Source of the DNA: Acidobacteriota bacterium
Lineage (GTDB): Bacteria; Acidobacteriota; Terriglobia; Terriglobales; Acidobacteriaceae
Length of the DNA stretch: 64,000 bases
Assembly (NCBI GenBank): GCA_003225055.1
Contig: QIAU01000121.1
Location: 62,001 to 126,000, forward strand
Direction: 5' to 3'
Shown: piece after piece, positions 1 through 64,000 of the stretch
Layout of the letters: every line of letters begins with the position of its first letter
Numbering within the stretch: the first letter of the stretch is position 1
Program-made: the position numbers and the translations under genes
The notes under the pieces: model-generated
Told to the model about the DNA's origin: nothing
Seen by the model: the letters and a program-made list of their open reading frames with translations, nothing else
The model's database searches: none

Positions 1-514
1 AAACTGTGGTAATGCCGGGGTCGTCTAACTTCCTCAAGAAATGGAATAAAGTAGCCGGCCGGCGTTGGCGTGGGGCCAACGGATTCTCCGTCTTTCACCC
101 TCTAAGGCACGAATGCGTGAAGCAAGTGCAAGACTCGGACTAGTTGCGGCCCTGTTGAGTGTGCTGGCGCCCGCATTGCGATCGCGGCTGCCCGGGAATC
201 AGAGATTGTCGTCCTCTATGCCGTCTATGCCGTGACCGCTCACAATAGGCGGGCTCACCCCGGAGGCGCCGTGTTATGTTACGGCGCCTGGCGGTGGCTA
301 CGCGCGTTCCTGCTCAAGAGTTTTGCTCGCGTCGGTGAGGTCTTCGCTCCGATGGAAAACGAACTGGGCACCCGTACTCGCTAACTTTCCATCCCTGGTC
401 GGCGCGGCAATGCGCATTCCACTCGGTCGAGCTGCGACCCACAAATCCGAGCGTGGCACCCAGGCTCGCGACGGGTAATTACGGGTGCAGACCCTGGCCG
501 GCTTCCTCAAACCG
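1..514. other. Intergenic stretch downstream of the hydantoinase A gene
   Basis: No convincing coding region is visible here on either strand. A perfect 9-bp inverted repeat, AGGCGCCGT/ACGGCGCCT with an 8-nt loop, lies at 264-289, about 225 bases past the end of the hydantoinase A gene. It could form an RNA hairpin, but no T-tract follows on either strand, so it is not a standard intrinsic terminator. The usual partner gene hyuB does not lie directly downstream. Confidence 0.5.
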
Positions 515-2539
515 CTATCTGACAGCAATCAGCAGATTACCAACTTTGTCCATCCAAAACCGCGCGCCCGGCGGCACCACAGTAGTGGCGCTATATTCGG
601 CAACCACCGCTGGACCAGCATATTTCTTCCCCGGCGGCAGTTCATTGCGGTCGTAGACGGCGGTGGTGAGCTTCTTTCCACCAAACACGATCTTGGTGGT
701 TTCCTTTAGAGCCTTTGCATGTGAGGACGCGGGCGCGGCAGCGAGTTTCGCTTGAGGGGACTTCATGGTGGCACGCAATCGCAGTGTGACCAACTCCACT
801 TCTCGTCCCGGGTGGCTGTAGCCATAGCGACGGGCGTGGTGGCGATGAAATGCATCGAGCACCCCGCGGGTGAACGGCACGTTCAACTCGTAGCCTTGGC
901 CTCGGTAGCGAGCGTCGATGGTGCACTCGTATCGGACAACACCTCTCCAGTGCTCTTCCGCAAATTTGCTCTCTGCAGCTCGACGCAATTTCGAAAACTC
1001 CTTCTCCAATTGAGGCCAGGGCAACTGTTCGGACACGCGCCAGAGCACGGTGCGCGAGTAATCTTTGACGACGTCGCTGACCAGAATGCCGAAGGCCGAG
1101 AGCGCGCCAGGAAGGGCGGGCACGATCACCCGTGGAATACTGAGTACATCGGCAAGTTCGCAGGCGTGAAGGCCACCGGCTCCACCGAAGGCAACTAGCG
1201 CGAACTCACGCGGATCGTATCCACGCTCGATTGAGACCACGCGGATTGCCTTCTCCATTGCGGCATTGATGACGCGAATGACTCCGGCCGCGAACTCTTC
1301 CAGGGAGAACTGGGAGCCGCGTTCCTTAAGCCAGGCAATGACGATTTTCCGCGTGCGTTCGAGATCGAGCGTAAACTCTCCACCCAGGAATCGGTGCGGC
1401 TGAAGGCGTCCGAGCAGGAGGTTCGCGTCGGTCACGGTTGGCTCGGCGCCGCGGCCGTAGCAGATAGGACCAGGGTCGGCACCAGCGGACTCCGGACCAA
1501 CCCGCAGCGCGCCCGCGGCGTCGAAGCGCGCGATTGAGCCGCCGCCCGCCCCCACGGTGTGGATGTCGAGCATGGGCACGCCCACGGGAAGCCCGGCAAC
1601 CTCCCCCTGGCCTCCTGCTCTCGCCTCGCGATCCACAAGGGAAACATCGGTGGACGTTCCGCCCATATCGAATGAGATAATCCGTTCGTACCCGCTTTGT
1701 CTCGCGGTCGTGGCAGCTCCGACCACACCGCCGGCGGGGCCGGATAAAACCGTGCGAACCGGTTCTCCTGCCGCCGAGCTTACGGCGGTGATGCCGCCGC
1801 TCGATTGCATGACGAAGACGCCTGTGCGCGAGTTCTTGTGTCCCGAACTCCATGCTTGCTGTGCGCGGCTTTCGAGATTCTCCAGATAGCGTTGCATGAT
1901 GGGTTGCAAGTACGCATTCACAACCACCGTGCTGGTGCGCTCATATTCGCGAAATTCGGAAAGAATCACATGTGAGACTGAGAGCGGCACGCCCAAGCTT
2001 TCCATGGTAGCGGCGACGGCTTTTTCATTTTGCGCATTGGCAAAAGAAAAGACCAGGGAGACGGCAATTGCCTCTGGACGCGCTGTCCAGACGCGGTTCG
2101 CCAGGTTCTTCAATTCAGGCACGGAAAGCTCTTGCAGAATCTTGCCCTCACAATCGGTTCGTTCCTCAACCCCAAAACGCATTTCGGCAGAAACCAGAGG
2201 CTCGACGCGATCAAAGAAGAAGTCATAGAGTTTGGGCCGGGCCTGGCGGCCGATCTCAATCACATCTTCGAACCCCTTGGTGGTCAGCAGGGCGACGCGC
2301 GCGCCTTTACGTTGAAGCAGAGTGTTGGTGCCAACCGTTGTGCCATGCAGCAGGACCAGCGAGCCGGGAATGCCAATTTTCTTGAGCGCCTCCAGAATTG
2401 CCTGCGAAGGGTCGGCTGGCGTCGAGAACACTTTCAGCAGGCGCACCCGGCCACGCTCGGTCCAAACACAATCGGTGAAGGTACCGCCGGTGTCGATCGC
2501 GATGCGAACCGCCTGTCTGTTCTGGATCTGGTGCTCCAT
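515..2539 (-). CDS. hyuA: Hydantoinase/5-oxoprolinase subunit A family protein
   Basis: Member of the HyuA/OplA family, in which an ASKHA-fold ATPase drives ATP-dependent opening of a cyclic amide such as N-methylhydantoin or 5-oxoproline, usually as a complex with a HyuB subunit. Visible features are the N-terminal phosphate-binding motif DTGGTFTDCVW (about residues 16-26), the LHGTTVGTN segment (about 63-72), the SGPAGG loop and the FDMGGTSTDVSL motif near residues 290-305. The length of 674 residues fits HyuA. No hyuB gene lies next to it inside the window, so its partner is elsewhere, lost or not needed. The exact substrate cannot be read from the sequence. The family call is secure, the reaction is not. 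Confidence 0.85.
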   Translation of the reverse strand: MEHQIQNRQAVRIAIDTGGTFTDCVWTERGRVRLLKVFSTPADPSQAILEALKKIGIPGSLVLLHGTTVGTNTLLQRKGARVALLTTKGFEDVIEIGRQARPKLYDFFFDRVEPLVSAEMRFGVEERTDCEGKILQELSVPELKNLANRVWTARPEAIAVSLVFSFANAQNEKAVAATMESLGVPLSVSHVILSEFREYERTSTVVVNAYLQPIMQRYLENLESRAQQAWSSGHKNSRTGVFVMQSSGGITAVSSAAGEPVRTVLSGPAGGVVGAATTARQSGYERIISFDMGGTSTDVSLVDREARAGGQGEVAGLPVGVPMLDIHTVGAGGGSIARFDAAGALRVGPESAGADPGPICYGRGAEPTVTDANLLLGRLQPHRFLGGEFTLDLERTRKIVIAWLKERGSQFSLEEFAAGVIRVINAAMEKAIRVVSIERGYDPREFALVAFGGAGGLHACELADVLSIPRVIVPALPGALSAFGILVSDVVKDYSRTVLWRVSEQLPWPQLEKEFSKLRRAAESKFAEEHWRGVVRYECTIDARYRGQGYELNVPFTRGVLDAFHRHHARRYGYSHPGREVELVTLRLRATMKSPQAKLAAAPASSHAKALKETTKIVFGGKKLTTAVYDRNELPPGKKYAGPAVVAEYSATTVVPPGARFWMDKVGNLLIAVR

Positions 2540-2640
2540 TGGCTGTGAAAGCGGAAAGCTAGGGTATCACTTGCTTGAAAATTCCGGGAGAAGAGCGGCG
2601 GTGTGGAGGCACCGGTCAGAGACCCGGGCCCACACGGGAC

Positions 2641-5133
2641 CTAGGTTTTGCTCGAGAATGCCAGCGCTATGAGCGTCTTCTGTTCGACCTCGTGGGCTTT
2701 GGCCGAACCGGTAGCCGGGCTGGCGCTGGCGGAGCGTTTCACGGAGAGCACCGGCCGCTCCCCTGCGACTCGCCGCAGACGGGGCAGCATATAGGAAAGC
2801 GCTCCCATGTTGGCCGGCTCTTCTTGCACCCAGACAATGTCGCGGGCAGCAGCTTGTCTTTCCAGTTCTGCCGCCAGCTCTGCTTCGGGGAAAGGATAGA
2901 GCTGCTCGATAAACACAATCGCAGTCGAATCCTCCTTCCGTTTCTTACGGTCCGTGCGGAGTTCGTGGCCTATTTTGCCGCTGCAGAGCAAGATCCGCCG
3001 AGCGTTCTTGACCTCATCATCGGGCATGACGTTCAAGAAGCGCTCGCGGGTGAAGTCCTTAATCGGCGAAGAGGCATCCGGATGGCGCAACATGCTCTTG
3101 GGAGTGAAGACGACCAGCGGCTTTCGCCACCGTCGCAATGCCTGGCGCCGCAACAGGTGAAAATACTGTGCGGCGGTCGAAGGCTGGCAGACTTGGAAAT
3201 TGTCGCGGGCCGCCAGTTGCAGGAAGCGCTCGATACGGGCGCTGGAGTGTTCCGGTCCCTGGCCTTCGTAGCCGTGAGGAAGCAGCAGTACAAGCCCGGA
3301 AAGCAGGCCCCATTTGTCTTCCCCGGCACTGACAAACTGATCGATGATGGCCTGAGCGACGTTGGCGAAGTCGCCAAACTGCGCCTCCCAAAGCACCAGC
3401 GCCTCGGGATAATCGCGGCTGTAGCCGTATTCAAAACCGAGCACACCAGCTTCGGAAAGCGTGGAGTTGTAAATCTGGCAGCGTGCCTGGTTGGGAGCAA
3501 CATGCTCCAAAGGCACATACTCCTCCTCGTTCTCGACATCCACCAGCACAGAGTGACGCTGGTTAAAAGTACCGCGCAGGCTATCCTGGCCACTGAAACG
3601 AATGGGAATGCCTTCCTTGGCAAGCGTGGCAAAGGCCAGGGCTTCCGCCATGCCGTAGTCGACAGGATGCTTTCCCGTGCCCATTCCGGCGCGTTGTTCG
3701 AGCAACTTCTTCACCTTGGGATGAATGTGGAAGCCGGCCGGATAATTCGTCAAAGGCTCTGTGACGGCGCGGAGTTCCTCAAGCGGAACCCCGGTCTGGA
3801 CGTCATATTCCGGCTTATGGCGACCGCCTTTGTAGTGATCCCAGTAACTGGGTAGTTGGCGAAGCGAGGGCTTTTTCGTGAGCGTGCCAGCTGTTTTCTG
3901 GGCGGCTTCAAACTCCGCGCGTACGTTTCCCACTCGCGCTTCTGTGTCGTGTGCCTGCATGTCTTCGCCGTAAATCTGCCAGAGCGGCGGGTGTTCCTTG
4001 ATGGCTTTATACAATAACGGCTGAGTTATGGTGGGGTCGTCTACCTCGCTGTGCCCGTGGCGGCGATAGCCAATGAGATCGATGACAACATCGTTTCCAA
4101 ACGTGTAGCGATACTCCAGTGCAATACGCGCCACGCGTACCACCGCGTCCACATCCTCACCGTTAACATGAAAAATGGGAACGGCCTGCCGCTTCGCGAT
4201 ATCAGAAGCGAAGCGCGCCGAGTGCAGCTCGGTGGGAACGGTGGTGAAGCCGATCAGGTTGTTGACGATGACATGAATGGTGCCAGCGACGGTATAGCCC
4301 TTCAAGTCGGCGTAATTCAGAGTCTCCGCCCAAACGCCCTGGCCGGCAAAAGCGCCATCGCCGTGTACCAGCAGAGGCAGGAATTTTCTCTGGCCACCGT
4401 CTCCCCAGCGATCCTGTTTGGCGCGAGTGCGGCCCACAGTAACCGGATCTACCGCCTCCAGGTGGCTGGGATTGGATACGAGGTGGATGCGGATCTTGGC
4501 GCCAGTGCGCGTGACGTATTCCCCAGTTGCTCCCATGTGGTACTTAACATCGCCGCTCCCAAGGACGCTGCGCGGGTCAACATCTTCAAAACCCGCAAAG
4601 ACTTCCTCCGGCGCACGCCGAGCGACATGCACTATCACGTTGAGCCGGCCACGGTGGCTCATGCCCATAACCAGCTCCGCGGCTCCGCGTTGGCCTGCCT
4701 GTTCCAGTACTTCGTCGACCAGGGGCAGCAGGGCAGTCACTCCTTCCAGAGAGAAGCGCTTGGTCCCCAGATAACGCTGCTGCAAAACCTGTTCGAACAG
4801 ATCGGCGCGAATCAGCAGATCGAGCACATGTTTCTGATCAACGGCTCTGGGTTCGCTTTCCATGCGCTCTTGAATCCAGCGCCGGCGTTCGACGTCGGCG
4901 ATGTGCATGAAATCAGCGCCAATCGTGCTGCAATAATAGCTTCGGGCCTGGCGAGCAATTTCGCCGGAGAGTTGCAGTTCCGGGTGAGACTGCGGCTGCA
5001 GAAACCCGAGCGGATCCAGGTCGGCTTCGAGATATCCCCACCTCCGGAAGGCGTCCAATATGCGTTCTCGATCTTGCGACGAAGGTTCCAGCACCCCTGC
5101 AGTCGCCGCGACTTTGCTAGTTCGTGTGGCCAT
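2641..5133 (-). CDS. sucA: 2-oxoglutarate dehydrogenase E1 component
   Basis: Thiamine-diphosphate-dependent E1 of the 2-oxoglutarate dehydrogenase complex, which decarboxylates 2-oxoglutarate and passes the succinyl group to the lipoyl-bearing E2. The protein shows the DPLGFLQP motif near residues 40-47, the GMSHRGRLNV motif (about 156-165), HGDGAFAGQGVWAET in the ThDP-binding part, RYHRHGHSE-like substrate residues, and the C-terminal QEEPANMGAL segment. At 830 residues it is about 100 shorter than E. coli SucA: the extra N-terminal segment that docks on E2 is absent and the protein starts just before DPLG. No E2 or E3 gene is adjacent. The start ATG at 5133 follows no strong Shine-Dalgarno sequence, but no earlier in-frame start with family similarity was seen. 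Confidence 0.93.
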   Translation of the reverse strand: MATRTSKVAATAGVLEPSSQDRERILDAFRRWGYLEADLDPLGFLQPQSHPELQLSGEIARQARSYYCSTIGADFMHIADVERRRWIQERMESEPRAVDQKHVLDLLIRADLFEQVLQQRYLGTKRFSLEGVTALLPLVDEVLEQAGQRGAAELVMGMSHRGRLNVIVHVARRAPEEVFAGFEDVDPRSVLGSGDVKYHMGATGEYVTRTGAKIRIHLVSNPSHLEAVDPVTVGRTRAKQDRWGDGGQRKFLPLLVHGDGAFAGQGVWAETLNYADLKGYTVAGTIHVIVNNLIGFTTVPTELHSARFASDIAKRQAVPIFHVNGEDVDAVVRVARIALEYRYTFGNDVVIDLIGYRRHGHSEVDDPTITQPLLYKAIKEHPPLWQIYGEDMQAHDTEARVGNVRAEFEAAQKTAGTLTKKPSLRQLPSYWDHYKGGRHKPEYDVQTGVPLEELRAVTEPLTNYPAGFHIHPKVKKLLEQRAGMGTGKHPVDYGMAEALAFATLAKEGIPIRFSGQDSLRGTFNQRHSVLVDVENEEEYVPLEHVAPNQARCQIYNSTLSEAGVLGFEYGYSRDYPEALVLWEAQFGDFANVAQAIIDQFVSAGEDKWGLLSGLVLLLPHGYEGQGPEHSSARIERFLQLAARDNFQVCQPSTAAQYFHLLRRQALRRWRKPLVVFTPKSMLRHPDASSPIKDFTRERFLNVMPDDEVKNARRILLCSGKIGHELRTDRKKRKEDSTAIVFIEQLYPFPEAELAAELERQAAARDIVWVQEEPANMGALSYMLPRLRRVAGERPVLSVKRSASASPATGSAKAHEVEQKTLIALAFSSKT

Positions 5134-5223
5134 AAAAGCGTCTACTAGGATAAAGGATGAGAACCAATCTGTCCCGGATGCAAGGTGGGCGTAATCAGGG
5201 CAGGATCAAACAGGACGGAAGCA

Positions 5224-5476
5224 GCATGATAGACAAGTATGAATCGCGCCGAATTAGACGCGAGACTCGTGAAATCCTGTTGAATGTCTGGGATCTCATC
5301 GGCCGGTCGCCAATATAACTGAATGCTTCGATGAGTATGACTGGGCGACGTTTATCGTCTGCTGACGAATGGTTCCAGCGATGAGCATATATAGGACTAT
5401 CCTTGGAAGAGAACGAGACCACATGGGCCTATGCCAAGGAAACCGACCGTTGCTGCGCTTCGGCGCACTTCCCTAG
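5224..5476 (+). pseudogene. Decayed small gene, about 90-residue conserved hypothetical family
   Basis: Reading the plus strand from ATG 5224, preceded by a GGAAG Shine-Dalgarno-like sequence, gives MIDKYESRRIRRETREILL followed by NVWDLIG. The reading then stops, and continues in other frames as ECFDEYD, LTNGSSDEHI and finally HMGLCQGNRP, ending at a TAG at 5474-5476. These pieces, in order, match my recollection of a widespread small bacterial hypothetical family with the pattern WDPIG...EYD.Y......L.....D..I..YL...E..HMGL. At least two frameshifts and internal stops are needed to join them, so the gene is broken. Function of the family is unknown to me. The minus strand across the same bases holds nothing recognisable. 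Confidence 0.6.
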
Positions 5477-5510
5477 GCAAAATTGACAACCTTAATCAGA
5501 CCTGACTCGA

Positions 5511-6782
5511 TCAACCTCTCACGAATTCCCCCAGCGCCATAAGAAAACGGTCCACTTCCTCCGCGGTGTTGTAATGCACCAGGCCGATCCGCAAGAAGCC
5601 ACCGCTCTTCTCCACGTCCAACCGCTCGGTGAGATTCAAGGCGTAATAATTGCCATCCCAGGTGAAGAAGCCGCGCTCGCCCAACCTCGTAGCTAATTCA
5701 AGCGGAGTGTGTCCTTCGATGCGAACGGCAACCGTTGGAGCGCGCTGTGCAAACAGCTTTGGATCGGAGATGCTGTAGAGCTTCAGCCCGGGAATTTGCA
5801 GCAGTCCGCGGACCATGCGCTCGGTGAGCGATCGTTCATAAGGCTGGATGGCTTGGTAGGCTGCCCGCAATGCGGCTCGGCGACCGGTGACGGGAGGTTT
5901 TGCCCGGCGTCCTAAATCTGCCAGATACTCGACACAAGCGGTAATTCCGGCAATGCACTCGTGGTTGAGCGTGCCCCACTCCCAGCGATTGGGGATGGAG
6001 TCGGTATTGGCGCGCACCTTGTAAGGATAAAGTCTCTTCAGGTGCTCGCGTTTCCCGTAAAGCACACCCATGTGCGGGCCGAAGAACTTATAGGTCGAGC
6101 ACACCAGGAAATCGCAATCGAGTTCACGCACATCCATCGGACCGTGCGGCGCATAGTGCACTGCATCGATGAAGGCCATCGCGCCTGCCTCGTGCGCCAG
6201 CCTCACCATCTCTCTTACGTTGTTGATGGTGCCGACGGCATTCGAGGCATATCCTGCGGCGACCAGACGGGTATGGCCGGTGATCTTGCGCGCCATGTCG
6301 GCCATATCCAGCGTGCAGTCCGCCTCGTTGATCTCGACGAACCGGAGATTTGCCCCGCGCTCCTCCAGAGCGCGCCACGGCGAGATATTGGCATCGTGAT
6401 CCAAATGAGTGACGACAATTTCATGGTCGGGCCCGAGTTGACGTCCAATCGCGCGACTCAGTGCAAAAGTTAACGTCGTCATGTTGGGTCCGAAAACGAT
6501 CTCATCAGCGTCGCACCCAAGGAAGTCAGCCATCGCCGCGCGGGCTTCGGCAATCATTGCGTCGGTGCCGCGGCTGGTCGCGTATGCGCCCCCGGTGTTG
6601 GCATTCGACTGTTTCAAGTAATTGCTGATTGCGTCAATGACCCGCTGCGGAACCTGCGTGCCGCCCGGGCCATCGAAGAAAACCGCGGGATGACCGTTAA
6701 CGGTTTGCGAGAGTGAAGGGAACTGCGCCCTAACCCATGCGATGTCGAAAGTAGTGGTGACGTCCTGCTCTGCGCTTAACAT
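5511..6782 (-). CDS. Cysteine-desulfurase-like class V aminotransferase (VC1184 type)
   Basis: PLP-dependent class V aminotransferase-fold protein of the cysteine-desulfurase-like VC1184 group. The opening FFDGPGGTQVPQRV, HLDHDANISPW, DAVHYAPHGPMDV and the PLP-lysine segment CSTYKFFGPHMG are all present. In true SufS-type desulfurases a catalytic cysteine sits in a RTGHHCA-like loop; the corresponding stretch here reads FFTWDGNYYALN with no cysteine, so sulfur transfer from cysteine is doubtful and the real reaction is unknown. The stop of the upstream homoserine dehydrogenase gene lies 7 bases before this start, so the two are probably co-transcribed. ATG at 6782 is used. Confidence 0.85.
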   Translation of the reverse strand: MLSAEQDVTTTFDIAWVRAQFPSLSQTVNGHPAVFFDGPGGTQVPQRVIDAISNYLKQSNANTGGAYATSRGTDAMIAEARAAMADFLGCDADEIVFGPNMTTLTFALSRAIGRQLGPDHEIVVTHLDHDANISPWRALEERGANLRFVEINEADCTLDMADMARKITGHTRLVAAGYASNAVGTINNVREMVRLAHEAGAMAFIDAVHYAPHGPMDVRELDCDFLVCSTYKFFGPHMGVLYGKREHLKRLYPYKVRANTDSIPNRWEWGTLNHECIAGITACVEYLADLGRRAKPPVTGRRAALRAAYQAIQPYERSLTERMVRGLLQIPGLKLYSISDPKLFAQRAPTVAVRIEGHTPLELATRLGERGFFTWDGNYYALNLTERLDVEKSGGFLRIGLVHYNTAEEVDRFLMALGEFVRG

Positions 6783-6789
6783 GAGGTCC

Positions 6790-7833
6790 CTATTTGCTCA
6801 CAGCTCTTATGAAGTCGGCGAGCATTCCGTATGCGGTGGCCTCCAGCCCGGGATTGTCCTCGGTAATGGCCAAGCCGGGAAACGTATCGGTTTCAAAATA
6901 CACTACCGAAGAACTGCCAGTCACATGGGCGAGGGGATCGCTAAGCGGAACTTGCTCGGGACGCACGCTCGCCTGAATGGCGTTGCCCGACGAAGCAGCC
7001 CGGCAAACCAACTTGTAAGGAGTTCCCGCTCGTCTAGCCGCTCGCACTGTCTCGCCACTTAGCCCACGGATTCCCTCGCGTTGAATTTGATCTAGCTTCA
7101 GGGGCATGCGCATGACCACGCACACGAGCGCCGCCACTTTTACCGCCCCATCCCAGCCGTCGATGTCGTCGCTCGGATCGGTTTCCGCAACGCCCACATC
7201 TTGCGCCTTTTTCAACGACTCCTCAAAGCTGAGTCCCTCCTCCATGCCCGTCAAAATCAGATTGGTAGTCGAGTTCAGGATGCCGCGAAAGCCGCGCACA
7301 TGCACGGTCGGGAGGCTATCGCGAAAAAGCGAAAAAATTGGAACGCCGTCCATGACAGTGGATTCGAATAAGAACCGCCGCCCCTTGGCGGCTGCGAGTC
7401 GGGTTAGTTCCTCGTAGGCATAGACCAAGGGGCCCTTGTTTGCTGTGATGGCATGAACTTCAGAGTCGAGTGCGGTGCGAAGATGATCGATGGCGGGCTG
7501 TCCGGTATGCGCATTCAGCGAGGTTGCCTCGAACAGGACGTCAGCGTGCGCCTGGTGGAGCCAGTCGCGGACGTTGCCATACGGGGGCGAGACGTGCGGC
7601 AGCAGATCCCAGCGTGGGGCGCTGTTTCCGGCCAACAGCAGAGCGTCGAGCCCGTCGCGAGAGGCAATCCACCCCAGTCGGCGGGTTGCTACCCCTGTAA
7701 TCCGCCAGGCGATCCCGTGCTTGTCCCTCAGCTCTAGCTCCCGGTCCTGCAGCAACCGGACCAGGGTACGATTTACGTTTCCGAATCCAAGCAGACAGAG
7801 GTTGTGGACACGAGGGTGTCTCTTCCCGGGCAT
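6790..7833 (-). CDS. Homoserine dehydrogenase family protein
   Basis: NAD(P)-dependent oxidoreductase of the homoserine dehydrogenase family, which reduces aspartate semialdehyde to homoserine on the threonine/methionine route. Seen: N-terminal dinucleotide-binding motif LLGFGNVNRTLVRLL (about 14-28), the ITANKGPLVYAY segment (about 133-144), the FESTVMDGVPIFSL stretch, and the catalytic-domain motif GILNSTTNLILTGMEEGLSFEESLKKAQ followed by AETDPSDDIDGWDGAVK. It has 347 residues and no C-terminal ACT domain, so feedback inhibition through such a domain is not expected. Its partner 7 bases downstream is a class V aminotransferase-like gene; a shared role is possible but unproven. Confidence 0.88.
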   Translation of the reverse strand: MPGKRHPRVHNLCLLGFGNVNRTLVRLLQDRELELRDKHGIAWRITGVATRRLGWIASRDGLDALLLAGNSAPRWDLLPHVSPPYGNVRDWLHQAHADVLFEATSLNAHTGQPAIDHLRTALDSEVHAITANKGPLVYAYEELTRLAAAKGRRFLFESTVMDGVPIFSLFRDSLPTVHVRGFRGILNSTTNLILTGMEEGLSFEESLKKAQDVGVAETDPSDDIDGWDGAVKVAALVCVVMRMPLKLDQIQREGIRGLSGETVRAARRAGTPYKLVCRAASSGNAIQASVRPEQVPLSDPLAHVTGSSSVVYFETDTFPGLAITEDNPGLEATAYGMLADFIRAVSK

Positions 7834-7959
7834 GGGACAAAAAATCCCTCCCTGCTTTTGGCAAAGAGATGCTCAAGGCCCGCAGTTGCGGGCAAGAATG
7901 AGGCACGGGCCCTGATTTAAGAAACAGACATGATATAGGCGAGCTCGCTCAGCTGGCAA

Positions 7960-8358
7960 CTATCCCATAGTAGTCGTATGCTCGGTGCGTATCTTGTAAA
8001 TGACGCGCACTTCGCCGGGCTGCCGGTGAGGATATTTATCGAGTCCAAGATATTTCTTGGCCAACTTGTCAATGTGGGCGTCTGCGCCCTGCTCAGTAAT
8101 CTCCACAACCTTGCCACGAATTTCCAGATAACGGTAAGGATTCTCCGGATCGATGATGGCCATCGCCACGCGCGGATCGCGTCGCAGGTTCCGATCCTTT
8201 TGGCGGCCCTTAGCGGAATTGAACAGCACGTAATCGCCGTCAATGTCACACCACACGGGGGTTACTTGCAGCGATCCGTCGGGCATCAAGGTAGCCAGGC
8301 TGGCGAAGGCCCGCTTGTTGAACAGGTCACGATACTTGTGAGGGATCACTTCCGGCAT
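7960..8358 (-). CDS. PPOX-class flavin/F420-binding protein
   Basis: Small split-barrel protein of the pyridoxamine-phosphate-oxidase (PPOX) fold, similar to the Rv1155-type group that binds FMN or F420. The N-terminal FASLATLMPDGSLQVTPVW strand pair, the YVLFNSAKGRQKDRNLRRDPRVAM segment that contacts the cofactor phosphate, and the YRYLEIRGKVVEI strand are visible. At 132 residues it is complete. It is a single gene, divergent from the SAM hydrolase gene that starts 144 bases away. Cofactor and substrate cannot be settled from the sequence; enzymes of this type include F420-dependent reductases and heme or pyridoxamine oxidases. Confidence 0.85.
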   Translation of the reverse strand: MPEVIPHKYRDLFNKRAFASLATLMPDGSLQVTPVWCDIDGDYVLFNSAKGRQKDRNLRRDPRVAMAIIDPENPYRYLEIRGKVVEITEQGADAHIDKLAKKYLGLDKYPHRQPGEVRVIYKIRTEHTTTMG

Positions 8359-8454
8359 GCAGTCTCCTCCTTACATGGGTTGCCGAAAAATGTGAAGGTA
8401 GATTATAGCTGTCCGCAGCACCGAAGTGTGTTCTGGCCATAATCGGCAGTTCTT

Positions 8455-8481
8455 TTGCTTGCCGTGCCGGAGCATTACAAT
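8455..8481 (+). promoter_or_regulatory. Putative promoter of the SAM hydrolase gene
   Basis: TTGCTT (8455-8460) and TACAAT (8476-8481) are spaced by 15 bases, a little short for sigma-70. Transcription would begin near 8488 and the ATG at 8503 would follow after a short leader. This argues against a longer protein starting at the TTG at 8455. Confidence 0.3.
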
Positions 8482-8502
8482 CTTGTGCTTCAGCAAATCC
8501 TT

Positions 8503-9429
8503 ATGCTCGCTTTACCTCCTGCAAGGTATAGAACGCGGCTTGTGCTGGCTTCCCTGTGCCTGCTTCTCCTGCTCACACCTTGCCCGGCGCCAGCTTTCCA
8601 AAAGCCGGGACCCAATGCTCCACCCACCATTGTGTTCATGACCGACTTTGGCAACGGGGATGACTCTGTCGCCATCTGCAAGGGCGTGATGTATGGCATT
8701 GAGCCCAACCTTCGCATCGTGGACCTCACGCATCAGGTTATGCCTTTTTCGATTCTGGATGGCGCACGCTTTCTTTATGGCGCCACCCCATACTACCCGG
8801 CCGGAACAATTTTTGTGGTGGTGATTGATCCGGGCGTGGGCACTGCTCGTAAGGCGGTGGTAGTCAAATCGAAGCGAGGACAGTACTTCGTCCTTCCCGA
8901 TAATGGGCTCATTACACTGGTGGAGGAGCGCGACGGAATCGAAGGGGCCCGCGAAATTACGAACCGCTCCTGGATGATTGGCAGCGCGCCGTCGTCAACG
9001 TTCCACGGCCGCGACATTTTTTCTCCCGTGGGGGCGCACCTGGCGCGCGGCGAGCCTTGGAGCCAGGTCGGGCCCGAGCTCAAGCAGTTGGTCCGACTTG
9101 AAACCAAGGCGCCCAAGATCGACGAGCGAGGCATCACCGGCGAGGTGATTGCCACCGATGGAGCTTTCGGCAACCTTGTCACCAACATCGAAGCCCATGA
9201 TTTCTCGCAACTGCACTACGAGTATGGGCAGCAGGTACGTGTCATGCTTGGTAGCGCCCCGATGACGATTCCATTTGCGAAGACTTTTGCCGACGTGCCT
9301 CCGAATAAGCCGCTGCTGTACATCGATTCGCGTGGGCGCGTAGCGCTGGCTGTGAATCAAGGGAATTTCGCCGCTGCTTACGGCATTAAGCCGCCAATTC
9401 CGATTCTTATTGCCAGCAAGAAGAAGTGA
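8503..9429 (+). CDS. S-adenosylmethionine hydrolase (DUF62 family), predicted exported
   Basis: Member of the SAM hydroxide adenosyltransferase (DUF62) family, which hydrolyses S-adenosylmethionine to adenosine and methionine. From ATG 8503 the protein has 308 residues: a basic start, a leucine-rich hydrophobic stretch (about 13-25) and an APAF cleavage-like site, then the family core TIVFMTDFGNGDD, DPGVGTARKAVVV (about 109-121) and FHGRDIFSP (168-175). Asp109, Arg116 and His168 occupy the positions of the reported catalytic triad. The signal peptide is unusual for an enzyme whose substrate is cytosolic. An in-frame TTG at 8455 would bury the signal sequence and was not chosen. It converges on the purine nucleoside phosphorylase gene, with adenosine deaminase beyond, forming a SAM to adenosine to inosine to hypoxanthine set. 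Confidence 0.88.
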   Translation: MLALPPARYRTRLVLASLCLLLLLTPCPAPAFQKPGPNAPPTIVFMTDFGNGDDSVAICKGVMYGIEPNLRIVDLTHQVMPFSILDGARFLYGATPYYPAGTIFVVVIDPGVGTARKAVVVKSKRGQYFVLPDNGLITLVEERDGIEGAREITNRSWMIGSAPSSTFHGRDIFSPVGAHLARGEPWSQVGPELKQLVRLETKAPKIDERGITGEVIATDGAFGNLVTNIEAHDFSQLHYEYGQQVRVMLGSAPMTIPFAKTFADVPPNKPLLYIDSRGRVALAVNQGNFAAAYGIKPPIPILIASKKK

Positions 9430-9437
9430 AGTGAAGC

Positions 9438-10292
9438 TTACGTCATAGTCGATTCCAGATCGCACGCGATCCTGGGCAGCACAGCCTTAACTAGTGCCAT
9501 GAAGGCGCCCTTCACGCGCTCGCCGGTTTCCAGCACTTCTTTGTGAGTGAGGATCTGGTCGAGAATCCCGGCCGCCATGTTGGTGACGCAGGAAATCGCC
9601 AGTACCCTCAGTCCCATGTGCCGCGCAGCAATCACTTCGGAGATAGTCGACATTCCTACCAGATCGGCGCCAATCGTTCGCAAATACCGAATTTCCGCGG
9701 GCGTTTCGAAGCTTGGGCCGGTCATCGCCGCATAGACGCCCTGGTAGACCGTCAGCCCGAGCTTGCGCGCTTCTTCGAGCGCGAACTCGCGGTAAGGTTT
9801 CCAGTAGGCCTGCGTCAGGTCGGGATAGCGCGTCCCGAAACGATCATCGTTTTGCCCAATCAGAGGATTTTGACCCTGCAGGTTGATGTGATCGCTGATT
9901 ACCACCAGCGCGCCCTGTTGGTAATCTAGATTGATCCCACCGGCAGCGTTGGTCAGGACCACCGCGCGAATACCCATGCGGGCGAACACGCGGATGGGAA
10001 AGGCGACCTCTCTGGACGAATAACCCTCGTAGAAGTGCACTCGCCCCTGCATGGCCGCGACTGCAACCGAGCCGACCTTTCCGATAACCATTTGCCCGGC
10101 GTGTCCGATGGCAGTGGGATGGGGAAAGCTCGGAATCTGGGCATACGGGATGCGGAATGCCTCGCTGAGTTCATCGGCTAGTCCGCCCAGCCCTGAGCCC
10201 AACACCATTGCGATCTTAGGGCGAAGCTTGGCTTTTGAGAGCAGAAACTGTGCTGCCGAATTCGCTTGCGTGTAGTCGTCAGACATGGCCAT
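9438..10292 (-). CDS. punA: Purine nucleoside phosphorylase
   Basis: Trimeric-type purine nucleoside phosphorylase, which splits inosine or guanosine with phosphate into base and ribose-1-phosphate. Key features: MVLGSGLGGLADEL (about 29-42) for phosphate, IPSFPHPTAIGHAGQMV, MQGRVHFYEGY (about 81-91), LTNAAGGINLDYQQG (about 112-126), the base-binding AAMTGPSFETPAEIR and the GMSTISEVIAARHMG segment. No signal peptide, so cytosolic. The length (284) is normal. It lies 89 bases downstream of the adenosine deaminase gene on the same strand, whose product inosine is its substrate. A second ATG two codons in is equally possible as the start. Confidence 0.95.
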   Translation of the reverse strand: MAMSDDYTQANSAAQFLLSKAKLRPKIAMVLGSGLGGLADELSEAFRIPYAQIPSFPHPTAIGHAGQMVIGKVGSVAVAAMQGRVHFYEGYSSREVAFPIRVFARMGIRAVVLTNAAGGINLDYQQGALVVISDHINLQGQNPLIGQNDDRFGTRYPDLTQAYWKPYREFALEEARKLGLTVYQGVYAAMTGPSFETPAEIRYLRTIGADLVGMSTISEVIAARHMGLRVLAISCVTNMAAGILDQILTHKEVLETGERVKGAFMALVKAVLPRIACDLESTMT

Positions 10293-10381
10293 TAGCTTTT
10301 AGCCTCTAGCGTTTGGCTCTCAGCTGGCGAGCAGAATAAAGATCAACAGCTAAAAGCTAAAAGCGGAAGGCTAGAAGCTGC
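10293..10381. repeat. Low-complexity AGCTTTTAGC-type intergenic tract
   Basis: Repeated words such as AGCTTTTAGC, CTCTAGCG and AGCTAAAAGCTAAAAGC fill the gap between the phosphorylase and deaminase genes, in both orientations, so the transcript can fold on itself. Similar word-like tracts occur in other gaps of this window (for example near 28.1, 37.55 and 59.6 kb). Confidence 0.55.
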
Positions 10382-11932
10382 TCAGAACTTGCTCTCAAAT
10401 TTGGCGAACTCCGCCTCTAGAGCCCACTGAGTTCGTGCGCGTTCGCTGCTGTCCAGAAACTTCTGGCATGCGTTCGAAAGCTTCCTCCGGCCCGGCTCAT
10501 CGCCTGCACACGCCTCGACCCGGCCGAATTCCCGCGTCTCTTCCCACAGGCTGGACCCCGGCAAGAAGCTGTGCTCCAGACTTTGCCGCGCCAGCCGTTT
10601 CAGGTCGTCGTAATTGAGATCATAGCTTTGGACAGCCCGGAGGTATTCATTCGTCATGTCGGAGCGGGACACGCCTTCATCGTCAGTAGCCAGGGCCAGC
10701 GGCACACCATATTGCCGATAGGCCGGGAAGGGATGATCCTCGCCGCGTACACCGAGGATTACGTCGTTGCTGGTTAAGCAGATCTCCACCAGGATTCCGC
10801 GCTGCGCCATTTCCCGCAGCAACTGCAGAGCCTCTTTCTCCTGCATGACGGAAGCTCCGTGCCCGATGCGCTCGGCATGACCGTGCTCAATCGATTCGCG
10901 AATATGGAACCTGAGCCCTTCCGGCGGCACCAGTCCCAGAGCCAACTCGCCCGCATGGAGGCTGATGTGCACCTTGGGATACATCTCGTGCAGGTAGTCC
11001 AGCATGTGCATGTGCAGGTCGAAGTCGTGCATGGGAATGTACCAGTCTTCCGGCATGACTAAGTTCAGACCCTCCACCCGCGAGTCGGCTTGCGCCAGTT
11101 CGAATCCGGTCAGCATTTGAGCAAATACTGACTCGCGCGGCAGCCCGCGCAGAACTTGGTAGAGAAACCGCAGGGTCACCCCACAGCCGGGGTCCGCACC
11201 CTGCGTTCCACATTTCAGAATGGAATGCATTTTGGCCTCGTCCTCATCCAGCTTTTTGCGGCTGGAAGCAACGACGTCTTTCAGGCCGCCGGCCAGTAGT
11301 TTGTCGCGCAGGGCAGGAAGGTTCTCGACCCAGCCAACCTGTGCCCCCAACTGAGCAGATTGCATCTGGTCAGCCGTGTGCATCATTTCTAGGTACAGCA
11401 AGTGGTCAGCGGCAGCACGCCTGGAGGCTTCCGCCAGCATCTCGCCGGTGTGCAGCCGGGCGGCCAGGTCGAACTTATCGAACGTTCCGAAAAAGTGATC
11501 GTGGCCCGATTCCGCGCCGGGAATCCAATTGCGCATCGACCAGGCATCTACAATCTGGTTGTAAAGCACATGATCCTTGTAAGCGCAGGCGATTGCCGGC
11601 TTGTTTACGTACTTGTCGCAGGGATCACAGGGAGGGGCGATCAGAACTGAGGTGGTATGGTCCACGCACAGTCCGCTCTCGGCGGCATAATCAATAAAGG
11701 ACTCCGCATAGATCGCGCCCGAGAGGTGATTGTGCAGGTCTCCGCCCTTGGGCATCGCCCTGAGAAACGCCAGCAGCAGAGGCGGTTGCCGCCGGATGGA
11801 TTCCAGATATCGGCTGGCACGCTGCTCGCCGCTAGCCTGAACTTGTGCCGTTGCGCCAGCAGTCGAAAGCGCCATGATTGCCGTGGCAAGAAGAGACAGG
11901 GCTAATGCACCCACAAGGCGAACCACCAGCAT
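10382..11932 (-). CDS. Adenosine deaminase family protein, predicted exported
   Basis: Metal-dependent hydrolase of the adenosine/AMP deaminase family, converting adenosine to inosine and ammonia. A signal peptide occupies about residues 1-30 (hydrophobic core ALALSLLATAIMAL, ending ATAQ). Zinc and catalytic residues follow the family: GGDLHNHLSG (H67, H69), SLHAGE, the EHGHAERIGHG segment and the LATDDEG motif. At 516 residues, with an insertion containing CDPCDKY, it resembles the larger secreted ADGF-like deaminases rather than the 330-residue cytosolic enzyme. An AAGGAGG sequence directly abuts ATG 11932, which is too close for a normal ribosome site, so GTG at 11926 (codon 3) may be the true start. 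Co-oriented with purine nucleoside phosphorylase. Confidence 0.9.
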   Translation of the reverse strand: MLVVRLVGALALSLLATAIMALSTAGATAQVQASGEQRASRYLESIRRQPPLLLAFLRAMPKGGDLHNHLSGAIYAESFIDYAAESGLCVDHTTSVLIAPPCDPCDKYVNKPAIACAYKDHVLYNQIVDAWSMRNWIPGAESGHDHFFGTFDKFDLAARLHTGEMLAEASRRAAADHLLYLEMMHTADQMQSAQLGAQVGWVENLPALRDKLLAGGLKDVVASSRKKLDEDEAKMHSILKCGTQGADPGCGVTLRFLYQVLRGLPRESVFAQMLTGFELAQADSRVEGLNLVMPEDWYIPMHDFDLHMHMLDYLHEMYPKVHISLHAGELALGLVPPEGLRFHIRESIEHGHAERIGHGASVMQEKEALQLLREMAQRGILVEICLTSNDVILGVRGEDHPFPAYRQYGVPLALATDDEGVSRSDMTNEYLRAVQSYDLNYDDLKRLARQSLEHSFLPGSSLWEETREFGRVEACAGDEPGRRKLSNACQKFLDSSERARTQWALEAEFAKFESKF

Positions 11933-12714
11933 CCTCCTTGAGCTGAACGCGCATTTTACCTGCTTCAGGAGAAAATCGTGCGCTAAAGGCCCATGTCATT
12001 CGCGAAGGCAAAGGCGGCGAGCCGCGTCTCTACCTGGATGCGCGGGTCACGTTCAGCGCGATTTCTGCTGAGATTTTCACACTGAGAGAATCAGGGCAGC
12101 CTGGCCCTTTGGGACTGTGCCGTGTCGGGAATCTCTCCAAAATCCGCTACCAGTAGGGTTTTCAGGATTCCTTACAATTGCACCAAGTCTGGTCATAAAA
12201 CCTTGTGGATGAGCTGCACTTCGCTGATTGCAAAGCAGATAGAGGTGCGCCTTTTCCGTTGACTTGACTGTAAAAACAGGAAGAGTAAAAAAACCCCTTC
12301 TTTGACAGCTTCTGAAGTTTTCCTGGTTGGTGCAGCGTCCGGGGCTCGAGCGAAGTCGCCCTTTCAAGCCGCGAGGGGAGGAGGGAGGGCGAGCGAGGGG
12401 TCTAAAAGCAAAGCGCTGGTCGAGGAGAACCGGAAGAAACGTTGAAGACAATATAGAGTCCCGAAGCGTTGAGCAGTTTATCCAGTTGGCGGTAAGCCCG
12501 GAGCCCAAGTACAGATCGCGCTGACGCAACCGCAAGGAAGCGGCAGCAGCAGGTTTGGCAAGGGTCTAGAAGCGAGCTACTGGCTGAGACGAACAGGTTC
12601 AACATTACTTCGGGACGCTTAAGTCTTTGGTCGTTGATCTTTGCTGGTTGATCCTCGGTCTCTGACAAGGACATCTGGGCCGCAGTGCCAACGACCGAAG
12701 ACCGACGACTGCTT
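11933..12714. other. Long intergenic region without a supported gene
   Basis: Nearly 780 bases with no open frame that resembles a known protein. A purine-rich run of GGGAGG-type words lies around 12373-12402. The right end (about 12620-12712) is built of repeated words such as GGTCGTTG and GACCGA, similar to the word-like tracts in other gaps. A structured RNA cannot be excluded but no known RNA family was recognised. Confidence 0.4.
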
Positions 12715-13410
12715 TTAGGGAACACTCACCACCAACGGCTGTGGCGTTTGCAGCCGGTCGCGATAGATCCTGTTCTTCTCCTCGACCTCCGCAATCGCAT
12801 CGGCATGGACCAGGTAGATTCCACGCGGCAAGCTGGAGCCGAATGGGATCTCCACCTTCTCGGACTCAGGGTTCAGTGTGAAACGCTGGTAGCCGAGGGC
12901 AAAGGCCTTTCCAATTTCGTTTACGGCCAGGATGACCACGGTCTGATCAAAAAGCTCGTCCCTGGTATTGTTGGCGACCTTGACCGCGCCGAAAATTTGG
13001 TCGCCATCGACTTGCGGATACGCGGACCACTCCAGAGAAAGGGCTGTCGCTGCGGGCAGGGACAGTTCCCGGGCCACGCTCTGTGGCGGCTCGGCCGAAT
13101 CCGTCACTGTTACCGTGAAATGGAAATCGCCAACCTCGGCCGGAATGCCGGTTATCAGACCCGATTCCGAGTCCAATCGCAGACCACGGGGAAATGCGCC
13201 GACAGTAATGCTCCAGTGCAGAGGGGGTACTCCGCCAGTAGCTTGCAGCGCCACCCGGTACTTCTGACGCGGCACCGCCTGCGGCAGGCTCTCAGTCGTA
13301 ATCACCAGCGGGGCCCGCGCGGGTGCAGTCTGCTGTGGCCAGGCAGAACAGGCAAACAACGCGGTCACCGCGATCCGGATATTGCGATTCAGTTGTGCAG
13401 TAATCCTCAT
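12715..13410 (-). CDS. Secreted protein with a putative Ig (He_PIG-like) domain
   Basis: Starting at ATG 13410 (231 residues) the protein has a signal sequence (about 1-25, ending SAWPQQ). Next comes an Ig-like segment of the type seen in bacterial surface proteins: TESLPQAVPRQKYRV, GGVPPLHWSI, LPRGLRL-like LRLDSESGLITGIP and VGDFHFTVTVTDS (about 40-105). The remainder is predicted beta-rich, with VKVANNTRDELFDQTVVI and LPRGIYLVHADAIAEVEE. The frame stays open up to 13551, but a start there would overlap the upstream hydrolase gene and hide the signal peptide, so 13410 is preferred. Function is unknown; a periplasmic or surface binding role is likely. The upstream hydrolase gene ends about 70 bases away on the same strand. 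Confidence 0.7.
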   Translation of the reverse strand: MRITAQLNRNIRIAVTALFACSAWPQQTAPARAPLVITTESLPQAVPRQKYRVALQATGGVPPLHWSITVGAFPRGLRLDSESGLITGIPAEVGDFHFTVTVTDSAEPPQSVARELSLPAATALSLEWSAYPQVDGDQIFGAVKVANNTRDELFDQTVVILAVNEIGKAFALGYQRFTLNPESEKVEIPFGSSLPRGIYLVHADAIAEVEEKNRIYRDRLQTPQPLVVSVP

Positions 13411-13477
13411 TGACAAACGCCGGGCAGAAACGGCTCTAACGCGCCTGTTCTGGTCGAAGACCCGCGCCCACGCTGGT

Positions 13478-14539
13478 TTATGGTTTTCCCCCGCCGGTAG
13501 GATGCAAAAACTCGTCCACTGTCTTGATGAATAAATTCGGCTGATCCACAAAAGTCATATGCCCGCTGTTAGGCATGATGGCCAGCCTCGATCCTGCGAT
13601 CTTGTCACGCATTGCCTCCGATAGTGATGGATCGCACTCGTCATGGTCACCCACAACGATCAGAGTTGGTACTTTGAGTGACCCCAAGCGGCCAGTGTAC
13701 TCCACCGACCTCAGGTTTCCATCAATGATGAATTCGCCGTGTTCGCCCCACATCTGGCGATAGAGGGACCAAGAGATGTTCCCATTCGCGATCGGGTCGT
13801 AGTTGGGGTCGGGCCGATTGTGGTAGACATAGGGAAAATATCCCTCGCCCCAGGAAGCGACCATGTACTCCGCCGTATAGCGGTTCTGCTCGTAAACCTT
13901 GCCATGGCCGAAGAGGCCCGCCGCTTCCAACCTGTCGATGCGGTCCCGCAGCTCGGGTGACATGTTCGCTTTCATCTTCACGAATACCTTGTTCATCGCT
14001 TCCGTGCTCGACCATGTGCTGCCCAGGATCAGATGGGTCAGGTTCTGCTGATACTTGAGTGCGTAAGCCTGGGCCAGGGCCCCACCATAAGAATGTCCCA
14101 GCAGGTTGATCTTGCCAAGGCCGAGCGCCTGTCGCACTGCCTCTACATCCTCGACCATGTTTTCGATGGTGTAGCCGGCGGGATCCTCCACTTTCTGAGA
14201 ACGCCCTGAGCCCCGCTCATCGATGAAGACCAGCCGATTGTGCCGGGCGAGCGGCAAAAGGTACGGCAGAAAGTAATCATGCGAAGCCCCAGGACCGCCG
14301 TGCAGGATAACAAGCGGGTCGCCCTTGCCCAAGGTCTTGTAATAGATCATCAGACCGTTCGCATCGACGAACCCTTCTTGTTGAATGTACACGTTTAGGG
14401 CTTCCCTGGCCGGCTTCTCGACCGGGGCCGGCTTCGATACTGACTTGGATCGTCTGACAGATGTTGCCGTCTGGGCGGTGCTCAAACTGATTGCCAGGCT
14501 GATCGCACCTACGAGGAAACACGCGCGTGCATTTCTCAT
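13478..14539 (-). CDS. Proline-iminopeptidase-like alpha/beta hydrolase, exported
   Basis: Alpha/beta-hydrolase-fold serine enzyme of the proline iminopeptidase family, whose members release N-terminal proline or act on related amides and esters. After a signal peptide (about 1-22, ending STAQ) and a short linker rich in K and P, the core begins GFVDANGLMIYYKTLG. Visible are the oxyanion segment LVILHGGPGASHDYFLP, FIDERGSGRSQK, the nucleophile elbow LLGHSYGGALAQAYA (Ser about 150), the acid near VVGDHDECDPS, and the C-terminal histidine in NSGHMTFVDQP. Length 353 is normal for a family member with an added export signal. The substrate is not predictable. Followed on the same strand by the Ig-like secreted protein. 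Confidence 0.88.
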   Translation of the reverse strand: MRNARACFLVGAISLAISLSTAQTATSVRRSKSVSKPAPVEKPAREALNVYIQQEGFVDANGLMIYYKTLGKGDPLVILHGGPGASHDYFLPYLLPLARHNRLVFIDERGSGRSQKVEDPAGYTIENMVEDVEAVRQALGLGKINLLGHSYGGALAQAYALKYQQNLTHLILGSTWSSTEAMNKVFVKMKANMSPELRDRIDRLEAAGLFGHGKVYEQNRYTAEYMVASWGEGYFPYVYHNRPDPNYDPIANGNISWSLYRQMWGEHGEFIIDGNLRSVEYTGRLGSLKVPTLIVVGDHDECDPSLSEAMRDKIAGSRLAIMPNSGHMTFVDQPNLFIKTVDEFLHPTGGGKP

Positions 14540-14711
14540 GGCGGCATCCTACGCCCGCCTGTTTAGCGCGAGCAACAGCGGAGCGCTATTGGCCGGCGGG
14601 TCTGCGTAAGCGCATTCGAGGCTTGAGGGTCGACCGGGTCTACAGGGGTGCCCTCGACGCGTGCTCCGCCCACAAGGTAAGCTAAATAGTTTTGATTGAG
14701 AAGGCGGCACC

Positions 14712-15269
14712 ATGCGTGACGCGGTCAAACGGCTCTGGCCGGAGATCGACTGGATAAAAGATGCGCCCCTGCGTGAACAGGTGACGCAAGCCTGGATCAG
14801 AGCCCTCGAACGCAGTCCACTGAAGGCAGACGACCTCGACCGGATTCCCTTCACCCTGCTGATTCCAAATTGCCCGGTCACGTTTATGGAGCACAAGCGC
14901 TGCGTGGTGCACATCGCTCGGGAGAGCGCCAAGGCCATGCAAGACTTCATGGGCCGGTCTCTCTCGATTGACATGGATACAGTGATCGCCGGCGCCATTC
15001 TGGCGGATGTCGGCAAGTTGCTGGAATACGAACTGGGTCCTGACGGCCAGAGCCGTCAAAGCGAGCGTGGCGAGGCACTGCGGCATCCTTTTACCGGGGT
15101 GGCGCTGGCGTTGGAGTGTGGCGTGCCCCATGCTGTTTGCCACATCATCGCGGCGCACGCCGCTGAAGGCGACCTTGTGAAGCGCACGACTGAGGCCTAC
15201 ATCGTGCACCACGCCGACTTCATGGCCTATTTGCCATTCAAGAATCCCAAGAACATGAAGGTGAAATAA
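14712..15269 (+). CDS. HD-domain-like protein with an altered HD motif
   Basis: A 185-residue protein resembling HD-family metal-dependent phosphohydrolases. It has the first histidines in FMEHKRCVVHIA (about 59-70), a helix LSIDMDTVIAGAILADVGKLLEYE where the family normally has LHDIGK (here His is Ala, Asp is kept), then HPFTGVALA, HIIAAHAAEG and HHADFM. The lost histidine is a metal ligand in the family, so hydrolysis may be weakened or use another arrangement. A GAGAAGG-like ribosome site precedes ATG 14712. It is the first gene of a plus-strand run and ends about 110 bases before the PrpD-type gene, suggesting a link to the tricarboxylate cluster, though this is only positional. Confidence 0.7.
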   Translation: MRDAVKRLWPEIDWIKDAPLREQVTQAWIRALERSPLKADDLDRIPFTLLIPNCPVTFMEHKRCVVHIARESAKAMQDFMGRSLSIDMDTVIAGAILADVGKLLEYELGPDGQSRQSERGEALRHPFTGVALALECGVPHAVCHIIAAHAAEGDLVKRTTEAYIVHHADFMAYLPFKNPKNMKVK

Positions 15270-15376
15270 GTGCGAAACACAAATCCACCGCGAAGACACC
15301 GAGGCAGGGAGAAAACACAAATTTCTTCTCCGTGTAGCGGTGTCTGGGTGGTGGATGTTGGGGTTGAGGCGGGGAA

Positions 15377-16822
15377 TTGACTACCAAAGAAGCTGTCCTG
15401 ACCAAAGAGACCGTTACCGCTAAGATGTCGCGCTGGGCCGCCAGCCTTCAATATACCCAGCTTTCCAAAGATGCGGTCTACCAAGCCAAGCGTTTGCTGC
15501 TGGACTCGGTCGGCTGCGCCCTGGGCGGCTACCAACAACACGACGTCAAGATTGCGCTGAGCGTCGTGGACGAGATTGCCGGACGTGGGCCCTCCACCGT
15601 CATCGGCGCTGGCAAGCGCATTGACCCCGTTTCCGCCTCCTTGGCCAACGCCCTGATGATCCGCTGCATGGATTACAACGACATTTACTGGAAGCAGGAC
15701 CCATCGCATCCCTCTGATATTTTTCCGGCGGCCTTGGCCTGTGGCGAACGCGCCAAAAGCGATGGAAAAGAGTTGATCGTCAGTCTCGTCCTCGGCCATG
15801 AATTCGAGATGCGTTTCTGCGAGGCGGCTTTTCCGGGAATTCGCGAACGGGGCTGGCATCACGCCACGCTGACCGCGTTTGTCTCGCCGATTGTTGCCGG
15901 GCGAGCCCTGCACCTGAACGGGGAGCAGATGCAGCACGCCATCGGAATCGCGGCCAGTCGCCAGTGCACACTGGGAGCCGTCACGGCGGGCAAACTCACC
16001 ATGATGAAGAATACCGTCGATCCCATGGCAACCCAAAGTGGCGTTTTCGCCGCTCTCCTCGCGGAAAAGGGATACACGGGTCCCGAGCACGTGGTGGACG
16101 GCAAAGAAGGACTGACACAGTGCTTCGGTCCGGAGTGGAAGCTGGATGTGCTGACGCAAGGCTTAGGCGACTCCTGGCGCATTACCCAGTGCGGAATGAA
16201 ATTCTTCCCGACCGAAGCGCTGACCCATGCCCCGATTTCCGCAGTTCTGGATTTGGTGAAAGAAAATGACCTGCACCCCGATCAAGTAGAGAAGATCCAG
16301 ATCCGTTCACTGGCCCGCGCCGCCGACATTCTTTCCGATCCCAGCAAATACGATCCTCATACCAAGGAAACCGCCGACCACTCCCTGCCTTATGTGATTG
16401 CAGCAGCCCTCGTCGACCGCCAGGTCACGCCCGCACAGTTCACCCTGCAGAAGATCATGGACCCGATTATCCGCGGCCAGTTGAACAAGGTCGAGGTGGT
16501 GGCTGACCCTGAAATCGAGAAGGTCTTCCCCGGGTTGCAACGGGTTGTGATAAACCTCATGACCACGAGCGGCCGTTCGTTCACAAAGCAACTGGATTAT
16601 CCGAAAGGCGACCCGCGCAATCCGCTGACCGACCAGGAGGTTGAGGAAAAATTCAGCGCTCTTGGTGACGGCGTCTTGTCGAAAGCTCAACAGGAAAAAT
16701 TGAAAGATGCCATCTGGAATCTGGAGAAGCTCAATTCGGTGAACCAACTGATGGCCCTGATGAAATCAGATACACGTAGGGACAGCCGTTTCCGGCTGTC
16801 CGGGCGAGCGAAGCTTGCCTGA
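15377..16822 (+). CDS. prpD: MmgE/PrpD family dehydratase (2-methylcitrate dehydratase-like)
   Basis: PrpD-fold protein; characterised members dehydrate 2-methylcitrate to 2-methylaconitate without an iron-sulfur cluster, others act on related tricarboxylates. Typical features are LLLDSVGCALGGYQ (about 35-48), IRCMDYNDIYWKQDPSHPSDIFPAAL (about 95-120), RGWHHATLTAF, GIAASRQCTLGAVTAGKLTMMKN and FFPTEALTHAPISA. The chosen TTG start at 15377 follows a GAGGCGGGG site; ATG 15425 is an alternative. The last residues (about 467-481) are read from a palindromic repeat element and are probably not part of the ancestral protein. It is followed at once by a fused aconitase gene, so dehydration here and rehydration there may be successive steps. 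The actual substrate (methylcitrate, citrate or homocitrate) is uncertain. Confidence 0.87.
   Translation: MTTKEAVLTKETVTAKMSRWAASLQYTQLSKDAVYQAKRLLLDSVGCALGGYQQHDVKIALSVVDEIAGRGPSTVIGAGKRIDPVSASLANALMIRCMDYNDIYWKQDPSHPSDIFPAALACGERAKSDGKELIVSLVLGHEFEMRFCEAAFPGIRERGWHHATLTAFVSPIVAGRALHLNGEQMQHAIGIAASRQCTLGAVTAGKLTMMKNTVDPMATQSGVFAALLAEKGYTGPEHVVDGKEGLTQCFGPEWKLDVLTQGLGDSWRITQCGMKFFPTEALTHAPISAVLDLVKENDLHPDQVEKIQIRSLARAADILSDPSKYDPHTKETADHSLPYVIAAALVDRQVTPAQFTLQKIMDPIIRGQLNKVEVVADPEIEKVFPGLQRVVINLMTTSGRSFTKQLDYPKGDPRNPLTDQEVEEKFSALGDGVLSKAQQEKLKDAIWNLEKLNSVNQLMALMKSDTRRDSRFRLSGRAKLA
16781..16819. repeat. Tandem-hairpin palindromic element at the prpD stop
   Basis: Hairpin one has an 8-bp stem GACAGCCG/CGGCTGTC around a TTTC loop (16781-16800). 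Hairpin two pairs GGCGAGC with GCTTGCC around GAA (16803-16819, one mismatch). A close relative lies at 21996-22032 in the same cluster. The element is translated as the end of PrpD and directly precedes the TGA. Confidence 0.7.
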
Positions 16823-16832
16823 AGTCGCGGCT

Positions 16833-18776
16833 ATGGCCCAAACAGTTGTTGAAAAGATCGCCCAAGCCCATCTTGCCGAAGGCCCTAAGCGGCCGCTGAG
16901 GACTGGTGACTTTGTCTCCATTCGTCCCTTCCACGTCATGACTCACGACAACACCTCGGCCGTGATGAGCAAGTTCAAGGGAATTGGCGCGAAAAGAATT
17001 CATGACCCGAAACAGCTGGTTTTCGCTCTCGACCATGACATCCAGAACCGGGATGAAGCCAACCAGAAGAAATACCGCGCTATAGAGGCGTTCGCGAAAG
17101 AACATGGCGTAGATTTTTACCCCGCGGGTTCGGGCATCGGTCACCAGATCATGGTCGAGCGCGGCTACGTGGTGCCGGGATCCTTTGTCGTCGCCTCCGA
17201 TTCTCATTCCAACATGTACGGTGCACTGGGCGCTGTGGGTACTCCCATTGTGCGCACCGACGCGGCCGCCGTGTGGGCGATGGGAGAATTCTGGTGGCAG
17301 ATTCCGCGCAGCGTGCAGGTTTGGTTGGAAGGAGAGCTGCCTGCCGGTGCTACGGGTAAGGACGTCATCATCGCCCTTTGCGGTCTCTACAACCACGATG
17401 AAGTGCTAAACGCCGCGGTCGAGTTCAGCGGCCCCGGCGTCGCCAGCCTGTCCATGGACGCCCGCCTCTCTATCTCCAACATGACCACCGAGTGGGGGCC
17501 GCTGGTCGGCTGGTTCCCGGTAGATGCAATCACAATCAATTACCTGCGCGGTGTACATCAGCGGCTGAGGACGGATGGCATCGAACGGTTCGCAGAAAAG
17601 GACATTGAAAGGTGGGCCAACCATCCTCGGCTTACGGATGCCGGCGCAAGCTACGCAGCTCGCATCGTGCTCGACCTCAGCCAGGTTACTCCCCATGTCT
17701 CCGGCCCTGACACAGTTCAGGTTATGCAGTCGCTCGCCGACATGGAGAAGAAGAAAGTAGCGATTCAAAAAGCGTACCTGCTCTCGTGCGTGAATTCGCG
17801 GCTCGAGGATTTGGAAGCAGCGGCGAAAGTTTTGAAAGGCAAGAGGGTCGCTTCAGCTGTGAAGTTCTACCTCGGTGCGGCCAGCGCCTGGGTGCAGCAG
17901 GAAGCCGAAAAGCGCGGGATTTGGCAGACGCTGCTTGATGCAGGCGCCCACGCATTGCCGGCCGGCTGCGGACCGTGCATTGGCTTGGGTGTTGGCCTGC
18001 TGGAAAAGGGCGAGGTCGGCATTTCCGCCACGAATCGGAATTTCAAGGGCCGGATGGGTTCGCGCCATGCTCAATGCTATCTCGCCAGCCCGGAAGTGGT
18101 GGCAGCGTCGGCGGTTGCGGGCTACATCCGAGGTCCCTACGAATCCGCCGATCGCGCTCCGAAACGCGAATACCGGGAGTTCACCGAAAAGGTGCGTGCC
18201 GAGGCAGTCGAAATCCTGCCCGGCTTTCCGGAGGGCGTGAAGGGCCGCTTGATTTTCATGCCCCAGGACAACGTCAACACCGACGCCATCTACGGCAAGG
18301 ACTACACCTACCGCGACGACATGACCCCGGAGATGATGGCCAAGATAGTCATGGAAAACTACGACCCGCAGTTTGCTGTGCGCACGCGAGCAGGCGATGT
18401 GATCGTCGGCGGCTTTAATTTCGGCACCGGTTCCAGCCGAGAGCAGGCGGTGACCTGTTTAAAGGCCAAAGGCGTCCGTCTGGTGATCGCCGCCAGCTTC
18501 TCACAGACATACCTGCGCAATGCGTATAACAATGGTTCTCTGTGCGTGGAAGTGCCAGAACTGGTGAAGCGCCTGCGCGAGCAGTTTGCGAAGGAGATCG
18601 CAGCAAAGGAGAAGACGATCATTTCCGGCGATGAAATCGCTATTGATTTCACTTCCGGCACGATTACCTGGCGTGCAGAGAAATTCAGTTTCCCGCCGCT
18701 CGGCACAGTGCCGCAATCGCTCGTAATTGCTGGAGGCGTCGAGAACCTGGTGGCCAAGCGCCTGGGCTTGGCGTGA
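16833..18776 (+). CDS. Fused aconitase-family hydratase, Lys4/homoaconitase type
   Basis: Iron-sulfur hydro-lyase with the large (LeuC-like, about 1-430) and small (LeuD-like, about 465-640) domains in one chain. The 4Fe-4S cysteines are visible in LLSCVNSRL and in AGCGPCIGLG. VVASDSHSNMYG, GTPIVRTDAAAVWA and the NMTTEWGPLVGWFPVD segment strongly recall fungal homoaconitase Lys4, and the small domain has GGFNFGTGSSREQAV. Homoaconitase hydrates homoaconitate to homoisocitrate; aconitase or 2-methylaconitate hydration are alternatives. ATG 16833 is chosen over the upstream TTG 16815, which lies inside the repeat at the prpD stop. Neighbours (PrpD dehydratase before, isocitrate-type dehydrogenase after) fit a dehydration, rehydration, oxidation series. 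Confidence 0.85.
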   Translation: MAQTVVEKIAQAHLAEGPKRPLRTGDFVSIRPFHVMTHDNTSAVMSKFKGIGAKRIHDPKQLVFALDHDIQNRDEANQKKYRAIEAFAKEHGVDFYPAGSGIGHQIMVERGYVVPGSFVVASDSHSNMYGALGAVGTPIVRTDAAAVWAMGEFWWQIPRSVQVWLEGELPAGATGKDVIIALCGLYNHDEVLNAAVEFSGPGVASLSMDARLSISNMTTEWGPLVGWFPVDAITINYLRGVHQRLRTDGIERFAEKDIERWANHPRLTDAGASYAARIVLDLSQVTPHVSGPDTVQVMQSLADMEKKKVAIQKAYLLSCVNSRLEDLEAAAKVLKGKRVASAVKFYLGAASAWVQQEAEKRGIWQTLLDAGAHALPAGCGPCIGLGVGLLEKGEVGISATNRNFKGRMGSRHAQCYLASPEVVAASAVAGYIRGPYESADRAPKREYREFTEKVRAEAVEILPGFPEGVKGRLIFMPQDNVNTDAIYGKDYTYRDDMTPEMMAKIVMENYDPQFAVRTRAGDVIVGGFNFGTGSSREQAVTCLKAKGVRLVIAASFSQTYLRNAYNNGSLCVEVPELVKRLREQFAKEIAAKEKTIISGDEIAIDFTSGTITWRAEKFSFPPLGTVPQSLVIAGGVENLVAKRLGLA

Positions 18777-18999
18777 TGCTGGGTTGGCTTCAGATGTCGT
18801 CATCCATGCAGACGCGAGTCTGCGAAGGACCTGGCGTGCACGACCGACAAAGTTAGCCACTGCGCGCGAGATCCTTCGCCAAGCTCGCGCTTGGTTCAAG
18901 ATGGCGACATACATTTACTGGGACTCAGACCCTTGTTATCCCGAGCGCAGCGAGGGATGTAGGTCTTGCTTTTTATAAGGTTGAGGAGAACCCGCTCTC
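18777..18999. repeat. Intergenic gap with palindromic repeat fragments
   Basis: Contains words of a dispersed family: GATCCTTCGCCAAGCTCGC (from 18869) and ATCCCGAGCGCAGCGAGGGA (from 18938). Related GTCATCCTGAGC/GGATC words occur at 20194, 23981, 26766 and 51360. The ribosome site GAGGAG for the next gene is at its right end. Confidence 0.55.
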
Positions 19000-20187
19000 A
19001 TGCCTAAATACAAGGTGGTCACGATGCCCGGCGATGGGATCGGCAACCAGGTCCTGCCCGAGGCGTTGCGGCTCTTGAGAGCGGTTGGTTTTGACGCCGA
19101 ATACATTCACGCCGACATAGGCTGGGACTGCTGGTGCAACGAGGGCGACGCACTGCCCGACCGCACCATCGAGTTGCTGGCCAAGCACAAGCTCGGACTC
19201 TTTGGTGCGATTACCTCAAAGCCCAAGAAGGAAGCCGATGCCGGATTACAGCCATCGCTGAAAGACAAAGGCTACGCATACTACAGTCCGATTGTAACGA
19301 TGCGCCAGCGCTTCAATTTGGACACCTGCATTCGTCCCTGCCTTTCATTTCCCGGCAATCCGCTGAACTTCATTCGCAAGAAGCCCGATGGTGGCTTTGA
19401 AGAGCCATTCGTACGCGTGGTGGTGTTTCGCCAGAACACGGAAGGTCTTTATGCCGGAGTGGAATGGACCAACCCGCCCCACCCGGTGCGCAGCGCGATG
19501 GCAACTCATCCTAAGTTCAAACCGTTTTCCTCTACCCCCGGTCCCGATCTGGCGATTTCCGTTCGCGTCATCACCCGCAAGGCCGCCCACAACATCACCA
19601 AGGCTGCCTTCGAATGGGCGAAGAAGTACGGTTACAAATCAGTGACCATCTGCGAAAAGCCCAACGTTCTCCGTGAGACTTCGGGCATGATGGAAGAGGA
19701 AGCCAAGCTAGTTGCCAAGGAGTATCCGGGGATTGTGCTCTGGTCCACCAACATTGACGCGCAAACCATGTGGCTGACCAAGAATCCGGAAGATTACGGC
19801 GTCGTAGTTGCTTCAAACCTGTTCGGCGACGTGATCTCCGACGCCTTCGCCGGCCTGGTGGGCGGCCTCGGCTTCGCGGCTTCCGGCAATATTGGTGACG
19901 AGGTGGCGGTGTTCGAGCCGACGCACGGCTCTGCGCCCAAGTATGCCGAACTGGATCCGCCGATCGTGAACCCGATTGCCATGTTTCTGTCGGCCGTGAT
20001 GATGCTGGAGCACGTAGGCGAGAGCGATAAAGTCAAACGAATCCGCCAGGCCATCGAAGTGGTGGTCAAGGAAGGTAAGGTGCGCACCTACGACATGATG
20101 CGCATCCCTGGCGGACCTAAGTCTATTAGCCAGGGCGCAGCCAGCACGATTCAGATGACGAACGCGGTGTTGGCGAAACTGAACTAG
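19000..20187 (+). CDS. Isocitrate/isopropylmalate-family dehydrogenase
   Basis: Beta-decarboxylating dehydrogenase of the isocitrate/3-isopropylmalate/homoisocitrate family. Visible are MPGDGIGNQVLPEAL at the N-terminus, the substrate-loop arginines in MRQRFNLDTCIRPC (about 105-118), FRQNTEGLYAGVEW (about 143-156), the KPNVLRETSG and NIDAQTMWL catalytic segments, NLFGDVISDAFAGLVGG, and the cofactor motif EPTHGSAPKYAE. Lys-Tyr in APKY matches NADP-type isocitrate dehydrogenase rather than the Asp-Ile of NAD-type relatives, which hints at NADP use. Length 395. It follows a Lys4-type hydratase, so it would oxidise the hydroxy tricarboxylate made there, releasing carbon dioxide. Whether this is isocitrate, homoisocitrate or a methyl analogue is open. 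Confidence 0.87.
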   Translation: MPKYKVVTMPGDGIGNQVLPEALRLLRAVGFDAEYIHADIGWDCWCNEGDALPDRTIELLAKHKLGLFGAITSKPKKEADAGLQPSLKDKGYAYYSPIVTMRQRFNLDTCIRPCLSFPGNPLNFIRKKPDGGFEEPFVRVVVFRQNTEGLYAGVEWTNPPHPVRSAMATHPKFKPFSSTPGPDLAISVRVITRKAAHNITKAAFEWAKKYGYKSVTICEKPNVLRETSGMMEEEAKLVAKEYPGIVLWSTNIDAQTMWLTKNPEDYGVVVASNLFGDVISDAFAGLVGGLGFAASGNIGDEVAVFEPTHGSAPKYAELDPPIVNPIAMFLSAVMMLEHVGESDKVKRIRQAIEVVVKEGKVRTYDMMRIPGGPKSISQGAASTIQMTNAVLAKLN

Positions 20188-20757
20188 TTCAATGTTGTCG
20201 TCCTGAGCAACCGACCCGCGAGGCGGCTAAGACTGGAATGGCAAGGTCCAAAGCGCGTATCGATTCTATTTATTAGCACCGGGACGGAAGGTGAAAACCG
20301 ATCAGCGCATGGATGCTTACACCGGGAGGGCGGAGAACCTCGACGGTCTCAAAGCCCTGCCGCAGAGATTGCCGGCGGTGCCGAATGCAGGGTTCGTAGA
20401 ATTCGTAGAAAAGGAGCAGTGTGTGTTTCTGGCGCAGCTGAAGAAGAACGTGCAGATCCCGGCGTCTTGATCTCTCCAACTGTACTGAATACGAGGGCTT
20501 CGTGAATCACCCGCACCTGGAGGACTAGCGGGAGAACGGCGGGCTTCCTCCCTTGGAGATGTTTGGCCGTGGCCCTGCTTTGGCGTAGGAATTGAGGGAC
20601 CGGCTGACGGCACTCGGGGGCCTGCGGCATTATCATTGTTGCTTTCAATGGTTCCACCGGCTCGTTTCGTTTTCATACCTTGAGGCATGATGAGCGATGC
20701 CTCGATAAGGATGTCGATACTTTTTGCTATGTCACGGCAGTTCGGGAAACCTAGACC
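20188..20757. other. Intergenic region, repeat fragment plus possible gene remnant
   Basis: Starts with a dispersed-repeat fragment (GTCGTCCTGAGCAACCGA and following bases to about 20237). A short plus-strand frame from ATG 20309 to the TGA at about 20473 encodes 54 residues including AGFVEFVEKEQCVFLAQLKK; it has no recognised relative and may be a remnant. No terminator or promoter was clear. Confidence 0.35.
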
Positions 20758-21996
20758 ATGAGTAAGGCAACCGAAGCCAAAGCGATGCGGGTGGGCGCAG
20801 CCGGGCACTGGGGCGAAAACATTCGCTCCGATACCCATGTCTGGATTGAGCCCCGTGAGCGCGGGCTAGTAGACATCGTGCTGGAATCACGCGTTAAGCC
20901 GTATTACGGCGAGGCCATACTCGCCCAGGCGCGGCAGGTCCTCAGTGCGCTTAGAGTTGAGCACGCCCAGGTGGTTATCCACGATGAAGGCGCATTGCCG
21001 TTTGTAGTCTCCGCCCGCATCGAAGCCGCGGCAAAGCGCGCGGGGTTCGGCGAAGGGCTGAAAGCGCTCCCCGAGAAGATTGTTATTGCCGAGGCCTCGC
21101 CCCGGGATCGGCTGCGCCGATCCCGCTTATATCTTCCAGGCGGCGAGCCCAAGTATTTCATCAACGCCGCTTTGCATGGCCCCGATGCAGTCATTCTCGA
21201 CTTGGAAGATTCCGTTCACTCCGCCGAAAAGGATGCCGCACGCATTCTGGTTCGCAACGCGCTCCGCGCCGTGGATTTCGGCGCGTGCGAGCGCATGGTG
21301 CGGATCAACCAGCTTCCGCTTGGCTTGGACGATCTCGAAGAAGTCATCCCGGAATCGCCAGATTTGATCCTGATTCCCAAGGTTGAGCGTCCGGAACAGG
21401 TCATCGAGGTCACGCAGCGCATCCGGCAGATCAGGACCAAGCATGGAGTCGATCGTGAGATCTGGCTCATCCCGATCCTCGAATCGGCCCTCGGCATTGA
21501 AAACGCCTTCAAGATCGCGAGCGCCAGCTCGCAAGTGGTGGCCCTGACGATCGGGCTGGAAGACTACACCGCCGATCTGGGAGCGCCAAAGACCGCGCTC
21601 GGTGCAGAGTCTCTTTTTGCCCGCCAGCGTCTCGTAAATGCGGCACGGGCGGCGGGCGTCCAGGTGAATGACTCGGTCTATAGCGATGTTGGCGACATGG
21701 AAGGGTTGCGGGTTTGGGGGCTGAATTCCAAGGCCATGGGTTTTGAAGGCATGGGATGTGTACACCCCCTGCAAATTCCGGTGATCCACGAGGCGTTTGC
21801 ACCTACGAAGGCGGAGATTGAGAGGGCGCTGAAAATTGTTGCTGCCTTCAACGAGGCCCAACAAAAGGGTCTGGCGGTGGTCAGTTTGGGATCGAAAATG
21901 ATCGATCCGCCCGTAGTGCAGCGCGCTCTAAAGCTGATATCTCGCGCACAGTCGATGGGTCTGGTAGCAGGAAGTCTGGTGGCAGGAAACACCTAG
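20758..21996 (+). CDS. CitD-CitE fusion: citrate lyase acyl-carrier plus beta subunit
   Basis: Two citrate lyase parts in one 412-residue chain. Residues about 9-95 match the small CitD acyl-carrier subunit: GHWGENIRSDTHVWIEP, with Ser24 where CitD carries its phosphoribosyl-dephospho-CoA arm, then VESRVKPYYG-like and RIEAAAKRAGF. Residues about 120-400 are the CitE/HpcH aldolase barrel: LYLPGGEPKYF, DAVILDLEDSVHSAEKD, RINQLPLG, ILIPKVERPEQV, ILESALGIENAF and LGLEDYTADLGA-like text with the metal ligands. CitE cleaves the (3S)-citryl thioester on the carrier to oxaloacetate and an acetyl thioester. The CitF partner gene lies 58 bases downstream. The fusion is unusual; canonical citD and citE are separate genes. 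Maturation genes (citC, citX, citG) are not in the window. Confidence 0.85.
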   Translation: MSKATEAKAMRVGAAGHWGENIRSDTHVWIEPRERGLVDIVLESRVKPYYGEAILAQARQVLSALRVEHAQVVIHDEGALPFVVSARIEAAAKRAGFGEGLKALPEKIVIAEASPRDRLRRSRLYLPGGEPKYFINAALHGPDAVILDLEDSVHSAEKDAARILVRNALRAVDFGACERMVRINQLPLGLDDLEEVIPESPDLILIPKVERPEQVIEVTQRIRQIRTKHGVDREIWLIPILESALGIENAFKIASASSQVVALTIGLEDYTADLGAPKTALGAESLFARQRLVNAARAAGVQVNDSVYSDVGDMEGLRVWGLNSKAMGFEGMGCVHPLQIPVIHEAFAPTKAEIERALKIVAAFNEAQQKGLAVVSLGSKMIDPPVVQRALKLISRAQSMGLVAGSLVAGNT

Positions 21997-22032
21997 ACAG
22001 CCGCCTCCGCTGTCCGGCCGAGCGAAGCTCGG
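21996..22032. repeat. Tandem-hairpin palindromic element between citDE and citF
   Basis: GACAGCCGCCTCCGCTGTC (imperfect hairpin, 21996-22014) is followed by CCGAGC-GAA-GCTCGG (perfect 6-bp stem, 22018-22032). It matches the element at 16781-16819 in order and loop, and lies in the intercistronic gap where it would be transcribed. Confidence 0.7.
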
Positions 22033-22054
22033 CAGCTGAACTGAGGAACTGAGA

Positions 22055-23617
22055 ATGATCCCGAAGGTCGAACTAGCCTTGAACGCCGCCGGACGCATGG
22101 TTCCGGCGATGGTCAACGGACGCCCCCAGATCCCGTACATCGGAGTGGGCAAATATCAGCCGCGCGCACGCAAGGCTGCGTCGCCGGTGCGCACGGCCGC
22201 CAGCTATCCGGAGAACGGCGATAAGCGCATCGCGGACCTTGAAACCGCCCTACGCAAATGTGGTCTCCGCGACGGCATGGTGATCTCCAGCCACCATCAT
22301 CTTCGCGATGGCGATAGCGTTGCGCTGATGGCCCTACAAACTGCAGCACGGATGGGCGTGAAAGACCTGATGTGGTTCCCCAGCGCCTCCTTCCCTTCGC
22401 AAAAAGACGCCATCAGCCTAATGGAATCAGGAACAATCCATCACATTGAAGGCAGCATGAACGGCCCTCTCGGCGATTACTGCACTCAGGGAAAAATGCG
22501 CGGCATGGGCGTGCTCCGTTCGCATGGAGGCCGCTGGCAGGCCATTCAGGATGGTGAAGTTCACATTGACGTCGCAGTGGTCGCAGCACCGACCGCCGAT
22601 TCCTTCGGCAACGCCGATGGGACGCATGGCAAATCGGCTTGTGGCTTGCTAGGATTTGCATTGGCCGATTCCATCTACGCCGATCAGGTCATTGTTGTGA
22701 CTGACAACCTGGTTCCGTTCCCGTGCATTCCCTCGCAAATCCAGGGTAACAACGTTGACTTCGTCGTACAGGTTGATTCGATCGGCGATCCCACAAGGAT
22801 CGTATCCGGCACGACTCAGATCACTCGTTCTCCCGACCGGTTGCGCATCGCCGAGTTCGTGGCGCGCTTCCTGCGCGAGGCAGGGATTATGCGCAACGGC
22901 TTCTCGTTCCAGGCCGGCTCTGGCGGGATCGCGTTGGCATTTGTCGAGTACCTCAAGAACATGATGTTGGAAGGGGGCGTGAAAGCGCGGTTCGTCCGTG
23001 GCGGCTCGACTAAGTATCTTGTGGAATTGCTGGAAAAGGGGCTCACGGACTACATCCTTGACGGCCAGACGTTCGATCTGGATGCAGTAAGGTCGCTCGC
23101 CAAGGATCCGCGTCACGTCGCGACGTCACCATTCACTTCTTACAACTACCATGGCAAAGGGAATTTCGCTTCCATGGTGGATGCGGTCGTGCTCGGCGCG
23201 ACCGAGGTGGATGTCAAATTCAATGGGAATGTCGTGACGCACTCCGACGGGCGCTTGCTCCACGGCATCGGCGGATGGCAGAACTGCCTGGCGGCAGGCT
23301 GCACCATATTGGCGGTGCCCAGCTTCCGTGACCGCATTCCGGCGATTGTGGATGAGGTAACTACGCTCACCGGCCCAGGCGAGTTGATTGATGTCGTGGT
23401 AACCGAACGGGGAATTGCGATCAATCCGAGCCGTCAGGACTTGCTCGACGCAGTAAAAGGTTCCAGGCTGCCTATCCGTCCTATTCAGGACATCAAGGCC
23501 GAGGTCGAGCGCATTTGTGGGGGCAAACCCGCCAAGCCCACGCTCAGCGAGCGCCCGGTGGCAGTCGTGAAATGGGTAGATGGCACCGTGCTCGATACGG
23601 TGTGGCAGGTCTCCTAG
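22055..23617 (+). CDS. citF: Citrate lyase alpha subunit (citrate CoA/ACP-transferase)
   Basis: CitF-family transferase of 520 residues. It exchanges the acetyl group on the acyl carrier for citrate, making the citryl thioester that CitE cleaves. The family signature GMVISSHHHLRDGD (about 72-85) is clear, as are GSMNGPLGDYCTQGKMRG, VDVAVVAAPTADSFGNADGTHGKSACG, PFPCIPSQIQGNNVDFVVQVDSIGDP, SFQAGSGGIALAF and the DVVVTERGIAINP segment near the end. A GAGGA ribosome site precedes ATG 22055. It forms a functional pair with the CitD-CitE fusion upstream. The stop codon lies one base from the convergent rplS stop, leaving no room for a separate terminator. Confidence 0.92.
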   Translation: MIPKVELALNAAGRMVPAMVNGRPQIPYIGVGKYQPRARKAASPVRTAASYPENGDKRIADLETALRKCGLRDGMVISSHHHLRDGDSVALMALQTAARMGVKDLMWFPSASFPSQKDAISLMESGTIHHIEGSMNGPLGDYCTQGKMRGMGVLRSHGGRWQAIQDGEVHIDVAVVAAPTADSFGNADGTHGKSACGLLGFALADSIYADQVIVVTDNLVPFPCIPSQIQGNNVDFVVQVDSIGDPTRIVSGTTQITRSPDRLRIAEFVARFLREAGIMRNGFSFQAGSGGIALAFVEYLKNMMLEGGVKARFVRGGSTKYLVELLEKGLTDYILDGQTFDLDAVRSLAKDPRHVATSPFTSYNYHGKGNFASMVDAVVLGATEVDVKFNGNVVTHSDGRLLHGIGGWQNCLAAGCTILAVPSFRDRIPAIVDEVTTLTGPGELIDVVVTERGIAINPSRQDLLDAVKGSRLPIRPIQDIKAEVERICGGKPAKPTLSERPVAVVKWVDGTVLDTVWQVS

Positions 23618-23618
23618 C

Positions 23619-23963
23619 CTACTCGACGTCCTTCAGACGAGCGGCTTTCCCCTTCAGATCGCGCAGGTAGTAGAGCTTGGCCCGCCGCACTTTCGAAGAG
23701 CGCACGACGTCGATCTTGTCCACAACTTTGGAGTTGATCGGGAAGATACGCTCGACGCCTTGACCGAAACTCACTTTTCTTACGGTGAAGCTGGCTTGCG
23801 GACCGTTGCGCTTCGAGATCACGACACCTTCGAACGCCTGCAGGCGTTCCTTTTCGCCTTCCTTGATCTTCACCTGCACCCGGACGGTATCGCCCGGTCC
23901 GAAGCTGGGGATATCTGTGCGTTTGTTCTTGGCAAGAAGCTTTTCAATGATTGGGTTCGACAT
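23619..23963 (-). CDS. rplS: 50S ribosomal protein L19
   Basis: Ribosomal protein of the large subunit at the 30S-50S interface. The N-terminal [32 protein letters not shown] and [49 protein letters not shown]-type C-terminus identify it beyond doubt. It is the last gene of the rpsP-khpA-rimM-trmD-rplS operon. It ends one base from the convergent citF stop, so transcripts must run into the neighbouring gene or end inside it. The 100-base gap before it holds an inverted-repeat element. 114 residues is the normal length. Confidence 0.98.
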
Positions 23964-23980
23964 ATTTTTCTTCCTCTAGG

Positions 23981-24064
23981 ATGTCATTCCGAGGCGCCGA
24001 AGGCGACGAGGAATCTGCAGTTCTTCAAACCACTCCGGATCCCTCGCTAGGCCCGAAATGACAT
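23981..24064. repeat. Inverted-repeat element in the trmD-rplS gap
   Basis: The ends ATGTCATTCCG (23981-23991) and CGAAATGACAT (24054-24064) are inverted copies with one mismatch. Between them are GAGGCGCCGAAGGCGACGAG and GGATCCCTCGC words of the dispersed family. It fills nearly the whole gap and touches the trmD stop codon, inside an essential operon. Confidence 0.7.
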
Positions 24065-24873
24065 CAAATTTCTTTGCCCTTGATCTGGGCAATCAGTTCC
24101 TTGTCTTCCTCGCTGAGTTCCACTCGATTCAGTAAGTCGGGCCGGTTGCGCAGCGTCTTTTCCAAAGCCCTACGCCGGCGCCAGCGCCGGATTTCTTCGT
24201 GGTTGCCGGATACAAGAACCTCCGGCACCGGCATTCCGCGAAACTCCGCCGGCCGCGTGTAATGCGGGTAATCCAGCAGACCGCCGGAAGAGCAGGTCGA
24301 GTCCGGACCGATTACCATGCTCAATTCCGTAGGCAAGGTGAACGACTCCTGGCGCGTGGATGCTTCGTTGCCCACCGCGCCGGGAATGAGACGTGTGACC
24401 GTGTCCACGATCACCGCTGCACCTATCTCACCACCGCTCAGCACGAAGTCGCCTATTGATAGCTCCCGGTCGGCCAGAAATTCGCTGACCCGCTCATCCA
24501 CGCCCTCGTACCGTCCGCACACCAGAACGATCCCCTCTAGGGTGGCGAGCTCGGCAGCCACCATCTGGTTGAAGCGGCGACCCTGGGCAGAGAGCAAAAT
24601 CACGCTTTGCTCGGTGCCGCTCCCGGTGCGCTTCTCCCACGGCGATACGCCCAAACTTTCAATACATTCAAAGATCGGTTCCGGCTTCAGGACCATGCCC
24701 TCGCCGCCGCCGAATGGGCGATCATCCACGGTGCGGTGCCGGTCCTGCGCAAACGCCCGCAGGTCGTGTACTTTAATCTTCGCCAATCCGGCATCGCGGG
24801 CCCGGCGAACGATGCCGTAATCCAGCGGTCCGCGAAAGAAGTCGGGAAAGATCGTTAAGATGTCGATCTTCAC
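24064..24873 (-). CDS. trmD: tRNA (guanine-37-N1)-methyltransferase
   Basis: SPOUT-class methyltransferase that methylates G37 of tRNAs, preventing frameshifting. MKIDILTIFPDFFRGPLDYGIVRRARD at the start, DRHRTVDDRPFGGGEGMVLKPEPI (about 44-67), CGRYEGVDERV and the knot region GDFVLSGGEIGAAVIVDTVTRLIPGAVGNEAS are all present. With 269 residues it is full length, and LDYPHYTRPAEFRGMPVPEVLVSGNH marks the C-terminal domain. It lies between rimM and rplS in the usual order. The end carries a short charged tail, KELIAQIKGKEI. Confidence 0.97.
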   Translation of the reverse strand: MKIDILTIFPDFFRGPLDYGIVRRARDAGLAKIKVHDLRAFAQDRHRTVDDRPFGGGEGMVLKPEPIFECIESLGVSPWEKRTGSGTEQSVILLSAQGRRFNQMVAAELATLEGIVLVCGRYEGVDERVSEFLADRELSIGDFVLSGGEIGAAVIVDTVTRLIPGAVGNEASTRQESFTLPTELSMVIGPDSTCSSGGLLDYPHYTRPAEFRGMPVPEVLVSGNHEEIRRWRRRRALEKTLRNRPDLLNRVELSEEDKELIAQIKGKEI

Positions 24874-24936
24874 GGAAAACCGGGAGTCAGTAGTTCGTTA
24901 GGAGTCAGCAGGTAAGCGCTGACTGCCGACTCCTGC

Positions 24937-25488
24937 CTACTTTTGTCGTTCCTTCTCTTCCGCCGTGAGCGGCGCGTTAACATCCAGCATGCCTTCCGGC
25001 AGCTGCATTCGAATACGCTTCTCCACCACGTCAACGCTCTTCAGATACGCTTCGGCGAAGGGGATCTCGTACTCTTTCGCTCCCTTTACGACCAGAAGCG
25101 GCGCCTCTCCGGCACCAAACTGAACATCGGCTACTTTGCCGATCTCGCGCTCACCGTCAAAAACCGTACACCCGGTCAAGTCGTTGACGTATGCCGAGCC
25201 CGGCTCAAGTTGCGTGCGTTCGCTGCCCGGGACCTGCAACTCGCAGCCGACCAGCGTCTCCGCCTGGGAGATCGAATCGACTCCAGCGAACTTCAAAACC
25301 ATCAGGTCCTGGTGCGGCCAGAACGACTCCAATGCCACCTCGTGTCGCCCGCCGCCTGGGTTCAACGCGAAAATCTGCCGGCGCTCTTCAAACCGCTCAG
25401 GAAAATCCGTGTGAAGTTCGGCCGCGACCTCGCCGCGGCGGCCCTGCGTCTTGATCACGCGGGCGATGGTAATGAACTCTTCGCCTAT
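24937..25488 (-). CDS. rimM: Ribosome maturation factor RimM, possible ATA start
   Basis: RimM assists 16S rRNA maturation in the 30S head, bound to S19. The core VIKTQGRRGEVAAELHTDFPERF and the PRC-barrel segment LTGCTVFDGEREIGKVADV with EYEIPFAEAYLK are visible. The only standard start in this frame is GTG 25458, but the first conserved strand (FITIARVIK) is encoded upstream of it. No ATG, GTG or TTG exists in the frame back through most of khpA. ATA at 25488-25486 overlaps the khpA TAG stop (ATAG) and has GGAG eight bases upstream, so I place the start there (183 residues). An error in the sequence or an ATT start at 25473 are alternatives. If only standard starts are allowed, the gene is 24937-25458. 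Confidence 0.85.
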   Translation of the reverse strand: MGEEFITIARVIKTQGRRGEVAAELHTDFPERFEERRQIFALNPGGGRHEVALESFWPHQDLMVLKFAGVDSISQAETLVGCELQVPGSERTQLEPGSAYVNDLTGCTVFDGEREIGKVADVQFGAGEAPLLVVKGAKEYEIPFAEAYLKSVDVVEKRIRMQLPEGMLDVNAPLTAEEKERQK

Positions 25489-25739
25489 TCCAGGATCTCC
25501 AGCGAATAGCGCTTGTGCAACTTCATGCTCGCCGCGCCCAAAAGCGTGCGCATGGCGCGTGCGGTGCGCCCCTGCTTGCCGATGACCTTGCCCACATCAC
25601 TCGGAGCGACTTTCAGTTCCAAAACCGTGCCGCCGTCTTCCTCGACAACCTCAACCGCGACCTGCTCCGGTTCATCCACCAATGCTTTGGCGATCTGCTC
25701 GATCAGAGCCCGCATGTCCCCAGCCTGCTCCCCGGTCAT
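25485..25739 (-). CDS. khpA: KH-domain RNA-binding protein KhpA
   Basis: Small single-KH protein of 84 residues, known in Firmicutes to pair with KhpB/EloR and bind many RNAs. The KH signature LELKVAPSDVGKVIGKQGRTARAMRTLLGAAS carries the GKQG loop (about 54-57). The gene sits between rpsP and rimM, its standard position. AAGGAG lies nine bases before ATG 25739, supporting this start over the internal ATG at codon 9. Its TAG stop overlaps the proposed rimM ATA start, which suggests translational coupling. Confidence 0.93.
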   Translation of the reverse strand: MTGEQAGDMRALIEQIAKALVDEPEQVAVEVVEEDGGTVLELKVAPSDVGKVIGKQGRTARAMRTLLGAASMKLHKRYSLEILE

Positions 25740-25787
25740 ATGAAGTGGCTCCTTGGTATGGGGGAAGCGTATTCCGCTGTATGTATC

Positions 25788-26045
25788 TTAGGCTACGGAC
25801 TCGGTAGCCGCCGGGACTGGCTTCGACATCAGTTGGCTGACCCGGTCCGACATCTTGGCGCCCTTGGACACCCAGTACTCGATCCGGTCGCGCTTCAATT
25901 CAATGTTGGCCGGCGTGCTGCGGGGATTGTATGTACCGACCACTTCCACAGACCGGCCATTCCGCGCACGCACCTTCTCGATCACGACCACCCGGTAATG
26001 CGGTTGTTTGCGCGCACCCATGCGCGCCAGACGAATCATTAACAC
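25788..26045 (-). CDS. rpsP: 30S ribosomal protein S16
   Basis: S16 of the small ribosomal subunit, first gene of the rpsP-khpA-rimM-trmD-rplS operon. IRLARMGARKQPHYRVVVIEKVRARNGRSVE and the VGTYNPRS motif (about 36-43) are diagnostic, followed by the KRDRIEYWVSKGAKMSDRV helix. GTG 26045 is used because AGGAAG lies about nine bases upstream; ATG 26039, two codons in, is the alternative. A good sigma-70-type promoter is visible at 26096-26124. Confidence 0.97.
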   Translation of the reverse strand: MLMIRLARMGARKQPHYRVVVIEKVRARNGRSVEVVGTYNPRSTPANIELKRDRIEYWVSKGAKMSDRVSQLMSKPVPAATESVA

Positions 26046-26095
26046 AAACTTGAGCTTCCTTTCTACTTTATCCGGCGGGGTTGAGACAAAGCATT

Positions 26096-26124
26096 ATTAT
26101 CACGGAAGTTAGCGGGAATGGCAA
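26096..26124 (-). promoter_or_regulatory. Promoter of the rpsP operon
   Basis: On the minus strand TTGCCA (26124-26119) and GATAAT (26101-26096) are separated by exactly 17 bases, each one or two bases from the sigma-70 consensus. Transcription would start about 45 bases before rpsP. Confidence 0.7.
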
Positions 26125-26341
26125 GTGTGCCGCGCGTGTTGCCGCGTGTTGCGTGCGCCGAGGTTGCCTGTCGGCGCGCAGGCAATAGAGCGCACATTAT
26201 CCTTTAGGCCGACCCACTACCTGGCGGCGAGCGTCTGAGTCACGCGCCAAAATCGTGAGCCCGGCCAGGGAGGTCAGGTCTCAAGATTCCTATCTATACT
26301 CGGGCCTGAGACCTGCCACCTAAGAACCCTGACACCCTCTC
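26125..26341. other. Gap between rpsP promoter and DoxX gene
   Basis: No gene seen. An inverted repeat CAGGTCTCA (26275-26283) / TGAGACCTG (26307-26315) with a 23-base loop lies just past the DoxX stop; without a following T-run it is a weak terminator candidate. Confidence 0.35.
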
Positions 26342-26743
26342 TTACTCCAGCTTCCGCCGGTACAGGGCATCGAACGACACCGGCCCGGCGCCCCGCAGGG
26401 CCACGTACAAGAAAAAGAAACATAACACTACCGCCAGTTCCCCATGATTCAGGATAGGAAAGAATCCCCGCGGGGCGTGCACCTTGAAGTAGGCGACTGC
26501 CATCTCCCCGGACGCGATGAAGGCGGCAAAGTTCGCAACCAGCCCCACGGCGATCAGCAACCCGCCAAAAAACTCAATGGAACCCGCCGCGACTCCCATG
26601 GCATTGAGTTGTGGCTCGGAACCGAGCGCACCGAAAAGCTTCTGCGCGCCGTGACAGGCAAAGAGGAATCCGGCCACAATGCGTAGCAGCGCATATGCGT
26701 AGTCAGCATAGTAGTCAGCATATCGGTTCAGAATCGTCTTCAT
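26342..26743 (-). CDS. DoxX family membrane protein
   Basis: Small integral membrane protein with about four transmembrane helices (about residues 15-35, 50-72, 72-85 and 103-118). YALLRIVAGFLFACHGAQKLFG, the EFFGGLLIAVGLVANFAAFIASGEMAVAYF block and HGELAVVLCFFFLYVALRGAGP are typical of DoxX proteins, which are linked to quinone or redox functions but poorly defined. Length 133 is normal. It is followed upstream by a peroxiredoxin-like gene on the same strand with a repeat fragment (26766-26801) between them, so co-transcription is possible. Confidence 0.88.
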   Translation of the reverse strand: MKTILNRYADYYADYAYALLRIVAGFLFACHGAQKLFGALGSEPQLNAMGVAAGSIEFFGGLLIAVGLVANFAAFIASGEMAVAYFKVHAPRGFFPILNHGELAVVLCFFFLYVALRGAGPVSFDALYRRKLE

Positions 26744-26765
26744 GAATTCGGGAATGCTCCCTTTC

Positions 26766-26801
26766 TTGTCATTCCGAGGCGGTTGCCGCCGAGGAATCTG
26801 G
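26766..26801. repeat. Dispersed palindromic repeat fragment
   Basis: TTGTCATTCCGAGGCGG followed by CCGCCGAGGAATCTG. Halves are partly self-complementary and match the first half of the trmD-rplS element at 23981. Confidence 0.6.
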
Positions 26802-26821
26802 TTTTGGCAGGCTTCCGCAAC

Positions 26822-27517
26822 TCACCTGAGCGCGGCCAGCGTTTGTACGATTTCTGCCGACTCGGGGCGCTCCGTGTACTCAGGACTGGCGGACGCGTAC
26901 AACACCGTCGAATCGCGTTCCAGAATGTAGGTGGCCGGAATGGGCAGCTCCCAGCTGTCATCCCCGTTAACCAACGGAAGATTGATGAACACGCGCCGAT
27001 AAATTGACTGCTGATCCTCAGGCACGCGGTAGACTAGCCCAAACTGGCGTGCGACTTGATTCCCCGGATCGGACAGCGCAGGGAATCGCAACCTGTGCTG
27101 GTCGGCCATGAAGAAAGATTGCTTAACGGTTTGCGGCGAGATGGCGATGAAAGAAGCGCCTGCCAGTTCGATCTGTGGCAAAGCGGCATTCATGGCCTCC
27201 ATCTGTCCCATACAAAAGGGGCACCAGCGTCCGCGGAAGAAGCAGATGACTAGCCTTCCTTTGCCGAGCAGGTCACTTGAGCGAACGGTGGCGTCACTTT
27301 GGTCCTTCAGTTCGAATGCAGGGGCCTGGGCGCCTGCTGCGGCAGCGTGCTCAGCCAGGCCAGCGCGCTTCAGGTCGGCGACGACCCTCTCGTGAACGGC
27401 TTGCGTTTCAGAAGGGACGTATTGGGAGATGAGAGCCTTCCGTTCGGCGAACTGCTCTCGCAGAGAACGGGTATCGGTTCTGGTGCTCGATTCTTCCCGA
27501 GAGCGCCACTTCATCAT
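26822..27517 (-). CDS. Peroxiredoxin-like protein (AhpC/TSA family)
   Basis: Thioredoxin-fold protein of 231 residues. After an N-terminal helical extension of about 70 residues, the redox core shows APAFELKDQSDATVRSSDLLGKGRLVICFFRGRWCPFCMGQMEAMN. The CPFC dithiol lies at about residues 99-102, where peroxiredoxins have T-x-x-C; this RGRWCPFC form is typical of the peroxiredoxin-like (Prx-like2) group. It probably reduces peroxides or disulfides in the cytosol; no signal peptide is seen. The gene lies between DoxX and a secreted SnoaL-like protein on the same strand, a plausible stress-related operon. Confidence 0.87.
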   Translation of the reverse strand: MMKWRSREESSTRTDTRSLREQFAERKALISQYVPSETQAVHERVVADLKRAGLAEHAAAAGAQAPAFELKDQSDATVRSSDLLGKGRLVICFFRGRWCPFCMGQMEAMNAALPQIELAGASFIAISPQTVKQSFFMADQHRLRFPALSDPGNQVARQFGLVYRVPEDQQSIYRRVFINLPLVNGDDSWELPIPATYILERDSTVLYASASPEYTERPESAEIVQTLAALR

Positions 27518-27526
27518 TCGATCGTG

Positions 27527-28018
27527 TTACCTTTGCGCCGGGTTGGGCACGCTCGCGTGCGCCACAATTTTCCATTGCCCGGCAATTCTCTTTACCACGA
27601 CCACATAATTGCCTTCGATCACGCGATCGCGCAGAGTCACGTTATAAGCGCCCGTGTCATATCCAATATCCCCCGAGCGTTCCGTGTGCAGGCTGCTGAC
27701 GTAGTAATTGTGGGCTCCGCCCGTAATCGAGCGCCGCATCTCCGCCAGAATGGAGTCTTTGCCATGCACAGATCCGTCCCAGCGCATCAGCACCGCATCA
27801 GTAGCATAGAAATCGGCTACTTTGTCGGCGTGGCCGGCGTTGAATTCCTGGACCCATATCTCACGCAGTTCCTGCATTTGTGCGGCGAAGTCGCCCGTTT
27901 GGAAAGCCGTCCGCTTGCTGGAGGGTTGCGGAGCGGGCTTCTTCTGAGCCACTCCCATTCCGCATAGCATCAGGAACACAGACAAAACAGAGCAGAGCTT
28001 CCCGCGCCGGATCAACAT
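27527..28018 (-). CDS. Secreted SnoaL-like/DUF4440 protein
   Basis: Cone-shaped NTF2-like fold protein of 163 residues with a signal peptide (about 1-24, ending GVAQ). The core IWVQEFNAGHADKVADFYATDAVLMRWDGSVHGKDSILAEMRR (about 54-96) and the end IEGNYVVVVKRIAGQWKIVAHASVPN are typical of the SgcJ/EcaC and DUF4440 families, whose members are small enzymes or ligand-binding proteins. No catalytic role can be assigned. It is encoded 9 bases before the peroxiredoxin-like gene, so the two are very likely co-transcribed. Confidence 0.85.
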   Translation of the reverse strand: MLIRRGKLCSVLSVFLMLCGMGVAQKKPAPQPSSKRTAFQTGDFAAQMQELREIWVQEFNAGHADKVADFYATDAVLMRWDGSVHGKDSILAEMRRSITGGAHNYYVSSLHTERSGDIGYDTGAYNVTLRDRVIEGNYVVVVKRIAGQWKIVAHASVPNPAQR

Positions 28019-28061
28019 GTTCTTTCTCGCGCCCCTGCTTTCTTCCCTGACAAATCGCCGG

Positions 28062-28128
28062 TGGCTCTGAGAACCGAGAACTGGGAACGGAGAACCTAAA
28101 GCCTAAAGCCCGTCGCCTAGAGCCGAGT
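28062..28128. repeat. Word-like low-complexity intergenic tract
   Basis: Consists of GAGAACCGAGAACTGGGAAC-type and CCTAAAGCCTAAAGCC words. The same vocabulary (GAGAACC, CAGAGCCGAGAACC) recurs at 37521-37605. Confidence 0.5.
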
Positions 28129-28129
28129 C

Positions 28130-29488
28130 CTACATTTCCGGAAACTTCATTCCCGCCATACGCCGCGCGAAACTGGGCTTGCCCATCTGCTTGAACATTT
28201 TCTTCATCTGCGCGTACTGGCGCAGAAGATTATTGACTTCCTGAATGCTGGTTCCCGAGCCGCGGGCGATGCGTTTGCGGCGACTGCCGTTGATGACTTC
28301 GTGATGGTTCCGCTCGTAAGCCGTCATCGAGTTGATGATGGCCTCAACCCGGCTGATCTGCTTGTCGTCCACCTTGTCGGCCGCCGCCTGTAATCCGGAA
28401 AACGGGCCGATGCGCGGCAGCATCCCCACCAAGCTCTGCAGAGAGCCCATTTTCCTCACTTGCCGCACCTGGTCCCGGAAGTCTTCGAGCGAAAAGCCAT
28501 CCCCCGTGAGTGCCTTGATGGCGATCTCCTGGGCTTTTTTCTTGTCCACCTGCTGCTCGGCCTTCTCGATGAGCGAGAGAATGTCGCCCATGCCCAGGAT
28601 TCTGGAGACGATGCGATCGGGATGAAAGGGCTCGAGTGCATCGTATTTTTCACCAACGCCGATAAACTTGATCGGCTGACCGGTGACATGGCGGATGGAC
28701 AATGCGGCGCCACCACGCGCATCGCCGTCCATTTTGGTCAGCACGACGCCAGTCAGGGTCAGCTTTTTGTGAAACTCGTCGGCTGAGCGCACTGCGTCCT
28801 GTCCGGTCATAGCATCGGCTACAAAGAGGATTTCCTGCGGGCTGAGCAGCTTCTTGAGCAACTGCATCTCCTCCATGAGTTGCTCGTCCATGTGCAGGCG
28901 ACCGGCCGTGTCGACGATCAGCACGTCACAGCCAGTATTGACCGCCTCACGTCGTGCTTCCTTTGCCAGGCGCTCGACCGTGCCTGTGTTCGCCTCCGTT
29001 ACTTGCCCCTCGTAAATATTTCCCTTGATCGCGTGCGCGACCACTCTCAGCTGCTCGCGTGCTGCCGGGCGGTAAACGTCGACTGAGACCAGCAGAGGCC
29101 GATGCCCGCCATTCTTCAGCCAGTTCGCAAGCTTGCCGGAGGTAGTGGTTTTACCGGAACCTTGCAATCCGGCCATCAGAACGACGGTGGGCGGCTGCGA
29201 ACCGAATTTGAGCTTGGCCGTGTCTTGGCCCAGCATTTCGACCAGTTCGTCGCGAACGATCTTGATGACCTGTTCGCCCGGTGCCAGAGCGGTCATCACG
29301 TCCTTGCCCAGCGCCTTGTCCTGGATCTTGTCAACGAGTTGCTTGACGACTTTGAAGTTGACGTCGGCTTCCAGCAGCGCCAGCCGGATTTGCTTCAGTG
29401 CGTCCTGGACATTGTCTTCATTGAGGACAGCCTGGCCGCGGAGCATCTTAAACGTTCGCTGTAGTTTTTCTGAGAGGTTCTCAAACAT
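28130..29488 (-). CDS. ffh: Signal recognition particle protein Ffh
   Basis: SRP54-family GTPase that binds signal sequences and targets nascent membrane proteins to FtsY. The N domain is followed by the G1 loop GLQGSGKTTTSGKLA (about 109-123), DVYRPAAREQL, the DTAGRLHMDEQLM motif (about 190-202), TKMDGDARGGAALS and the M domain, ending in RRKRIARGSGTSIQEVNNLLRQY. Length 452 is normal. It is a single-gene unit between the SnoaL-like gene and a broken metallo-beta-lactamase-fold gene. A candidate SRP RNA was not found nearby. Confidence 0.97.
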   Translation of the reverse strand: MFENLSEKLQRTFKMLRGQAVLNEDNVQDALKQIRLALLEADVNFKVVKQLVDKIQDKALGKDVMTALAPGEQVIKIVRDELVEMLGQDTAKLKFGSQPPTVVLMAGLQGSGKTTTSGKLANWLKNGGHRPLLVSVDVYRPAAREQLRVVAHAIKGNIYEGQVTEANTGTVERLAKEARREAVNTGCDVLIVDTAGRLHMDEQLMEEMQLLKKLLSPQEILFVADAMTGQDAVRSADEFHKKLTLTGVVLTKMDGDARGGAALSIRHVTGQPIKFIGVGEKYDALEPFHPDRIVSRILGMGDILSLIEKAEQQVDKKKAQEIAIKALTGDGFSLEDFRDQVRQVRKMGSLQSLVGMLPRIGPFSGLQAAADKVDDKQISRVEAIINSMTAYERNHHEVINGSRRKRIARGSGTSIQEVNNLLRQYAQMKKMFKQMGKPSFARRMAGMKFPEM

Positions 29489-29517
29489 AAGGGTCTACGA
29501 AGGTCAGCTCGATCTAC

Positions 29518-30314
29518 CTATTCTAGCAGTCTGCACAGGAGCGCTGCTGCGTACGACTCGAGGAGGTTCAACCATTCACCATCTTCGGGAATGGCGACCT
29601 GCGGAATGGCGCGAGCGGCTTCCCGTTGAAACGAGAGATCGGCTCGAGTGAGCAGACAGTGATTAATGGCTTTCCATGTGCCCGGCAACGACTTGAGCGT
29701 TAGGAGCATGCTGGCAGGTTGTGATTATGTTATCGGGCGTCATCGTAATCGGGCCGCCTTGCAGCAACTGCGCCGCGCCAGCGTTGACCACGACCCCGCC
29801 GGGGCGAAATTGGTCCAACCCATTCTCGACTTCAGCACACCCGATTGTGTCGCCGGCGATGTATAAGATAGGCTCGCCCGGCGCGCGCAAAACGAATCCG
29901 GAAACCGGCGCTATTTTCCTTCCGATCTCCCCCGTGCCGTGCTGCCCACCAGTGCGGGCGATCTCAATGCCGTTCAGTTCATTGAGTCGTTGACCGGTTG
30001 GACACGGGTGAAACCTTACGAGGGAAATCTCTGCTCATCCTGTGGTTGGCCCAGCAGCGGCAGATGCTTGGGAGTCAGTTAAGCTGCGGGCCGTCCCAAT
30101 AATCGCGATGAGCGTGCCTGACCAGCAGGGCATCGATTCCGTCGACCCGTTCCGTTGCAGAGATCGGCAGCGGCCCCAGCGGGTGTTGGCGCGGATTGGG
30201 TGAGTTGTCGATGGGGCGCTGCGCGCCGGCGTCGCTCAGCATTGGGTCGACCAAGAGCTTGCGACCGTTGTACTCAACCACGAGTGTCGCGTGGCGAATC
30301 AGGCATATTCGCAT
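29518..30314 (-). pseudogene. Broken metallo-beta-lactamase-fold hydrolase gene
   Basis: Three minus-strand pieces in successive frames belong to one MBL-fold protein of the UlaG-like type. The N-terminal piece begins MRICLIRHATLVVEYNGRKL and reaches ALLVRHAHRDYWD, where the family has a THxHxDHxD motif (Thr to Arg and His to Tyr). A middle part is interrupted by a TAA after QDEQRFPS and by frameshifts around EIARTGGQHG. The third piece reads LRAPGEPILYIAGDTIG and continues with PITMTPDNIITTCQHAP up to HMESH. After another frameshift the end reads NHCLLTRADL and QVAIPEDGEWLNL. At least three lesions and loss of metal ligands show it is dead. It starts 8 bases after the histone-deacetylase-family gene. 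Confidence 0.85.
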
Positions 30315-30321
30315 GGCCGGT

Positions 30322-31314
30322 TTATTTGCTCGCAAAAACTTCTTTCGCCGCGATCACCGTGTTCGAGTGGATGGTCACTGTGTCCTCTATGATGCGCGCA
30401 TACCCGCCGGCAAACGTTACCATCACTGGGATGGCGCGAGCCTTGGCCACCCGGAACACCAACTCATCACGCTTCTTTAACCCCTCGATGCTGAGCGACA
30501 ACCCACCCAATTGGTCCTCACAGTACGGATCGGCGCCGGCGACATAGCAGATCAGTTCCGGGTCGAACTGGCGCAGGCCGGAACTGATGGCATTGTCCAG
30601 CCAGGCAAGGTAATCGTCGTCGCCGATCTCGTCCGGGAGGTCGACATCGATCGAAGACGGTGGCTTCCATGCGGGATAGTTGTTTTCCTGGTGGAGCGAG
30701 ATCGTGAAAACATCCGCGGCATGGGCCCTGTGCACCTTCGCGGGCCGGAACGGGCTTAGCCCGGGACGCGAGGGCAACGGATCGCCGGGCACACGCGGAC
30801 CGGCCCCAAAAATTACCGCAGTCCCATTTCCCTGGTGTACATCGCAATCGATGGTCATGGCGCGCTGAATCTTTTCGTCTTTTTGCATGCGACGGATGGC
30901 GATCGCGACATCGTGGATCATGCAAAAGCCTTCCCCATGATCGGGAAAAGCATGATGGAAGCCTCCACCGATGTTGATCGCGACTCCGTCATTCAGGGCG
31001 TGATCGGCAGCCAGCATCGAACCTCCAGCGGCCAGCCAGAACGCGCGCACCAATTCTGGCGAGTAGGGAATCTCCATCTCGAGTTCTTCGCGCGCGGTCA
31101 GCGTTCCCGTTTTCAGTTTGAGAACGTACTGTGGCGTATGCACCAGCAAAACGTCCCTGTCAGAGGCCGGCTGCGGCGTCACGAAGTCGGCCGGCTCGGC
31201 TACGCCACTGTCCACGAGCTGCTGGTGAATGCGGCGGTACTTTTCCGCGGGGAAAACGTGGGCTCCGATAGGAAGGTAGTAGTCCTCGCTGTAGACGAGC
31301 TTGAAGGGAAGCAT
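30322..31314 (-). CDS. Histone deacetylase family (class IV-like) protein with an insertion
   Basis: Zinc-dependent amidohydrolase of the HDAC/acetylpolyamine amidohydrolase superfamily. NIGGGFHHAFPDHGEGFC has the catalytic His pair (H120, H121), TIDCDVHQGNGTAVIF has zinc ligands D158 and H160, and YVAGADPY and the VTFAGGYA tyrosine segment complete the site. The substrate in bacteria is usually an acetylated small molecule or protein lysine, unknown here. Residues about 171-200, rich in Pro, Arg and Gly, are extra compared with relatives that read GNGTAVIF directly into DVFTISLHQ. The DNA for this insert contains a CGGGC-TTA-GCCCG palindrome, which looks like a captured repeat. Total length 330. 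Confidence 0.88.
   Translation of the reverse strand: MLPFKLVYSEDYYLPIGAHVFPAEKYRRIHQQLVDSGVAEPADFVTPQPASDRDVLLVHTPQYVLKLKTGTLTAREELEMEIPYSPELVRAFWLAAGGSMLAADHALNDGVAINIGGGFHHAFPDHGEGFCMIHDVAIAIRRMQKDEKIQRAMTIDCDVHQGNGTAVIFGAGPRVPGDPLPSRPGLSPFRPAKVHRAHAADVFTISLHQENNYPAWKPPSSIDVDLPDEIGDDDYLAWLDNAISSGLRQFDPELICYVAGADPYCEDQLGGLSLSIEGLKKRDELVFRVAKARAIPVMVTFAGGYARIIEDTVTIHSNTVIAAKEVFASK
30751..30763. repeat. Palindrome inside the HDAC-family gene insertion
   Basis: CGGGC (30751-30755) and GCCCG (30759-30763) pair around TTA, flanked by further complementary GC-rich bases. It lies in the part encoding the extra residues 171-200. Confidence 0.5.
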
Positions 31315-31474
31315 TCAGTGTTCAGCCGCCGAAAACCCACTATCATACGCGCCCGCCGCGAAATTGGCAGCAGTGGCACTGCGCGCCCTGCGCGCCAGAT
31401 TCCTCGGGACCTGCCGGTAGGATGACGAGATCAGTAGAATCTGCGACCTGCGACCTGATGCCTGAGCCCGGCCC

Positions 31475-31873
31475 CTACTTCTTCCTGACCGCCGGCGGCG
31501 TCGCAAACGGTCGCTGCACGGGAACAATCGCGCCGCGCGAGGGATCGGCTGCCGCGGCTGTGGCCCGCGAGAGCACTTCTTCCTGGATGTACTTCACGAA
31601 GTCCTGGATCTGGCGCTGCATTTCTTCCATACGCTCGCGCATTTGCAAGATGATGGCGATGCCCGAGATATTCACACCCAGATCGCGAGCGAGTGACAGG
31701 ATGAATTCCAGCCGCTGCAGATCTTCGTCCGTGTAGAGACGCGTGTTCCCTTCGGTGCGGGAGGGCTTGAGCAGACCCTCGCGTTCATAAAGCCTTAGGG
31801 TCTGAGGATGGATGCCATACATCTCAGCCACCGCCGAGATCATGTAGGCCCCCTTGGATTTCCGCTTCGTCAT
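31475..31873 (-). CDS. hspR: MerR-family heat-shock repressor, HspR-like
   Basis: MerR-fold DNA-binding protein of 132 residues. The start, YMISAVAEMYGIHPQTLRLYEREGLLKPSRTEGNTRLYTDEDLQRLEFI (about 10-58), is the winged helix-turn-helix of HspR-type regulators. These repress dnaK operons in Actinobacteria and other phyla by binding HAIR palindromes (CTTGAGT-N7-ACTCAAG). A coiled-coil helix, IIQ-type ILQMRERMEEMQRQIQDFVKY, follows for dimerisation. dnaJ and dnaK lie 2-6 kb upstream on the same strand, and an HAIR-like site overlaps the dnaK promoter, so a repressor role there is a good inference. A general MerR regulator is the alternative. Confidence 0.8.
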   Translation of the reverse strand: MTKRKSKGAYMISAVAEMYGIHPQTLRLYEREGLLKPSRTEGNTRLYTDEDLQRLEFILSLARDLGVNISGIAIILQMRERMEEMQRQIQDFVKYIQEEVLSRATAAAADPSRGAIVPVQRPFATPPAVRKK

Positions 31874-32037
31874 ATATGCCTGGGTCTGATTACAGTGTCT
31901 GGCAAAACCAATTTACAACATGGCAATGAGACGACGAAATAATGACAACGCATGCAGGACACAAGAAGGCCACGCATCCAGACGGAGGTTACGGATTTCC
32001 CATCCCTGATCATCCGTGAAATCCGTGGCCGCTGTTC

Positions 32038-33471
32038 TTAGGCGGCTGGTTCAGCTTTTTCCTGGGAAGTCCAACCGAAAGGTTTAAGGGCGGTGTTCAG
32101 GCCATAAGCGAGCACCCCAGCCCCGATCAATACCATGCCGAAAGCGAAGGAGCTCATCCCCAGCACCTGCTCTGACTGGCTCCTTAATACTGAGAAGCCC
32201 AGCAGCAGGATTGGGAATACGCCCACAGCGATGGCACCGAAGATCCCCCCAGGCACTCGAAAGGGGCGCGGCAGTTCAGGTTCCCGAACGCGCAGCCAGA
32301 CCAGGGCCGCGAATTCCAGAGCGAGACTGGTTCCGTAAAGCAGGATGTCGATGGTTACCAGACGCTCGAAACCCAGCCCCAGGCAGCACGCCCAGCAAAT
32401 CGCCAGCGTGATGATGGCCACCCAAGGCGCGCGGCTGTGGGCGTGTACCCGAGCAAAGGCCCTCGGCAACATTCGGTCTTGCGCCATGGCGAGAGGCAGA
32501 CGCGAGTAGCTCATCACCAGCGCGTTGAACATCCCAAAGGCGCTCATCATGCCCCCCAGCACGAGGCCGACCCGCAGCAGCGGCCCGCCTACTAGGCTGG
32601 CGATCTCCGCCCACGAGCCCGTTTCCCAGGCACTGGGTGCCAGACCAGTCATCCACATAGCGGCTACGGGAATGATGTAGCTGAGAGAAACGATGACCAC
32701 CGCGGCCAGCATGGCCCTGGGATAGGTGCGCTGCGGACGCTCGACTTCGGCGGCGATGGTCGAAGCGTTGTCCCATCCCATGTAATTCCACATGGCGATC
32801 AGCAGGCCGCCAATGATGTCCACAGAAGACGTGGTTGGGGCGGTCACCGCGTTAGCCAGAGTGCCAAATTTCCAGGGCGACAGCAGCACAATTAGCGCAA
32901 ACGGCGCGGACAGGAGGAAAAACAGCCACAGGGAAGTCGTCGAGACTACCTTCACGCCAGCAATGTTGAGCAGGGCACAAACGATGACTACGGCCAGCCC
33001 CACCATGATCGCGCGATATCCGTGGCTGAACCAGGGAAGCAGGCGCACCAGGTAGGCCACAAACAGGGTGGGATAGATGGCCATGTCGAAAACGGAGGCC
33101 ACCAGCGAAAGCCATGCTTCCTGGAATCCCCAAAAGTTGCCCATGGCACGCCGTACCCAGGCGTAGTAGCCGCCCTCGTGGGGCAGCGCGCTGGACAGTT
33201 CGCCGATCATGAAGGCGGTGGGAAGACTCCAGAGAAGCGGAGTCAGCAGCAGGATGAGGATGGCTCGTCCGTAGCCCGCCCCGTGAACGATGTCCTCGGT
33301 CCCGTAGGTTCCGCCCGATACCATGAAGAAGGTGGCGGCGACCAGGGGCCACAGAGTGAGCCGAATCGACTTTTTCCGGGAGACGACCGCGATGATTGGC
33401 CGCTGGGTGTGAGTAGTGACGCTAGTTGGCAATTTCGATGGCTTCCTCCTCAGGCGACTCACTCTCACCAC
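32038..33471 (-). CDS. APC-superfamily amino acid/polyamine permease
   Basis: Membrane transporter of 477 residues with about twelve transmembrane helices starting at residue 37. SIRLTLWPLVAATFFMVSGGTYGTEDIV carries the helix-1 glycine break typical of APC permeases. EGGYYAWVRRAMGNFWGFQEAW is the substrate-path motif, and the segment LIAMWNYMGWDNASTIAAEVERPQRTYPRAM is the conserved helix 6 to loop region. It most resembles the plant/bacterial polyamine or neutral amino acid branch, but the substrate is unproven. The first 35 residues are basic and may be cytosolic; a shorter start is possible. It lies between hspR and dnaJ on the same strand with no clear functional link. Confidence 0.85.
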   Translation of the reverse strand: MVRVSRLRRKPSKLPTSVTTHTQRPIIAVVSRKKSIRLTLWPLVAATFFMVSGGTYGTEDIVHGAGYGRAILILLLTPLLWSLPTAFMIGELSSALPHEGGYYAWVRRAMGNFWGFQEAWLSLVASVFDMAIYPTLFVAYLVRLLPWFSHGYRAIMVGLAVVIVCALLNIAGVKVVSTTSLWLFFLLSAPFALIVLLSPWKFGTLANAVTAPTTSSVDIIGGLLIAMWNYMGWDNASTIAAEVERPQRTYPRAMLAAVVIVSLSYIIPVAAMWMTGLAPSAWETGSWAEIASLVGGPLLRVGLVLGGMMSAFGMFNALVMSYSRLPLAMAQDRMLPRAFARVHAHSRAPWVAIITLAICWACCLGLGFERLVTIDILLYGTSLALEFAALVWLRVREPELPRPFRVPGGIFGAIAVGVFPILLLGFSVLRSQSEQVLGMSSFAFGMVLIGAGVLAYGLNTALKPFGWTSQEKAEPAA

Positions 33472-33670
33472 CGCGTCTCCCTTGTACCGAGGCTCCCGAG
33501 TTGACTGCGATTCCCGGGCATTTCGGTGGAGTTAGTTCGCAATCCGAGAATACGGCAAGTTAGATGCGATGCAAGAAAAAACGTCAGAATTTTTGGCCGG
33601 CGGGAGTGACCCCTGGGTAATGAGAGTTGTTTTTCTCCGAATGGGAACGCGCGTCGGTCGGGCCGGAAGC

Positions 33671-34894
33671 CTAGATTTTCGACCAGAGCTCGGTGCGCGG
33701 GTCGTCGGGATTGAGCCGAGCCAGTTCGCGGAGGAGTTCCTTGGTTTTCTCGTCACGCGGCATAGGGACGGTGACCTTGATCTCCACGATTTCGTCCCCG
33801 CGCTGGTCCTCACGGGTCGCCGAGGGAACTCCCTTCTCCCGCAAACGGAGCTTCTGGCCGCTTTGCGTCCCCGGCGGTATCTTCAGGAGGGTTCGCCCGT
33901 CTATTGTGGGAACCTCTACCTTTGCTCCTAAGGCAGCTTCGCTGGCCGTCACGGGCACGGTCAGGTGGATATCGTCGCCCTCGCGATGGAAGATCGGGTG
34001 GTCACCGGTGCGGATGATCACGTAGACGTCGCCTGCGGGCCCGCCATGTGCACCGGTATTACCCTTGCCCGCAAGGCGAATCCGCTGCCCATGGCGGGTG
34101 CCTGCCTTAATCCGAACCTCTAAGGGCTCAGTGCGCTCCACCGTGCCTTCGCCCCCGCAAGTGGTGCAGGTAGTCCTGTTTTTCCCGGTTCCATGGCAGC
34201 GGGGGCAGGGCACATTGAACTTCATGCGCCCGCCGGTCTGAGTGATTTGGCCGGAGCCCTTGCACTGCGGACATACTCCCGGATTCTCGATGTAACCGTT
34301 GCCACGGCAGGTGGTACAAACATCGCGGCGCGTGGTGTTCAACCGCATGACCCCGCCGCGGATCGCCGTCCAGAAAGGCACATTGACCTGGTACTCGAGA
34401 TCGGAACCCGGCTCGGGTCCTTCCTCAGTTACGCTGGGGCCGCCCCGGCCGCCTCCAAACATACTGGAGAAAATATCGCGAAAACTGCTGCCGCTTGATT
34501 TTTTGCCCCGTCCCGCCCCTTCGAACAGGTCGGAAAAATCAAATCCGCCAAAGTCGAAGTGGACACCTTGGCCCCCACCCTGAGCACCCGGAAAGCCGCC
34601 CAGGCCGCCGGCGCCCGTAGGACCTCCTCGGGCGTAAGCTTCCGCCGCAGCCGGGTCAATGTTGTCGGAGTAGAATCCGAGTTGGTCGTAAATTTTCCGC
34701 TTCTTGGGATCGCTGAGAACGTCGTTGGCTTCCGAGATGGCTTTGAATTTCTCTTCGGCTGCCTTGTCTCCGGGATTTACGTCAGGATGGTACTTGCGGG
34801 CCAGCTTGCGGAAAGCTTTGCGGATGTCCTCGACGGACGCATTCTTCTTCACGCCGAGAATGCCGTAATAGTCTTTTTGCGTCGTGGTCGCCAT
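33671..34894 (-). CDS. dnaJ: Chaperone DnaJ (Hsp40)
   Basis: Co-chaperone that delivers substrates to DnaK and stimulates its ATPase. The J domain [33 protein letters not shown] carries HPD at residues 36-38. A Gly/Phe-rich stretch (about 90-130) follows, then four zinc motifs, [24 protein letters not shown] and CTTCGGEG, and the C-terminal substrate domains with [17 protein letters not shown] and [17 protein letters not shown]. At 407 residues it is a full-length type I DnaJ, with a longer than usual Gly-rich region. It is encoded downstream of dnaK, but with about 500 bases and a small gene between them, so it may have its own promoter. Confidence 0.95.
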
Positions 34895-35151
34895 CTTAAA
34901 TCTTGTTAAACCCGCTCATCCTGAGAGTTTGTGGCTTTTGCGTTTTCTCGCACAAAGGGATGCTAAAAACAAGCCCGTACGTGCCGGAAAATCCCTTCCA
35001 TCCCCAAAAAGTCACAAACCCTGAGCGAAGTAGCGCGTGCGCGAAGCGCAGGACCTACGGAGACGAAGGAACCGTTTGCGCTTGGCTCTCCCGCATAGCT
35101 TCCCGGCACAAGCACATGCCACGCCGAGGGTGACAGTTTCAACGGGCAATC
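34895..35151. other. Gap between dnaJ and a small gene
   Basis: Holds dispersed-repeat fragments: CTCATCCTGAG (34913-34925 region) and CCCTGAGCGAAGTAGCGCG (about 35017-35036), followed by GCGAAGCGCAGGACC. No gene is supported. Confidence 0.45.
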
Positions 35152-35355
35152 TTAATTGGAAATACTGTGCTTGCCCTCTTCTGCCAACACGAGCTTCTCG
35201 GCCGCAGAGGCATCCACGTAAACGGGAATCCGGAGCACCCCTTGCGGGCTCGGCGCAAACAGGTACCAACGCCGCTCATCTTCCACAAATGCTAGAAAAT
35301 AGGTTTGTCCCCTCACTTCAAATTGCAATTCAAGTTCTCCCTGGGTTCCCCGCAA
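35152..35355 (-). CDS. Small conserved hypothetical protein next to dnaK
   Basis: A 67-residue acidic protein, likely starting at ATG 35355 or a few codons later: LELQFEVRGQTYFLAFV, EDERRWYLFAPSPQGVLRIP, VYVDASAAEKLVL. The alternation of hydrophobic and charged residues suggests a small beta-sheet protein. I recall similar small proteins in Acidobacteriota genomes, but no function is known to me. It lies between dnaK and dnaJ on the same strand and could belong to the same heat-shock transcript. Codon use fits its neighbours, and the opposite strand over the same bases encodes nothing sensible. Confidence 0.65.
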   Translation of the reverse strand: MRGTQGELELQFEVRGQTYFLAFVEDERRWYLFAPSPQGVLRIPVYVDASAAEKLVLAEEGKHSISN

Positions 35356-35410
35356 GAATCAAGCACGGATTCCATGGACTCCGATCCGTGCCCGTCCGTG
35401 TTCAGCTACT

Positions 35411-37339
35411 TTATTTCTTATCCTCTACGTCGACGTACTCAGCGTCGATGACGCTTTCTTCTTTCTTGCCCTTGTCTTCCCCACCTGGTGCCGGGCCCGT
35501 TCCCGGTGTCGGGCCGGCGCCTGGCGCTGCTTGCGACTGGGCTGCCTTGTACATCTGCTCAGCCAGCTTGTGCGAAGCCTGGGTCAGACGCTCGTGCGCC
35601 TGATCCATAGCCTGCTTCGTGCCGGTCTCCAAGGCCTTCTTGGCGTCGGCGATTGCGTTTTCCACGTCCCCGCGCTCCGACCCGGAGATTTTGTCTCCGT
35701 GCTCGCGCAGCATCTTCTCGACGCTGTAGACCATCGAGTCCAGTTGGTTGCGCGACTCGATTTCTTCGCGTTTGGCCTGGTCCTCGGCAGAGTGCGCGTC
35801 GGCTTCCTTGGCCATGCGCTCTACCTCTTCTTTGCTCAGGCCCGAAGAAGACGTGATTGTGATCTTTTGATCTTTCTGTGTAGCCATGTCCTTGGCAGTC
35901 ACGTTGAGGATGCCGTTGGCGTCGATGTCAAACGTGACCTCGATCTGCGGCAGCCCACGTGGCGCCGGGGGAATCCCCGTCAGGTGGAACTTGCCCAGCG
36001 TGCGGTTCTGCGCCGCCATTGGGCGTTCGCCTTGCAGAACGTGAACTTCGACCGAAGTCTGGCTATCCGCTGCGGTGGAGAACGTTTCCGTCTTGCGGGT
36101 CGGAATGGTCGTGTTGCGCGGGATCATTGGCGTAGCCACGCCCCCCAACGTCTCGATGGAGAGGGTTAGCGGAGTGACGTCGAGCAGGAGCAGGTCTTTG
36201 ACCTCGCCCTTGAGCACGCCGCCCTGAATCGCCGCACCTACCGCAACCACTTCGTCGGGGTTGACTCCCTTGTGGCCTTCTTTACCAAACATTTCTTTGA
36301 CCAAGGCCTGAATGCGGGGCATACGTGTCTGCCCACCAACCAGGACTACTTCATTGATCTTCGTCGGATCGACGCCCGCATCCCTCATGCACTGTTTGCA
36401 GGGGCCCGTTGACCGCTGGATGATGTCTTCCACCATGGATTCCAGCTTGGCCCGGGTAAGTTTCTTGACCAGGTGCTTGGGCCCGCTGGCATCGGCTGTG
36501 ATGAACGGGAGATTGATCTCGGTCTCCATCGTCGTCGAGAGCTCGATCTTTGCACGCTCGGCTGCGTCACGGAGACGCTGCAGGGCCATTTCGTTTCCCT
36601 TGCCACGCAGATCGAGGCCTTCATCCTTCTTGAACTCGTCTACCAGCCAGTCAACGATGCGCTGGTCGATATTATCGCCGCCCAGGTGCGTGTCGCCGTT
36701 GGTGGCCTTGACCTCGATCACCCCTTCGCCGACTTCCAGAATCGAAATATCGAACGTCCCGCCGCCGAAGTCATACACGGCGATGGTCTCATCCTTTTTC
36801 TTGTCGAGACCGTAAGCGAGAGCCGCCGCCGTTGGCTCATTGATGATTCGTTTTACATCGAGCCCGGCAATCTTGCCGGCATCTTTCGTGGCCTGGCGCT
36901 GTGCGTCATTGAAGTACGCAGGAACCGTGATGACCGCCTCGGTCACCGTCTCTCCGAGGTAGTCCTCAGCCGCTTTCTTCAGCTTCTGCAGAATCATCGC
37001 GGAGATTTGCGGCGGCGTGTGCTCCTTGCCCTGTGCCACTACCGCCACGTTGTCACCCGACTGGACCACCTTGTAGGGCACCATCTTCATTTCTTCGGTG
37101 ACCTCGTTGAAACGACGCCCCATGAAGCGCTTGATGGAGTAAATCGTGTTCCCAGGGTTCGTTATGGCCTGGCGCTTGGCTACCTGCCCGACCAGCCGCT
37201 CCCCGGTTTTCGTGAAGCCGACCACCGACGGGGTAGTCCGTCCACCTTCTTCGTTGGGAATGACCTTGGGCTCGCCACCCTCCATCACGGCCACGACGGA
37301 GTTGGTAGTCCCCAAGTCAATACCGATGATCTTGCCCAT
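35411..37339 (-). CDS. dnaK: Chaperone DnaK (Hsp70)
   Basis: ATP-dependent Hsp70 that binds exposed hydrophobic segments. [15 protein letters not shown] opens the nucleotide domain, with [48 protein letters not shown] and the linker [19 protein letters not shown]. The lid domain ends in a Gly/Pro-rich tail and [12 protein letters not shown] 37339 is chosen, with AGGAGG nine bases upstream; the six extra codons before it are probably untranslated. Length 642 is normal. A near-consensus promoter with an HAIR-like operator lies about 80-110 bases upstream, indicating HspR control. Two cysteines in GPCKQCMRD are somewhat unusual in DnaK. Confidence 0.97.
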
Positions 37340-37419
37340 AATCTGGGTCCTCCTCAAGCTTTATAAATGCCTAAGAATGCTGCATTTATCGCTATCTATT
37401 CTCGATTGCGCTCAAGCCC

Positions 37420-37449
37420 ATGATATAGGTTGAGTGTTTCACTGTCAAC
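37420..37449 (-). promoter_or_regulatory. dnaK promoter overlapped by an HAIR-like (HspR) operator
   Basis: On the minus strand TTGACA (37448-37443) and TATCAT (37425-37420) are 17 bases apart, nearly perfect sigma-70 elements. GTTGACA-N7-ACTCAAC (37449-37429) covers the -35 box and part of the spacer. It keeps the TTGA-N11-TCAA core of the HAIR consensus CTTGAGT-N7-ACTCAAG. A repressor bound here would block polymerase. Confidence 0.75.
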
Positions 37450-37520
37450 CTTTTGATGAATCTGGAGAAGGCTTGGTTGCAAGCTCAGAGAAAAGAATTG
37501 GGCAAGCCTCCGCGATTGAG

Positions 37521-37605
37521 CCGGAAACCAGAACTGTGACCTGAGAACCCCGAACGAGAACTCAGAGCCGAGAACCGGTCCTGCGCCTCGCGCCCTGCCC
37601 TTGGC
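37521..37605. repeat. Word-like low-complexity tract upstream of glmS end
   Basis: Made of CTGAGAACC, GAGAACTCAGAGCCGAGAAC and GCGCCTCGCGCC words, the same vocabulary as 28062-28128. It lies between dnaK and glmS. Confidence 0.45.
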
Positions 37606-37607
37606 GC

Positions 37608-39482
<1,875 letters not shown>

Positions 39483-39566
39483 AATGTGAACTCCTTAAGA
39501 ACCAGCCGGAAGGCCGAACTCGCATAGCAAATTTTCATCGCCTTCCCTGAACCAGCCGGTCCAGGT

Positions 39567-39812
39567 CTAATCCTCGAACGAAAAGCGGTATTCTTCGATC
39601 ACAGGATTGGTGAGTACCTCACGGGCGATGCGTTCGACCTCAGCCTGTGCCTCCGGCTTGGTCAAATCACGGTCCAGAGTAATCTCGAAGAATTTGCCCT
39701 GGCGTACCGCCTCCAATCCTTTAAAGCCCATCTTGTTCAGCGCTCCGTAGATGGTCTTACCCTGGGGGTCCAGTACGCTTTTTTTGAGCGAAACGTAGAC
39801 GTAAGCCTTCAT
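39567..39812 (-). CDS. purS: Phosphoribosylformylglycinamidine synthase subunit PurS
   Basis: Small subunit of the PurSQL complex that makes FGAM in purine synthesis. The 81-residue protein has YVYVSLKKSVLDPQGKTIYGALNKMGFKGLEAVRQGKFFEI and ends with VIEEYRFSFED, typical for PurS. purQ and purL are not adjacent in the window, so this subunit is encoded apart from its partners. An upstream small gene lies 60 bases away on the same strand. Confidence 0.93.
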   Translation of the reverse strand: MKAYVYVSLKKSVLDPQGKTIYGALNKMGFKGLEAVRQGKFFEITLDRDLTKPEAQAEVERIAREVLTNPVIEEYRFSFED

Positions 39813-39870
39813 GGAAACATCATTATACGTCAGAGAAGCGGCCCCGAACGGCAGCGTCGGCGAGCGTCTC

Positions 39871-40116
39871 CTAAGGGTCTAAATCGGCAATCTTGGCCTC
39901 CAGATCAGCCAGCGCGCTATCGAGGATTTGCCGGTGGCGGGAATTTTCACTAACTCGGAGCTGCTCCAATATGTGTTTCCGGGCAAGTATCAATCCTTCT
40001 CGCTTCTGCAACCGTGCAACCTGCTCGGGAGTGAGATGAACTCTGGCGGGCGTGGTTGCCTCGGCTGCCTCCGACTGCTGGGCTTCCACCGATTTGCTTT
40101 CCCAACCCCGGGCCAT
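39871..40116 (-). CDS. Small conserved helical protein of unknown function
   Basis: An 81-residue protein beginning MARGWESKSVEAQQSEA, with a charged central helix VHLTPEQVARLQKREGLILARKHILEQLRV and an ending ALADLEAKIADLDP that could form a coiled coil. It has no signal or membrane segment. I recall similar short proteins starting with MARGWESK in Acidobacteriota, but know no function. It is encoded just upstream of purS on the same strand and may share its transcript. Confidence 0.65.
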   Translation of the reverse strand: MARGWESKSVEAQQSEAAEATTPARVHLTPEQVARLQKREGLILARKHILEQLRVSENSRHRQILDSALADLEAKIADLDP

Positions 40117-40546
40117 GGTTTTGATTATAGTTTTTCAACCGTTTCTTCCTGGCCATGGCAGATCTTTAGGCCGACGTTGGGACGGATCTTCTTGTTCTGA
40201 TTCCGCAACAAGCAGAATATATTTGACAGAGAGGGGGCCGCGTTTTCTGGCAAGATTTCTGTCTGTGCCGGGGAACCGCCTATGGGGGGCAAGTGCTCGG
40301 GGACACAAAATGACCCGGAGCCAACCCGCCTGCCAGGACATCCAGGAACTCTTGCTGGCCGCCTCCGAAGATTGGATCCTCCCGCGCGAAACTGGGGCAC
40401 GCATATTCAGTGATCTGAAGAAAAAACAGTTGACCCCTCCCGGAAGGCTCCACTCTGATCATTCGGAATCGACCTGGGTTGGAAGAATTAGTTAGCTTCC
40501 TAGGGCGCTTCCCGAGGCCCGGCGGGCAACCCGAAGCAACGCTTAG
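40117..40546. other. Intergenic region with a doubtful short frame
   Basis: A plus-strand frame from ATG 40308 to the TAG at 40493-40495 encodes 62 residues starting MTRSQPACQDIQELLLAASE. There is no clear ribosome site and no recognised relative, so it is not called as a gene. The minus strand offers several overlapping frames of equal weight. No promoter was clear. Confidence 0.35.
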
Positions 40547-41326
40547 CTACAGGCCAAACAACTCCCGCAGCCGCTTGGTCTGCGCGCGGCTCACGGGGAT
40601 CTCGGTTTGCTTTCTGTCATCCATGCGCAACTGGTAGGAACTCTTGAACCAGGGGACAACTTCCCGAATACGATTGATATTTACCAAGTAAGATCGATGG
40701 GCCCGCCAGAACAGGTTGGAATCGAGCGAAGCCAGCAGTTCCTCTAAAGTGCGGCAATTGGATTGGCCTTCTAAACCGGCGGCTCCCGCGGTAACAACCG
40801 AAATTACCCCGTCCTCGATCGAGGCGTAGCATATGTCTTTTTGATCGACCAGAAACAGACGCCCGGCAGCCTTCAGCAAAATCTTAGCCGCAGGGATCTT
40901 CTGCGACTCCAGCATACGGACCAGCGTGTCCAGTTTGTCCGAAGGTGTCCCGGCGCTCTCAAGTTTCTGCCGAGCCTTTTGCACCGATTGCGCTACCCGT
41001 TTCTTGTCGAACGGCTTTAGCAAATAGTCAATGGCATTGACCTCGAAAGCCTTGACTGCATATTGATCAAAAGCTGTGGCAAAGACGATTTTCGGGAGGG
41101 GAACTCTCTTGTCGAGCAGCTTCTTGATGACGCCAAAACCGTCCAATCCTGGCATCTGCACATCCAGGAAAACCAGATCCGGATTGTGTTCGCGGATGAG
41201 ATTGATCGCCTCCAGCCCATTCTTGCCCTGCGCCACCACGTCAACATCGCCAACGTCTTGGAGCAAAAATGCCAGTTCGTCGCGGGCCAATTGCTCGTCA
41301 TCCACGATCACTGCGGATAAGGACAT
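40547..41326 (-). CDS. LytTR-family response regulator
   Basis: Two-domain regulator. The receiver domain (about 1-120) has acidic residues in IVDDEQLARDEL, the phosphorylation site D in LVFLDVQMPGLDGFG (about 55) and the K in YLLKPFDKKRV. The C-terminal LytTR DNA-binding domain (about 150-255) includes KAAGRLFLVDQKDICYASIEDGVI, WRAHRSYLVNINRI and IPVSRAQTKRLRELFGL. Relatives are AlgR/LytR-type regulators that act with membrane LytS-like kinases. No kinase gene is nearby, so it is an orphan in this window. Its target genes cannot be told from the sequence. Confidence 0.92.
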   Translation of the reverse strand: MSLSAVIVDDEQLARDELAFLLQDVGDVDVVAQGKNGLEAINLIREHNPDLVFLDVQMPGLDGFGVIKKLLDKRVPLPKIVFATAFDQYAVKAFEVNAIDYLLKPFDKKRVAQSVQKARQKLESAGTPSDKLDTLVRMLESQKIPAAKILLKAAGRLFLVDQKDICYASIEDGVISVVTAGAAGLEGQSNCRTLEELLASLDSNLFWRAHRSYLVNINRIREVVPWFKSSYQLRMDDRKQTEIPVSRAQTKRLRELFGL

Positions 41327-41441
41327 GGGCCTCCAAATCTGGAATCAGTTCATAGAGAGTATAGCGAGCGCTTTCGATGAGGGTCAACGCGAGCCGACGC
41401 CGGCGCGAGAAATGTTCCCACTCTGCCCTTGCGAGGTGGAA

Positions 41442-42122
41442 TTAATCGTGGGGCCGTCCGGCCTCAACGTGCTCGTCCTCAGTGGTTTCGCTCGCCGCCT
41501 CTGGGGAACCGCCTTGGGGGGGCACGCCCGCAGCACTGGCGTCAGAGCCAGCCTCGGCCGGGTACAAGTCGCTCTGGAACGATTCCGCAACCAGCTTCTC
41601 GAATTCCTCCATGCTGGGCAGTTCGGTGACGTCTTTGAGACCGAAGCGCAGCAGAAATTCCTTGGTGGTTTTGTACAGGATGGGCCTGCCAACTACGGCC
41701 TTGCGGCCTGCCGTCGTGATGAGCTTGCGGTCGAGTAGTGTGGCGATGACGCCGCTTGAGTCCACGCCCCGGATTTCGCTGATCTCAGGAACCGTCACGG
41801 GTTGCTTGTAAGCGATCACCGCCAGCGTCTCCAGCGCCGGGAGGGAGAGACGGATCGGCGGCTTCAGGCTCTTGGCGAACGCGCGAACCACATCGTGCTG
41901 CTCGGGTTTTGTCGCCATGCGGTAGCCGCCCGCGACTTGACGAATCTCAATGCCATGATCGGCGCAGGCGTACTCTCCCACCAGTTCTTCGAGAGCAGTA
42001 CGGACTTGGGCTCTAAGATCGGTTTCCTCGTCTGATGGGGAAATGAGTTGAACCATTTGATCGAGCGTAACGGGATTTTCCGCCGCGTAGATGAGGGCTT
42101 CGATTTTGGCCTTTAGACTCAT
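41442..42122 (-). CDS. scpB: Segregation and condensation protein B
   Basis: Winged-helix partner of the SMC-ScpAB condensin that folds and separates chromosomes. LKAKIEALIYAAENPVTLDQMVQLI at the start, GYRMATKPEQHDVVRAFAKSLKPPIRLSLPALETLAVIAYKQPVTVPEISEIRGVDSSGVIATLLDRKLITTAGRK in the core and GRPILYKTTKEFLLRFGLKDVTELP near the end are diagnostic. The last 60 residues are acidic and low complexity, a common tail. It lies 131 bases after scpA on the same strand with two hairpins in the gap. Confidence 0.96.
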   Translation of the reverse strand: MSLKAKIEALIYAAENPVTLDQMVQLISPSDEETDLRAQVRTALEELVGEYACADHGIEIRQVAGGYRMATKPEQHDVVRAFAKSLKPPIRLSLPALETLAVIAYKQPVTVPEISEIRGVDSSGVIATLLDRKLITTAGRKAVVGRPILYKTTKEFLLRFGLKDVTELPSMEEFEKLVAESFQSDLYPAEAGSDASAAGVPPQGGSPEAASETTEDEHVEAGRPHD

Positions 42123-42171
42123 TGGATAATTGTGGCGTTCCTACCGGACTTGCACATTGTTTTTGGCGTTA

Positions 42172-42219
42172 CCCGGCACTTCCGTGCCGGGCCCTCGTAG
42201 CTCGCCCCTTTTGGCGAGC
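42172..42219. repeat. Two tandem hairpins in the scpA-scpB gap
   Basis: CCCGGCAC-TTCC-GTGCCGGG (42172-42191, perfect 8-bp stem, 4-base loop) is followed by GCTCGCC (42200-42206) and GGCGAGC (42213-42219) around a 6-base loop. The layout is like that of the elements at 16781 and 21996. Confidence 0.7.
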
Positions 42220-42253
42220 ACAGCTCCTAGCTACCCGCTACTAACTCCTGCCT

Positions 42254-43123
42254 CTATCTCCAGTCGTCGCGCACGGCGGCCTGTTGGTTCATAACCTCGT
42301 CAAAATGAGTGTGCTTGCGAACGACGATTTCGCCAAATAGGCGATCCTGACGAACCTGGATGGCCTGCAGGCGGACCAGTTCTAGCAGGGCGAGAAACAT
42401 GCAGACCAGGGCATTGCGCGAATTGACATGGCGCAACAACTGCATGAGCCGCACCGGCCTTTCTTCCAACGCCAACCGACGCCGCAAATAGTCAATCATC
42501 TGCCCGACGGTGACGGCCTCCTCGTCAACCTGGATAATCGGCCGCGTCCTGGCGCGATCCAGAACTTTTTGAAAGGTCTTAACCAGGTCGATCACGTCGG
42601 CCGCGATTTCCGGTTCCGTGCCCTCGGCGTCTTGGAAGTCTTTGAGCGCCGGATTCGACCAGACCGCTTCTTCGATCTGCTGCTTCTGCAGCAACATTTG
42701 CGCCGCCGATTTGAATTTCTCGTGCTCAAGCAGGCGGTTGACCAGCTCCGAGCGTGGATCTCCCTGTTCTTCCGCAGGCGTGTCCGGATCGCGGGGCAGC
42801 AGCATCTTTGACTTGATGTGAATAAGAACCGAGGCCATGTAGATGAACTCGGCGGCCACGTTCACATCCAGTTCCCGCAGCTTGCTTACGTAGGCCAGGT
42901 ATTGCGCCGTGATCTTGGCAACCGGGATATCGTAAATATCGATATCCTGCTTCCGAATCAGATCGAGAAGTAGATCGAGAGGCCCTTCATACACGTCGCT
43001 GACTGAGACCGCAAACGGAAAGTCGCTTTCCGCGGCCTTGGCTGCCTGAGGAGCTGAGGAAACCTCGGCGGTGGGGGTTATGATGACCGGCATCTCAGAA
43101 CCAGTTTTCAATTCTTCGGGCAT
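42254..43123 (-). CDS. scpA: Segregation and condensation protein A
   Basis: Kleisin subunit bridging the heads of SMC. FAVSVSDVYEGPLDLLLDLIRKQDIDIYDIPVAKITAQYLAYVSKLRELDVNVAAEFIYMASVLIHIKSKMLLPRDP (about 36-112) is the N-terminal signature. The C-terminal winged helix follows, with LVCMFLALLELVRLQAIQVRQDRLFGEIVVRKH. The 289-residue length is normal, with an N-terminal low-complexity extension of about 33 residues. It comes directly after trpS on the same strand, and scpB follows. Confidence 0.96.
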   Translation of the reverse strand: MPEELKTGSEMPVIITPTAEVSSAPQAAKAAESDFPFAVSVSDVYEGPLDLLLDLIRKQDIDIYDIPVAKITAQYLAYVSKLRELDVNVAAEFIYMASVLIHIKSKMLLPRDPDTPAEEQGDPRSELVNRLLEHEKFKSAAQMLLQKQQIEEAVWSNPALKDFQDAEGTEPEIAADVIDLVKTFQKVLDRARTRPIIQVDEEAVTVGQMIDYLRRRLALEERPVRLMQLLRHVNSRNALVCMFLALLELVRLQAIQVRQDRLFGEIVVRKHTHFDEVMNQQAAVRDDWR

Positions 43124-43177
43124 GCCCCACTCTCGATCGATGACATTCCGTTATTTGGTACCCTGGGCGTTGTACAC

Positions 43178-44197
43178 CTAGTTCTGGGTGATACCCATAG
43201 CCTCGCGCACCTCGTTCATAGTGGCATGGGCCACCTTGCGGGCACGGGCCGAGCCTGCCTCCAGAATATCCCAGGCCAGCTTGGGATGGTCCTCGTATTT
43301 TTTTCGGCGCTCCTGCATAGGATTCAAGATGTTAACTAGGGCATCGGCAGCCCAGCTCTTGCACTCGATGCAGCCGATACCCGCAGAGCGGCAGCCCACG
43401 TTGACTTTTTCGCTGGTGGCGCGGTCGCTGAAGATCTTGTGAAGGTCTCCAACAGGACAAACATCGGGATTTCCCGGATCCGAGCGCCGGACGCGCGCGG
43501 GATCGGTAACCATGGTCTTCAGCTTTTGCCGCACCAGCGGCTCAGGGTCGGTAAGCATGATCGTGTTGCCATATGACTTCGACATCTTTCTTCCATCGGT
43601 TCCGGGCAGCTTGGCGGCGGGAGTGAGCAAGGGCTGAGGCTCGGGAAACACGGGCCTGTGCTTGCCGTAAAACATGTTGAAGCGCCGGCCGATCTCCCGT
43701 GTGAGTTCGACGTGCGGAACCTGGTCCTCGCCCACGGGCACAAAGTCACCCTTGTAGATCAGGATGTCGGCGGCCTGCAACACGGGATAACCGAGAAAAC
43801 CGTAGGTGCCGAGGTCCTTCTCCGTAATATTCGCCCGCTGTTCCTTATAGGTAGGTACGCGCTCCAGCCAGCCGAGTGGCGTAATCATGGAGAACAGCAA
43901 GTGCAATTCGGCATGTTGCGGCACATGCGACTGGATGAACATGGTGCTGCGCTCGGGATCGAGTCCAGCGGCCAACCAGTCGAGCAGCACCTCGACCGAG
44001 TTTTCTTTAATGCGCGACGTGTCCGCGTAATCCGTAGTCAGCGCATGCCAGTCGGCGACAAAGAAGAAGCATTCGTACTCATCTTGCATGCGCACCCAGT
44101 TGTCTAGAGCGCCAACGTAGTTGCCGAGGTGCAGTTTGCCGGTGGAGCGCATCCCGCTGAGCACGCGTTTACGGTGGTTGGAACGTGAGGCCGTCAT
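43178..44197 (-). CDS. trpS: Tryptophanyl-tRNA synthetase
   Basis: Class I aminoacyl-tRNA synthetase that charges tRNA-Trp. The HIGH-like motif is in STGKLHLGNYVGALDNWV (about 18-35), the tryptophan pocket in FFFVADWHALT, and the KMSKS motif in GRKMSKSYGNTI (about 213-224). Its length, 339, is typical. An insertion of about 35 residues before the C-terminal helix contains VGCRSAGIGCIECKSW with three cysteines. The start ATG overlaps the stop of the upstream site-2 protease gene by four bases (ATGA), so the two are translationally coupled. Confidence 0.97.
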   Translation of the reverse strand: MTASRSNHRKRVLSGMRSTGKLHLGNYVGALDNWVRMQDEYECFFFVADWHALTTDYADTSRIKENSVEVLLDWLAAGLDPERSTMFIQSHVPQHAELHLLFSMITPLGWLERVPTYKEQRANITEKDLGTYGFLGYPVLQAADILIYKGDFVPVGEDQVPHVELTREIGRRFNMFYGKHRPVFPEPQPLLTPAAKLPGTDGRKMSKSYGNTIMLTDPEPLVRQKLKTMVTDPARVRRSDPGNPDVCPVGDLHKIFSDRATSEKVNVGCRSAGIGCIECKSWAADALVNILNPMQERRKKYEDHPKLAWDILEAGSARARKVAHATMNEVREAMGITQN

Positions 44198-44871
44198 CGG
44201 AGAAAGTAAATAAAAAAAGCCATAAAAGGGGAAATCAGCCTGCTCAACAGACCGGGCCCAAAATAAACCAGAGCCAAAAGACCGAAGAAGCCGATTCGGT
44301 CGTAAAGGGCCAGTGCCGGACCCGAGAGGGCATGGCGGAGAACGTGACTGCCGTCCAGCGGCGGTATCGGAATCAGATTAAAGACAGCAAGCACGACATT
44401 GATCAGCAGCAAGTTATAAAGCAGCATGCTCAGTGGCACCAGGAGCGAACCGCCACTCAGGAGCACGATTCCGTAAGTTGTCTCGTGAACGATCTCCCTT
44501 CCAGTGGGCGATGTGAGTGAGATCAGCAGCAATAGGCCCAATGCGACCAACGCCGTCAGGAAATTGCTCACCGGACCGGCCACGGAAGTGAGGACATCGT
44601 CCAAAACTGGATTCTTGAAATTGCGAGGATTCACCGGAGTGGGCTTCGCCCAGCCCAGCACCGGCATATGCGCAAACCAAGCAATGGCGGGCAGCAAAAT
44701 CGTACCAATTGGATCGATGTGTTTGATGGGATTTAGGGTTATGCGCCCCAACATGTTGGCCGTGGGATCGCCGCGTCGATTCGCCATCCAGGCGTGCGCC
44801 GACTCGTGAATGCTGATGGCGAACAGGAATACGATCGCTTGAAACACCAAGTTGACGGTCTCGAACGTCAT
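44194..44871 (-). CDS. Site-2-type M50 membrane metalloprotease
   Basis: Intramembrane zinc protease-like protein of 225 residues with about five or six membrane helices. The zinc motif HESAH is at about residues 22-26 in FLFAISIHESAHAWMANRRGDP, and the second motif NLIPIPPLDGSHVLRH (about 169-184) supplies the Asp ligand. It has the compact form without PDZ or CBS domains found in many bacteria, usually of unknown substrate. The four-base overlap with trpS is a common arrangement for this gene in related phyla. The ATG at 44871 has no strong ribosome site. Confidence 0.9.
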   Translation of the reverse strand: MTFETVNLVFQAIVFLFAISIHESAHAWMANRRGDPTANMLGRITLNPIKHIDPIGTILLPAIAWFAHMPVLGWAKPTPVNPRNFKNPVLDDVLTSVAGPVSNFLTALVALGLLLLISLTSPTGREIVHETTYGIVLLSGGSLLVPLSMLLYNLLLINVVLAVFNLIPIPPLDGSHVLRHALSGPALALYDRIGFFGLLALVYFGPGLLSRLISPFMAFFIYFLR

Positions 44872-45129
44872 GCGTGATTGGTTTTGATACTATCACGCAA
44901 ATTGCGGATTCTGTGTGCTTTGCGCGGCGCAGTCGCTTGCTGCCGGAAGCGGCAATCGGGTTAAATTACAACTCTCTCGAGCAGCTTCCATCCAACTCGG
45001 GCCCGGGTTTCCGACTCAAAACGAAAGGTCTGAATGCGACCGTTGTTGGATGTTCAGCGTGGGAGCTGATTTTATTTCTCGCCGCGCTGCCGAATTGAGA
45101 ATACAATTTTCGCAACCGTGGGGTGTGTC

Positions 45130-46332
45130 ATGAACCGCCGCATATTCGCCTCCCCTCTTCTGGTAGTGGTTCTGACGATCGGTTTGATCGCGCAGGGCAG
45201 GCCCGGGTCGGGTGGCGGGAGTCGGACGCCTGGGAGCAACAGCAATACCACTCGCAATCCTAGCTTGAATGTTCCCGCCAGTACTGTCCCCTCTCCGCTC
45301 GATACACGCGGTCCGACCTTCTTGTCCGGGAAGGTGGTAGTGGATGACGGCACGCCGTTGACCGACGCCGCGCTCATCCAAAGCATTTGCAAGGGACGGA
45401 TACGCGCCGAGGGCTACACGGATCGAAAGGGCGCCTTTAGCGTCGACCTGAACAGCAATGCCAGGCAAATGGTAGTGACGGCGGAAGAAAATGATAGTGG
45501 GATTCCGGCTGCCGTCACGGCGCCGCGTAGCGGATCCAATGCAGGCATCGCGCACCGCGATATGCGTGATTGTGACCTCCAGGCTGTCTTGCCGGGATTC
45601 ACCTCACAATCCGTTGAACTAGCCAGTAAAGTTAATGAATTCGGGAATGCGGACGTCGGCGTCATTGTGCTGCACCGAATGAAACAAGTGGAAGGTTTCA
45701 CGATCAGCGCTACCACTGCCTCGGCCCCAGGAAAAGCGACCAGACAATACGAGAAAGGCCGAGAAGACGAGAAAAAGGGAAAGTGGAGCGCGGCTCAGGC
45801 CGAATTCAGTAAGGCGGTGGAAATTTATCCGAAATACGCCGTGGCTTGGCTGGAACTTGGCCGCGCCCAGCTACAGATGAACGACCCCGCTGCGGCGAAA
45901 GCTTCCTTCCAGCAATCCATCGCTGCAGACACAAAGTTTGTCAGTCCTCACGAGGAGCTGTCGCAACTAGCGCTGAAAGAAAAACAGTGGAAGGAGTTGG
46001 CGGATCATACCGAGCAGCTGCTGAAGCTGAATCCGATGAGCTTCCCCCAATACTACTACTACAACGCGCTCGCCTCTTACTTCCTCGAGAGTTTTGATCA
46101 GGCCGAAAAGAGCGCCGCGCAAGGCCTCTCCATAGACGCGCAGCATCGGGTTCCGAAACTGGAGTACATCCTCGGGATCATTCTCGCGCAGAAACACGAT
46201 TACGCTGGCGCTGCCCTGCACGTTCGAAATTACATTCAGTTGCTGCCCAATGCTGACGATATTGCCGTCGCTCAGAAGCAGCTTGCGGAGTTGGATCGGC
46301 TCTCCGCCAGCGCTGCAGATCAGAAAAAATAG
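45130..46332 (+). CDS. Secreted TPR-repeat protein
   Basis: From ATG 45130 the protein has 400 residues: a signal sequence (about 1-20), a Gly/Ser/Asn/Thr-rich linker, a carboxypeptidase-regulatory-like beta domain (about 60-175), with LSGKVVVDDGTPLTDAALIQSICKGRIRAEGYTDRKGAFSVDL, and then several tetratricopeptide repeats (about 200-390), including WSAAQAEFSKAVEIYPKYAVAWLELGRAQLQMNDPAAAKASFQQSI. Such proteins are scaffolds in the periplasm or outer membrane; no enzyme motif is seen. The GTG at 45118 four codons earlier is less likely to be used, as it precedes the signal sequence with a polar stretch. It stands alone. Confidence 0.83.
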   Translation: MNRRIFASPLLVVVLTIGLIAQGRPGSGGGSRTPGSNSNTTRNPSLNVPASTVPSPLDTRGPTFLSGKVVVDDGTPLTDAALIQSICKGRIRAEGYTDRKGAFSVDLNSNARQMVVTAEENDSGIPAAVTAPRSGSNAGIAHRDMRDCDLQAVLPGFTSQSVELASKVNEFGNADVGVIVLHRMKQVEGFTISATTASAPGKATRQYEKGREDEKKGKWSAAQAEFSKAVEIYPKYAVAWLELGRAQLQMNDPAAAKASFQQSIAADTKFVSPHEELSQLALKEKQWKELADHTEQLLKLNPMSFPQYYYYNALASYFLESFDQAEKSAAQGLSIDAQHRVPKLEYILGIILAQKHDYAGAALHVRNYIQLLPNADDIAVAQKQLAELDRLSASAADQKK

Positions 46333-46361
46333 ACGCGACTCAAAACCCGCCGTGGAATTGA

Positions 46362-47174
46362 CTATCCCTTCTCGTAGGCCTTACGCAATTCCTCGGGCGC
46401 GATGGGCTTCACCTTGACCGGCTTGGCCGGAACGCCTGCCACTACGTGATAGGGCTCCACCTTCTTGGATGCGACTCCCATCGAGCCCACCAGGCCATGT
46501 TCGGCCACATGCACTCCGCTCAGTACCGTGGCGTGATAGGTGATGCGAGCCCGTGGGCCAATTTCAGTCTTTTGATTGGTGACGATCATGCCATCGTTCA
46601 GATCGTGCGCATGCGAGTAGACGTTGGCATAATCGGAAATCGAGCTTCCTTCGTGAATGATGATCTCGCCGCGATCGTCAAGCAGCACGTATTTGTGGAT
46701 CACGCAGTTGTCTTCGACGGTCAAGTTGTAGCCGTAGGAGACTTCCACGCCGTGAAAAATCTTGACGTTCTTGCCGCAATGTTTGAACACATGGCGGGCC
46801 AGCATGGCACGCACGCGATACCCCAGCCAATGGTTCAGACCCACCGGGGAGCGGTCGTACATCATCCAGAACCAGATCAGCGGCTTGCGCTCCGCGTATT
46901 TGGCCGCGTCCACGTCACCGTAGTATTCAGGTTCGAGAGTCGCGTTGCGCGAATCGAAGGAGTGCACTTGGATTTGTATGGCCAGAGGCGTGCCCGAGTC
47001 CGGCGGGGCATACGGCCGACCAAGGTACAACTGGTGCAGCGCATCGCGAACCACCACGCTGCGGTACTCCGGATCGCGGTTCATGAATTCCCGGTCCAGG
47101 GAATCAATCCAGGAAAGAAAAGCCTTCTCGGCCCTTGGCGTGGGAGACAGATTTCGGTATTCGTATCGCGGCAT
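46362..47174 (-). CDS. Left-handed beta-helix acyltransferase (hexapeptide repeat)
   Basis: Trimeric beta-helix acyltransferase-like protein, 270 residues from ATG 47174. An N-terminal alpha/beta part starts MPRYEYRNLSPTPRAEKA. Hexapeptide turns follow in KIFHGVEVSYGYNLTVEDNCVIHKYVLLDDRGEIIIHEGSSISDYANVYSHAHDLNDG, with the His pair in SHAHD, and VLSGVHVAEHGLVGSMGVASKKVEPYHVVAGVPAKPVKV is the acyl-CoA-binding end. It is similar to acetyltransferases of the maltose/galactoside or sugar O-acetylation type; the acceptor is unknown. The frame remains open well upstream, but that part overlaps the divergent agmatinase gene and has no protein character. Confidence 0.87.
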   Translation of the reverse strand: MPRYEYRNLSPTPRAEKAFLSWIDSLDREFMNRDPEYRSVVVRDALHQLYLGRPYAPPDSGTPLAIQIQVHSFDSRNATLEPEYYGDVDAAKYAERKPLIWFWMMYDRSPVGLNHWLGYRVRAMLARHVFKHCGKNVKIFHGVEVSYGYNLTVEDNCVIHKYVLLDDRGEIIIHEGSSISDYANVYSHAHDLNDGMIVTNQKTEIGPRARITYHATVLSGVHVAEHGLVGSMGVASKKVEPYHVVAGVPAKPVKVKPIAPEELRKAYEKG

Positions 47175-47263
47175 AGCCCCTCGTTGCTGGGTAGGAAATA
47201 GGCTAAAACATAGCATATTGAGCCGAGAGCAGCGGAGGATGCGGTTCGCTCGCGAGCATGCTT

Positions 47264-47269
47264 TATAAT
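47264..47269 (+). promoter_or_regulatory. TATAAT -10 box close to the agmatinase start
   Basis: Perfect TATAAT, eleven bases before the ATG at 47280. Transcription would start within about four bases of the ATG, implying a nearly leaderless mRNA; no Shine-Dalgarno sequence is present. No good -35 box is seen. Confidence 0.45.
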
Positions 47270-47279
47270 TCGCGCGCCC

Positions 47280-48224
47280 ATGCAAGCGAGAAAGAGGAGT
47301 ACGCCGCACCCCAAGCCGGTCGATGCCCTGGTCTACCCGCGCTTTTCGGGCGTGCCCACCTTCATGCGCCTGCCGCATGTCCCACAGGCAGAAGACCTCG
47401 ACATCGCCCTCATCGGTGTTCCGTTTGATGGAGGCACGACCTACAGGCCTGGTCCGCGCTTCGGGCCGCGCAACATTCGCGTGCAGTCGGCGATGATTCG
47501 CCCCTGGAACCCGGTGTTGAAAGTCAATCCCTTTGAGAAGTGGCGGATCGGCGACTTCGGAGATTTGTCGATAAACCCACTGTCGATTGAGGACACCTAT
47601 AAACGAATCAGCGAGCAATTAACCGCTGTGTTGCAGAGCGGAACGAAGCCTGTTTGCGTCGGCGGGGATCATTCGATTCTGCTGCCGATTCTGAGGGCGA
47701 TCCATAAACAATTGGGGCCAGTCGGTTTTGTGCAGCTCGACGCTCACGGGGATACTTGGGGTGGATATTTCGGCAGCCCGCACTCGCATGGCACGCCGGT
47801 GAAGTACGCGGTGGAAGAAGGATTGATTGCCAAAGGCTTCCGACTTCAGGTCGGATTGCGTGGGCAGGTCTATGGCGAAGGCGACTTCGACTTCGCCCGC
47901 AAACACGGGATCGAGATCATCACCTGCGAACAGTTCCATCGCGATGGATTAGGCCCGGTTCGGAGACATTTGAAAAAGTTTGGCAAGCGTCCCACATACG
48001 TGACGTTCGACATTGACGTGGTCGATCCGGCGTTTGCGCCCGGCACAGGTACGCCACAGATTGGCGGCCTGAGCAGCGCGCAAGCATTGGAGTTGGTGCG
48101 CAGCTTGCGAGGCCTGAACCTGGTGGGCTCCGATCTGGTCGAGGTCTCTCCGCCCTACGATAGCCAGGAGATCACGTCACTGCTGGCGGCCAACCTGCTG
48201 TTTGAGATGCTTTGCCTCTTTTGA
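47280..48224 (+). CDS. speB: Agmatinase/ureohydrolase family protein
   Basis: Manganese enzyme of the arginase family of 314 residues. Conserved metal motifs are present: VGGDHSILLP (about 122-131), VQLDAHGDTWGG (about 146-157) and YVTFDIDVVDPAFAPGTGTPQIGG (about 240-263), plus the late E in DLVEVSPPYD. It probably removes urea from agmatine to yield putrescine, or from guanidinobutyrate; substrate choice is not readable. The GVPFDGGTTYRPGPRFGPRNIR loop is typical of agmatinases. It is followed after 40 bases by an APC permease gene, which may supply the substrate or export the product. Confidence 0.9.
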   Translation: MQARKRSTPHPKPVDALVYPRFSGVPTFMRLPHVPQAEDLDIALIGVPFDGGTTYRPGPRFGPRNIRVQSAMIRPWNPVLKVNPFEKWRIGDFGDLSINPLSIEDTYKRISEQLTAVLQSGTKPVCVGGDHSILLPILRAIHKQLGPVGFVQLDAHGDTWGGYFGSPHSHGTPVKYAVEEGLIAKGFRLQVGLRGQVYGEGDFDFARKHGIEIITCEQFHRDGLGPVRRHLKKFGKRPTYVTFDIDVVDPAFAPGTGTPQIGGLSSAQALELVRSLRGLNLVGSDLVEVSPPYDSQEITSLLAANLLFEMLCLF

Positions 48225-48264
48225 GGTCACCCCGAGATCGCCCAGACCGCAGAGAACAACAACC

Positions 48265-49608
48265 ATGACTCAACTCGCCCGCACGCTTCGCGTCACCGAC
48301 TACTTCACCCTGGGATGGGGCACAATGGTTGGAGTGGGGTGGCTGGTCGTAATGGATGACTGGCTCTCCCGGGGCGGGCCGTTGGGAGCTGTTCTTGGCT
48401 TCGCCATCGGCGGAGCCTTGCTGCTGCCCATCGGCTATGTGTATGGCCAGTTGGTAATGGCCATACCCGACGCGGCGGGCGAGATTGCCTATACCGCGAA
48501 AGTCTTTCCGCAGTTCGTCAGCTTCGCGACTGGCTGGATGATGGTTCTTGCTTATTTCATCGTTTGTCCCTGGGAAGCGGTGGCCGTGGGGAGAATTGCC
48601 AGCTACATCTTTCCGGTGCTGGACTCGCTTGAAATCTATCGAGTGGCGGGAAAGCCCGTGTACCTGCCGCATCTGATTATCGGGCTCGGGCTCACGGCGC
48701 TACTGACTGTGCTGAACTATCGTGGGATCCGGTTAAGTGCCACTTTTCAGAACTGGAGTGCCTTTGCGACATTGGTGCTGTTTGCGGTCTTTGTGTCCTT
48801 CGGAGCGGGACATGGCTCGGCGCGGAATTTCTCCCCCCTATTCGGCGGGAACGGCGTCTTGGTTTCGATATTTCTGGTGATGCAGATCGTGCCCTATTTC
48901 ATGACAGGCTTTGAATCCGTCGCCAAGGCGGCGGAGGAGGCCAGTCCGGGGTTTCGCGCCCGCGGGTTCTTCAAGGCGATCATCATGGCGATTGTTGTGG
49001 GCATCCTCTTCTACACGGTCGTGATTGCCGCAGTAGCCTACGCCGCCCCCTGGGAGACGCTCACGTCAGAGAAGTTCATGACCGCAGTTGCCTTCGAGCA
49101 TGCAGTCGGGTCGCGGTGGATTGTGAACCTAATTCTCGCGGCGGCGCTTCTATCGCTATTTAAGGTATTCAACGGGAATTTTGTGGCAGCCAGCCGGCTT
49201 GTCTTCGCGCTTGGACGGCGTGGGCTGGTAGACAGCCGGCTTGCCACCGTCCATCCGGTAAATCACACGCCTTCGACGGCTGTGATCTGGGTTGGACTGG
49301 CGACCGCGGCGTCGATGTTTCTTGGACAAGCTATCCTGGTGCCGGTCTCAGAAGTGGGCTCGGTCGCCTCGGCGGTCGGGTGGACAGCAGCCTGCTCGGC
49401 ACACTACGCCATGCGGCCGGCTCGCCATCAGCGCATGGTGGCAGCCCTGGGAGTATTTTTGGGGCTCATGATGATCCTGATGAAGATCATTCCCGCCTTA
49501 CCCGGGCATTTCAGCGGATATGAGTGGTTAGCCTTGGCAATTTGGAGCGCGGTAGGCTTGGGTTTGAACTGGCGGGGAAAAGCAGTCTCTCTGCAGAAAG
49601 TGGCTTAA
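48265..49608 (+). CDS. APC-superfamily amino acid/polyamine permease
   Basis: Membrane transporter of 447 residues from ATG 48265, with about twelve transmembrane helices. The helix-1 break GWGTMVGVGWLVV (about 17-29) and the segment IAYTAKVFPQFVSFATGWMMVL mark the APC fold; VPYFMTGFESVAKAAEEASPGFRARGFFKAII is the conserved helix-6 region with the ESVAKAAEE motif. The frame opens 21 codons earlier, inside the agmatinase end, but that part is not membrane-like. Its place between agmatinase and a D-aminoacylase-like gene suggests amine or amino acid uptake. It is a different branch from the permease at 32-33.5 kb. Confidence 0.85.
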   Translation: MTQLARTLRVTDYFTLGWGTMVGVGWLVVMDDWLSRGGPLGAVLGFAIGGALLLPIGYVYGQLVMAIPDAAGEIAYTAKVFPQFVSFATGWMMVLAYFIVCPWEAVAVGRIASYIFPVLDSLEIYRVAGKPVYLPHLIIGLGLTALLTVLNYRGIRLSATFQNWSAFATLVLFAVFVSFGAGHGSARNFSPLFGGNGVLVSIFLVMQIVPYFMTGFESVAKAAEEASPGFRARGFFKAIIMAIVVGILFYTVVIAAVAYAAPWETLTSEKFMTAVAFEHAVGSRWIVNLILAAALLSLFKVFNGNFVAASRLVFALGRRGLVDSRLATVHPVNHTPSTAVIWVGLATAASMFLGQAILVPVSEVGSVASAVGWTAACSAHYAMRPARHQRMVAALGVFLGLMMILMKIIPALPGHFSGYEWLALAIWSAVGLGLNWRGKAVSLQKVA

Positions 49609-49638
49609 TACAGATAAGGAGTGAAGTTGGAAACAAAC

Positions 49639-51318
49639 ATGACTGGCAAAAAACTGGCAATGATTCTTCTGTTCACACTTGCCTCCGTGCTGGCAGACTC
49701 GGCGCAGTCATTCGACATCGTCATTATTAACGGGCACATCGTGGACGGCACCGGGTCGCCCTGGTACTCGGGAGACATCGGGATTCGGGGGGGCCGGATC
49801 GCGGCCATCGGCAATCTCAGCCAGGCTCCGCGAAAGCGCATGATCGACGCCAAGGGCGAAGTGGTGGCGCCCGGTTTCATTGACATGCTTGGCCAGTCCG
49901 AACTCACCATCCTGGTAGATCCCCGGCTGCCGTCGAAAATATTTCAGGGAATCACGACTGAAATCACCGGCGAAGGCGGATCGGCAGCGCCCCTCAACGA
50001 TGCGATTATTAATGCGGATCGCGCCGGCTACGAGCACCTCCACATCAATCCGGACTGGCAGACCCTGGGGGACTATTTCGCTCGCCTCGAAAAGCGCGGG
50101 ATGGGCATCAACCTCGCCAGCTACGTGGGTGCAACCCAAGTCCGCCGCATGGTGCTGGGAGATGATGACAGGCAACCCACACCGGAACAGCTCGAACAAA
50201 TGAAATCATTGGTGAGAGATGCCATGCGAGATGGCGCGGTGGGAGTCTCGACCTCGCTAGAGTACGCCCCTGCTCCGTACGCCAAGACCGACGAGCTGAT
50301 TGCGTTGGCTGCCCAGGCCTCAAAATTCGGAGGCATTTATGCCACCCATATTCGCAACGAAAGTAATTCCGTTCTCTCGGCGATTGATGAGGCGCTGCGC
50401 ATCGGCCGCGAGGCCCACGTCCCGGTTGAGATATGGCACATCAAGGTGGCCGGGAAGAAGAATTGGGGACGCATGCCGGAAGTCGTTGCCAAAATCAATC
50501 AGGCCAGGGCCCAGGGCATCGACGTCACCGCAGATACTTACGCTTATACCGCATGGTTCAACAGCTTCTCAGCTTTTATCCCGCCATGGGCCCACGACGG
50601 CGGTGATGCCAAGCTGATTGAACGTTTGCAAGATCCCGCTACCCGCGAGCGCATCCGCAAAGACATGCTTACACCCTCGGAGGAATGGGACAATGAATGG
50701 CAGGAGGTCCCCGGGCCCGAGGCAGTGATGATTTGCGTGGTGCAAAACTCCAAGCTATTGCCGTTGCAAGGCAAGACGCTGGCCGAGGTGGCGAAATTAT
50801 GGGGTAAAGATCCCATGGAGACGCTGTTTGATCTGCTGATTGAAGACAAGGCGTTTACCAGCGTTGCGGTATTTGGCATGTCGGAAGCAGATGTTGCCCT
50901 GGTGCTCGAGCAGCCGTGGGTCTCGGTTGACAACGACTCTTCAGGCACCTCGCCGGAAGGAATTTTGGGGCAGGAGCATCCCCATCCCCGCGCGTATGGA
51001 ACTTTTCCTCGCATCTTGCGCAAGTATGTCCGGGAAGAGAAGAAGCTGACGCTGGAAGATGCTATACGAAAATTCTCAGCGTTGCCGGCCCAGCGCATGC
51101 GCCTGACGGACCGCGGCGTGCTTAGGACGGGAATGTGGGCGGATGTCGTGATTTTCGATCCGGCGACGATCCATGATGTGGCGGACTTCGAGCACCCCAA
51201 TCAGCTGTCGCAGGGCACGGACTATGTGCTGGTGAACGGAGTGCCGGTGATCGAACAAGGAAAGATGACGGGAGCCTTGCCGGGACGAGTCCTGCGCGGG
51301 CCAGGCTATGTCCATTAG
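49639..51318 (+). CDS. N-acyl-D-amino-acid deacylase-like amidohydrolase, exported
   Basis: Amidohydrolase-superfamily protein of the D-aminoacylase group, 559 residues from ATG 49639, with a signal peptide (about 1-23, ending DSAQS). Core motifs include FDIVIINGHIVDGTGSPWY (about 25-43), YATHIRNESN, VEIWHIKVAGKKNWG and the end segment RTGMWADVVIFDP. The first metal motif, HxH after GFID, is replaced by GFIDMLGQSE (about 79-88), and the usual Cys-containing loop reads TTEITGEGGSAAP. I recall a subgroup of relatives with this same change, so it is probably not a random loss, but the metal site must differ. The likely substrate is an N-acyl amino acid or a dipeptide-like amide in the periplasm. 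Confidence 0.82.
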   Translation: MTGKKLAMILLFTLASVLADSAQSFDIVIINGHIVDGTGSPWYSGDIGIRGGRIAAIGNLSQAPRKRMIDAKGEVVAPGFIDMLGQSELTILVDPRLPSKIFQGITTEITGEGGSAAPLNDAIINADRAGYEHLHINPDWQTLGDYFARLEKRGMGINLASYVGATQVRRMVLGDDDRQPTPEQLEQMKSLVRDAMRDGAVGVSTSLEYAPAPYAKTDELIALAAQASKFGGIYATHIRNESNSVLSAIDEALRIGREAHVPVEIWHIKVAGKKNWGRMPEVVAKINQARAQGIDVTADTYAYTAWFNSFSAFIPPWAHDGGDAKLIERLQDPATRERIRKDMLTPSEEWDNEWQEVPGPEAVMICVVQNSKLLPLQGKTLAEVAKLWGKDPMETLFDLLIEDKAFTSVAVFGMSEADVALVLEQPWVSVDNDSSGTSPEGILGQEHPHPRAYGTFPRILRKYVREEKKLTLEDAIRKFSALPAQRMRLTDRGVLRTGMWADVVIFDPATIHDVADFEHPNQLSQGTDYVLVNGVPVIEQGKMTGALPGRVLRGPGYVH

Positions 51319-51353
51319 ATTAGATTTGATTAGATTGCTGGGTTGCCTTCTCG

Positions 51354-51460
51354 GTTGGACACGGAAGATCCTTCGCGAGCCAGGCTCGCTCAGGATGACG
51401 ACATAACCGCCATCATGTAGTCATCCTGAAGAGGCGCTAGCTGAGGAAGGATCTGGTACA
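51354..51460. repeat. Dispersed palindromic repeat, inverted pair
   Basis: GGAAGATCCTTCGCGAGCCA, then CTCAGGATGACGAC and, inverted, GTCATCCTGAAGAGGCGC and GAGGAAGGATCTGG. The two halves can fold into one long hairpin. It lies between convergent genes and could end both transcripts. Confidence 0.65.
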
Positions 51461-51467
51461 ACCGAAA

Positions 51468-52049
51468 TCACTTCTGCGTAACCGTCAGCTTATGCTGGCC
51501 GACTTTGGCGGCGTCAATCTTGTCTGGCAGGGCGAATTCGGAGTTCATCCCAATTGCCGGGTATTTCGGTTTCAGGTACTTATCTAGGAATAGCTGCAGA
51601 ACGAAGTGAGGAATCTCAACGCCGTCCAATGCGACGGACTGTACTTCCACGTAGCCTTTGTGGCCCATAGCGCGGGCCCGTGCCCGCACATCCACGTTGT
51701 GAACCCCGCTGAACACAGATAACAGCGGATTGGAACTATGTTGTCCCGCTTTGATCTGATCAAAGTCCACGCGGGCAGTTGAGCTGATCAGGTCAGGCTG
51801 AGCCTCAAAGCGAACCGATTGCACGCCAGTGGGCAGCTTCACCCGGCCGTCAGCGAGATAAGCGTTCACCTCCGGTTCGGTCAATTCGGTCGGTGTAGTG
51901 TCCGGTTTCGCGGCTGCCGCGTTTTGTTCAATGTGTTGAAGCTTGCGTGCCATGCTGTCGGCGGCGGCAGAGGTATCGGATGCGTCCAGGGGCCCGATCG
52001 ACGCGGAGAGAAAAAAGCTGGATAGCAGGAGCGCGACACGACTGTTCAT
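51468..52049 (-). CDS. Secreted protein of unknown function (AsmA partner)
   Basis: A 193-residue protein with a signal peptide (about 1-23) and no recognised domain. It shows TPTELTEPEVNAYLADGRVKLPTGVQSVRFEAQPDLISSTARVDFDQI and GVEIPHFVLQLFLDKYLKPKYPAIGMNSEFALPDKIDAAKVGQHKLTVTQK. The pattern of long beta strands resembles lipid-binding proteins of the DUF2993/LmeA kind, but only weakly. Its ATG overlaps the stop of the AsmA-like gene by four bases (ATGA), so both are made together and a shared role at the cell envelope is likely. Confidence 0.75.
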   Translation of the reverse strand: MNSRVALLLSSFFLSASIGPLDASDTSAAADSMARKLQHIEQNAAAAKPDTTPTELTEPEVNAYLADGRVKLPTGVQSVRFEAQPDLISSTARVDFDQIKAGQHSSNPLLSVFSGVHNVDVRARARAMGHKGYVEVQSVALDGVEIPHFVLQLFLDKYLKPKYPAIGMNSEFALPDKIDAAKVGQHKLTVTQK

Positions 52050-54577
52050 GGTTTCAGCGCGGCCCGCGTCTCCTGGGTCCTGGCGGATAGAATGCGGGGC
52101 GCAGCGAGAGTACCAGTCACATTGAATCCCTGCGCACCGGGGCGAGCGAGTACCACGTCCAGCTTTTGGCCTAGAGAAGCGTTGCCGCTAACCTGATAGA
52201 TGCCGCTGGGAGTCTCTAATTTGCCTTGCTCGATTTGGAATAAGCCGTTGCGCAGCCGCAAACCCCCGCTGAAGCGCCGGACGTGTAGCGGCGGGTTGCC
52301 CGCTGTGAGCATGATATGGGGGAACTGGCCCTTGCGCGCATCGAACTCCAGAGTGCCTGTGGCTGACTCGAGTAGTTCGCTGGCGTTCGAGCCTGAGCTC
52401 GCAAATTTGTAGGTTGCGCTGGCGCGACCGGTGATCCAGCCGTCATGCATGGCCTCGGCGACTTGCTCCAGAGACACTCGTTCGAAAGCGCCAGCCCCGG
52501 AAAAGCTGGGAGGACGGGCGCGGAGATTCAATTGCCAATCGCCCCGATGTTTTCCGCCCAGCAAGTCTGCCTGCAAACCGGAGAGCCGTAGTTTCCCGTC
52601 CTGAAGCTCGACAGTGCCTGAAACGTGATTGGCTGTGACGTCCGCCATCACCATGCGGTCGGCGGCAAGCTTTCCGCGAGCATTCAGCATGCTCAGCAGA
52701 GACGGACCCTCCTGGGCGGCGGGAAGAAAACGGTACCAGGGACGTTTGCGAGCACTCCGGCTGAACCAATCCCAGAGTTGATCGGCAACAACATTGTCAG
52801 TCCGGAGGTCGAATATTACCGGACAGGTGGTTAAAGAAGCGCATTGACGGGGGAAGGAAAGAGATCCGCTCCAGTGGCTCTCCGCTGCCGATGCGGCCAG
52901 GTTCTGGACTTGCACTCCTGAGTCGGAGAGCAACAGGCTAGCCGAATCGACCTCGATGGGTCCATTGAGGCCGCTGAGTTCGGCGCGCACAGAATGGAGT
53001 AAGGCTGTGCCTGTGATTTGGGGCGCTGCGAACCCACTCCAGGCGCCAGCAATCTGCAAATCCAGTTTCGCCAAGCCTTCCGCCGTCGAGGGAACAGCTC
53101 TCAATCCGAGAGTTTGCGCAACCTGCAACAGGCGCTGCACTTGTGCGTCACCCTGGACGAAAATGTTGTACCCGGATCTGGCGATCCAGCCGTGGACGGT
53201 CGCGGGAGATGACTTACCCAACGCTATCGCAAAAGGCCCAAGGTCGAGATGTGACCCCCGGGGGCTCAGCATGGCGGCTTTATTGACCTTGCTGCCGTCT
53301 ACCGGCGCAGGCTGGGAAGCAAGCGAAAAAGGAATTCTGCCGAGGACCAGTTCAGTCCTGGCGGCTGGCGATCGCAGGCGGAGATCTCTGGTTTCCCCGC
53401 CGCCTTTCCATTCAAGGGCAGGTTGTCCATGCGCCAGCTGGGTGCGAAATAACAGATCAGCGAATACAGTTCCTCTGGCCGCCAGATCCTCCGGTAAATC
53501 CTTCTTGGCGCGTCGCGCCAAGACGACCAGTAACTGAACGGGCAAGTCTTGTGCCACCAGGTTCAGATCGTAACGGCGCGGGCCGGTAGGAGCCGCAATG
53601 CGGCCGGAAAGCGTTAGCACACCGGTTCTTGCCGGTGAGCGGCAGACGATTTGCGAGAGGATATGGTCCAGGGAACTGTAATGTGCCGTACAACGGGCTG
53701 CGAGTTGTAGAGGCTCGCTGGAAACAATATCGTAGCGGCGGAAATCCTGGACCGAGCCCTGCCCGCTCACATCCAGGTCGGCGGGCATACCGGAAAACGT
53801 CGTGGCAAGCGTCAATCCGCCCCGCCAGCCCTTGTCCACTCCATAGAGCAGCTTGGTGAACTGGCCGAGTTGAGCACGACTCCATTCCAGGGTGAATTTC
53901 AGCGGAGTCTTGCGCAGGCTATCCGAACGCTGCCAGGTGCCGCTCACGCGCAGCGTGCCGGTATCCGTAAGGTTGAAATCGGTGCGCACCGGCTGGGCCA
54001 TGAGGCGCATTCCCCATTCATTCTCAGAGGCAAGCCAGAGCGCAAAATCAGCGTCCGTCAGCGCGTAGGCTTTTTTCTCCTGGCCGACCTTGAAATTGAT
54101 GCGGCCCGTCTCGGCCTCAATATAAGGGAAAACAGGACGGGCCTCGGGCTTGGTATGGCTGGTCGGCGCAGCCGGCGTATGGGCCGCCCGTTCGAGCAGG
54201 GATTCAATATTCCAATGTCCATCATCGCGACGCACGAGATTGAAGCTTGGTTCTTTCAAGCTAAGGCGCCCGATTTCGAGACGCCCACGTAAGAGAGAAC
54301 GCAAGCGCAGAGCCGCAGTCACTTCTTGGGCGCGCAGCATGGGTTCAGCGCTGAAACTTGGGTCGTCGTGAACTACGAAGTTGACCAGGTCAAAGCCGGG
54401 TTGGGGCAGGATCCGAACCTTCACCCAATCCACCTCTACTTTGCGAGCCAGCGCCATGCCCACGGAGTTAACAATCCGCTTCCGAAGGCCATTCGCCCCA
54501 GGACGGTAGATGAACAACGCCAGGAGGATTGCCACGAAGAAGAGCAGCAGCCGGCGCTTCGATCTGGAAACTTTCAC
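52046..54577 (-). CDS. AsmA-family envelope protein
   Basis: Large membrane-anchored protein (843 residues) of the AsmA/TamB-like superfamily, which includes bridge-like lipid carriers between inner and outer membranes. One transmembrane helix near the start (RRLLLFFVAILLALFIYRPG, about 7-26) is followed by AsmA repeats such as DWVKVRILPQPGFDLVNFVVHDDPSF and RLSLKEPSFNLVRRDDGHWNIESLL. The C-terminal AsmA2-type region has GTLEFDARKGQF and LRLRNGLFQIEQGKLETPSG. GTG at 54577 overlaps the lepB TGA stop (GTGA) and is preferred to the TTG at 54604. Tightly coupled to two signal peptidase genes and rnc. Confidence 0.85.
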   Translation of the reverse strand: MKVSRSKRRLLLFFVAILLALFIYRPGANGLRKRIVNSVGMALARKVEVDWVKVRILPQPGFDLVNFVVHDDPSFSAEPMLRAQEVTAALRLRSLLRGRLEIGRLSLKEPSFNLVRRDDGHWNIESLLERAAHTPAAPTSHTKPEARPVFPYIEAETGRINFKVGQEKKAYALTDADFALWLASENEWGMRLMAQPVRTDFNLTDTGTLRVSGTWQRSDSLRKTPLKFTLEWSRAQLGQFTKLLYGVDKGWRGGLTLATTFSGMPADLDVSGQGSVQDFRRYDIVSSEPLQLAARCTAHYSSLDHILSQIVCRSPARTGVLTLSGRIAAPTGPRRYDLNLVAQDLPVQLLVVLARRAKKDLPEDLAARGTVFADLLFRTQLAHGQPALEWKGGGETRDLRLRSPAARTELVLGRIPFSLASQPAPVDGSKVNKAAMLSPRGSHLDLGPFAIALGKSSPATVHGWIARSGYNIFVQGDAQVQRLLQVAQTLGLRAVPSTAEGLAKLDLQIAGAWSGFAAPQITGTALLHSVRAELSGLNGPIEVDSASLLLSDSGVQVQNLAASAAESHWSGSLSFPRQCASLTTCPVIFDLRTDNVVADQLWDWFSRSARKRPWYRFLPAAQEGPSLLSMLNARGKLAADRMVMADVTANHVSGTVELQDGKLRLSGLQADLLGGKHRGDWQLNLRARPPSFSGAGAFERVSLEQVAEAMHDGWITGRASATYKFASSGSNASELLESATGTLEFDARKGQFPHIMLTAGNPPLHVRRFSGGLRLRNGLFQIEQGKLETPSGIYQVSGNASLGQKLDVVLARPGAQGFNVTGTLAAPRILSARTQETRAALKP

Positions 54578-55371
54578 TGCACTACCCTGAGGGTCCGCCG
54601 CCAACGAGTTTCGTCGAAAAAGTGAAGAACCACATGGGCGAGAAAGCCAAGACGCTCGCTGGCCGCGGTGTGCTTGTACTGGTCAGGCGGCGTCTCGAAC
54701 GACCAGTAGATGAACAGCGGACGGCCAATTACATTTTCGCTCGGAATGAAGCCCCAGAACCGACTGTCAAAGCTGACATCGCGGTTGTCACCCATGGCAA
54801 AGTAACTGTCCGGTGGCACCACGATGTCGTCTCCCTGAACATATTGATGCATCGCCACTTGCCACTCCGGGGTGGGCGAGGCATTGGAATACTCGGGAGG
54901 AACCGCCGGGAAATTATCGCGATACGGATTGTAGTCGCCCACTTTATGTCGGACGTAAGGTTCATCAAGCTTTTGGCCGTTGCGGTAGACGATTCCATCG
55001 CGCAAGTGAATGCGATCTCCGGGAATACCAATGATCCGCTTGACGACATAGAGCCCAGCTTCCGCCGGCGAAAGAAACACAACGATGTCTCCGCGCCGCA
55101 CGTTGCGATACGGAATCACTGGGCCGGACCACCCGGTTTTCGGCGAAAACTGGATGCGATTCACAAACACGTGGTCGCCAATCAGCAGGGTGTCCTCCAT
55201 GGAAGGGGACGGAATCTCAAAAGCCTGCACGATGAAAGTAATGATGAACAAGCCCGTGACCAGCACGGAAGCAAGCGAGGCCAGGAATTCGACAGTCGTT
55301 TCGCGTTGTTTTTCCGGTTTCTGCGTTTCTTTCTTGGCCACTTGCGTTCTTTCCACAGAATTTGAAATCAA
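54574..55371 (-). CDS. lepB: Signal peptidase I (second copy)
   Basis: Type I leader peptidase that removes signal peptides at the outer face of the inner membrane. A single N-terminal membrane helix (about 35-52) precedes FEIPSPSMEDTLLIGD with the Ser nucleophile at about 57. VVKRIIGIPGDRI has the general-base Lys at about 111, and AMGDNRDVSFDSRFWGFIPSENVIG is box E. 265 residues. It directly follows and overlaps by four bases (ATGA) the first lepB copy, with similar but clearly diverged sequence; the two may differ in substrate. The AsmA gene follows with a GTGA overlap. Confidence 0.95.
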   Translation of the reverse strand: MISNSVERTQVAKKETQKPEKQRETTVEFLASLASVLVTGLFIITFIVQAFEIPSPSMEDTLLIGDHVFVNRIQFSPKTGWSGPVIPYRNVRRGDIVVFLSPAEAGLYVVKRIIGIPGDRIHLRDGIVYRNGQKLDEPYVRHKVGDYNPYRDNFPAVPPEYSNASPTPEWQVAMHQYVQGDDIVVPPDSYFAMGDNRDVSFDSRFWGFIPSENVIGRPLFIYWSFETPPDQYKHTAASERLGFLAHVVLHFFDETRWRRTLRVVQ

Positions 55372-56171
55372 TGGACCAGCCGAAAGGTGCGGTCCCAGCG
55401 CGTCATCTGAAACAGGTGGGTCACAATGTAGGCGAAACGAAAGAGTTTAGCACTCGGCGAGGTCATCCCAAGGTACATATTGTCCGGAGCGCGGATGGAC
55501 CAATAAATCAGCAGCGGGCTTCCGATGATGTTCTCCCGTGGCACAAATCCCCAATAGCGGCTGTCCAGGCTTTCGTCGCGATTATCGCCCATGACGAAAT
55601 ACTTGCCGTCCGGAACCACCAGTTCGCCGTGCTGTACGGTCTGCTTCAGTTGTTTGAACCAGAGCGGTTCCTCGCCGGGCGCGATGTAGTCTACCTGGGG
55701 GAAATCATCGCGGTAGATGTCGTGGATCGGCGAACTGTAGCGCACATAGGGTTCCTTCAGCGGCAGCCCATTCACCCACACCTGGCGCTTCACCAGGCGG
55801 ACGTGATCCCCGGGCACTCCTACCACGCGTTTCACAAAATGCTGCCCGGGGTTAACGGGATAGTGAAAAACGACCACGTCGCCGCGCCGGATTTGCTGGT
55901 AAGGCATCACCCAATTGCCAACGCTTCCACCGTAGCGGAGCTTGTTCACCAGCAAGTAGTCGCCGATCAACAGCGTGTTTTCCATCGACTCGGAAGGAAT
56001 TTGGAAGGCCTGCACGGCAAAGGTGATGACGAACACGGCAATCACCACGGTTGCCAGAAGGGATTGCGCGGACGCAAGCCAGCCCGCTGCCGGCTCTTCC
56101 GTCTTGAGTGGAACGAGGGTCGCCGGTGGAGCAAGATCCTTGCTTTCGACAATGGGCTCAGTTTCCGGCAC
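55368..56171 (-). CDS. lepB: Signal peptidase I (first copy)
   Basis: Type I signal peptidase, 267 residues. A proline-rich tail (about 1-30) precedes the membrane helix (about 37-56). FQIPSESMENTLLIGDYLLVNKL carries the Ser nucleophile at 62, FVKRVVGVPGDHVR the Lys at about 114, and VMGDNRDESLDSRYWGFVPRENIIG box E. It overlaps the rnc stop region by 14 bases and the second lepB copy by four. A tandem pair made in one operon with RNase III is uncommon in this arrangement. Both copies keep all catalytic residues, so both should be active. Confidence 0.95.
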   Translation of the reverse strand: MPETEPIVESKDLAPPATLVPLKTEEPAAGWLASAQSLLATVVIAVFVITFAVQAFQIPSESMENTLLIGDYLLVNKLRYGGSVGNWVMPYQQIRRGDVVVFHYPVNPGQHFVKRVVGVPGDHVRLVKRQVWVNGLPLKEPYVRYSSPIHDIYRDDFPQVDYIAPGEEPLWFKQLKQTVQHGELVVPDGKYFVMGDNRDESLDSRYWGFVPRENIIGSPLLIYWSIRAPDNMYLGMTSPSAKLFRFAYIVTHLFQMTRWDRTFRLVH

Positions 56172-56958
56172 GGGACTTCTCTTTAGATGCCACTTTGGGT
56201 TGCTCAGCTTCCGTCGACAGGTGTTCCAGGACCTGGCGGGCAGCGTCCTGTTCGGCTCTTTTCTTGGTGGAGCCAGTGGCCCGCCCTACGACTTCGGTTT
56301 TGCTTTGGGAGCCCGGGGGACGAAGGCGAACTTCCACCGTAAATGTTTTGTTGTGTTCCGGACCCTCCGCTTTCACCAGAATGTAGGAAGGCTGCGGGCA
56401 TCCCTTGGCCTGCAGGGCTTCCTGCAAGGCCGATTTGAAATCGGTGATGGGCAGCGCTGCGCTACCTTCCAGGTCCATGTGCTCGAGTTCTGGGGTAACG
56501 ATCCAGCGCAGAATGAACTGGCGAGTCAGCTCCAGGCCAGCGTCCAGGTAAATAGCCGCCAGGATTGCCTCCAGGGCATCCACCAGCAGCGCGGTCTTGC
56601 TGCGGCCGCCGCTTTTTTCCTCGCCTCTTCCCAAGCGCAGATAATGCCCGAGCTCCAATTCCTGGGCGACGCGGATCAAGTGCCGTTCGCTGACCAGATG
56701 AGCTCGTAATTTAGAGAGCTCTCCTTCCCGAAATCCCGGAAAACGCTGAAACAGCTCCTGGCTAGTGACCAGACCGAGGACCGCATCCCCGAGAAATTCC
56801 AGCTGCTCGTTGTCCCCCCTGCGAGCGGCCAAATCCGGGTGTGTGGTTTGGATCTCGCGGGCTTGGGAACTGTGGGTTAGCGCCTGTTGGATCAGTTCAG
56901 GATGCCGAAAGCGGTAGCCGAGGGTCTCCTCCAGAGCGGTGATATCTCGTGACCTCAT
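56158..56958 (-). CDS. rnc: Ribonuclease III
   Basis: Double-strand RNA endonuclease for rRNA maturation and mRNA processing. LEETLGYRFRHPELIQQALTHSS starts the endonuclease domain, and NEQLEFLGDAVLGLVTSQELF (about 50-70) contains the signature with catalytic Glu and Asp. KTALLVDALEAILAAIYLDAGLE is the second metal region. A dsRNA-binding domain (about 170-245) with DFKSALQEALQAKGCPQPSYILV and GSTKKRAEQDAARQVLEHL follows. 266 residues. It is the first gene of a five-gene minus-strand operon with signal peptidases and an AsmA protein. Confidence 0.96.
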   Translation of the reverse strand: MRSRDITALEETLGYRFRHPELIQQALTHSSQAREIQTTHPDLAARRGDNEQLEFLGDAVLGLVTSQELFQRFPGFREGELSKLRAHLVSERHLIRVAQELELGHYLRLGRGEEKSGGRSKTALLVDALEAILAAIYLDAGLELTRQFILRWIVTPELEHMDLEGSAALPITDFKSALQEALQAKGCPQPSYILVKAEGPEHNKTFTVEVRLRPPGSQSKTEVVGRATGSTKKRAEQDAARQVLEHLSTEAEQPKVASKEKSRAGN

Positions 56959-56990
56959 GTTAGGCGGCGCATTTTTCCTTGCATCCTCAC

Positions 56991-57905
56991 TCAGTGCGGA
57001 ACGGTCGTGCTCTGAGGTGGGTTTGCGGTTCCTGTGGACGGGGCCGGAGGCTTACCACCGGTCAATTGCACCAGCCGATCCCGCTCGCGGATAGCCAGCG
57101 TGTGCGCTCCACTACCATCCGGTGTGAGTTCTACCGCCTTATTGGCGTAGTTCAGGGCCTCGGGATACTTGTTCTGCCGATCCAGAGCCAGAGATAGTCG
57201 CAGGACAGTAACGGGATCTGGTTGCTGCGGGTAAGCATCAATCGACTTGCGAAAGTCGGTCTCCGCTGCCATGAAGTTGTTCTTGTTGAACTCCAGCGTC
57301 CCCAGAATCGAGTAAATACTGGATCGCAGCAAGTTCTTGTAAGCATCGGCCTTGTCCGGGGGGGTTCCCGCGGGAAATACGATGTCAGTGTCGATCGTCT
57401 GCAAGGCGCGCTCAGCCGACTTCCTGGCTTCGTCCAGGCGCTGGTCTTTATCGAGATCGGTGTCGCGCGTGCGCTCGGTCAGCACCTCAGCCTGATCCAC
57501 CAGAGCTTCCGGGTCATCAGGATCGATCGCCAGAGCCTTGCGAGCCATATCCAGCATCTTGTCAGAGTTGTTTGCGTTCTGATATCCGCGCATTGCGGTC
57601 TTGTACAGGATGACTCTCAACTCGCTGTCGGGGAACTTGGCGGCGAAATCATCAGCCGCCTTTTCGACTGCGGCGGGATCGGTATTCGCGCTGGCGACCT
57701 TGAAGGCGTCGAACTCGGGTTGGGTCTTGGCCTGTGGCGGGCGCTTGGGCGGTGCTTCCTGAGCGGGCGCGTTTGGTTTTGCCGCCGTGCTTTGCTGTCC
57801 GGCGGGCGGTCCGGCGGGCGGATTCTGCGATTGGGTCGCGCGGGCTTGCGCAAACATGAAAGACGCGACCGCCAGAATCACGCCTACGATGGCTACTCGC
57901 TTCAT
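56991..57905 (-). CDS. Secreted TPR-repeat protein
   Basis: A 304-residue protein with a signal peptide (about 1-20, VILAVASFMFAQA) and a Pro/Ala/Gln/Lys-rich linker (about 22-68). Helical repeats follow: AADDFAAKFPDSELRVILYKTAMRGYQNANNSDKMLDMARKALAIDPDDPEALVDQAEVL (TPR-like), and later LGTLEFNKNNFMAAETDFRKSIDAYPQQPDPVTVLRLSLALDRQNKYPEALNYANKAVEL. It is a likely periplasmic scaffold. It ends in a low-complexity tail with Thr and Pro. The rnc gene follows 33 bases downstream, so they may be co-transcribed. Confidence 0.8.
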   Translation of the reverse strand: MKRVAIVGVILAVASFMFAQARATQSQNPPAGPPAGQQSTAAKPNAPAQEAPPKRPPQAKTQPEFDAFKVASANTDPAAVEKAADDFAAKFPDSELRVILYKTAMRGYQNANNSDKMLDMARKALAIDPDDPEALVDQAEVLTERTRDTDLDKDQRLDEARKSAERALQTIDTDIVFPAGTPPDKADAYKNLLRSSIYSILGTLEFNKNNFMAAETDFRKSIDAYPQQPDPVTVLRLSLALDRQNKYPEALNYANKAVELTPDGSGAHTLAIRERDRLVQLTGGKPPAPSTGTANPPQSTTVPH

Positions 57906-57957
57906 GAGTTCTCCTTTTAAGTGCGACCCGTGGTCGCAAGCAAATTTGCTGCGCCGC

Positions 57958-59481
57958 CTACTTGTCGGGCGACTCCGGTTGCGGAGCTACGGGCGGCTCG
58001 TACGCGTGCTCAAGACCCTTTTCGGCCGCGGCTTTGGCTTCCGGCAAAGAATTGCTCGCCGCCAGGGCGGCCCGATAATGCTCCACAGCAGCGTCACGTT
58101 CTTCCTGCAAATCAAAAATTCTTCCCAGGTAAATGTGCGACCACGCCACTACCTTGGGCTCCTTGGCGACGTCCAGAGCGCGCTGAAAGTATTCGCGAGC
58201 GCCGGGCAAATCACGATTCATGGTGGCCGCTTGCGCCAGAATGAATAGAGCCCGGCCCGGGTCCTCGCGTTGCTCGTCGAGCGCTTCCTGCGCCAACTTC
58301 TGTGCACTCGCCGGGTCATGGGCCGAAAGCCGTTTTTCGGCGGTCAGCAACAACTGGTCAGGGCCGTGTCGCGGTATGTACAAAACCTCCGGAGAGGCCT
58401 GACCCGCGAACTCGATGTTGCCCGCCCGCTTGCTTTCCCCGCGCACATCGATCGCGTTCAGCATGTCGCCGTACGCATCGCGAAACCCCGTGGGCCCCTT
58501 TTCGAATTTCGCCAGTGCGTCGTAAAAATAGCGAGTCAGAATGTACCCCTGCTCCATCGATTTCTCAACCACTTCCGCGCGCCGCTCCTCAAAGCTCTTG
58601 CTCGATCCCAGCGTCCGTGCTTCGGCGGCACGAATCAGAGACTCCGTTACCAGCAGGGAAATGTCCTGCTTGAAGCTCTCGTCCATGGGCGCCAGCCTGA
58701 CGGCATCGAGCAACGGTTCGAGCCGTTTCATGGCTTCGGGACGCTTCATCGCCAGCGGATCAAGCACATAATGCAGATACGTATGTCGGATCTGCTCCAT
58801 CTTCAGTGAAGAGCCGATAGGAGAAATGACCACGAAATAATCCGTGCCATAGACGCGTGCATTGGTCTGGCTGGGCGCCCCCATCGCTTCCAGGTACACC
58901 ATGAATTGTCGTCCAAGATAGCCGGAACTCGGCAGCTTTAAGTAAATGTCAGTATCGAACATCATCTTGGAAAGCGGCTCGTGGTAGCGCGCGATCAGCG
59001 CTTCATACTGATTCCGGTGACGGAGCCAGATCTGATGCAGGTTGGTCTTCTCGTAAAACGTCTTCAACAGAGGAGCGATACCGAGGACGCGGACCGCATC
59101 AGGTGGAAGTTCGGCCTGCTTAGCCTTCGGATTAAAGTTGGGCGGACCCTCTAGCACCAGCGCGAGCGAAATGTATTGGGACAATTCACGCGAGGCGTCC
59201 GGCTGCGAGTGATCCTGATCGAAGCGGCACAATTCCCTGGTAGCGGTCGCAGCCTCGGCCGAACTCGAGATAGCCCTGGCCACCTCGGAGCGCACCTGGC
59301 TGCGAATGGCTTCAGAAGCACCAAGTTCCTGGTCGTAGCCACAGGTGTTGATGGCGGACAGGACTGTGAACAACGTTTCGCTGGTGTCGAGCGTGGCTCT
59401 GGGCGAATCTTCCGCCAGGCACACTGAGCCCGCCAGCGCGAGCAAAGCCGCGTAAACCGCGCCTCGAAGCCAGAAACCCAG
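57958..59481 (-). CDS. Secreted TPR-domain protein with probable CTG start
   Basis: A protein of about 507 residues with an export signal (GFWLRGAVYAALLALAGSVCLAED) and a conserved-looking N-terminal part (ATLDTSETLFTVLSAINTCGYDQELG). The C-terminal TPR repeats are marked by GRALFILAQAATMNRDLPGAREYFQRALDVAKEPKVVAWSHIYLGRIFDLQEERDAAVEHYRAAL. No enzyme motif was seen; the C-terminal repeats likely mediate contacts. AGGAGG lies six bases before CTG 59481, while the first ordinary start, TTG 59445, falls inside the signal sequence and has no ribosome site. No ATG or GTG exists in the frame before the upstream stop. The safer minimal gene is 57958-59445. Confidence 0.8.
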   Translation of the reverse strand: MGFWLRGAVYAALLALAGSVCLAEDSPRATLDTSETLFTVLSAINTCGYDQELGASEAIRSQVRSEVARAISSSAEAATATRELCRFDQDHSQPDASRELSQYISLALVLEGPPNFNPKAKQAELPPDAVRVLGIAPLLKTFYEKTNLHQIWLRHRNQYEALIARYHEPLSKMMFDTDIYLKLPSSGYLGRQFMVYLEAMGAPSQTNARVYGTDYFVVISPIGSSLKMEQIRHTYLHYVLDPLAMKRPEAMKRLEPLLDAVRLAPMDESFKQDISLLVTESLIRAAEARTLGSSKSFEERRAEVVEKSMEQGYILTRYFYDALAKFEKGPTGFRDAYGDMLNAIDVRGESKRAGNIEFAGQASPEVLYIPRHGPDQLLLTAEKRLSAHDPASAQKLAQEALDEQREDPGRALFILAQAATMNRDLPGAREYFQRALDVAKEPKVVAWSHIYLGRIFDLQEERDAAVEHYRAALAASNSLPEAKAAAEKGLEHAYEPPVAPQPESPDK

Positions 59482-59565
59482 GGGAAACCTCCTGAAGGCT
59501 GGATGGGATGGGAGCTACGATCTAAGTTTAAGAGGTTCGGGAAAGTGGGTCAAACGGAAGAAAGC

Positions 59566-59665
59566 TTCCAGCTCTCAGCTTTCCGTTGAACTTCGGACTT
59601 TAGAGGCTGCTGAAATTCCGCGGAATTCCCAAACACCAGGGACACGCCGATAAGAGCTAAAAGCT
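59566..59665. repeat. Word-like low-complexity tract
   Basis: GCTTCCAGCTCTCAGCTTTCC and TAAGAGCTAAAAGCTTCC words, akin to 10293-10381. It lies between the TPR gene and the anti-sigma gene. Confidence 0.45.
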
Positions 59666-59667
59666 TC

Positions 59668-60354
59668 CTAGCCTTTGACACTGATCTTAGAGAACGACAG
59701 CACTGCCCGCCCGGTGGTGTTCCGTCCCAGCGACATGGCCGGACGAAACTTCATCAGGATCAGCATGTTCTTAACCTGGGGCAGCATGTCCTCCGACTCT
59801 TTTGGGTCGGAGAGGATGCGGTAGTCCTGCACCCGGCCATCGGAGCCGACCACGGCCTCAATTACCAATGAATCCGAGTGCACCGACCCGGCTGTCATTG
59901 CAAAGGCAGAGGACTGCAGTTCGGGGGGCAACATTTCCGGATCGCTGTAAAGCATCAGGGGTACGTCTTTGCTGTTGGCGAGCGCCTGATCCGGTACCGC
60001 CAGGAATCCCATCAGCACCCCGAAAATCACGATAGCAGCAACCAGGCCTGCCGTGACTGGAACCATGAAGGCGTTGATCGCGTTCTCAATCCGGATGCGG
60101 AGGCCTTCAAAGCGGGGCCGCCGGGCTTGAGCCGCCTCTTGAGAAATTAAGACCCGCAGCTTTAGCGCAAGATCCGCGGGTGCGCGTTTGCGCCCCAGGC
60201 TGGTCAGCATCTGCTGCGATTGCAACAAAAGGTGGTATTCGCGACGGCATGGCGGACAAACTTCGAGGTGCTGACCGAGAGCATGCATCTCGGCCCCCGT
60301 GACCACGCCATCCAGGTACGGCGAGAACAGCGACTTGGCATCAGCACAGGTCAT
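59668..60354 (-). CDS. Zinc-finger anti-sigma factor with TonB-C-like periplasmic domain
   Basis: A 228-residue membrane anti-sigma factor from ATG 60354, overlapping the sigma factor stop by four bases (ATGA). The zinc-binding anti-sigma motif H29-x3-C33-x2-C36 is in GQHLEVCPPCRREY. A transmembrane helix lies at about 97-120 (VPVTAGLVAAIVIFGVLMGF). The periplasmic part (about 121-228) ends in SLVIEAVVGSDGRVQDYRIL, LPQVKNMLILMKFRPAM and AVLSFSKISVKG. This is the beta-alpha-beta pattern of TonB C-terminal domains (rise of a strand, DG, then KFRPA). This domain may sense or bind an outer-membrane partner. The frame extends 32 codons upstream but that part overlaps the sigma gene. Confidence 0.83.
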   Translation of the reverse strand: MTCADAKSLFSPYLDGVVTGAEMHALGQHLEVCPPCRREYHLLLQSQQMLTSLGRKRAPADLALKLRVLISQEAAQARRPRFEGLRIRIENAINAFMVPVTAGLVAAIVIFGVLMGFLAVPDQALANSKDVPLMLYSDPEMLPPELQSSAFAMTAGSVHSDSLVIEAVVGSDGRVQDYRILSDPKESEDMLPQVKNMLILMKFRPAMSLGRNTTGRAVLSFSKISVKG

Positions 60355-61085
60355 GATGTCACCTCGATTTCCCGGCTCCTCATGGCAAGATTTCCTCGCG
60401 TTTTCTTTGGGGCTTCTTCCGGAGCGCGCAGACCCAGTTCCGAGCCGCACTCTCGTATGTAGGGCAGCAAGCGCTGTTTCAGTGCCTGGCGACCCCGTGT
60501 CAACCGTGATTTCACGGTACCCAAAGAAGCGTTCGTGATTTCTGCAATCTCCTCATACGACATTTCTTCCAGATCGCGCAGGATCAACGTAGTCCGGTAC
60601 GGTTCTGGAACCCTGTGCAGCTCCTGCTCGACGCGGTCCCGCACTTCTTTGTGAGCAACGTTGTCGAAAGGCGAGTCCCTATCATCTACGAGAGTCTCGC
60701 TCGTCGCTAATTGGCTGCCATCCGTCTCCAGTGGTTCCATCGGCAGCTCGTGAACCTTGTGGCGAAACCACCAGCGCCGGCGATTGCAAGCCTCGTGCAA
60801 TGCGATGCGGTAAATCCAGGTTTTCAGGCTGGACTCACCATGGAAGTGCTTCATCCCCCGGAAGACTTTCAAAAATACTTCTTGGGTGGTGTCCGCCGCA
60901 TCCGCCGTGTCGGCGAGGATGCGGTACACCAAGCTGTAGACCGGCTGATGAAATTCGCCGATCAACCAGTTATAGGCATCTTCCGAGCCGGCCTTTAACT
61001 CCGCCACGACGGCGGCCTCATGGGCCCGAACGCCAATTGCGCTTGCGAGATCTCCCAAAGCGGTTGCTCCCGCCATGAGCTTCAT
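60351..61085 (-). CDS. ECF-family RNA polymerase sigma factor
   Basis: Sigma-70-family ECF factor of 244 residues. Region 2 shows YNWLIGEFHQPVYSLVYRILADTADAADTTQEVFLKVFRGMKHFHGESSLKTWIYRIALHEACNRRR (about 39-104) and region 4 PEPYRTTLILRDLEEMSYEEIAEITNASLGTVKSRLTRGRQALKQRL (about 160-208). Its gene is followed by a coupled zinc-finger anti-sigma gene (four-base overlap). A basic tail of about 30 residues follows region 4. An ECF-like promoter (GGAACA, 17 bases, GTCTAT) lies 104-132 bases upstream, suggesting autoregulation. Confidence 0.93.
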   Translation of the reverse strand: MKLMAGATALGDLASAIGVRAHEAAVVAELKAGSEDAYNWLIGEFHQPVYSLVYRILADTADAADTTQEVFLKVFRGMKHFHGESSLKTWIYRIALHEACNRRRWWFRHKVHELPMEPLETDGSQLATSETLVDDRDSPFDNVAHKEVRDRVEQELHRVPEPYRTTLILRDLEEMSYEEIAEITNASLGTVKSRLTRGRQALKQRLLPYIRECGSELGLRAPEEAPKKTRGNLAMRSREIEVTS

Positions 61086-61944
61086 GGCGTCACCCCTATT
61101 ATAGGATTTTCACTGCGCGAAAACTGTCTCGAATGTTGCGGCGCGCCCTTGTGGCTGACAAAATATGTCATCGCGACCGGCTACTTAAATAGACTCCGCT
61201 CGCGCAACCTATGTTCCCGGAAGAAGTAACGTCTAATCAGCAACTTAGAACCAAGTTTCAGGGGTCAGCAGGGCTGGCCCCACTCTTAAGTCCCCTCTGG
61301 CACGATCCCAAATGAGGCCTGCGAGGGGTGGGGGCACTTCGGGGTGATTTTACCGAAGACCGGAAGGAAGGGTCGGCCCCTATTTACTTTCCAACTCCTC
61401 GGATCGTGGGAAGTAACGGGACACTGCCGATCTCAGAAGTCAAGTCGACTTGGGTTACGCAATAGAATGGAACTTGACTGAAGATTGAGACAGCCTGTGA
61501 AACAGAGGCCTGACCCGTGGGAATTGACACAGAAAAAAGGTGAATGCGCAACGTCTCGCCTGCGTGCCGGTGGCGCTTGCCTGTGGGGACCAACTCCAGC
61601 ATGTCTATCGCCCAGAAGGCTCTGCGATACGCTCGGGTGTGCTTTTACTCACCGGAAAAATCTATTCTATGTGGTCTGGCTCAACCGATAGGGTGCGCCG
61701 GATTCTCCATCGGCGGTCTCGCACAAAGCAAATCCATGCTATCGGTGGACAGGTGGGGTACCGTCAAGGTCGAACTCAACCCGAACCTGATGAGACAGGC
61801 CCTCACAAGCAGCCTTCTTACCAGCTGCTATGATTCGACGATACCTGCGTCTCGGTCATCGAAACGCTGAACTGACCCTGGCGCGCATCTGTTGCTGTTG
61901 AAACAACGCTATCACTCACAACGGCTTAATGAGCGAAATCGCCC
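61086..61944. other. Upstream region of the sigma factor and long non-coding gap
   Basis: Near the sigma gene: TATAAT on the minus strand (61103-61098), a perfect palindrome TGACA-AAATA-TGTCA (61156-61170), and an ECF-like pair GGAACA (61217-61212) and GTCTAT (61194-61189) with a 17-base spacer on the minus strand. Further right is a perfect palindrome CAAGTCGACTTG (61441-61452). Overlapping plus-strand frames at 61540-61870 encode proteins with no recognised relative and are probably not genes. No RNA gene was recognised. Confidence 0.4.
61189..61217 (-). promoter_or_regulatory. Putative ECF-type promoter upstream of the sigma gene
   Basis: On the minus strand GGAACA (61217-61212), a 17-base spacer and GTCTAT (61194-61189). 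The -35 resembles the GGAAC element of many ECF sigma factors. It points toward the sigma gene about 100 bases away. Confidence 0.4.
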
Positions 61945-64000
61945 GTGGGTATTGAAAAAGGAACAAAAGCGGCAGTTTTCGTTGGTGCGGATGTAACGGT
62001 TCTTCCCGAATCACGCCTCGCATCGAAATTTGTCTACGGCAGCACAATCTTTGCCAGCGCTTTCCTCTTGTTTCAGGTAGAGCCCATCATCGCCAAGATC
62101 ATCCTTCCGTGGATGGGCGGCGCTGCGGCGGTTTGGTCAGTCTGCCTCCTGTTTTTTCAGGCCGTCCTGTTGCTCGGCTATCTCTACGCTCATTGGCTTT
62201 CCCGTAAGTTTCAGCCGCAGGTGCAGCATCGAATTCACATCGCTCTTCTCGCCGTAAGCTTGCTCACATTGCCCATCTCGCCGAGAGAATCCTGGAAGCC
62301 CACGGGAGCCGAGGACCCGGCATTGCGCATTCTCGTGCTTCTGACCATGACCATGGGCCTGCCCTACTTTCTGCTGTCTTCGACCAGTCCTCTGCTGCAA
62401 GCTTGGTACGCGCGGACACGCCCGGGCGTCTCTCCTTATCGCTTCTACGCCCTCTCCAACTCCGGATCTCTGTTGGGTCTGCTGAGTTATCCGTTGCTGG
62501 TCGAGCCGACGATTTCGCGCGTTCACCAGGCCGTCGGTTGGTCCATTGCGTACAGCGGTGTGGCGGTTCTGTGCGCGCTCATCGCGCTCCGTGCGCGCGG
62601 CGAATCGGTTAGCGACTTTTCCCAGGAACAGATTTCTCGTCCGGATTGGAAAATGCGGTTGTTATGGGCGGCGCTGGCGGCTTGCGGATCGGCATTGTTA
62701 CTCGGAGTAACGAATCACATCTCGCAGAATATTGCCGCGGTCCCATTCCTTTGGGTGATTCCGCTGAGCTTGTATCTGCTCAGCTTCATCCTGTGCTTTG
62801 AAGGTCGGGCGTGGTATCGGCGAGGCCTGTGGCTCAGGCTGCTGGGCTTGGCCTTGGGAGCCATGGCCTATGCCCTGGCTCCCGGCTACGCCAGCGTTCC
62901 CCTCTACGTTTTGCTGCCTCTTTATGGCATCGGTTTATTCGTCTGCTGCATGGTTTGCCACGGCGAACTGGTGCGTCTGAAGCCCCATCCCGTCCACCTG
63001 ACCTCTTTCTACTTCATGGTGGCCTTGGGAGGGGCGATAGGGGCATGGTTTGTTGCTCTTCTGGCGCCGCGGCTGTTCTCAGGCTGGTATGAACTGCCGA
63101 CCTCGATGGCTGCTTGCGCGGTGCTCGTCGTGATTGTGCTCCACCGCGATCCCGGCAGCATTTTTTATCGCGCGCGACGGAAGCCGGCCTGGCTCGGGCT
63201 GGTTGCTTTGACCACGGCGCTGATAGCGAACCTTGCGATGACTGCGCGAGCACAGCGAGCCCACACTCACCTGATGGTGCGCAATTTTTATGGAGTATTG
63301 CGAGTGGCCGATCTGATTGCGCCGGGCATCGTGATGATGAAGGGACAGTACGGGCCATCGGCGGATGAGGACCTCCGTTACCGCGAATTGCTGAACGGCA
63401 CGATCGATCATGGAATGCAATTTCTGGCGCCGACAAGACGCCATGAGCCAACGTCGTATTACAGTCCGGAGTCAGGTATCGGGGTGGCCTTGAAGGCCGT
63501 TGGAAAAGAAGGTCCGCTGCGCGTCGGCATAATTGGTCTGGGTGCAGGCACGCTCGCCGCGTACGGCCGCGGCGGCGATAGCTATGTCTTTTACGAAATC
63601 AATCCACTGGTGCTGCAGATTGCCAATAGGGAGTTCAGCTTTCTGCGGGATTCGGCTGCCCAAATCAAAGTCGTTCTCGGCGATGCACGCCGGTCACTGG
63701 AAACAGAACAACCTGAGAAGTTTGATGTGCTCGCGGTGGATGCTTTCTCGGGTGATTCCATCCCTGTCCATCTTCTGACTCGCGAAGCCTTTGCCCTGTA
63801 CTTCCGGCATCTCAAGCCAAATGGCATCCTGGCGGTCCATATCTCCAACAAGTATCTGAACCTGGAGCCGGTGGTTTACGCCGCAGCCGAAAGGTTGAAC
63901 AAGAAAGCGTATCGGTTCGACAACCCTCCCGACGCACATCGCGGAATTCATCATGCGACCTGGGTTTTGGTGGCAAGCCCGCAGGTGTTTGCCGTCCAGG
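61945..64000 (+). CDS. Fused membrane-transporter/spermidine-synthase-like protein (partial, cut by window end)
   Basis: Reading from GTG 61945 the frame stays open to the last base (about 685 residues so far). The N-terminal half has about ten hydrophobic segments, including ASAFLLFQVEPIIAKIILPWMGGAAAVWSVCLLFFQAVLLLGYLYAHWL (about 33-81), the pattern seen in fused MFS/spermidine synthase proteins. The C-terminal half is a Rossmann methyltransferase-like aminopropyltransferase domain: LRVGIIGLGAGTLAAYGR (about 523-540), the YEINPLVLQIA acidic strand, VVLGDARRSLE and DVLAVDAFSGDSIPVHLLT. Substrate and real activity of this fused family are poorly known. No ATG lies near the beginning and there is no strong ribosome site, so the start is uncertain. 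Confidence 0.8.
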   Translation, partial: MGIEKGTKAAVFVGADVTVLPESRLASKFVYGSTIFASAFLLFQVEPIIAKIILPWMGGAAAVWSVCLLFFQAVLLLGYLYAHWLSRKFQPQVQHRIHIALLAVSLLTLPISPRESWKPTGAEDPALRILVLLTMTMGLPYFLLSSTSPLLQAWYARTRPGVSPYRFYALSNSGSLLGLLSYPLLVEPTISRVHQAVGWSIAYSGVAVLCALIALRARGESVSDFSQEQISRPDWKMRLLWAALAACGSALLLGVTNHISQNIAAVPFLWVIPLSLYLLSFILCFEGRAWYRRGLWLRLLGLALGAMAYALAPGYASVPLYVLLPLYGIGLFVCCMVCHGELVRLKPHPVHLTSFYFMVALGGAIGAWFVALLAPRLFSGWYELPTSMAACAVLVVIVLHRDPGSIFYRARRKPAWLGLVALTTALIANLAMTARAQRAHTHLMVRNFYGVLRVADLIAPGIVMMKGQYGPSADEDLRYRELLNGTIDHGMQFLAPTRRHEPTSYYSPESGIGVALKAVGKEGPLRVGIIGLGAGTLAAYGRGGDSYVFYEINPLVLQIANREFSFLRDSAAQIKVVLGDARRSLETEQPEKFDVLAVDAFSGDSIPVHLLTREAFALYFRHLKPNGILAVHISNKYLNLEPVVYAAAERLNKKAYRFDNPPDAHRGIHHATWVLVASPQVFAVQ

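Follow-up and report, generated by a model that had tools for sequence, protein, structure and literature searches.

We report that the window, the whole stretch of 64,000 nucleotides that was analysed, carries six genes that appear to encode a complete and hitherto undescribed route between acetate and a keto acid via a citrate-like compound; soil Acidobacteria and some distant relatives have this set in common. Within it, an enzyme related to citrate lyase appears, judging from its sequence, to lack the usual carrier arm, and other enzymes are akin to those by which fungi make lysine. Our preferred reading, to which we give slightly less than an even chance, combines a CoA-dependent arm-less lyase, an isomerase split between a PrpD-family dehydratase and a Lys4-like hydratase, and a homoisocitrate-type dehydrogenase, all acting on a tricarboxylic acid X that is most probably homocitrate.

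A conserved six-gene set

The first-pass annotation had described five plus-strand genes, and all five open reading frames sit where it had placed them, with each class passing its Pfam cut-off. The HD-domain gene upstream (14712-15269) belongs with these five, giving a set of six:

14712..15269, + strand: HD-domain protein, encoded by the first of the six genes (NCBIfam HDIG)
15377..16822, + strand: putative tricarboxylate dehydratase of the MmgE/PrpD family (Pfam MmgE_PrpD N and C domains)
16833..18776, + strand: Lys4-type hydratase (homoaconitase family), large and small subunits fused (TIGR00139)
19000..20187, + strand: isocitrate/homoisocitrate-family dehydrogenase with an LFGAITS...SPIV substrate-pocket motif (Pfam Iso_dh)
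20758..21996, + strand: CitD-like domain fused to a CitE-like lyase (Pfam ACP, HpcH_HpaI)
22055..23617, + strand: CitF-like CoA/acyl transferase (Pfam CitF)

The hydratase frame opens at 16815, and its start is likely to be at 16833 because alignments to most relatives begin only at residue 7.

The gene set recurs in Acidobacteriota and Planctomycetota. All six genes were found in the same order in 23 of the 58 loci fetched, nearly all of which come from metagenome-assembled genomes; about 21 of the other 35 are truncated at contig ends, and the rest are reordered, split or devoid of some of the genes. The set is a conserved unit, so the gene-order comparison does not contradict the earlier interpretation, and since orthologues across phyla retain the set whole or in part, its composition is not due to chance. 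In our best explanation, all six belong to a single metabolic module. The HD gene and PrpD (the latter counted within the fetched loci) share a locus in 34 of 37 assessable cases, as do the CitD-CitE fusion (CitDE) and CitF in 33 of 33. Among 18 hydratase-bearing genomes, the dehydrogenase was also present in 17 and CitF in 15, the remaining three giving no CitF match.

Departures from the common order take several forms. A Phycisphaerales locus (L077) has the HD gene between the hydratase and PrpD, and a planctomycete locus (L067) is rearranged and lacks the HD gene. In genomes titled Holophagae or Thermoanaerobaculales the PrpD-hydratase block lies apart from the dehydrogenase-CitDE-CitF block, as confirmed by tblastn, and one assembly holds PrpD, hydratase and dehydrogenase twice (L022 and L025) with no CitDE behind them. 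Clustering of neighbours on raw open reading frames was dominated by shadow frames. A tblastn search of plasmid records with five of the proteins gave no match of at least 60% identity, the matches listed being LeuC/LeuD-like proteins, aconitate hydratases, citrate lyases, dehydrogenases and MmgE/PrpD proteins. Among the matches listed for open-licence literature, no title or abstract start dealt with this gene set.

A Lys4-type hydratase and PrpD as its proposed partner

The hydratase passes the NCBIfam homoaconitase model TIGR00139 with 750.7 bits against a cut-off of 529.9, and its orthologue at L077 reaches 764.7 bits. Two paralogues in the same genome score only 164 and 185 bits, and the AcnA of this genome is unlisted at E<=1e-30. 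A tree with aconitases and LeuC was distorted by long branches (8.3 for AcnB and 4.4 for the paralogue C276), so the class of the hydratase is taken from these profile scores, which bear out its earlier description as Lys4-like. The motif GSSREQ occurs in all 50 hydratase sequences, and the CGxC cysteines in at least 98% of them.

Homocitrate is favoured as the substrate, with citrate next. If X were citrate, the set would provide a second route from citrate to cis-aconitate (PrpD), isocitrate (the Lys4-like enzyme) and 2-oxoglutarate, accompanied by a CoA-type citrate lyase, and would interconvert acetate plus oxaloacetate with 2-oxoglutarate plus CO2 outside the normal TCA cycle. We consider this rather unlikely, and the Lys4-type score of the hydratase argues against it. 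It is nonetheless favoured by a conserved arginine at hydratase position 500 (47 of 50 sequences), in a loop that may correspond to that of yeast Aco1 and Aco2. According to PMC3556520, an arginine of this kind in the two yeast enzymes favours aconitate over homoaconitate.

The same paper states that Lys4-type enzymes can require a second enzyme for the dehydration of homocitrate, as is the case in the fungal alpha-aminoadipate pathway. It had been suggested that PrpD and the Lys4-like protein could be an equivalent pair, and with the hydratase assigned by profile score we keep this split isomerase as the best reading. In PrpD the presumed active-site positions are conserved (37 sequences). 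Citrate is accepted by E. coli PrpD, according to PMC9468356, a precedent for the role of PrpD in our preferred reading that would also suit citrate as X. The 2-methylcitrate cycle also pairs a PrpD-family dehydratase with an aconitase-superfamily hydratase (AcnB or AcnD), but the six-gene set has neither PrpB nor PrpC, and we rejected that cycle because PrpD falls far below all 2-methylcitrate dehydratase equivalog cut-offs (63.9 vs 458, 88.2 vs 575 and 87.8 vs 950 bits). Moreover, 2-methylisocitrate is a tertiary alcohol and could not feed the dehydrogenase.

An atypical member of the isocitrate dehydrogenase family

The dehydrogenase is no ordinary isocitrate dehydrogenase: it forms its own clade outside seven isocitrate-dehydrogenase-side rows (SH-aLRT 99 in a quick tree, no bootstrap), and the tree does not contradict the earlier interpretation. 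Fungal Lys4 and Lys12 and methanogen AksD and AksF were left out of the hydratase and dehydrogenase trees. The pocket residues typical of most isocitrate dehydrogenase rows, KGPxTTP and S[LIV]N (KGPxTTP in six rows of that clade, KSPLTTP in 6ltf), are missing from the enzyme, which again speaks against citrate as X. It shares LFGA...SPIV, not known as a defining motif, with the homoisocitrate dehydrogenase of S. pombe (3ty3; motif stretch of 26 protein letters not shown), and SPIV is kept in at least 98% of 55 dehydrogenase sequences. The Thermus homoisocitrate dehydrogenase has LFGA, but GAIR rather than SPIV.

Among PDB entries the dehydrogenase is matched best by an isocitrate dehydrogenase (198.4 bits), which favours citrate as X, although the Thermus homoisocitrate dehydrogenase is effectively tied with it (196.8 bits); 3ty3 comes ninth (147.3 bits). 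The motif-flanking stretch searched alone also matched isocitrate dehydrogenases best, and the enzyme scores below every NCBIfam homoisocitrate dehydrogenase equivalog (AksF2, 270.8 vs 540 bits; AksF, 251.9 vs 500 bits). As the hydratase and the dehydrogenase both lean towards homocitrate enzymes, X is most probably homocitrate.

A citrate lyase-like enzyme apparently without the usual arm

The CitDE fusion contains an ACP domain (residues 24-95) and an HpcH_HpaI domain (residues 121-337). Canonical CitD carries a serine, present in 7 of 7 sequences, that we take to bear the phosphoribosyl-dephospho-CoA arm; this position is arginine in all 47 family sequences, and the S-x-D pattern is broken in every one of them. 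The maturation protein CitX was found in none of 61 near genomes, including 13 carriers and this genome, and CitG in only one (G060, a non-carrier), with no match in the 13 carriers, in this genome or in 18 further hydratase-bearing genomes. Both citG and citX are present in E. coli K-12. The absence of maturation genes noted earlier at the locus, where the set itself has no citC, thus extends for CitG and CitX to the whole of this genome. Citrate lyase equivalog cut-offs were missed by CitD (49.8 vs 63.5 bits), CitE (260.9 vs 443.4 bits) and CitF (474.8 vs 501.45 bits). With arginine at the arm site, CitG and CitX not found and three cut-offs missed, the first-pass reading of CitDEF as a citrate lyase finds no support, and CitDEF is not a standard enzyme of that kind. 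A citryl-type thioester, if formed, must sit on free CoA or on another arm.

What is shared with citrate and citramalate lyases are the CitD-, CitE- and CitF-type sequences and the D-E-F gene order, although here D and E are fused. CitF reaches 430.9 bits with Pfam CitF and misses TIGR01584 narrowly, whereas a Peptoclostridium CitF used as control passes it (623.7 bits). Both this near miss and the fact that citrate lyase beta is the best equivalog for CitE would agree with citrate as X. In a fold search CitDE matched CLYBL and malyl-CoA lyases, which are CoA-type lyases and do not discriminate between the substrates. PMC6232273, with reference to Dimroth and Eggerer 1975, reports that CitE cleaves citryl-CoA.

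All 15 aligned fusions retain the CitD domain, which contains invariant positions, and in 46 of 47 sequences the residue directly after the former arm position is a serine. Both observations would fit an arm attached to this next serine by a transferase that has no relation to CitX, in which case the lyase would work as a normal citrate-lyase-type ACP enzyme. Given that L065 has alanine at that position, that the S-x-D pattern is lost throughout and that CitG and CitX were not found, this seems to us improbable. We prefer a CitD domain retained structurally without its usual covalent arm, for which free CoA is the likely carrier.

CitE and CitF are 36-43% identical to seven references. By identity CitE is nearest to a citramalate-cluster lyase (42.8%), while a Fusobacterium lyase scores higher in bits. 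The top plasmid-record lyase (43% identity) lies in a Peptoclostridium methylaspartate (glutamate fermentation) cluster, and the CitE tree places the Peptoclostridium lyase with the family at a support of only 80. X might also be citramalate or some other acid of the malate type, with an arm-less citramalate lyase and with PrpD, hydratase and dehydrogenase interconverting citramalate, citraconate, 3-methylmalate and 2-oxobutyrate. We think there is little chance of this, as CitF shows much the same distance to four citrate lyases (38-42%) as to the CitF of the citramalate cluster (41.5%), and the pocket motif of the dehydrogenase is more like that of homoisocitrate dehydrogenase than like LeuB or DmlA.

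Genomic context and proposed pathway

Outside the set, this genome has both AcnA and an NADP-isocitrate dehydrogenase above cut-off. The six genes are therefore not its sole TCA segment and do not replace the normal enzymes here. A further aconitase-family match, not in every case classified, occurs in 16 of 17 other hydratase-bearing genomes, and this redundancy counts against citrate as X; G074 (2.3 Mb) has one such match in all. LysA is above cut-off in this genome; of the 18 genomes searched, 8 have it above cut-off and five gave no match. The set is therefore not needed for lysine here, a role in lysine biosynthesis is unlikely, and homocitrate has no obvious biosynthetic use in this genome. 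No homocitrate synthase had been noted at the locus, and TIGR02146 is likewise below cut-off in all 17 genomes searched, this one included, which favours our preferred reading; weaker relatives occur in 11 of the 17, with five in this genome.

With homocitrate as the preferred X, we infer four reactions from the enzyme classes; the dependence on CoA, the identity of X and the sequence of the reactions are likewise inferences. CitF would transfer CoA from acetyl-CoA to X, releasing acetate, and the CitE part would cleave X-CoA to acetyl-CoA and a 2-oxo acid. PrpD would dehydrate X and the Lys4-type hydratase would rehydrate the product to iso-X, and oxidative decarboxylation of iso-X by the dehydrogenase would yield a 2-oxo acid longer by one carbon. 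In net terms, acetate, a 2-oxo acid and NAD(P)+ would be interconverted with the longer 2-oxo acid, CO2 and NAD(P)H, reversibly in principle; for homocitrate the pair would be 2-oxoglutarate and 2-oxoadipate. The upper half of the fungal alpha-aminoadipate pathway (Lys4, Lys12) is similar in having a hydratase above the homoaconitase cut-off and an LFGA...SPIV dehydrogenase, yet here the setting is bacterial, PrpD rather than aconitase would dehydrate, and a lyase-type enzyme replaces homocitrate synthase. It is possible, if doubtful, that several phyla possess this 2-oxoglutarate/2-oxoadipate segment, with an arm-less homocitrate lyase working on free CoA and PrpD as homocitrate dehydratase. 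Such a route would link acetate, 2-oxoglutarate, CO2 and 2-oxoadipate reversibly and without ATP, possibly for the breakdown of lysine or 2-aminoadipate.

If our preferred reading is correct, a citrate-lyase-type enzyme can shed its covalent arm and act on free CoA, PrpD is a dedicated partner in the first half of the isomerisation of homocitrate to homoisocitrate, which has long been a puzzle, and a group of mostly uncultured bacteria has a tricarboxylic-acid route that is absent from pathway maps. Family names drawn from citrate lyase, the methylcitrate cycle, lysine synthesis and the TCA cycle would then misstate the metabolism of the carriers.

The HD protein may be a regulatory or housekeeping hydrolase, which is a guess. 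It scores 31.7 bits with NCBIfam HDIG (cut-off 27.6), and alanine replaces the histidine of the His-Asp pair (LADVGK), while several further His and Asp residues are invariant in an alignment of 12 sequences. Its predicted model has a general HD fold, with YhaM as the best match (Z 15.0).

Gene content and conservation

The five plus-strand reading frames named in the first-pass annotation are present in the window as described, and their products exceed the Pfam cut-offs for MmgE/PrpD, aconitase, isocitrate/isopropylmalate dehydrogenase, ACP domain plus HpcH/HpaI lyase (the CitDE fusion) and CitF. A sixth gene belongs to the set:

14712-15269, plus strand, HD-domain protein preceding PrpD; NCBIfam HDIG, no Pfam match

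The flanking genes are of other kinds and lie on the minus strand (upstream, a hydrolase, an Ig-like-domain protein, an adenosine-deaminase-like protein and a phosphorylase; downstream, among others, L19, TrmD, DoxX, AhpC/TSA, DUF4440 and SRP54 proteins), and the neighbours on both sides thus seem to have no connection with the set. A 570-base gap (20188-20757) between the dehydrogenase gene (Idh) and CitDE is wider than the set's other gaps, and also measures some 350-450 bases in some relatives (loci L028, L036 and L041). We recognised no description of this gene set in the open-licence papers searched.

Scanning GTDB contigs with the hydratase (Hac) as query gave 58 loci. The suggested comparison across relatives bore out the gene order, with all six genes arranged as in the window in 23 of them; of the other 35, about 21 are cut by a contig end beside the set, as read from coordinates, and the remainder show a different order, a split set or missing genes. 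When two genes are counted as linked if one locus holds both, whether or not they adjoin, and only loci long enough to judge are used, CitDE accompanies CitF in 33/33 loci, PrpD the hydratase in 45/51, the hydratase the dehydrogenase in 43/49, the dehydrogenase CitDE in 35/38 and the HD gene PrpD in 34/37. A Phycisphaerales chromosome (L077) has the order Idh-Hac-HD-PrpD-CitDE-CitF, which recurs in another planctomycete (L067), where the HD gene is missing and additional ORFs precede CitF. Genomes titled Holophagae or Thermoanaerobaculales carry the genes in separate blocks: five loci (L057-L061) have PrpD-Hac, and genomes G061, G062, G063 and G068 have Idh-CitDE-CitF; in G061 some 4 kb separate Idh from CitDE. 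Loci L065 and L069 hold a Hac-CitDE-CitF block, their Idh lying elsewhere in the genome, and in genome G069 CitF and Idh each stand alone. Among 18 hydratase-bearing genomes searched whole, 17 contain a matching dehydrogenase (59-86% identity) and 15 contain CitF. The CitDE fusion (66-100%) was found in 13 of the 37 same-family genomes, own included, among 61 near genomes, and in none of the 24 outside the family, seven of which gave remote CitE-like matches only.

Such co-occurrence under rearrangement is good evidence that the set has one function. Against a strict unit, one assembly (JAIQFP01) has PrpD-Hac-Idh on two contigs (L022 and L025) with CitDE behind neither, reflecting either two copies or a mixed bin; the L022 PrpD is broken into two pieces.

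Proposed pathway and its substrate

The four enzyme classes probably form a scheme in which acetate and a 2-oxo acid would be interconverted with a citrate-like tricarboxylic acid (X), X with its isomer (iso-X), and iso-X with a longer 2-oxo acid and CO2. On the sequence evidence we tentatively propose the fuller version, with homocitrate as X and free CoA as carrier; the main rival is citrate as X.

Against the homoaconitase model (cut-off 529.9) the hydratase reaches 750.7 bits; within its own genome, LeuC and a third paralogue reach 164 and 185 bits, and AcnA has no match at E<=1e-30. In a quick dehydrogenase tree of 21 rows, the eight from the module family group together (100) and separate from the seven rows on the isocitrate dehydrogenase side (99). 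These seven carry KGPxTTP (6/7) or KSPLTTP (1/7) and S[LIV]N (7/7) at pocket positions that read FGAITSKP and SPIV in the module family, SPIV being retained in at least 98% of 55 aligned orthologues. The homoisocitrate dehydrogenase of S. pombe (3ty3) shares the LFGA...SPIV motif, whereas that of Thermus has only the LFGA part. The shared motif suggests homoisocitrate as the substrate but falls short of proof, because the enzyme lies below the cut-off of every homoisocitrate dehydrogenase model, an isocitrate dehydrogenase is its best overall PDB match (with the Thermus homoisocitrate dehydrogenase practically level and 3ty3 ninth), and a 75-residue segment enclosing the motif best matches isocitrate dehydrogenases.

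AcnA, LeuC, LeuB (assigned from its position behind a LeuA-like gene and from the tree), NADP-Icd, a relative of NAD isocitrate dehydrogenase, tartrate dehydrogenase and LysA are encoded elsewhere in the genome; the module therefore exists in addition to the normal TCA cycle, and that genome does not require it for lysine. Homocitrate synthase exceeded its cut-off in 0/17 genomes; its model gave matches in 14/14 control genomes and none of any strength in G061, G063, G069, G072, G073 and G075. LysA was over its cut-off in eight of 18 genomes, below it in five and unmatched in five (G066, G068, G072, G073 and G075). Genomes lacking matches to either model are possibly amino-acid auxotrophs or affected by assembly gaps.

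PrpD and the HD protein

The PrpD protein represents a branch of its own within MmgE/PrpD, remote from the 2-methylcitrate dehydratase models. Among its PDB relatives an epimerase, Bacillus IRG1 and cis-aconitate decarboxylases rank ahead of PrpD proper, and it may for that reason act as a decarboxylase. Its putative active-site positions are conserved in 37 sequences. Given this conservation, and since wild-type E. coli PrpD has measurable activity on citrate (PMC9468356), it is reasonable to regard PrpD as the putative dehydrating partner of the hydratase. In the genome that holds the window, a 487-aa ORF (L087, contig C42), MmgE/PrpD-like by eye, directly precedes the tartrate dehydrogenase, itself over its cut-off; the two families may thus be paired a second time there. 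The HD protein model (mean pLDDT 82.6) shows a general HD fold (YhaM match Z 15.0, rmsd 3.2, 164 aligned), and its His-Asp pair is altered.

The lyase

The CitD serine that bears the phosphoribosyl-dephospho-CoA arm in citrate lyases is present in 7/7 canonical references (E. coli, Klebsiella, Gluconobacter, Melissococcus, two Fusobacterium and Peptoclostridium), whereas all 47 CitDE-family sequences, the window's included, have Arg there, followed by Ser in 46 and Ala in one. The proposed search for citG elsewhere gave a match in one of 61 near genomes, a non-carrier; CitX was found in none of the 61, and CitG in none of 18 further hydratase-bearing genomes, a group that appears to share at least one member (G005/G077) with the 61. 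All three citrate lyase equivalog models were missed, by CitF narrowly; Peptoclostridium CitF passes. CitE and CitF are about equally distant from citrate lyases and the citramalate-cluster enzyme (36-43%), which the CitE tree places nearest to the family on weak support (80); in the CitF tree the module family stands apart. The CitDE AlphaFold model (mean pLDDT 78.8; stretch 109-142 under 50) matches the fold of human CLYBL and malyl-CoA lyases, enzymes of CoA esters, and CitE is reported to cleave citryl-CoA (PMC6232273). We infer that the module lyase uses free CoA.

On the Peptoclostridium acidaminophilum plasmid EAL2_808p (L158), citX, a hypothetical protein gene and citC lie opposite citD-lyase-citF, beside methylaspartate mutase genes; this lyase is likely a citramalate lyase. 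One in-frame TGA was counted within a 66% identical CitDE match (L013, genome G016, contig C28). In G066, titled Phycisphaerae, CitF was not found by genome search, and the module dehydrogenase (L140) lies near a DapF-like protein (by eye), apart from the other set genes. The Phycisphaerales chromosome G073 has two partial CitF matches (L077/L145) that cover query 70-519 and 6-342 and are separated by about 15 kb, with masked N near one of the two, as if CitF had been duplicated and then cut or misassembled:

C1:1045669-1047018, partial CitF match
C1:1061616-1062626, partial CitF match
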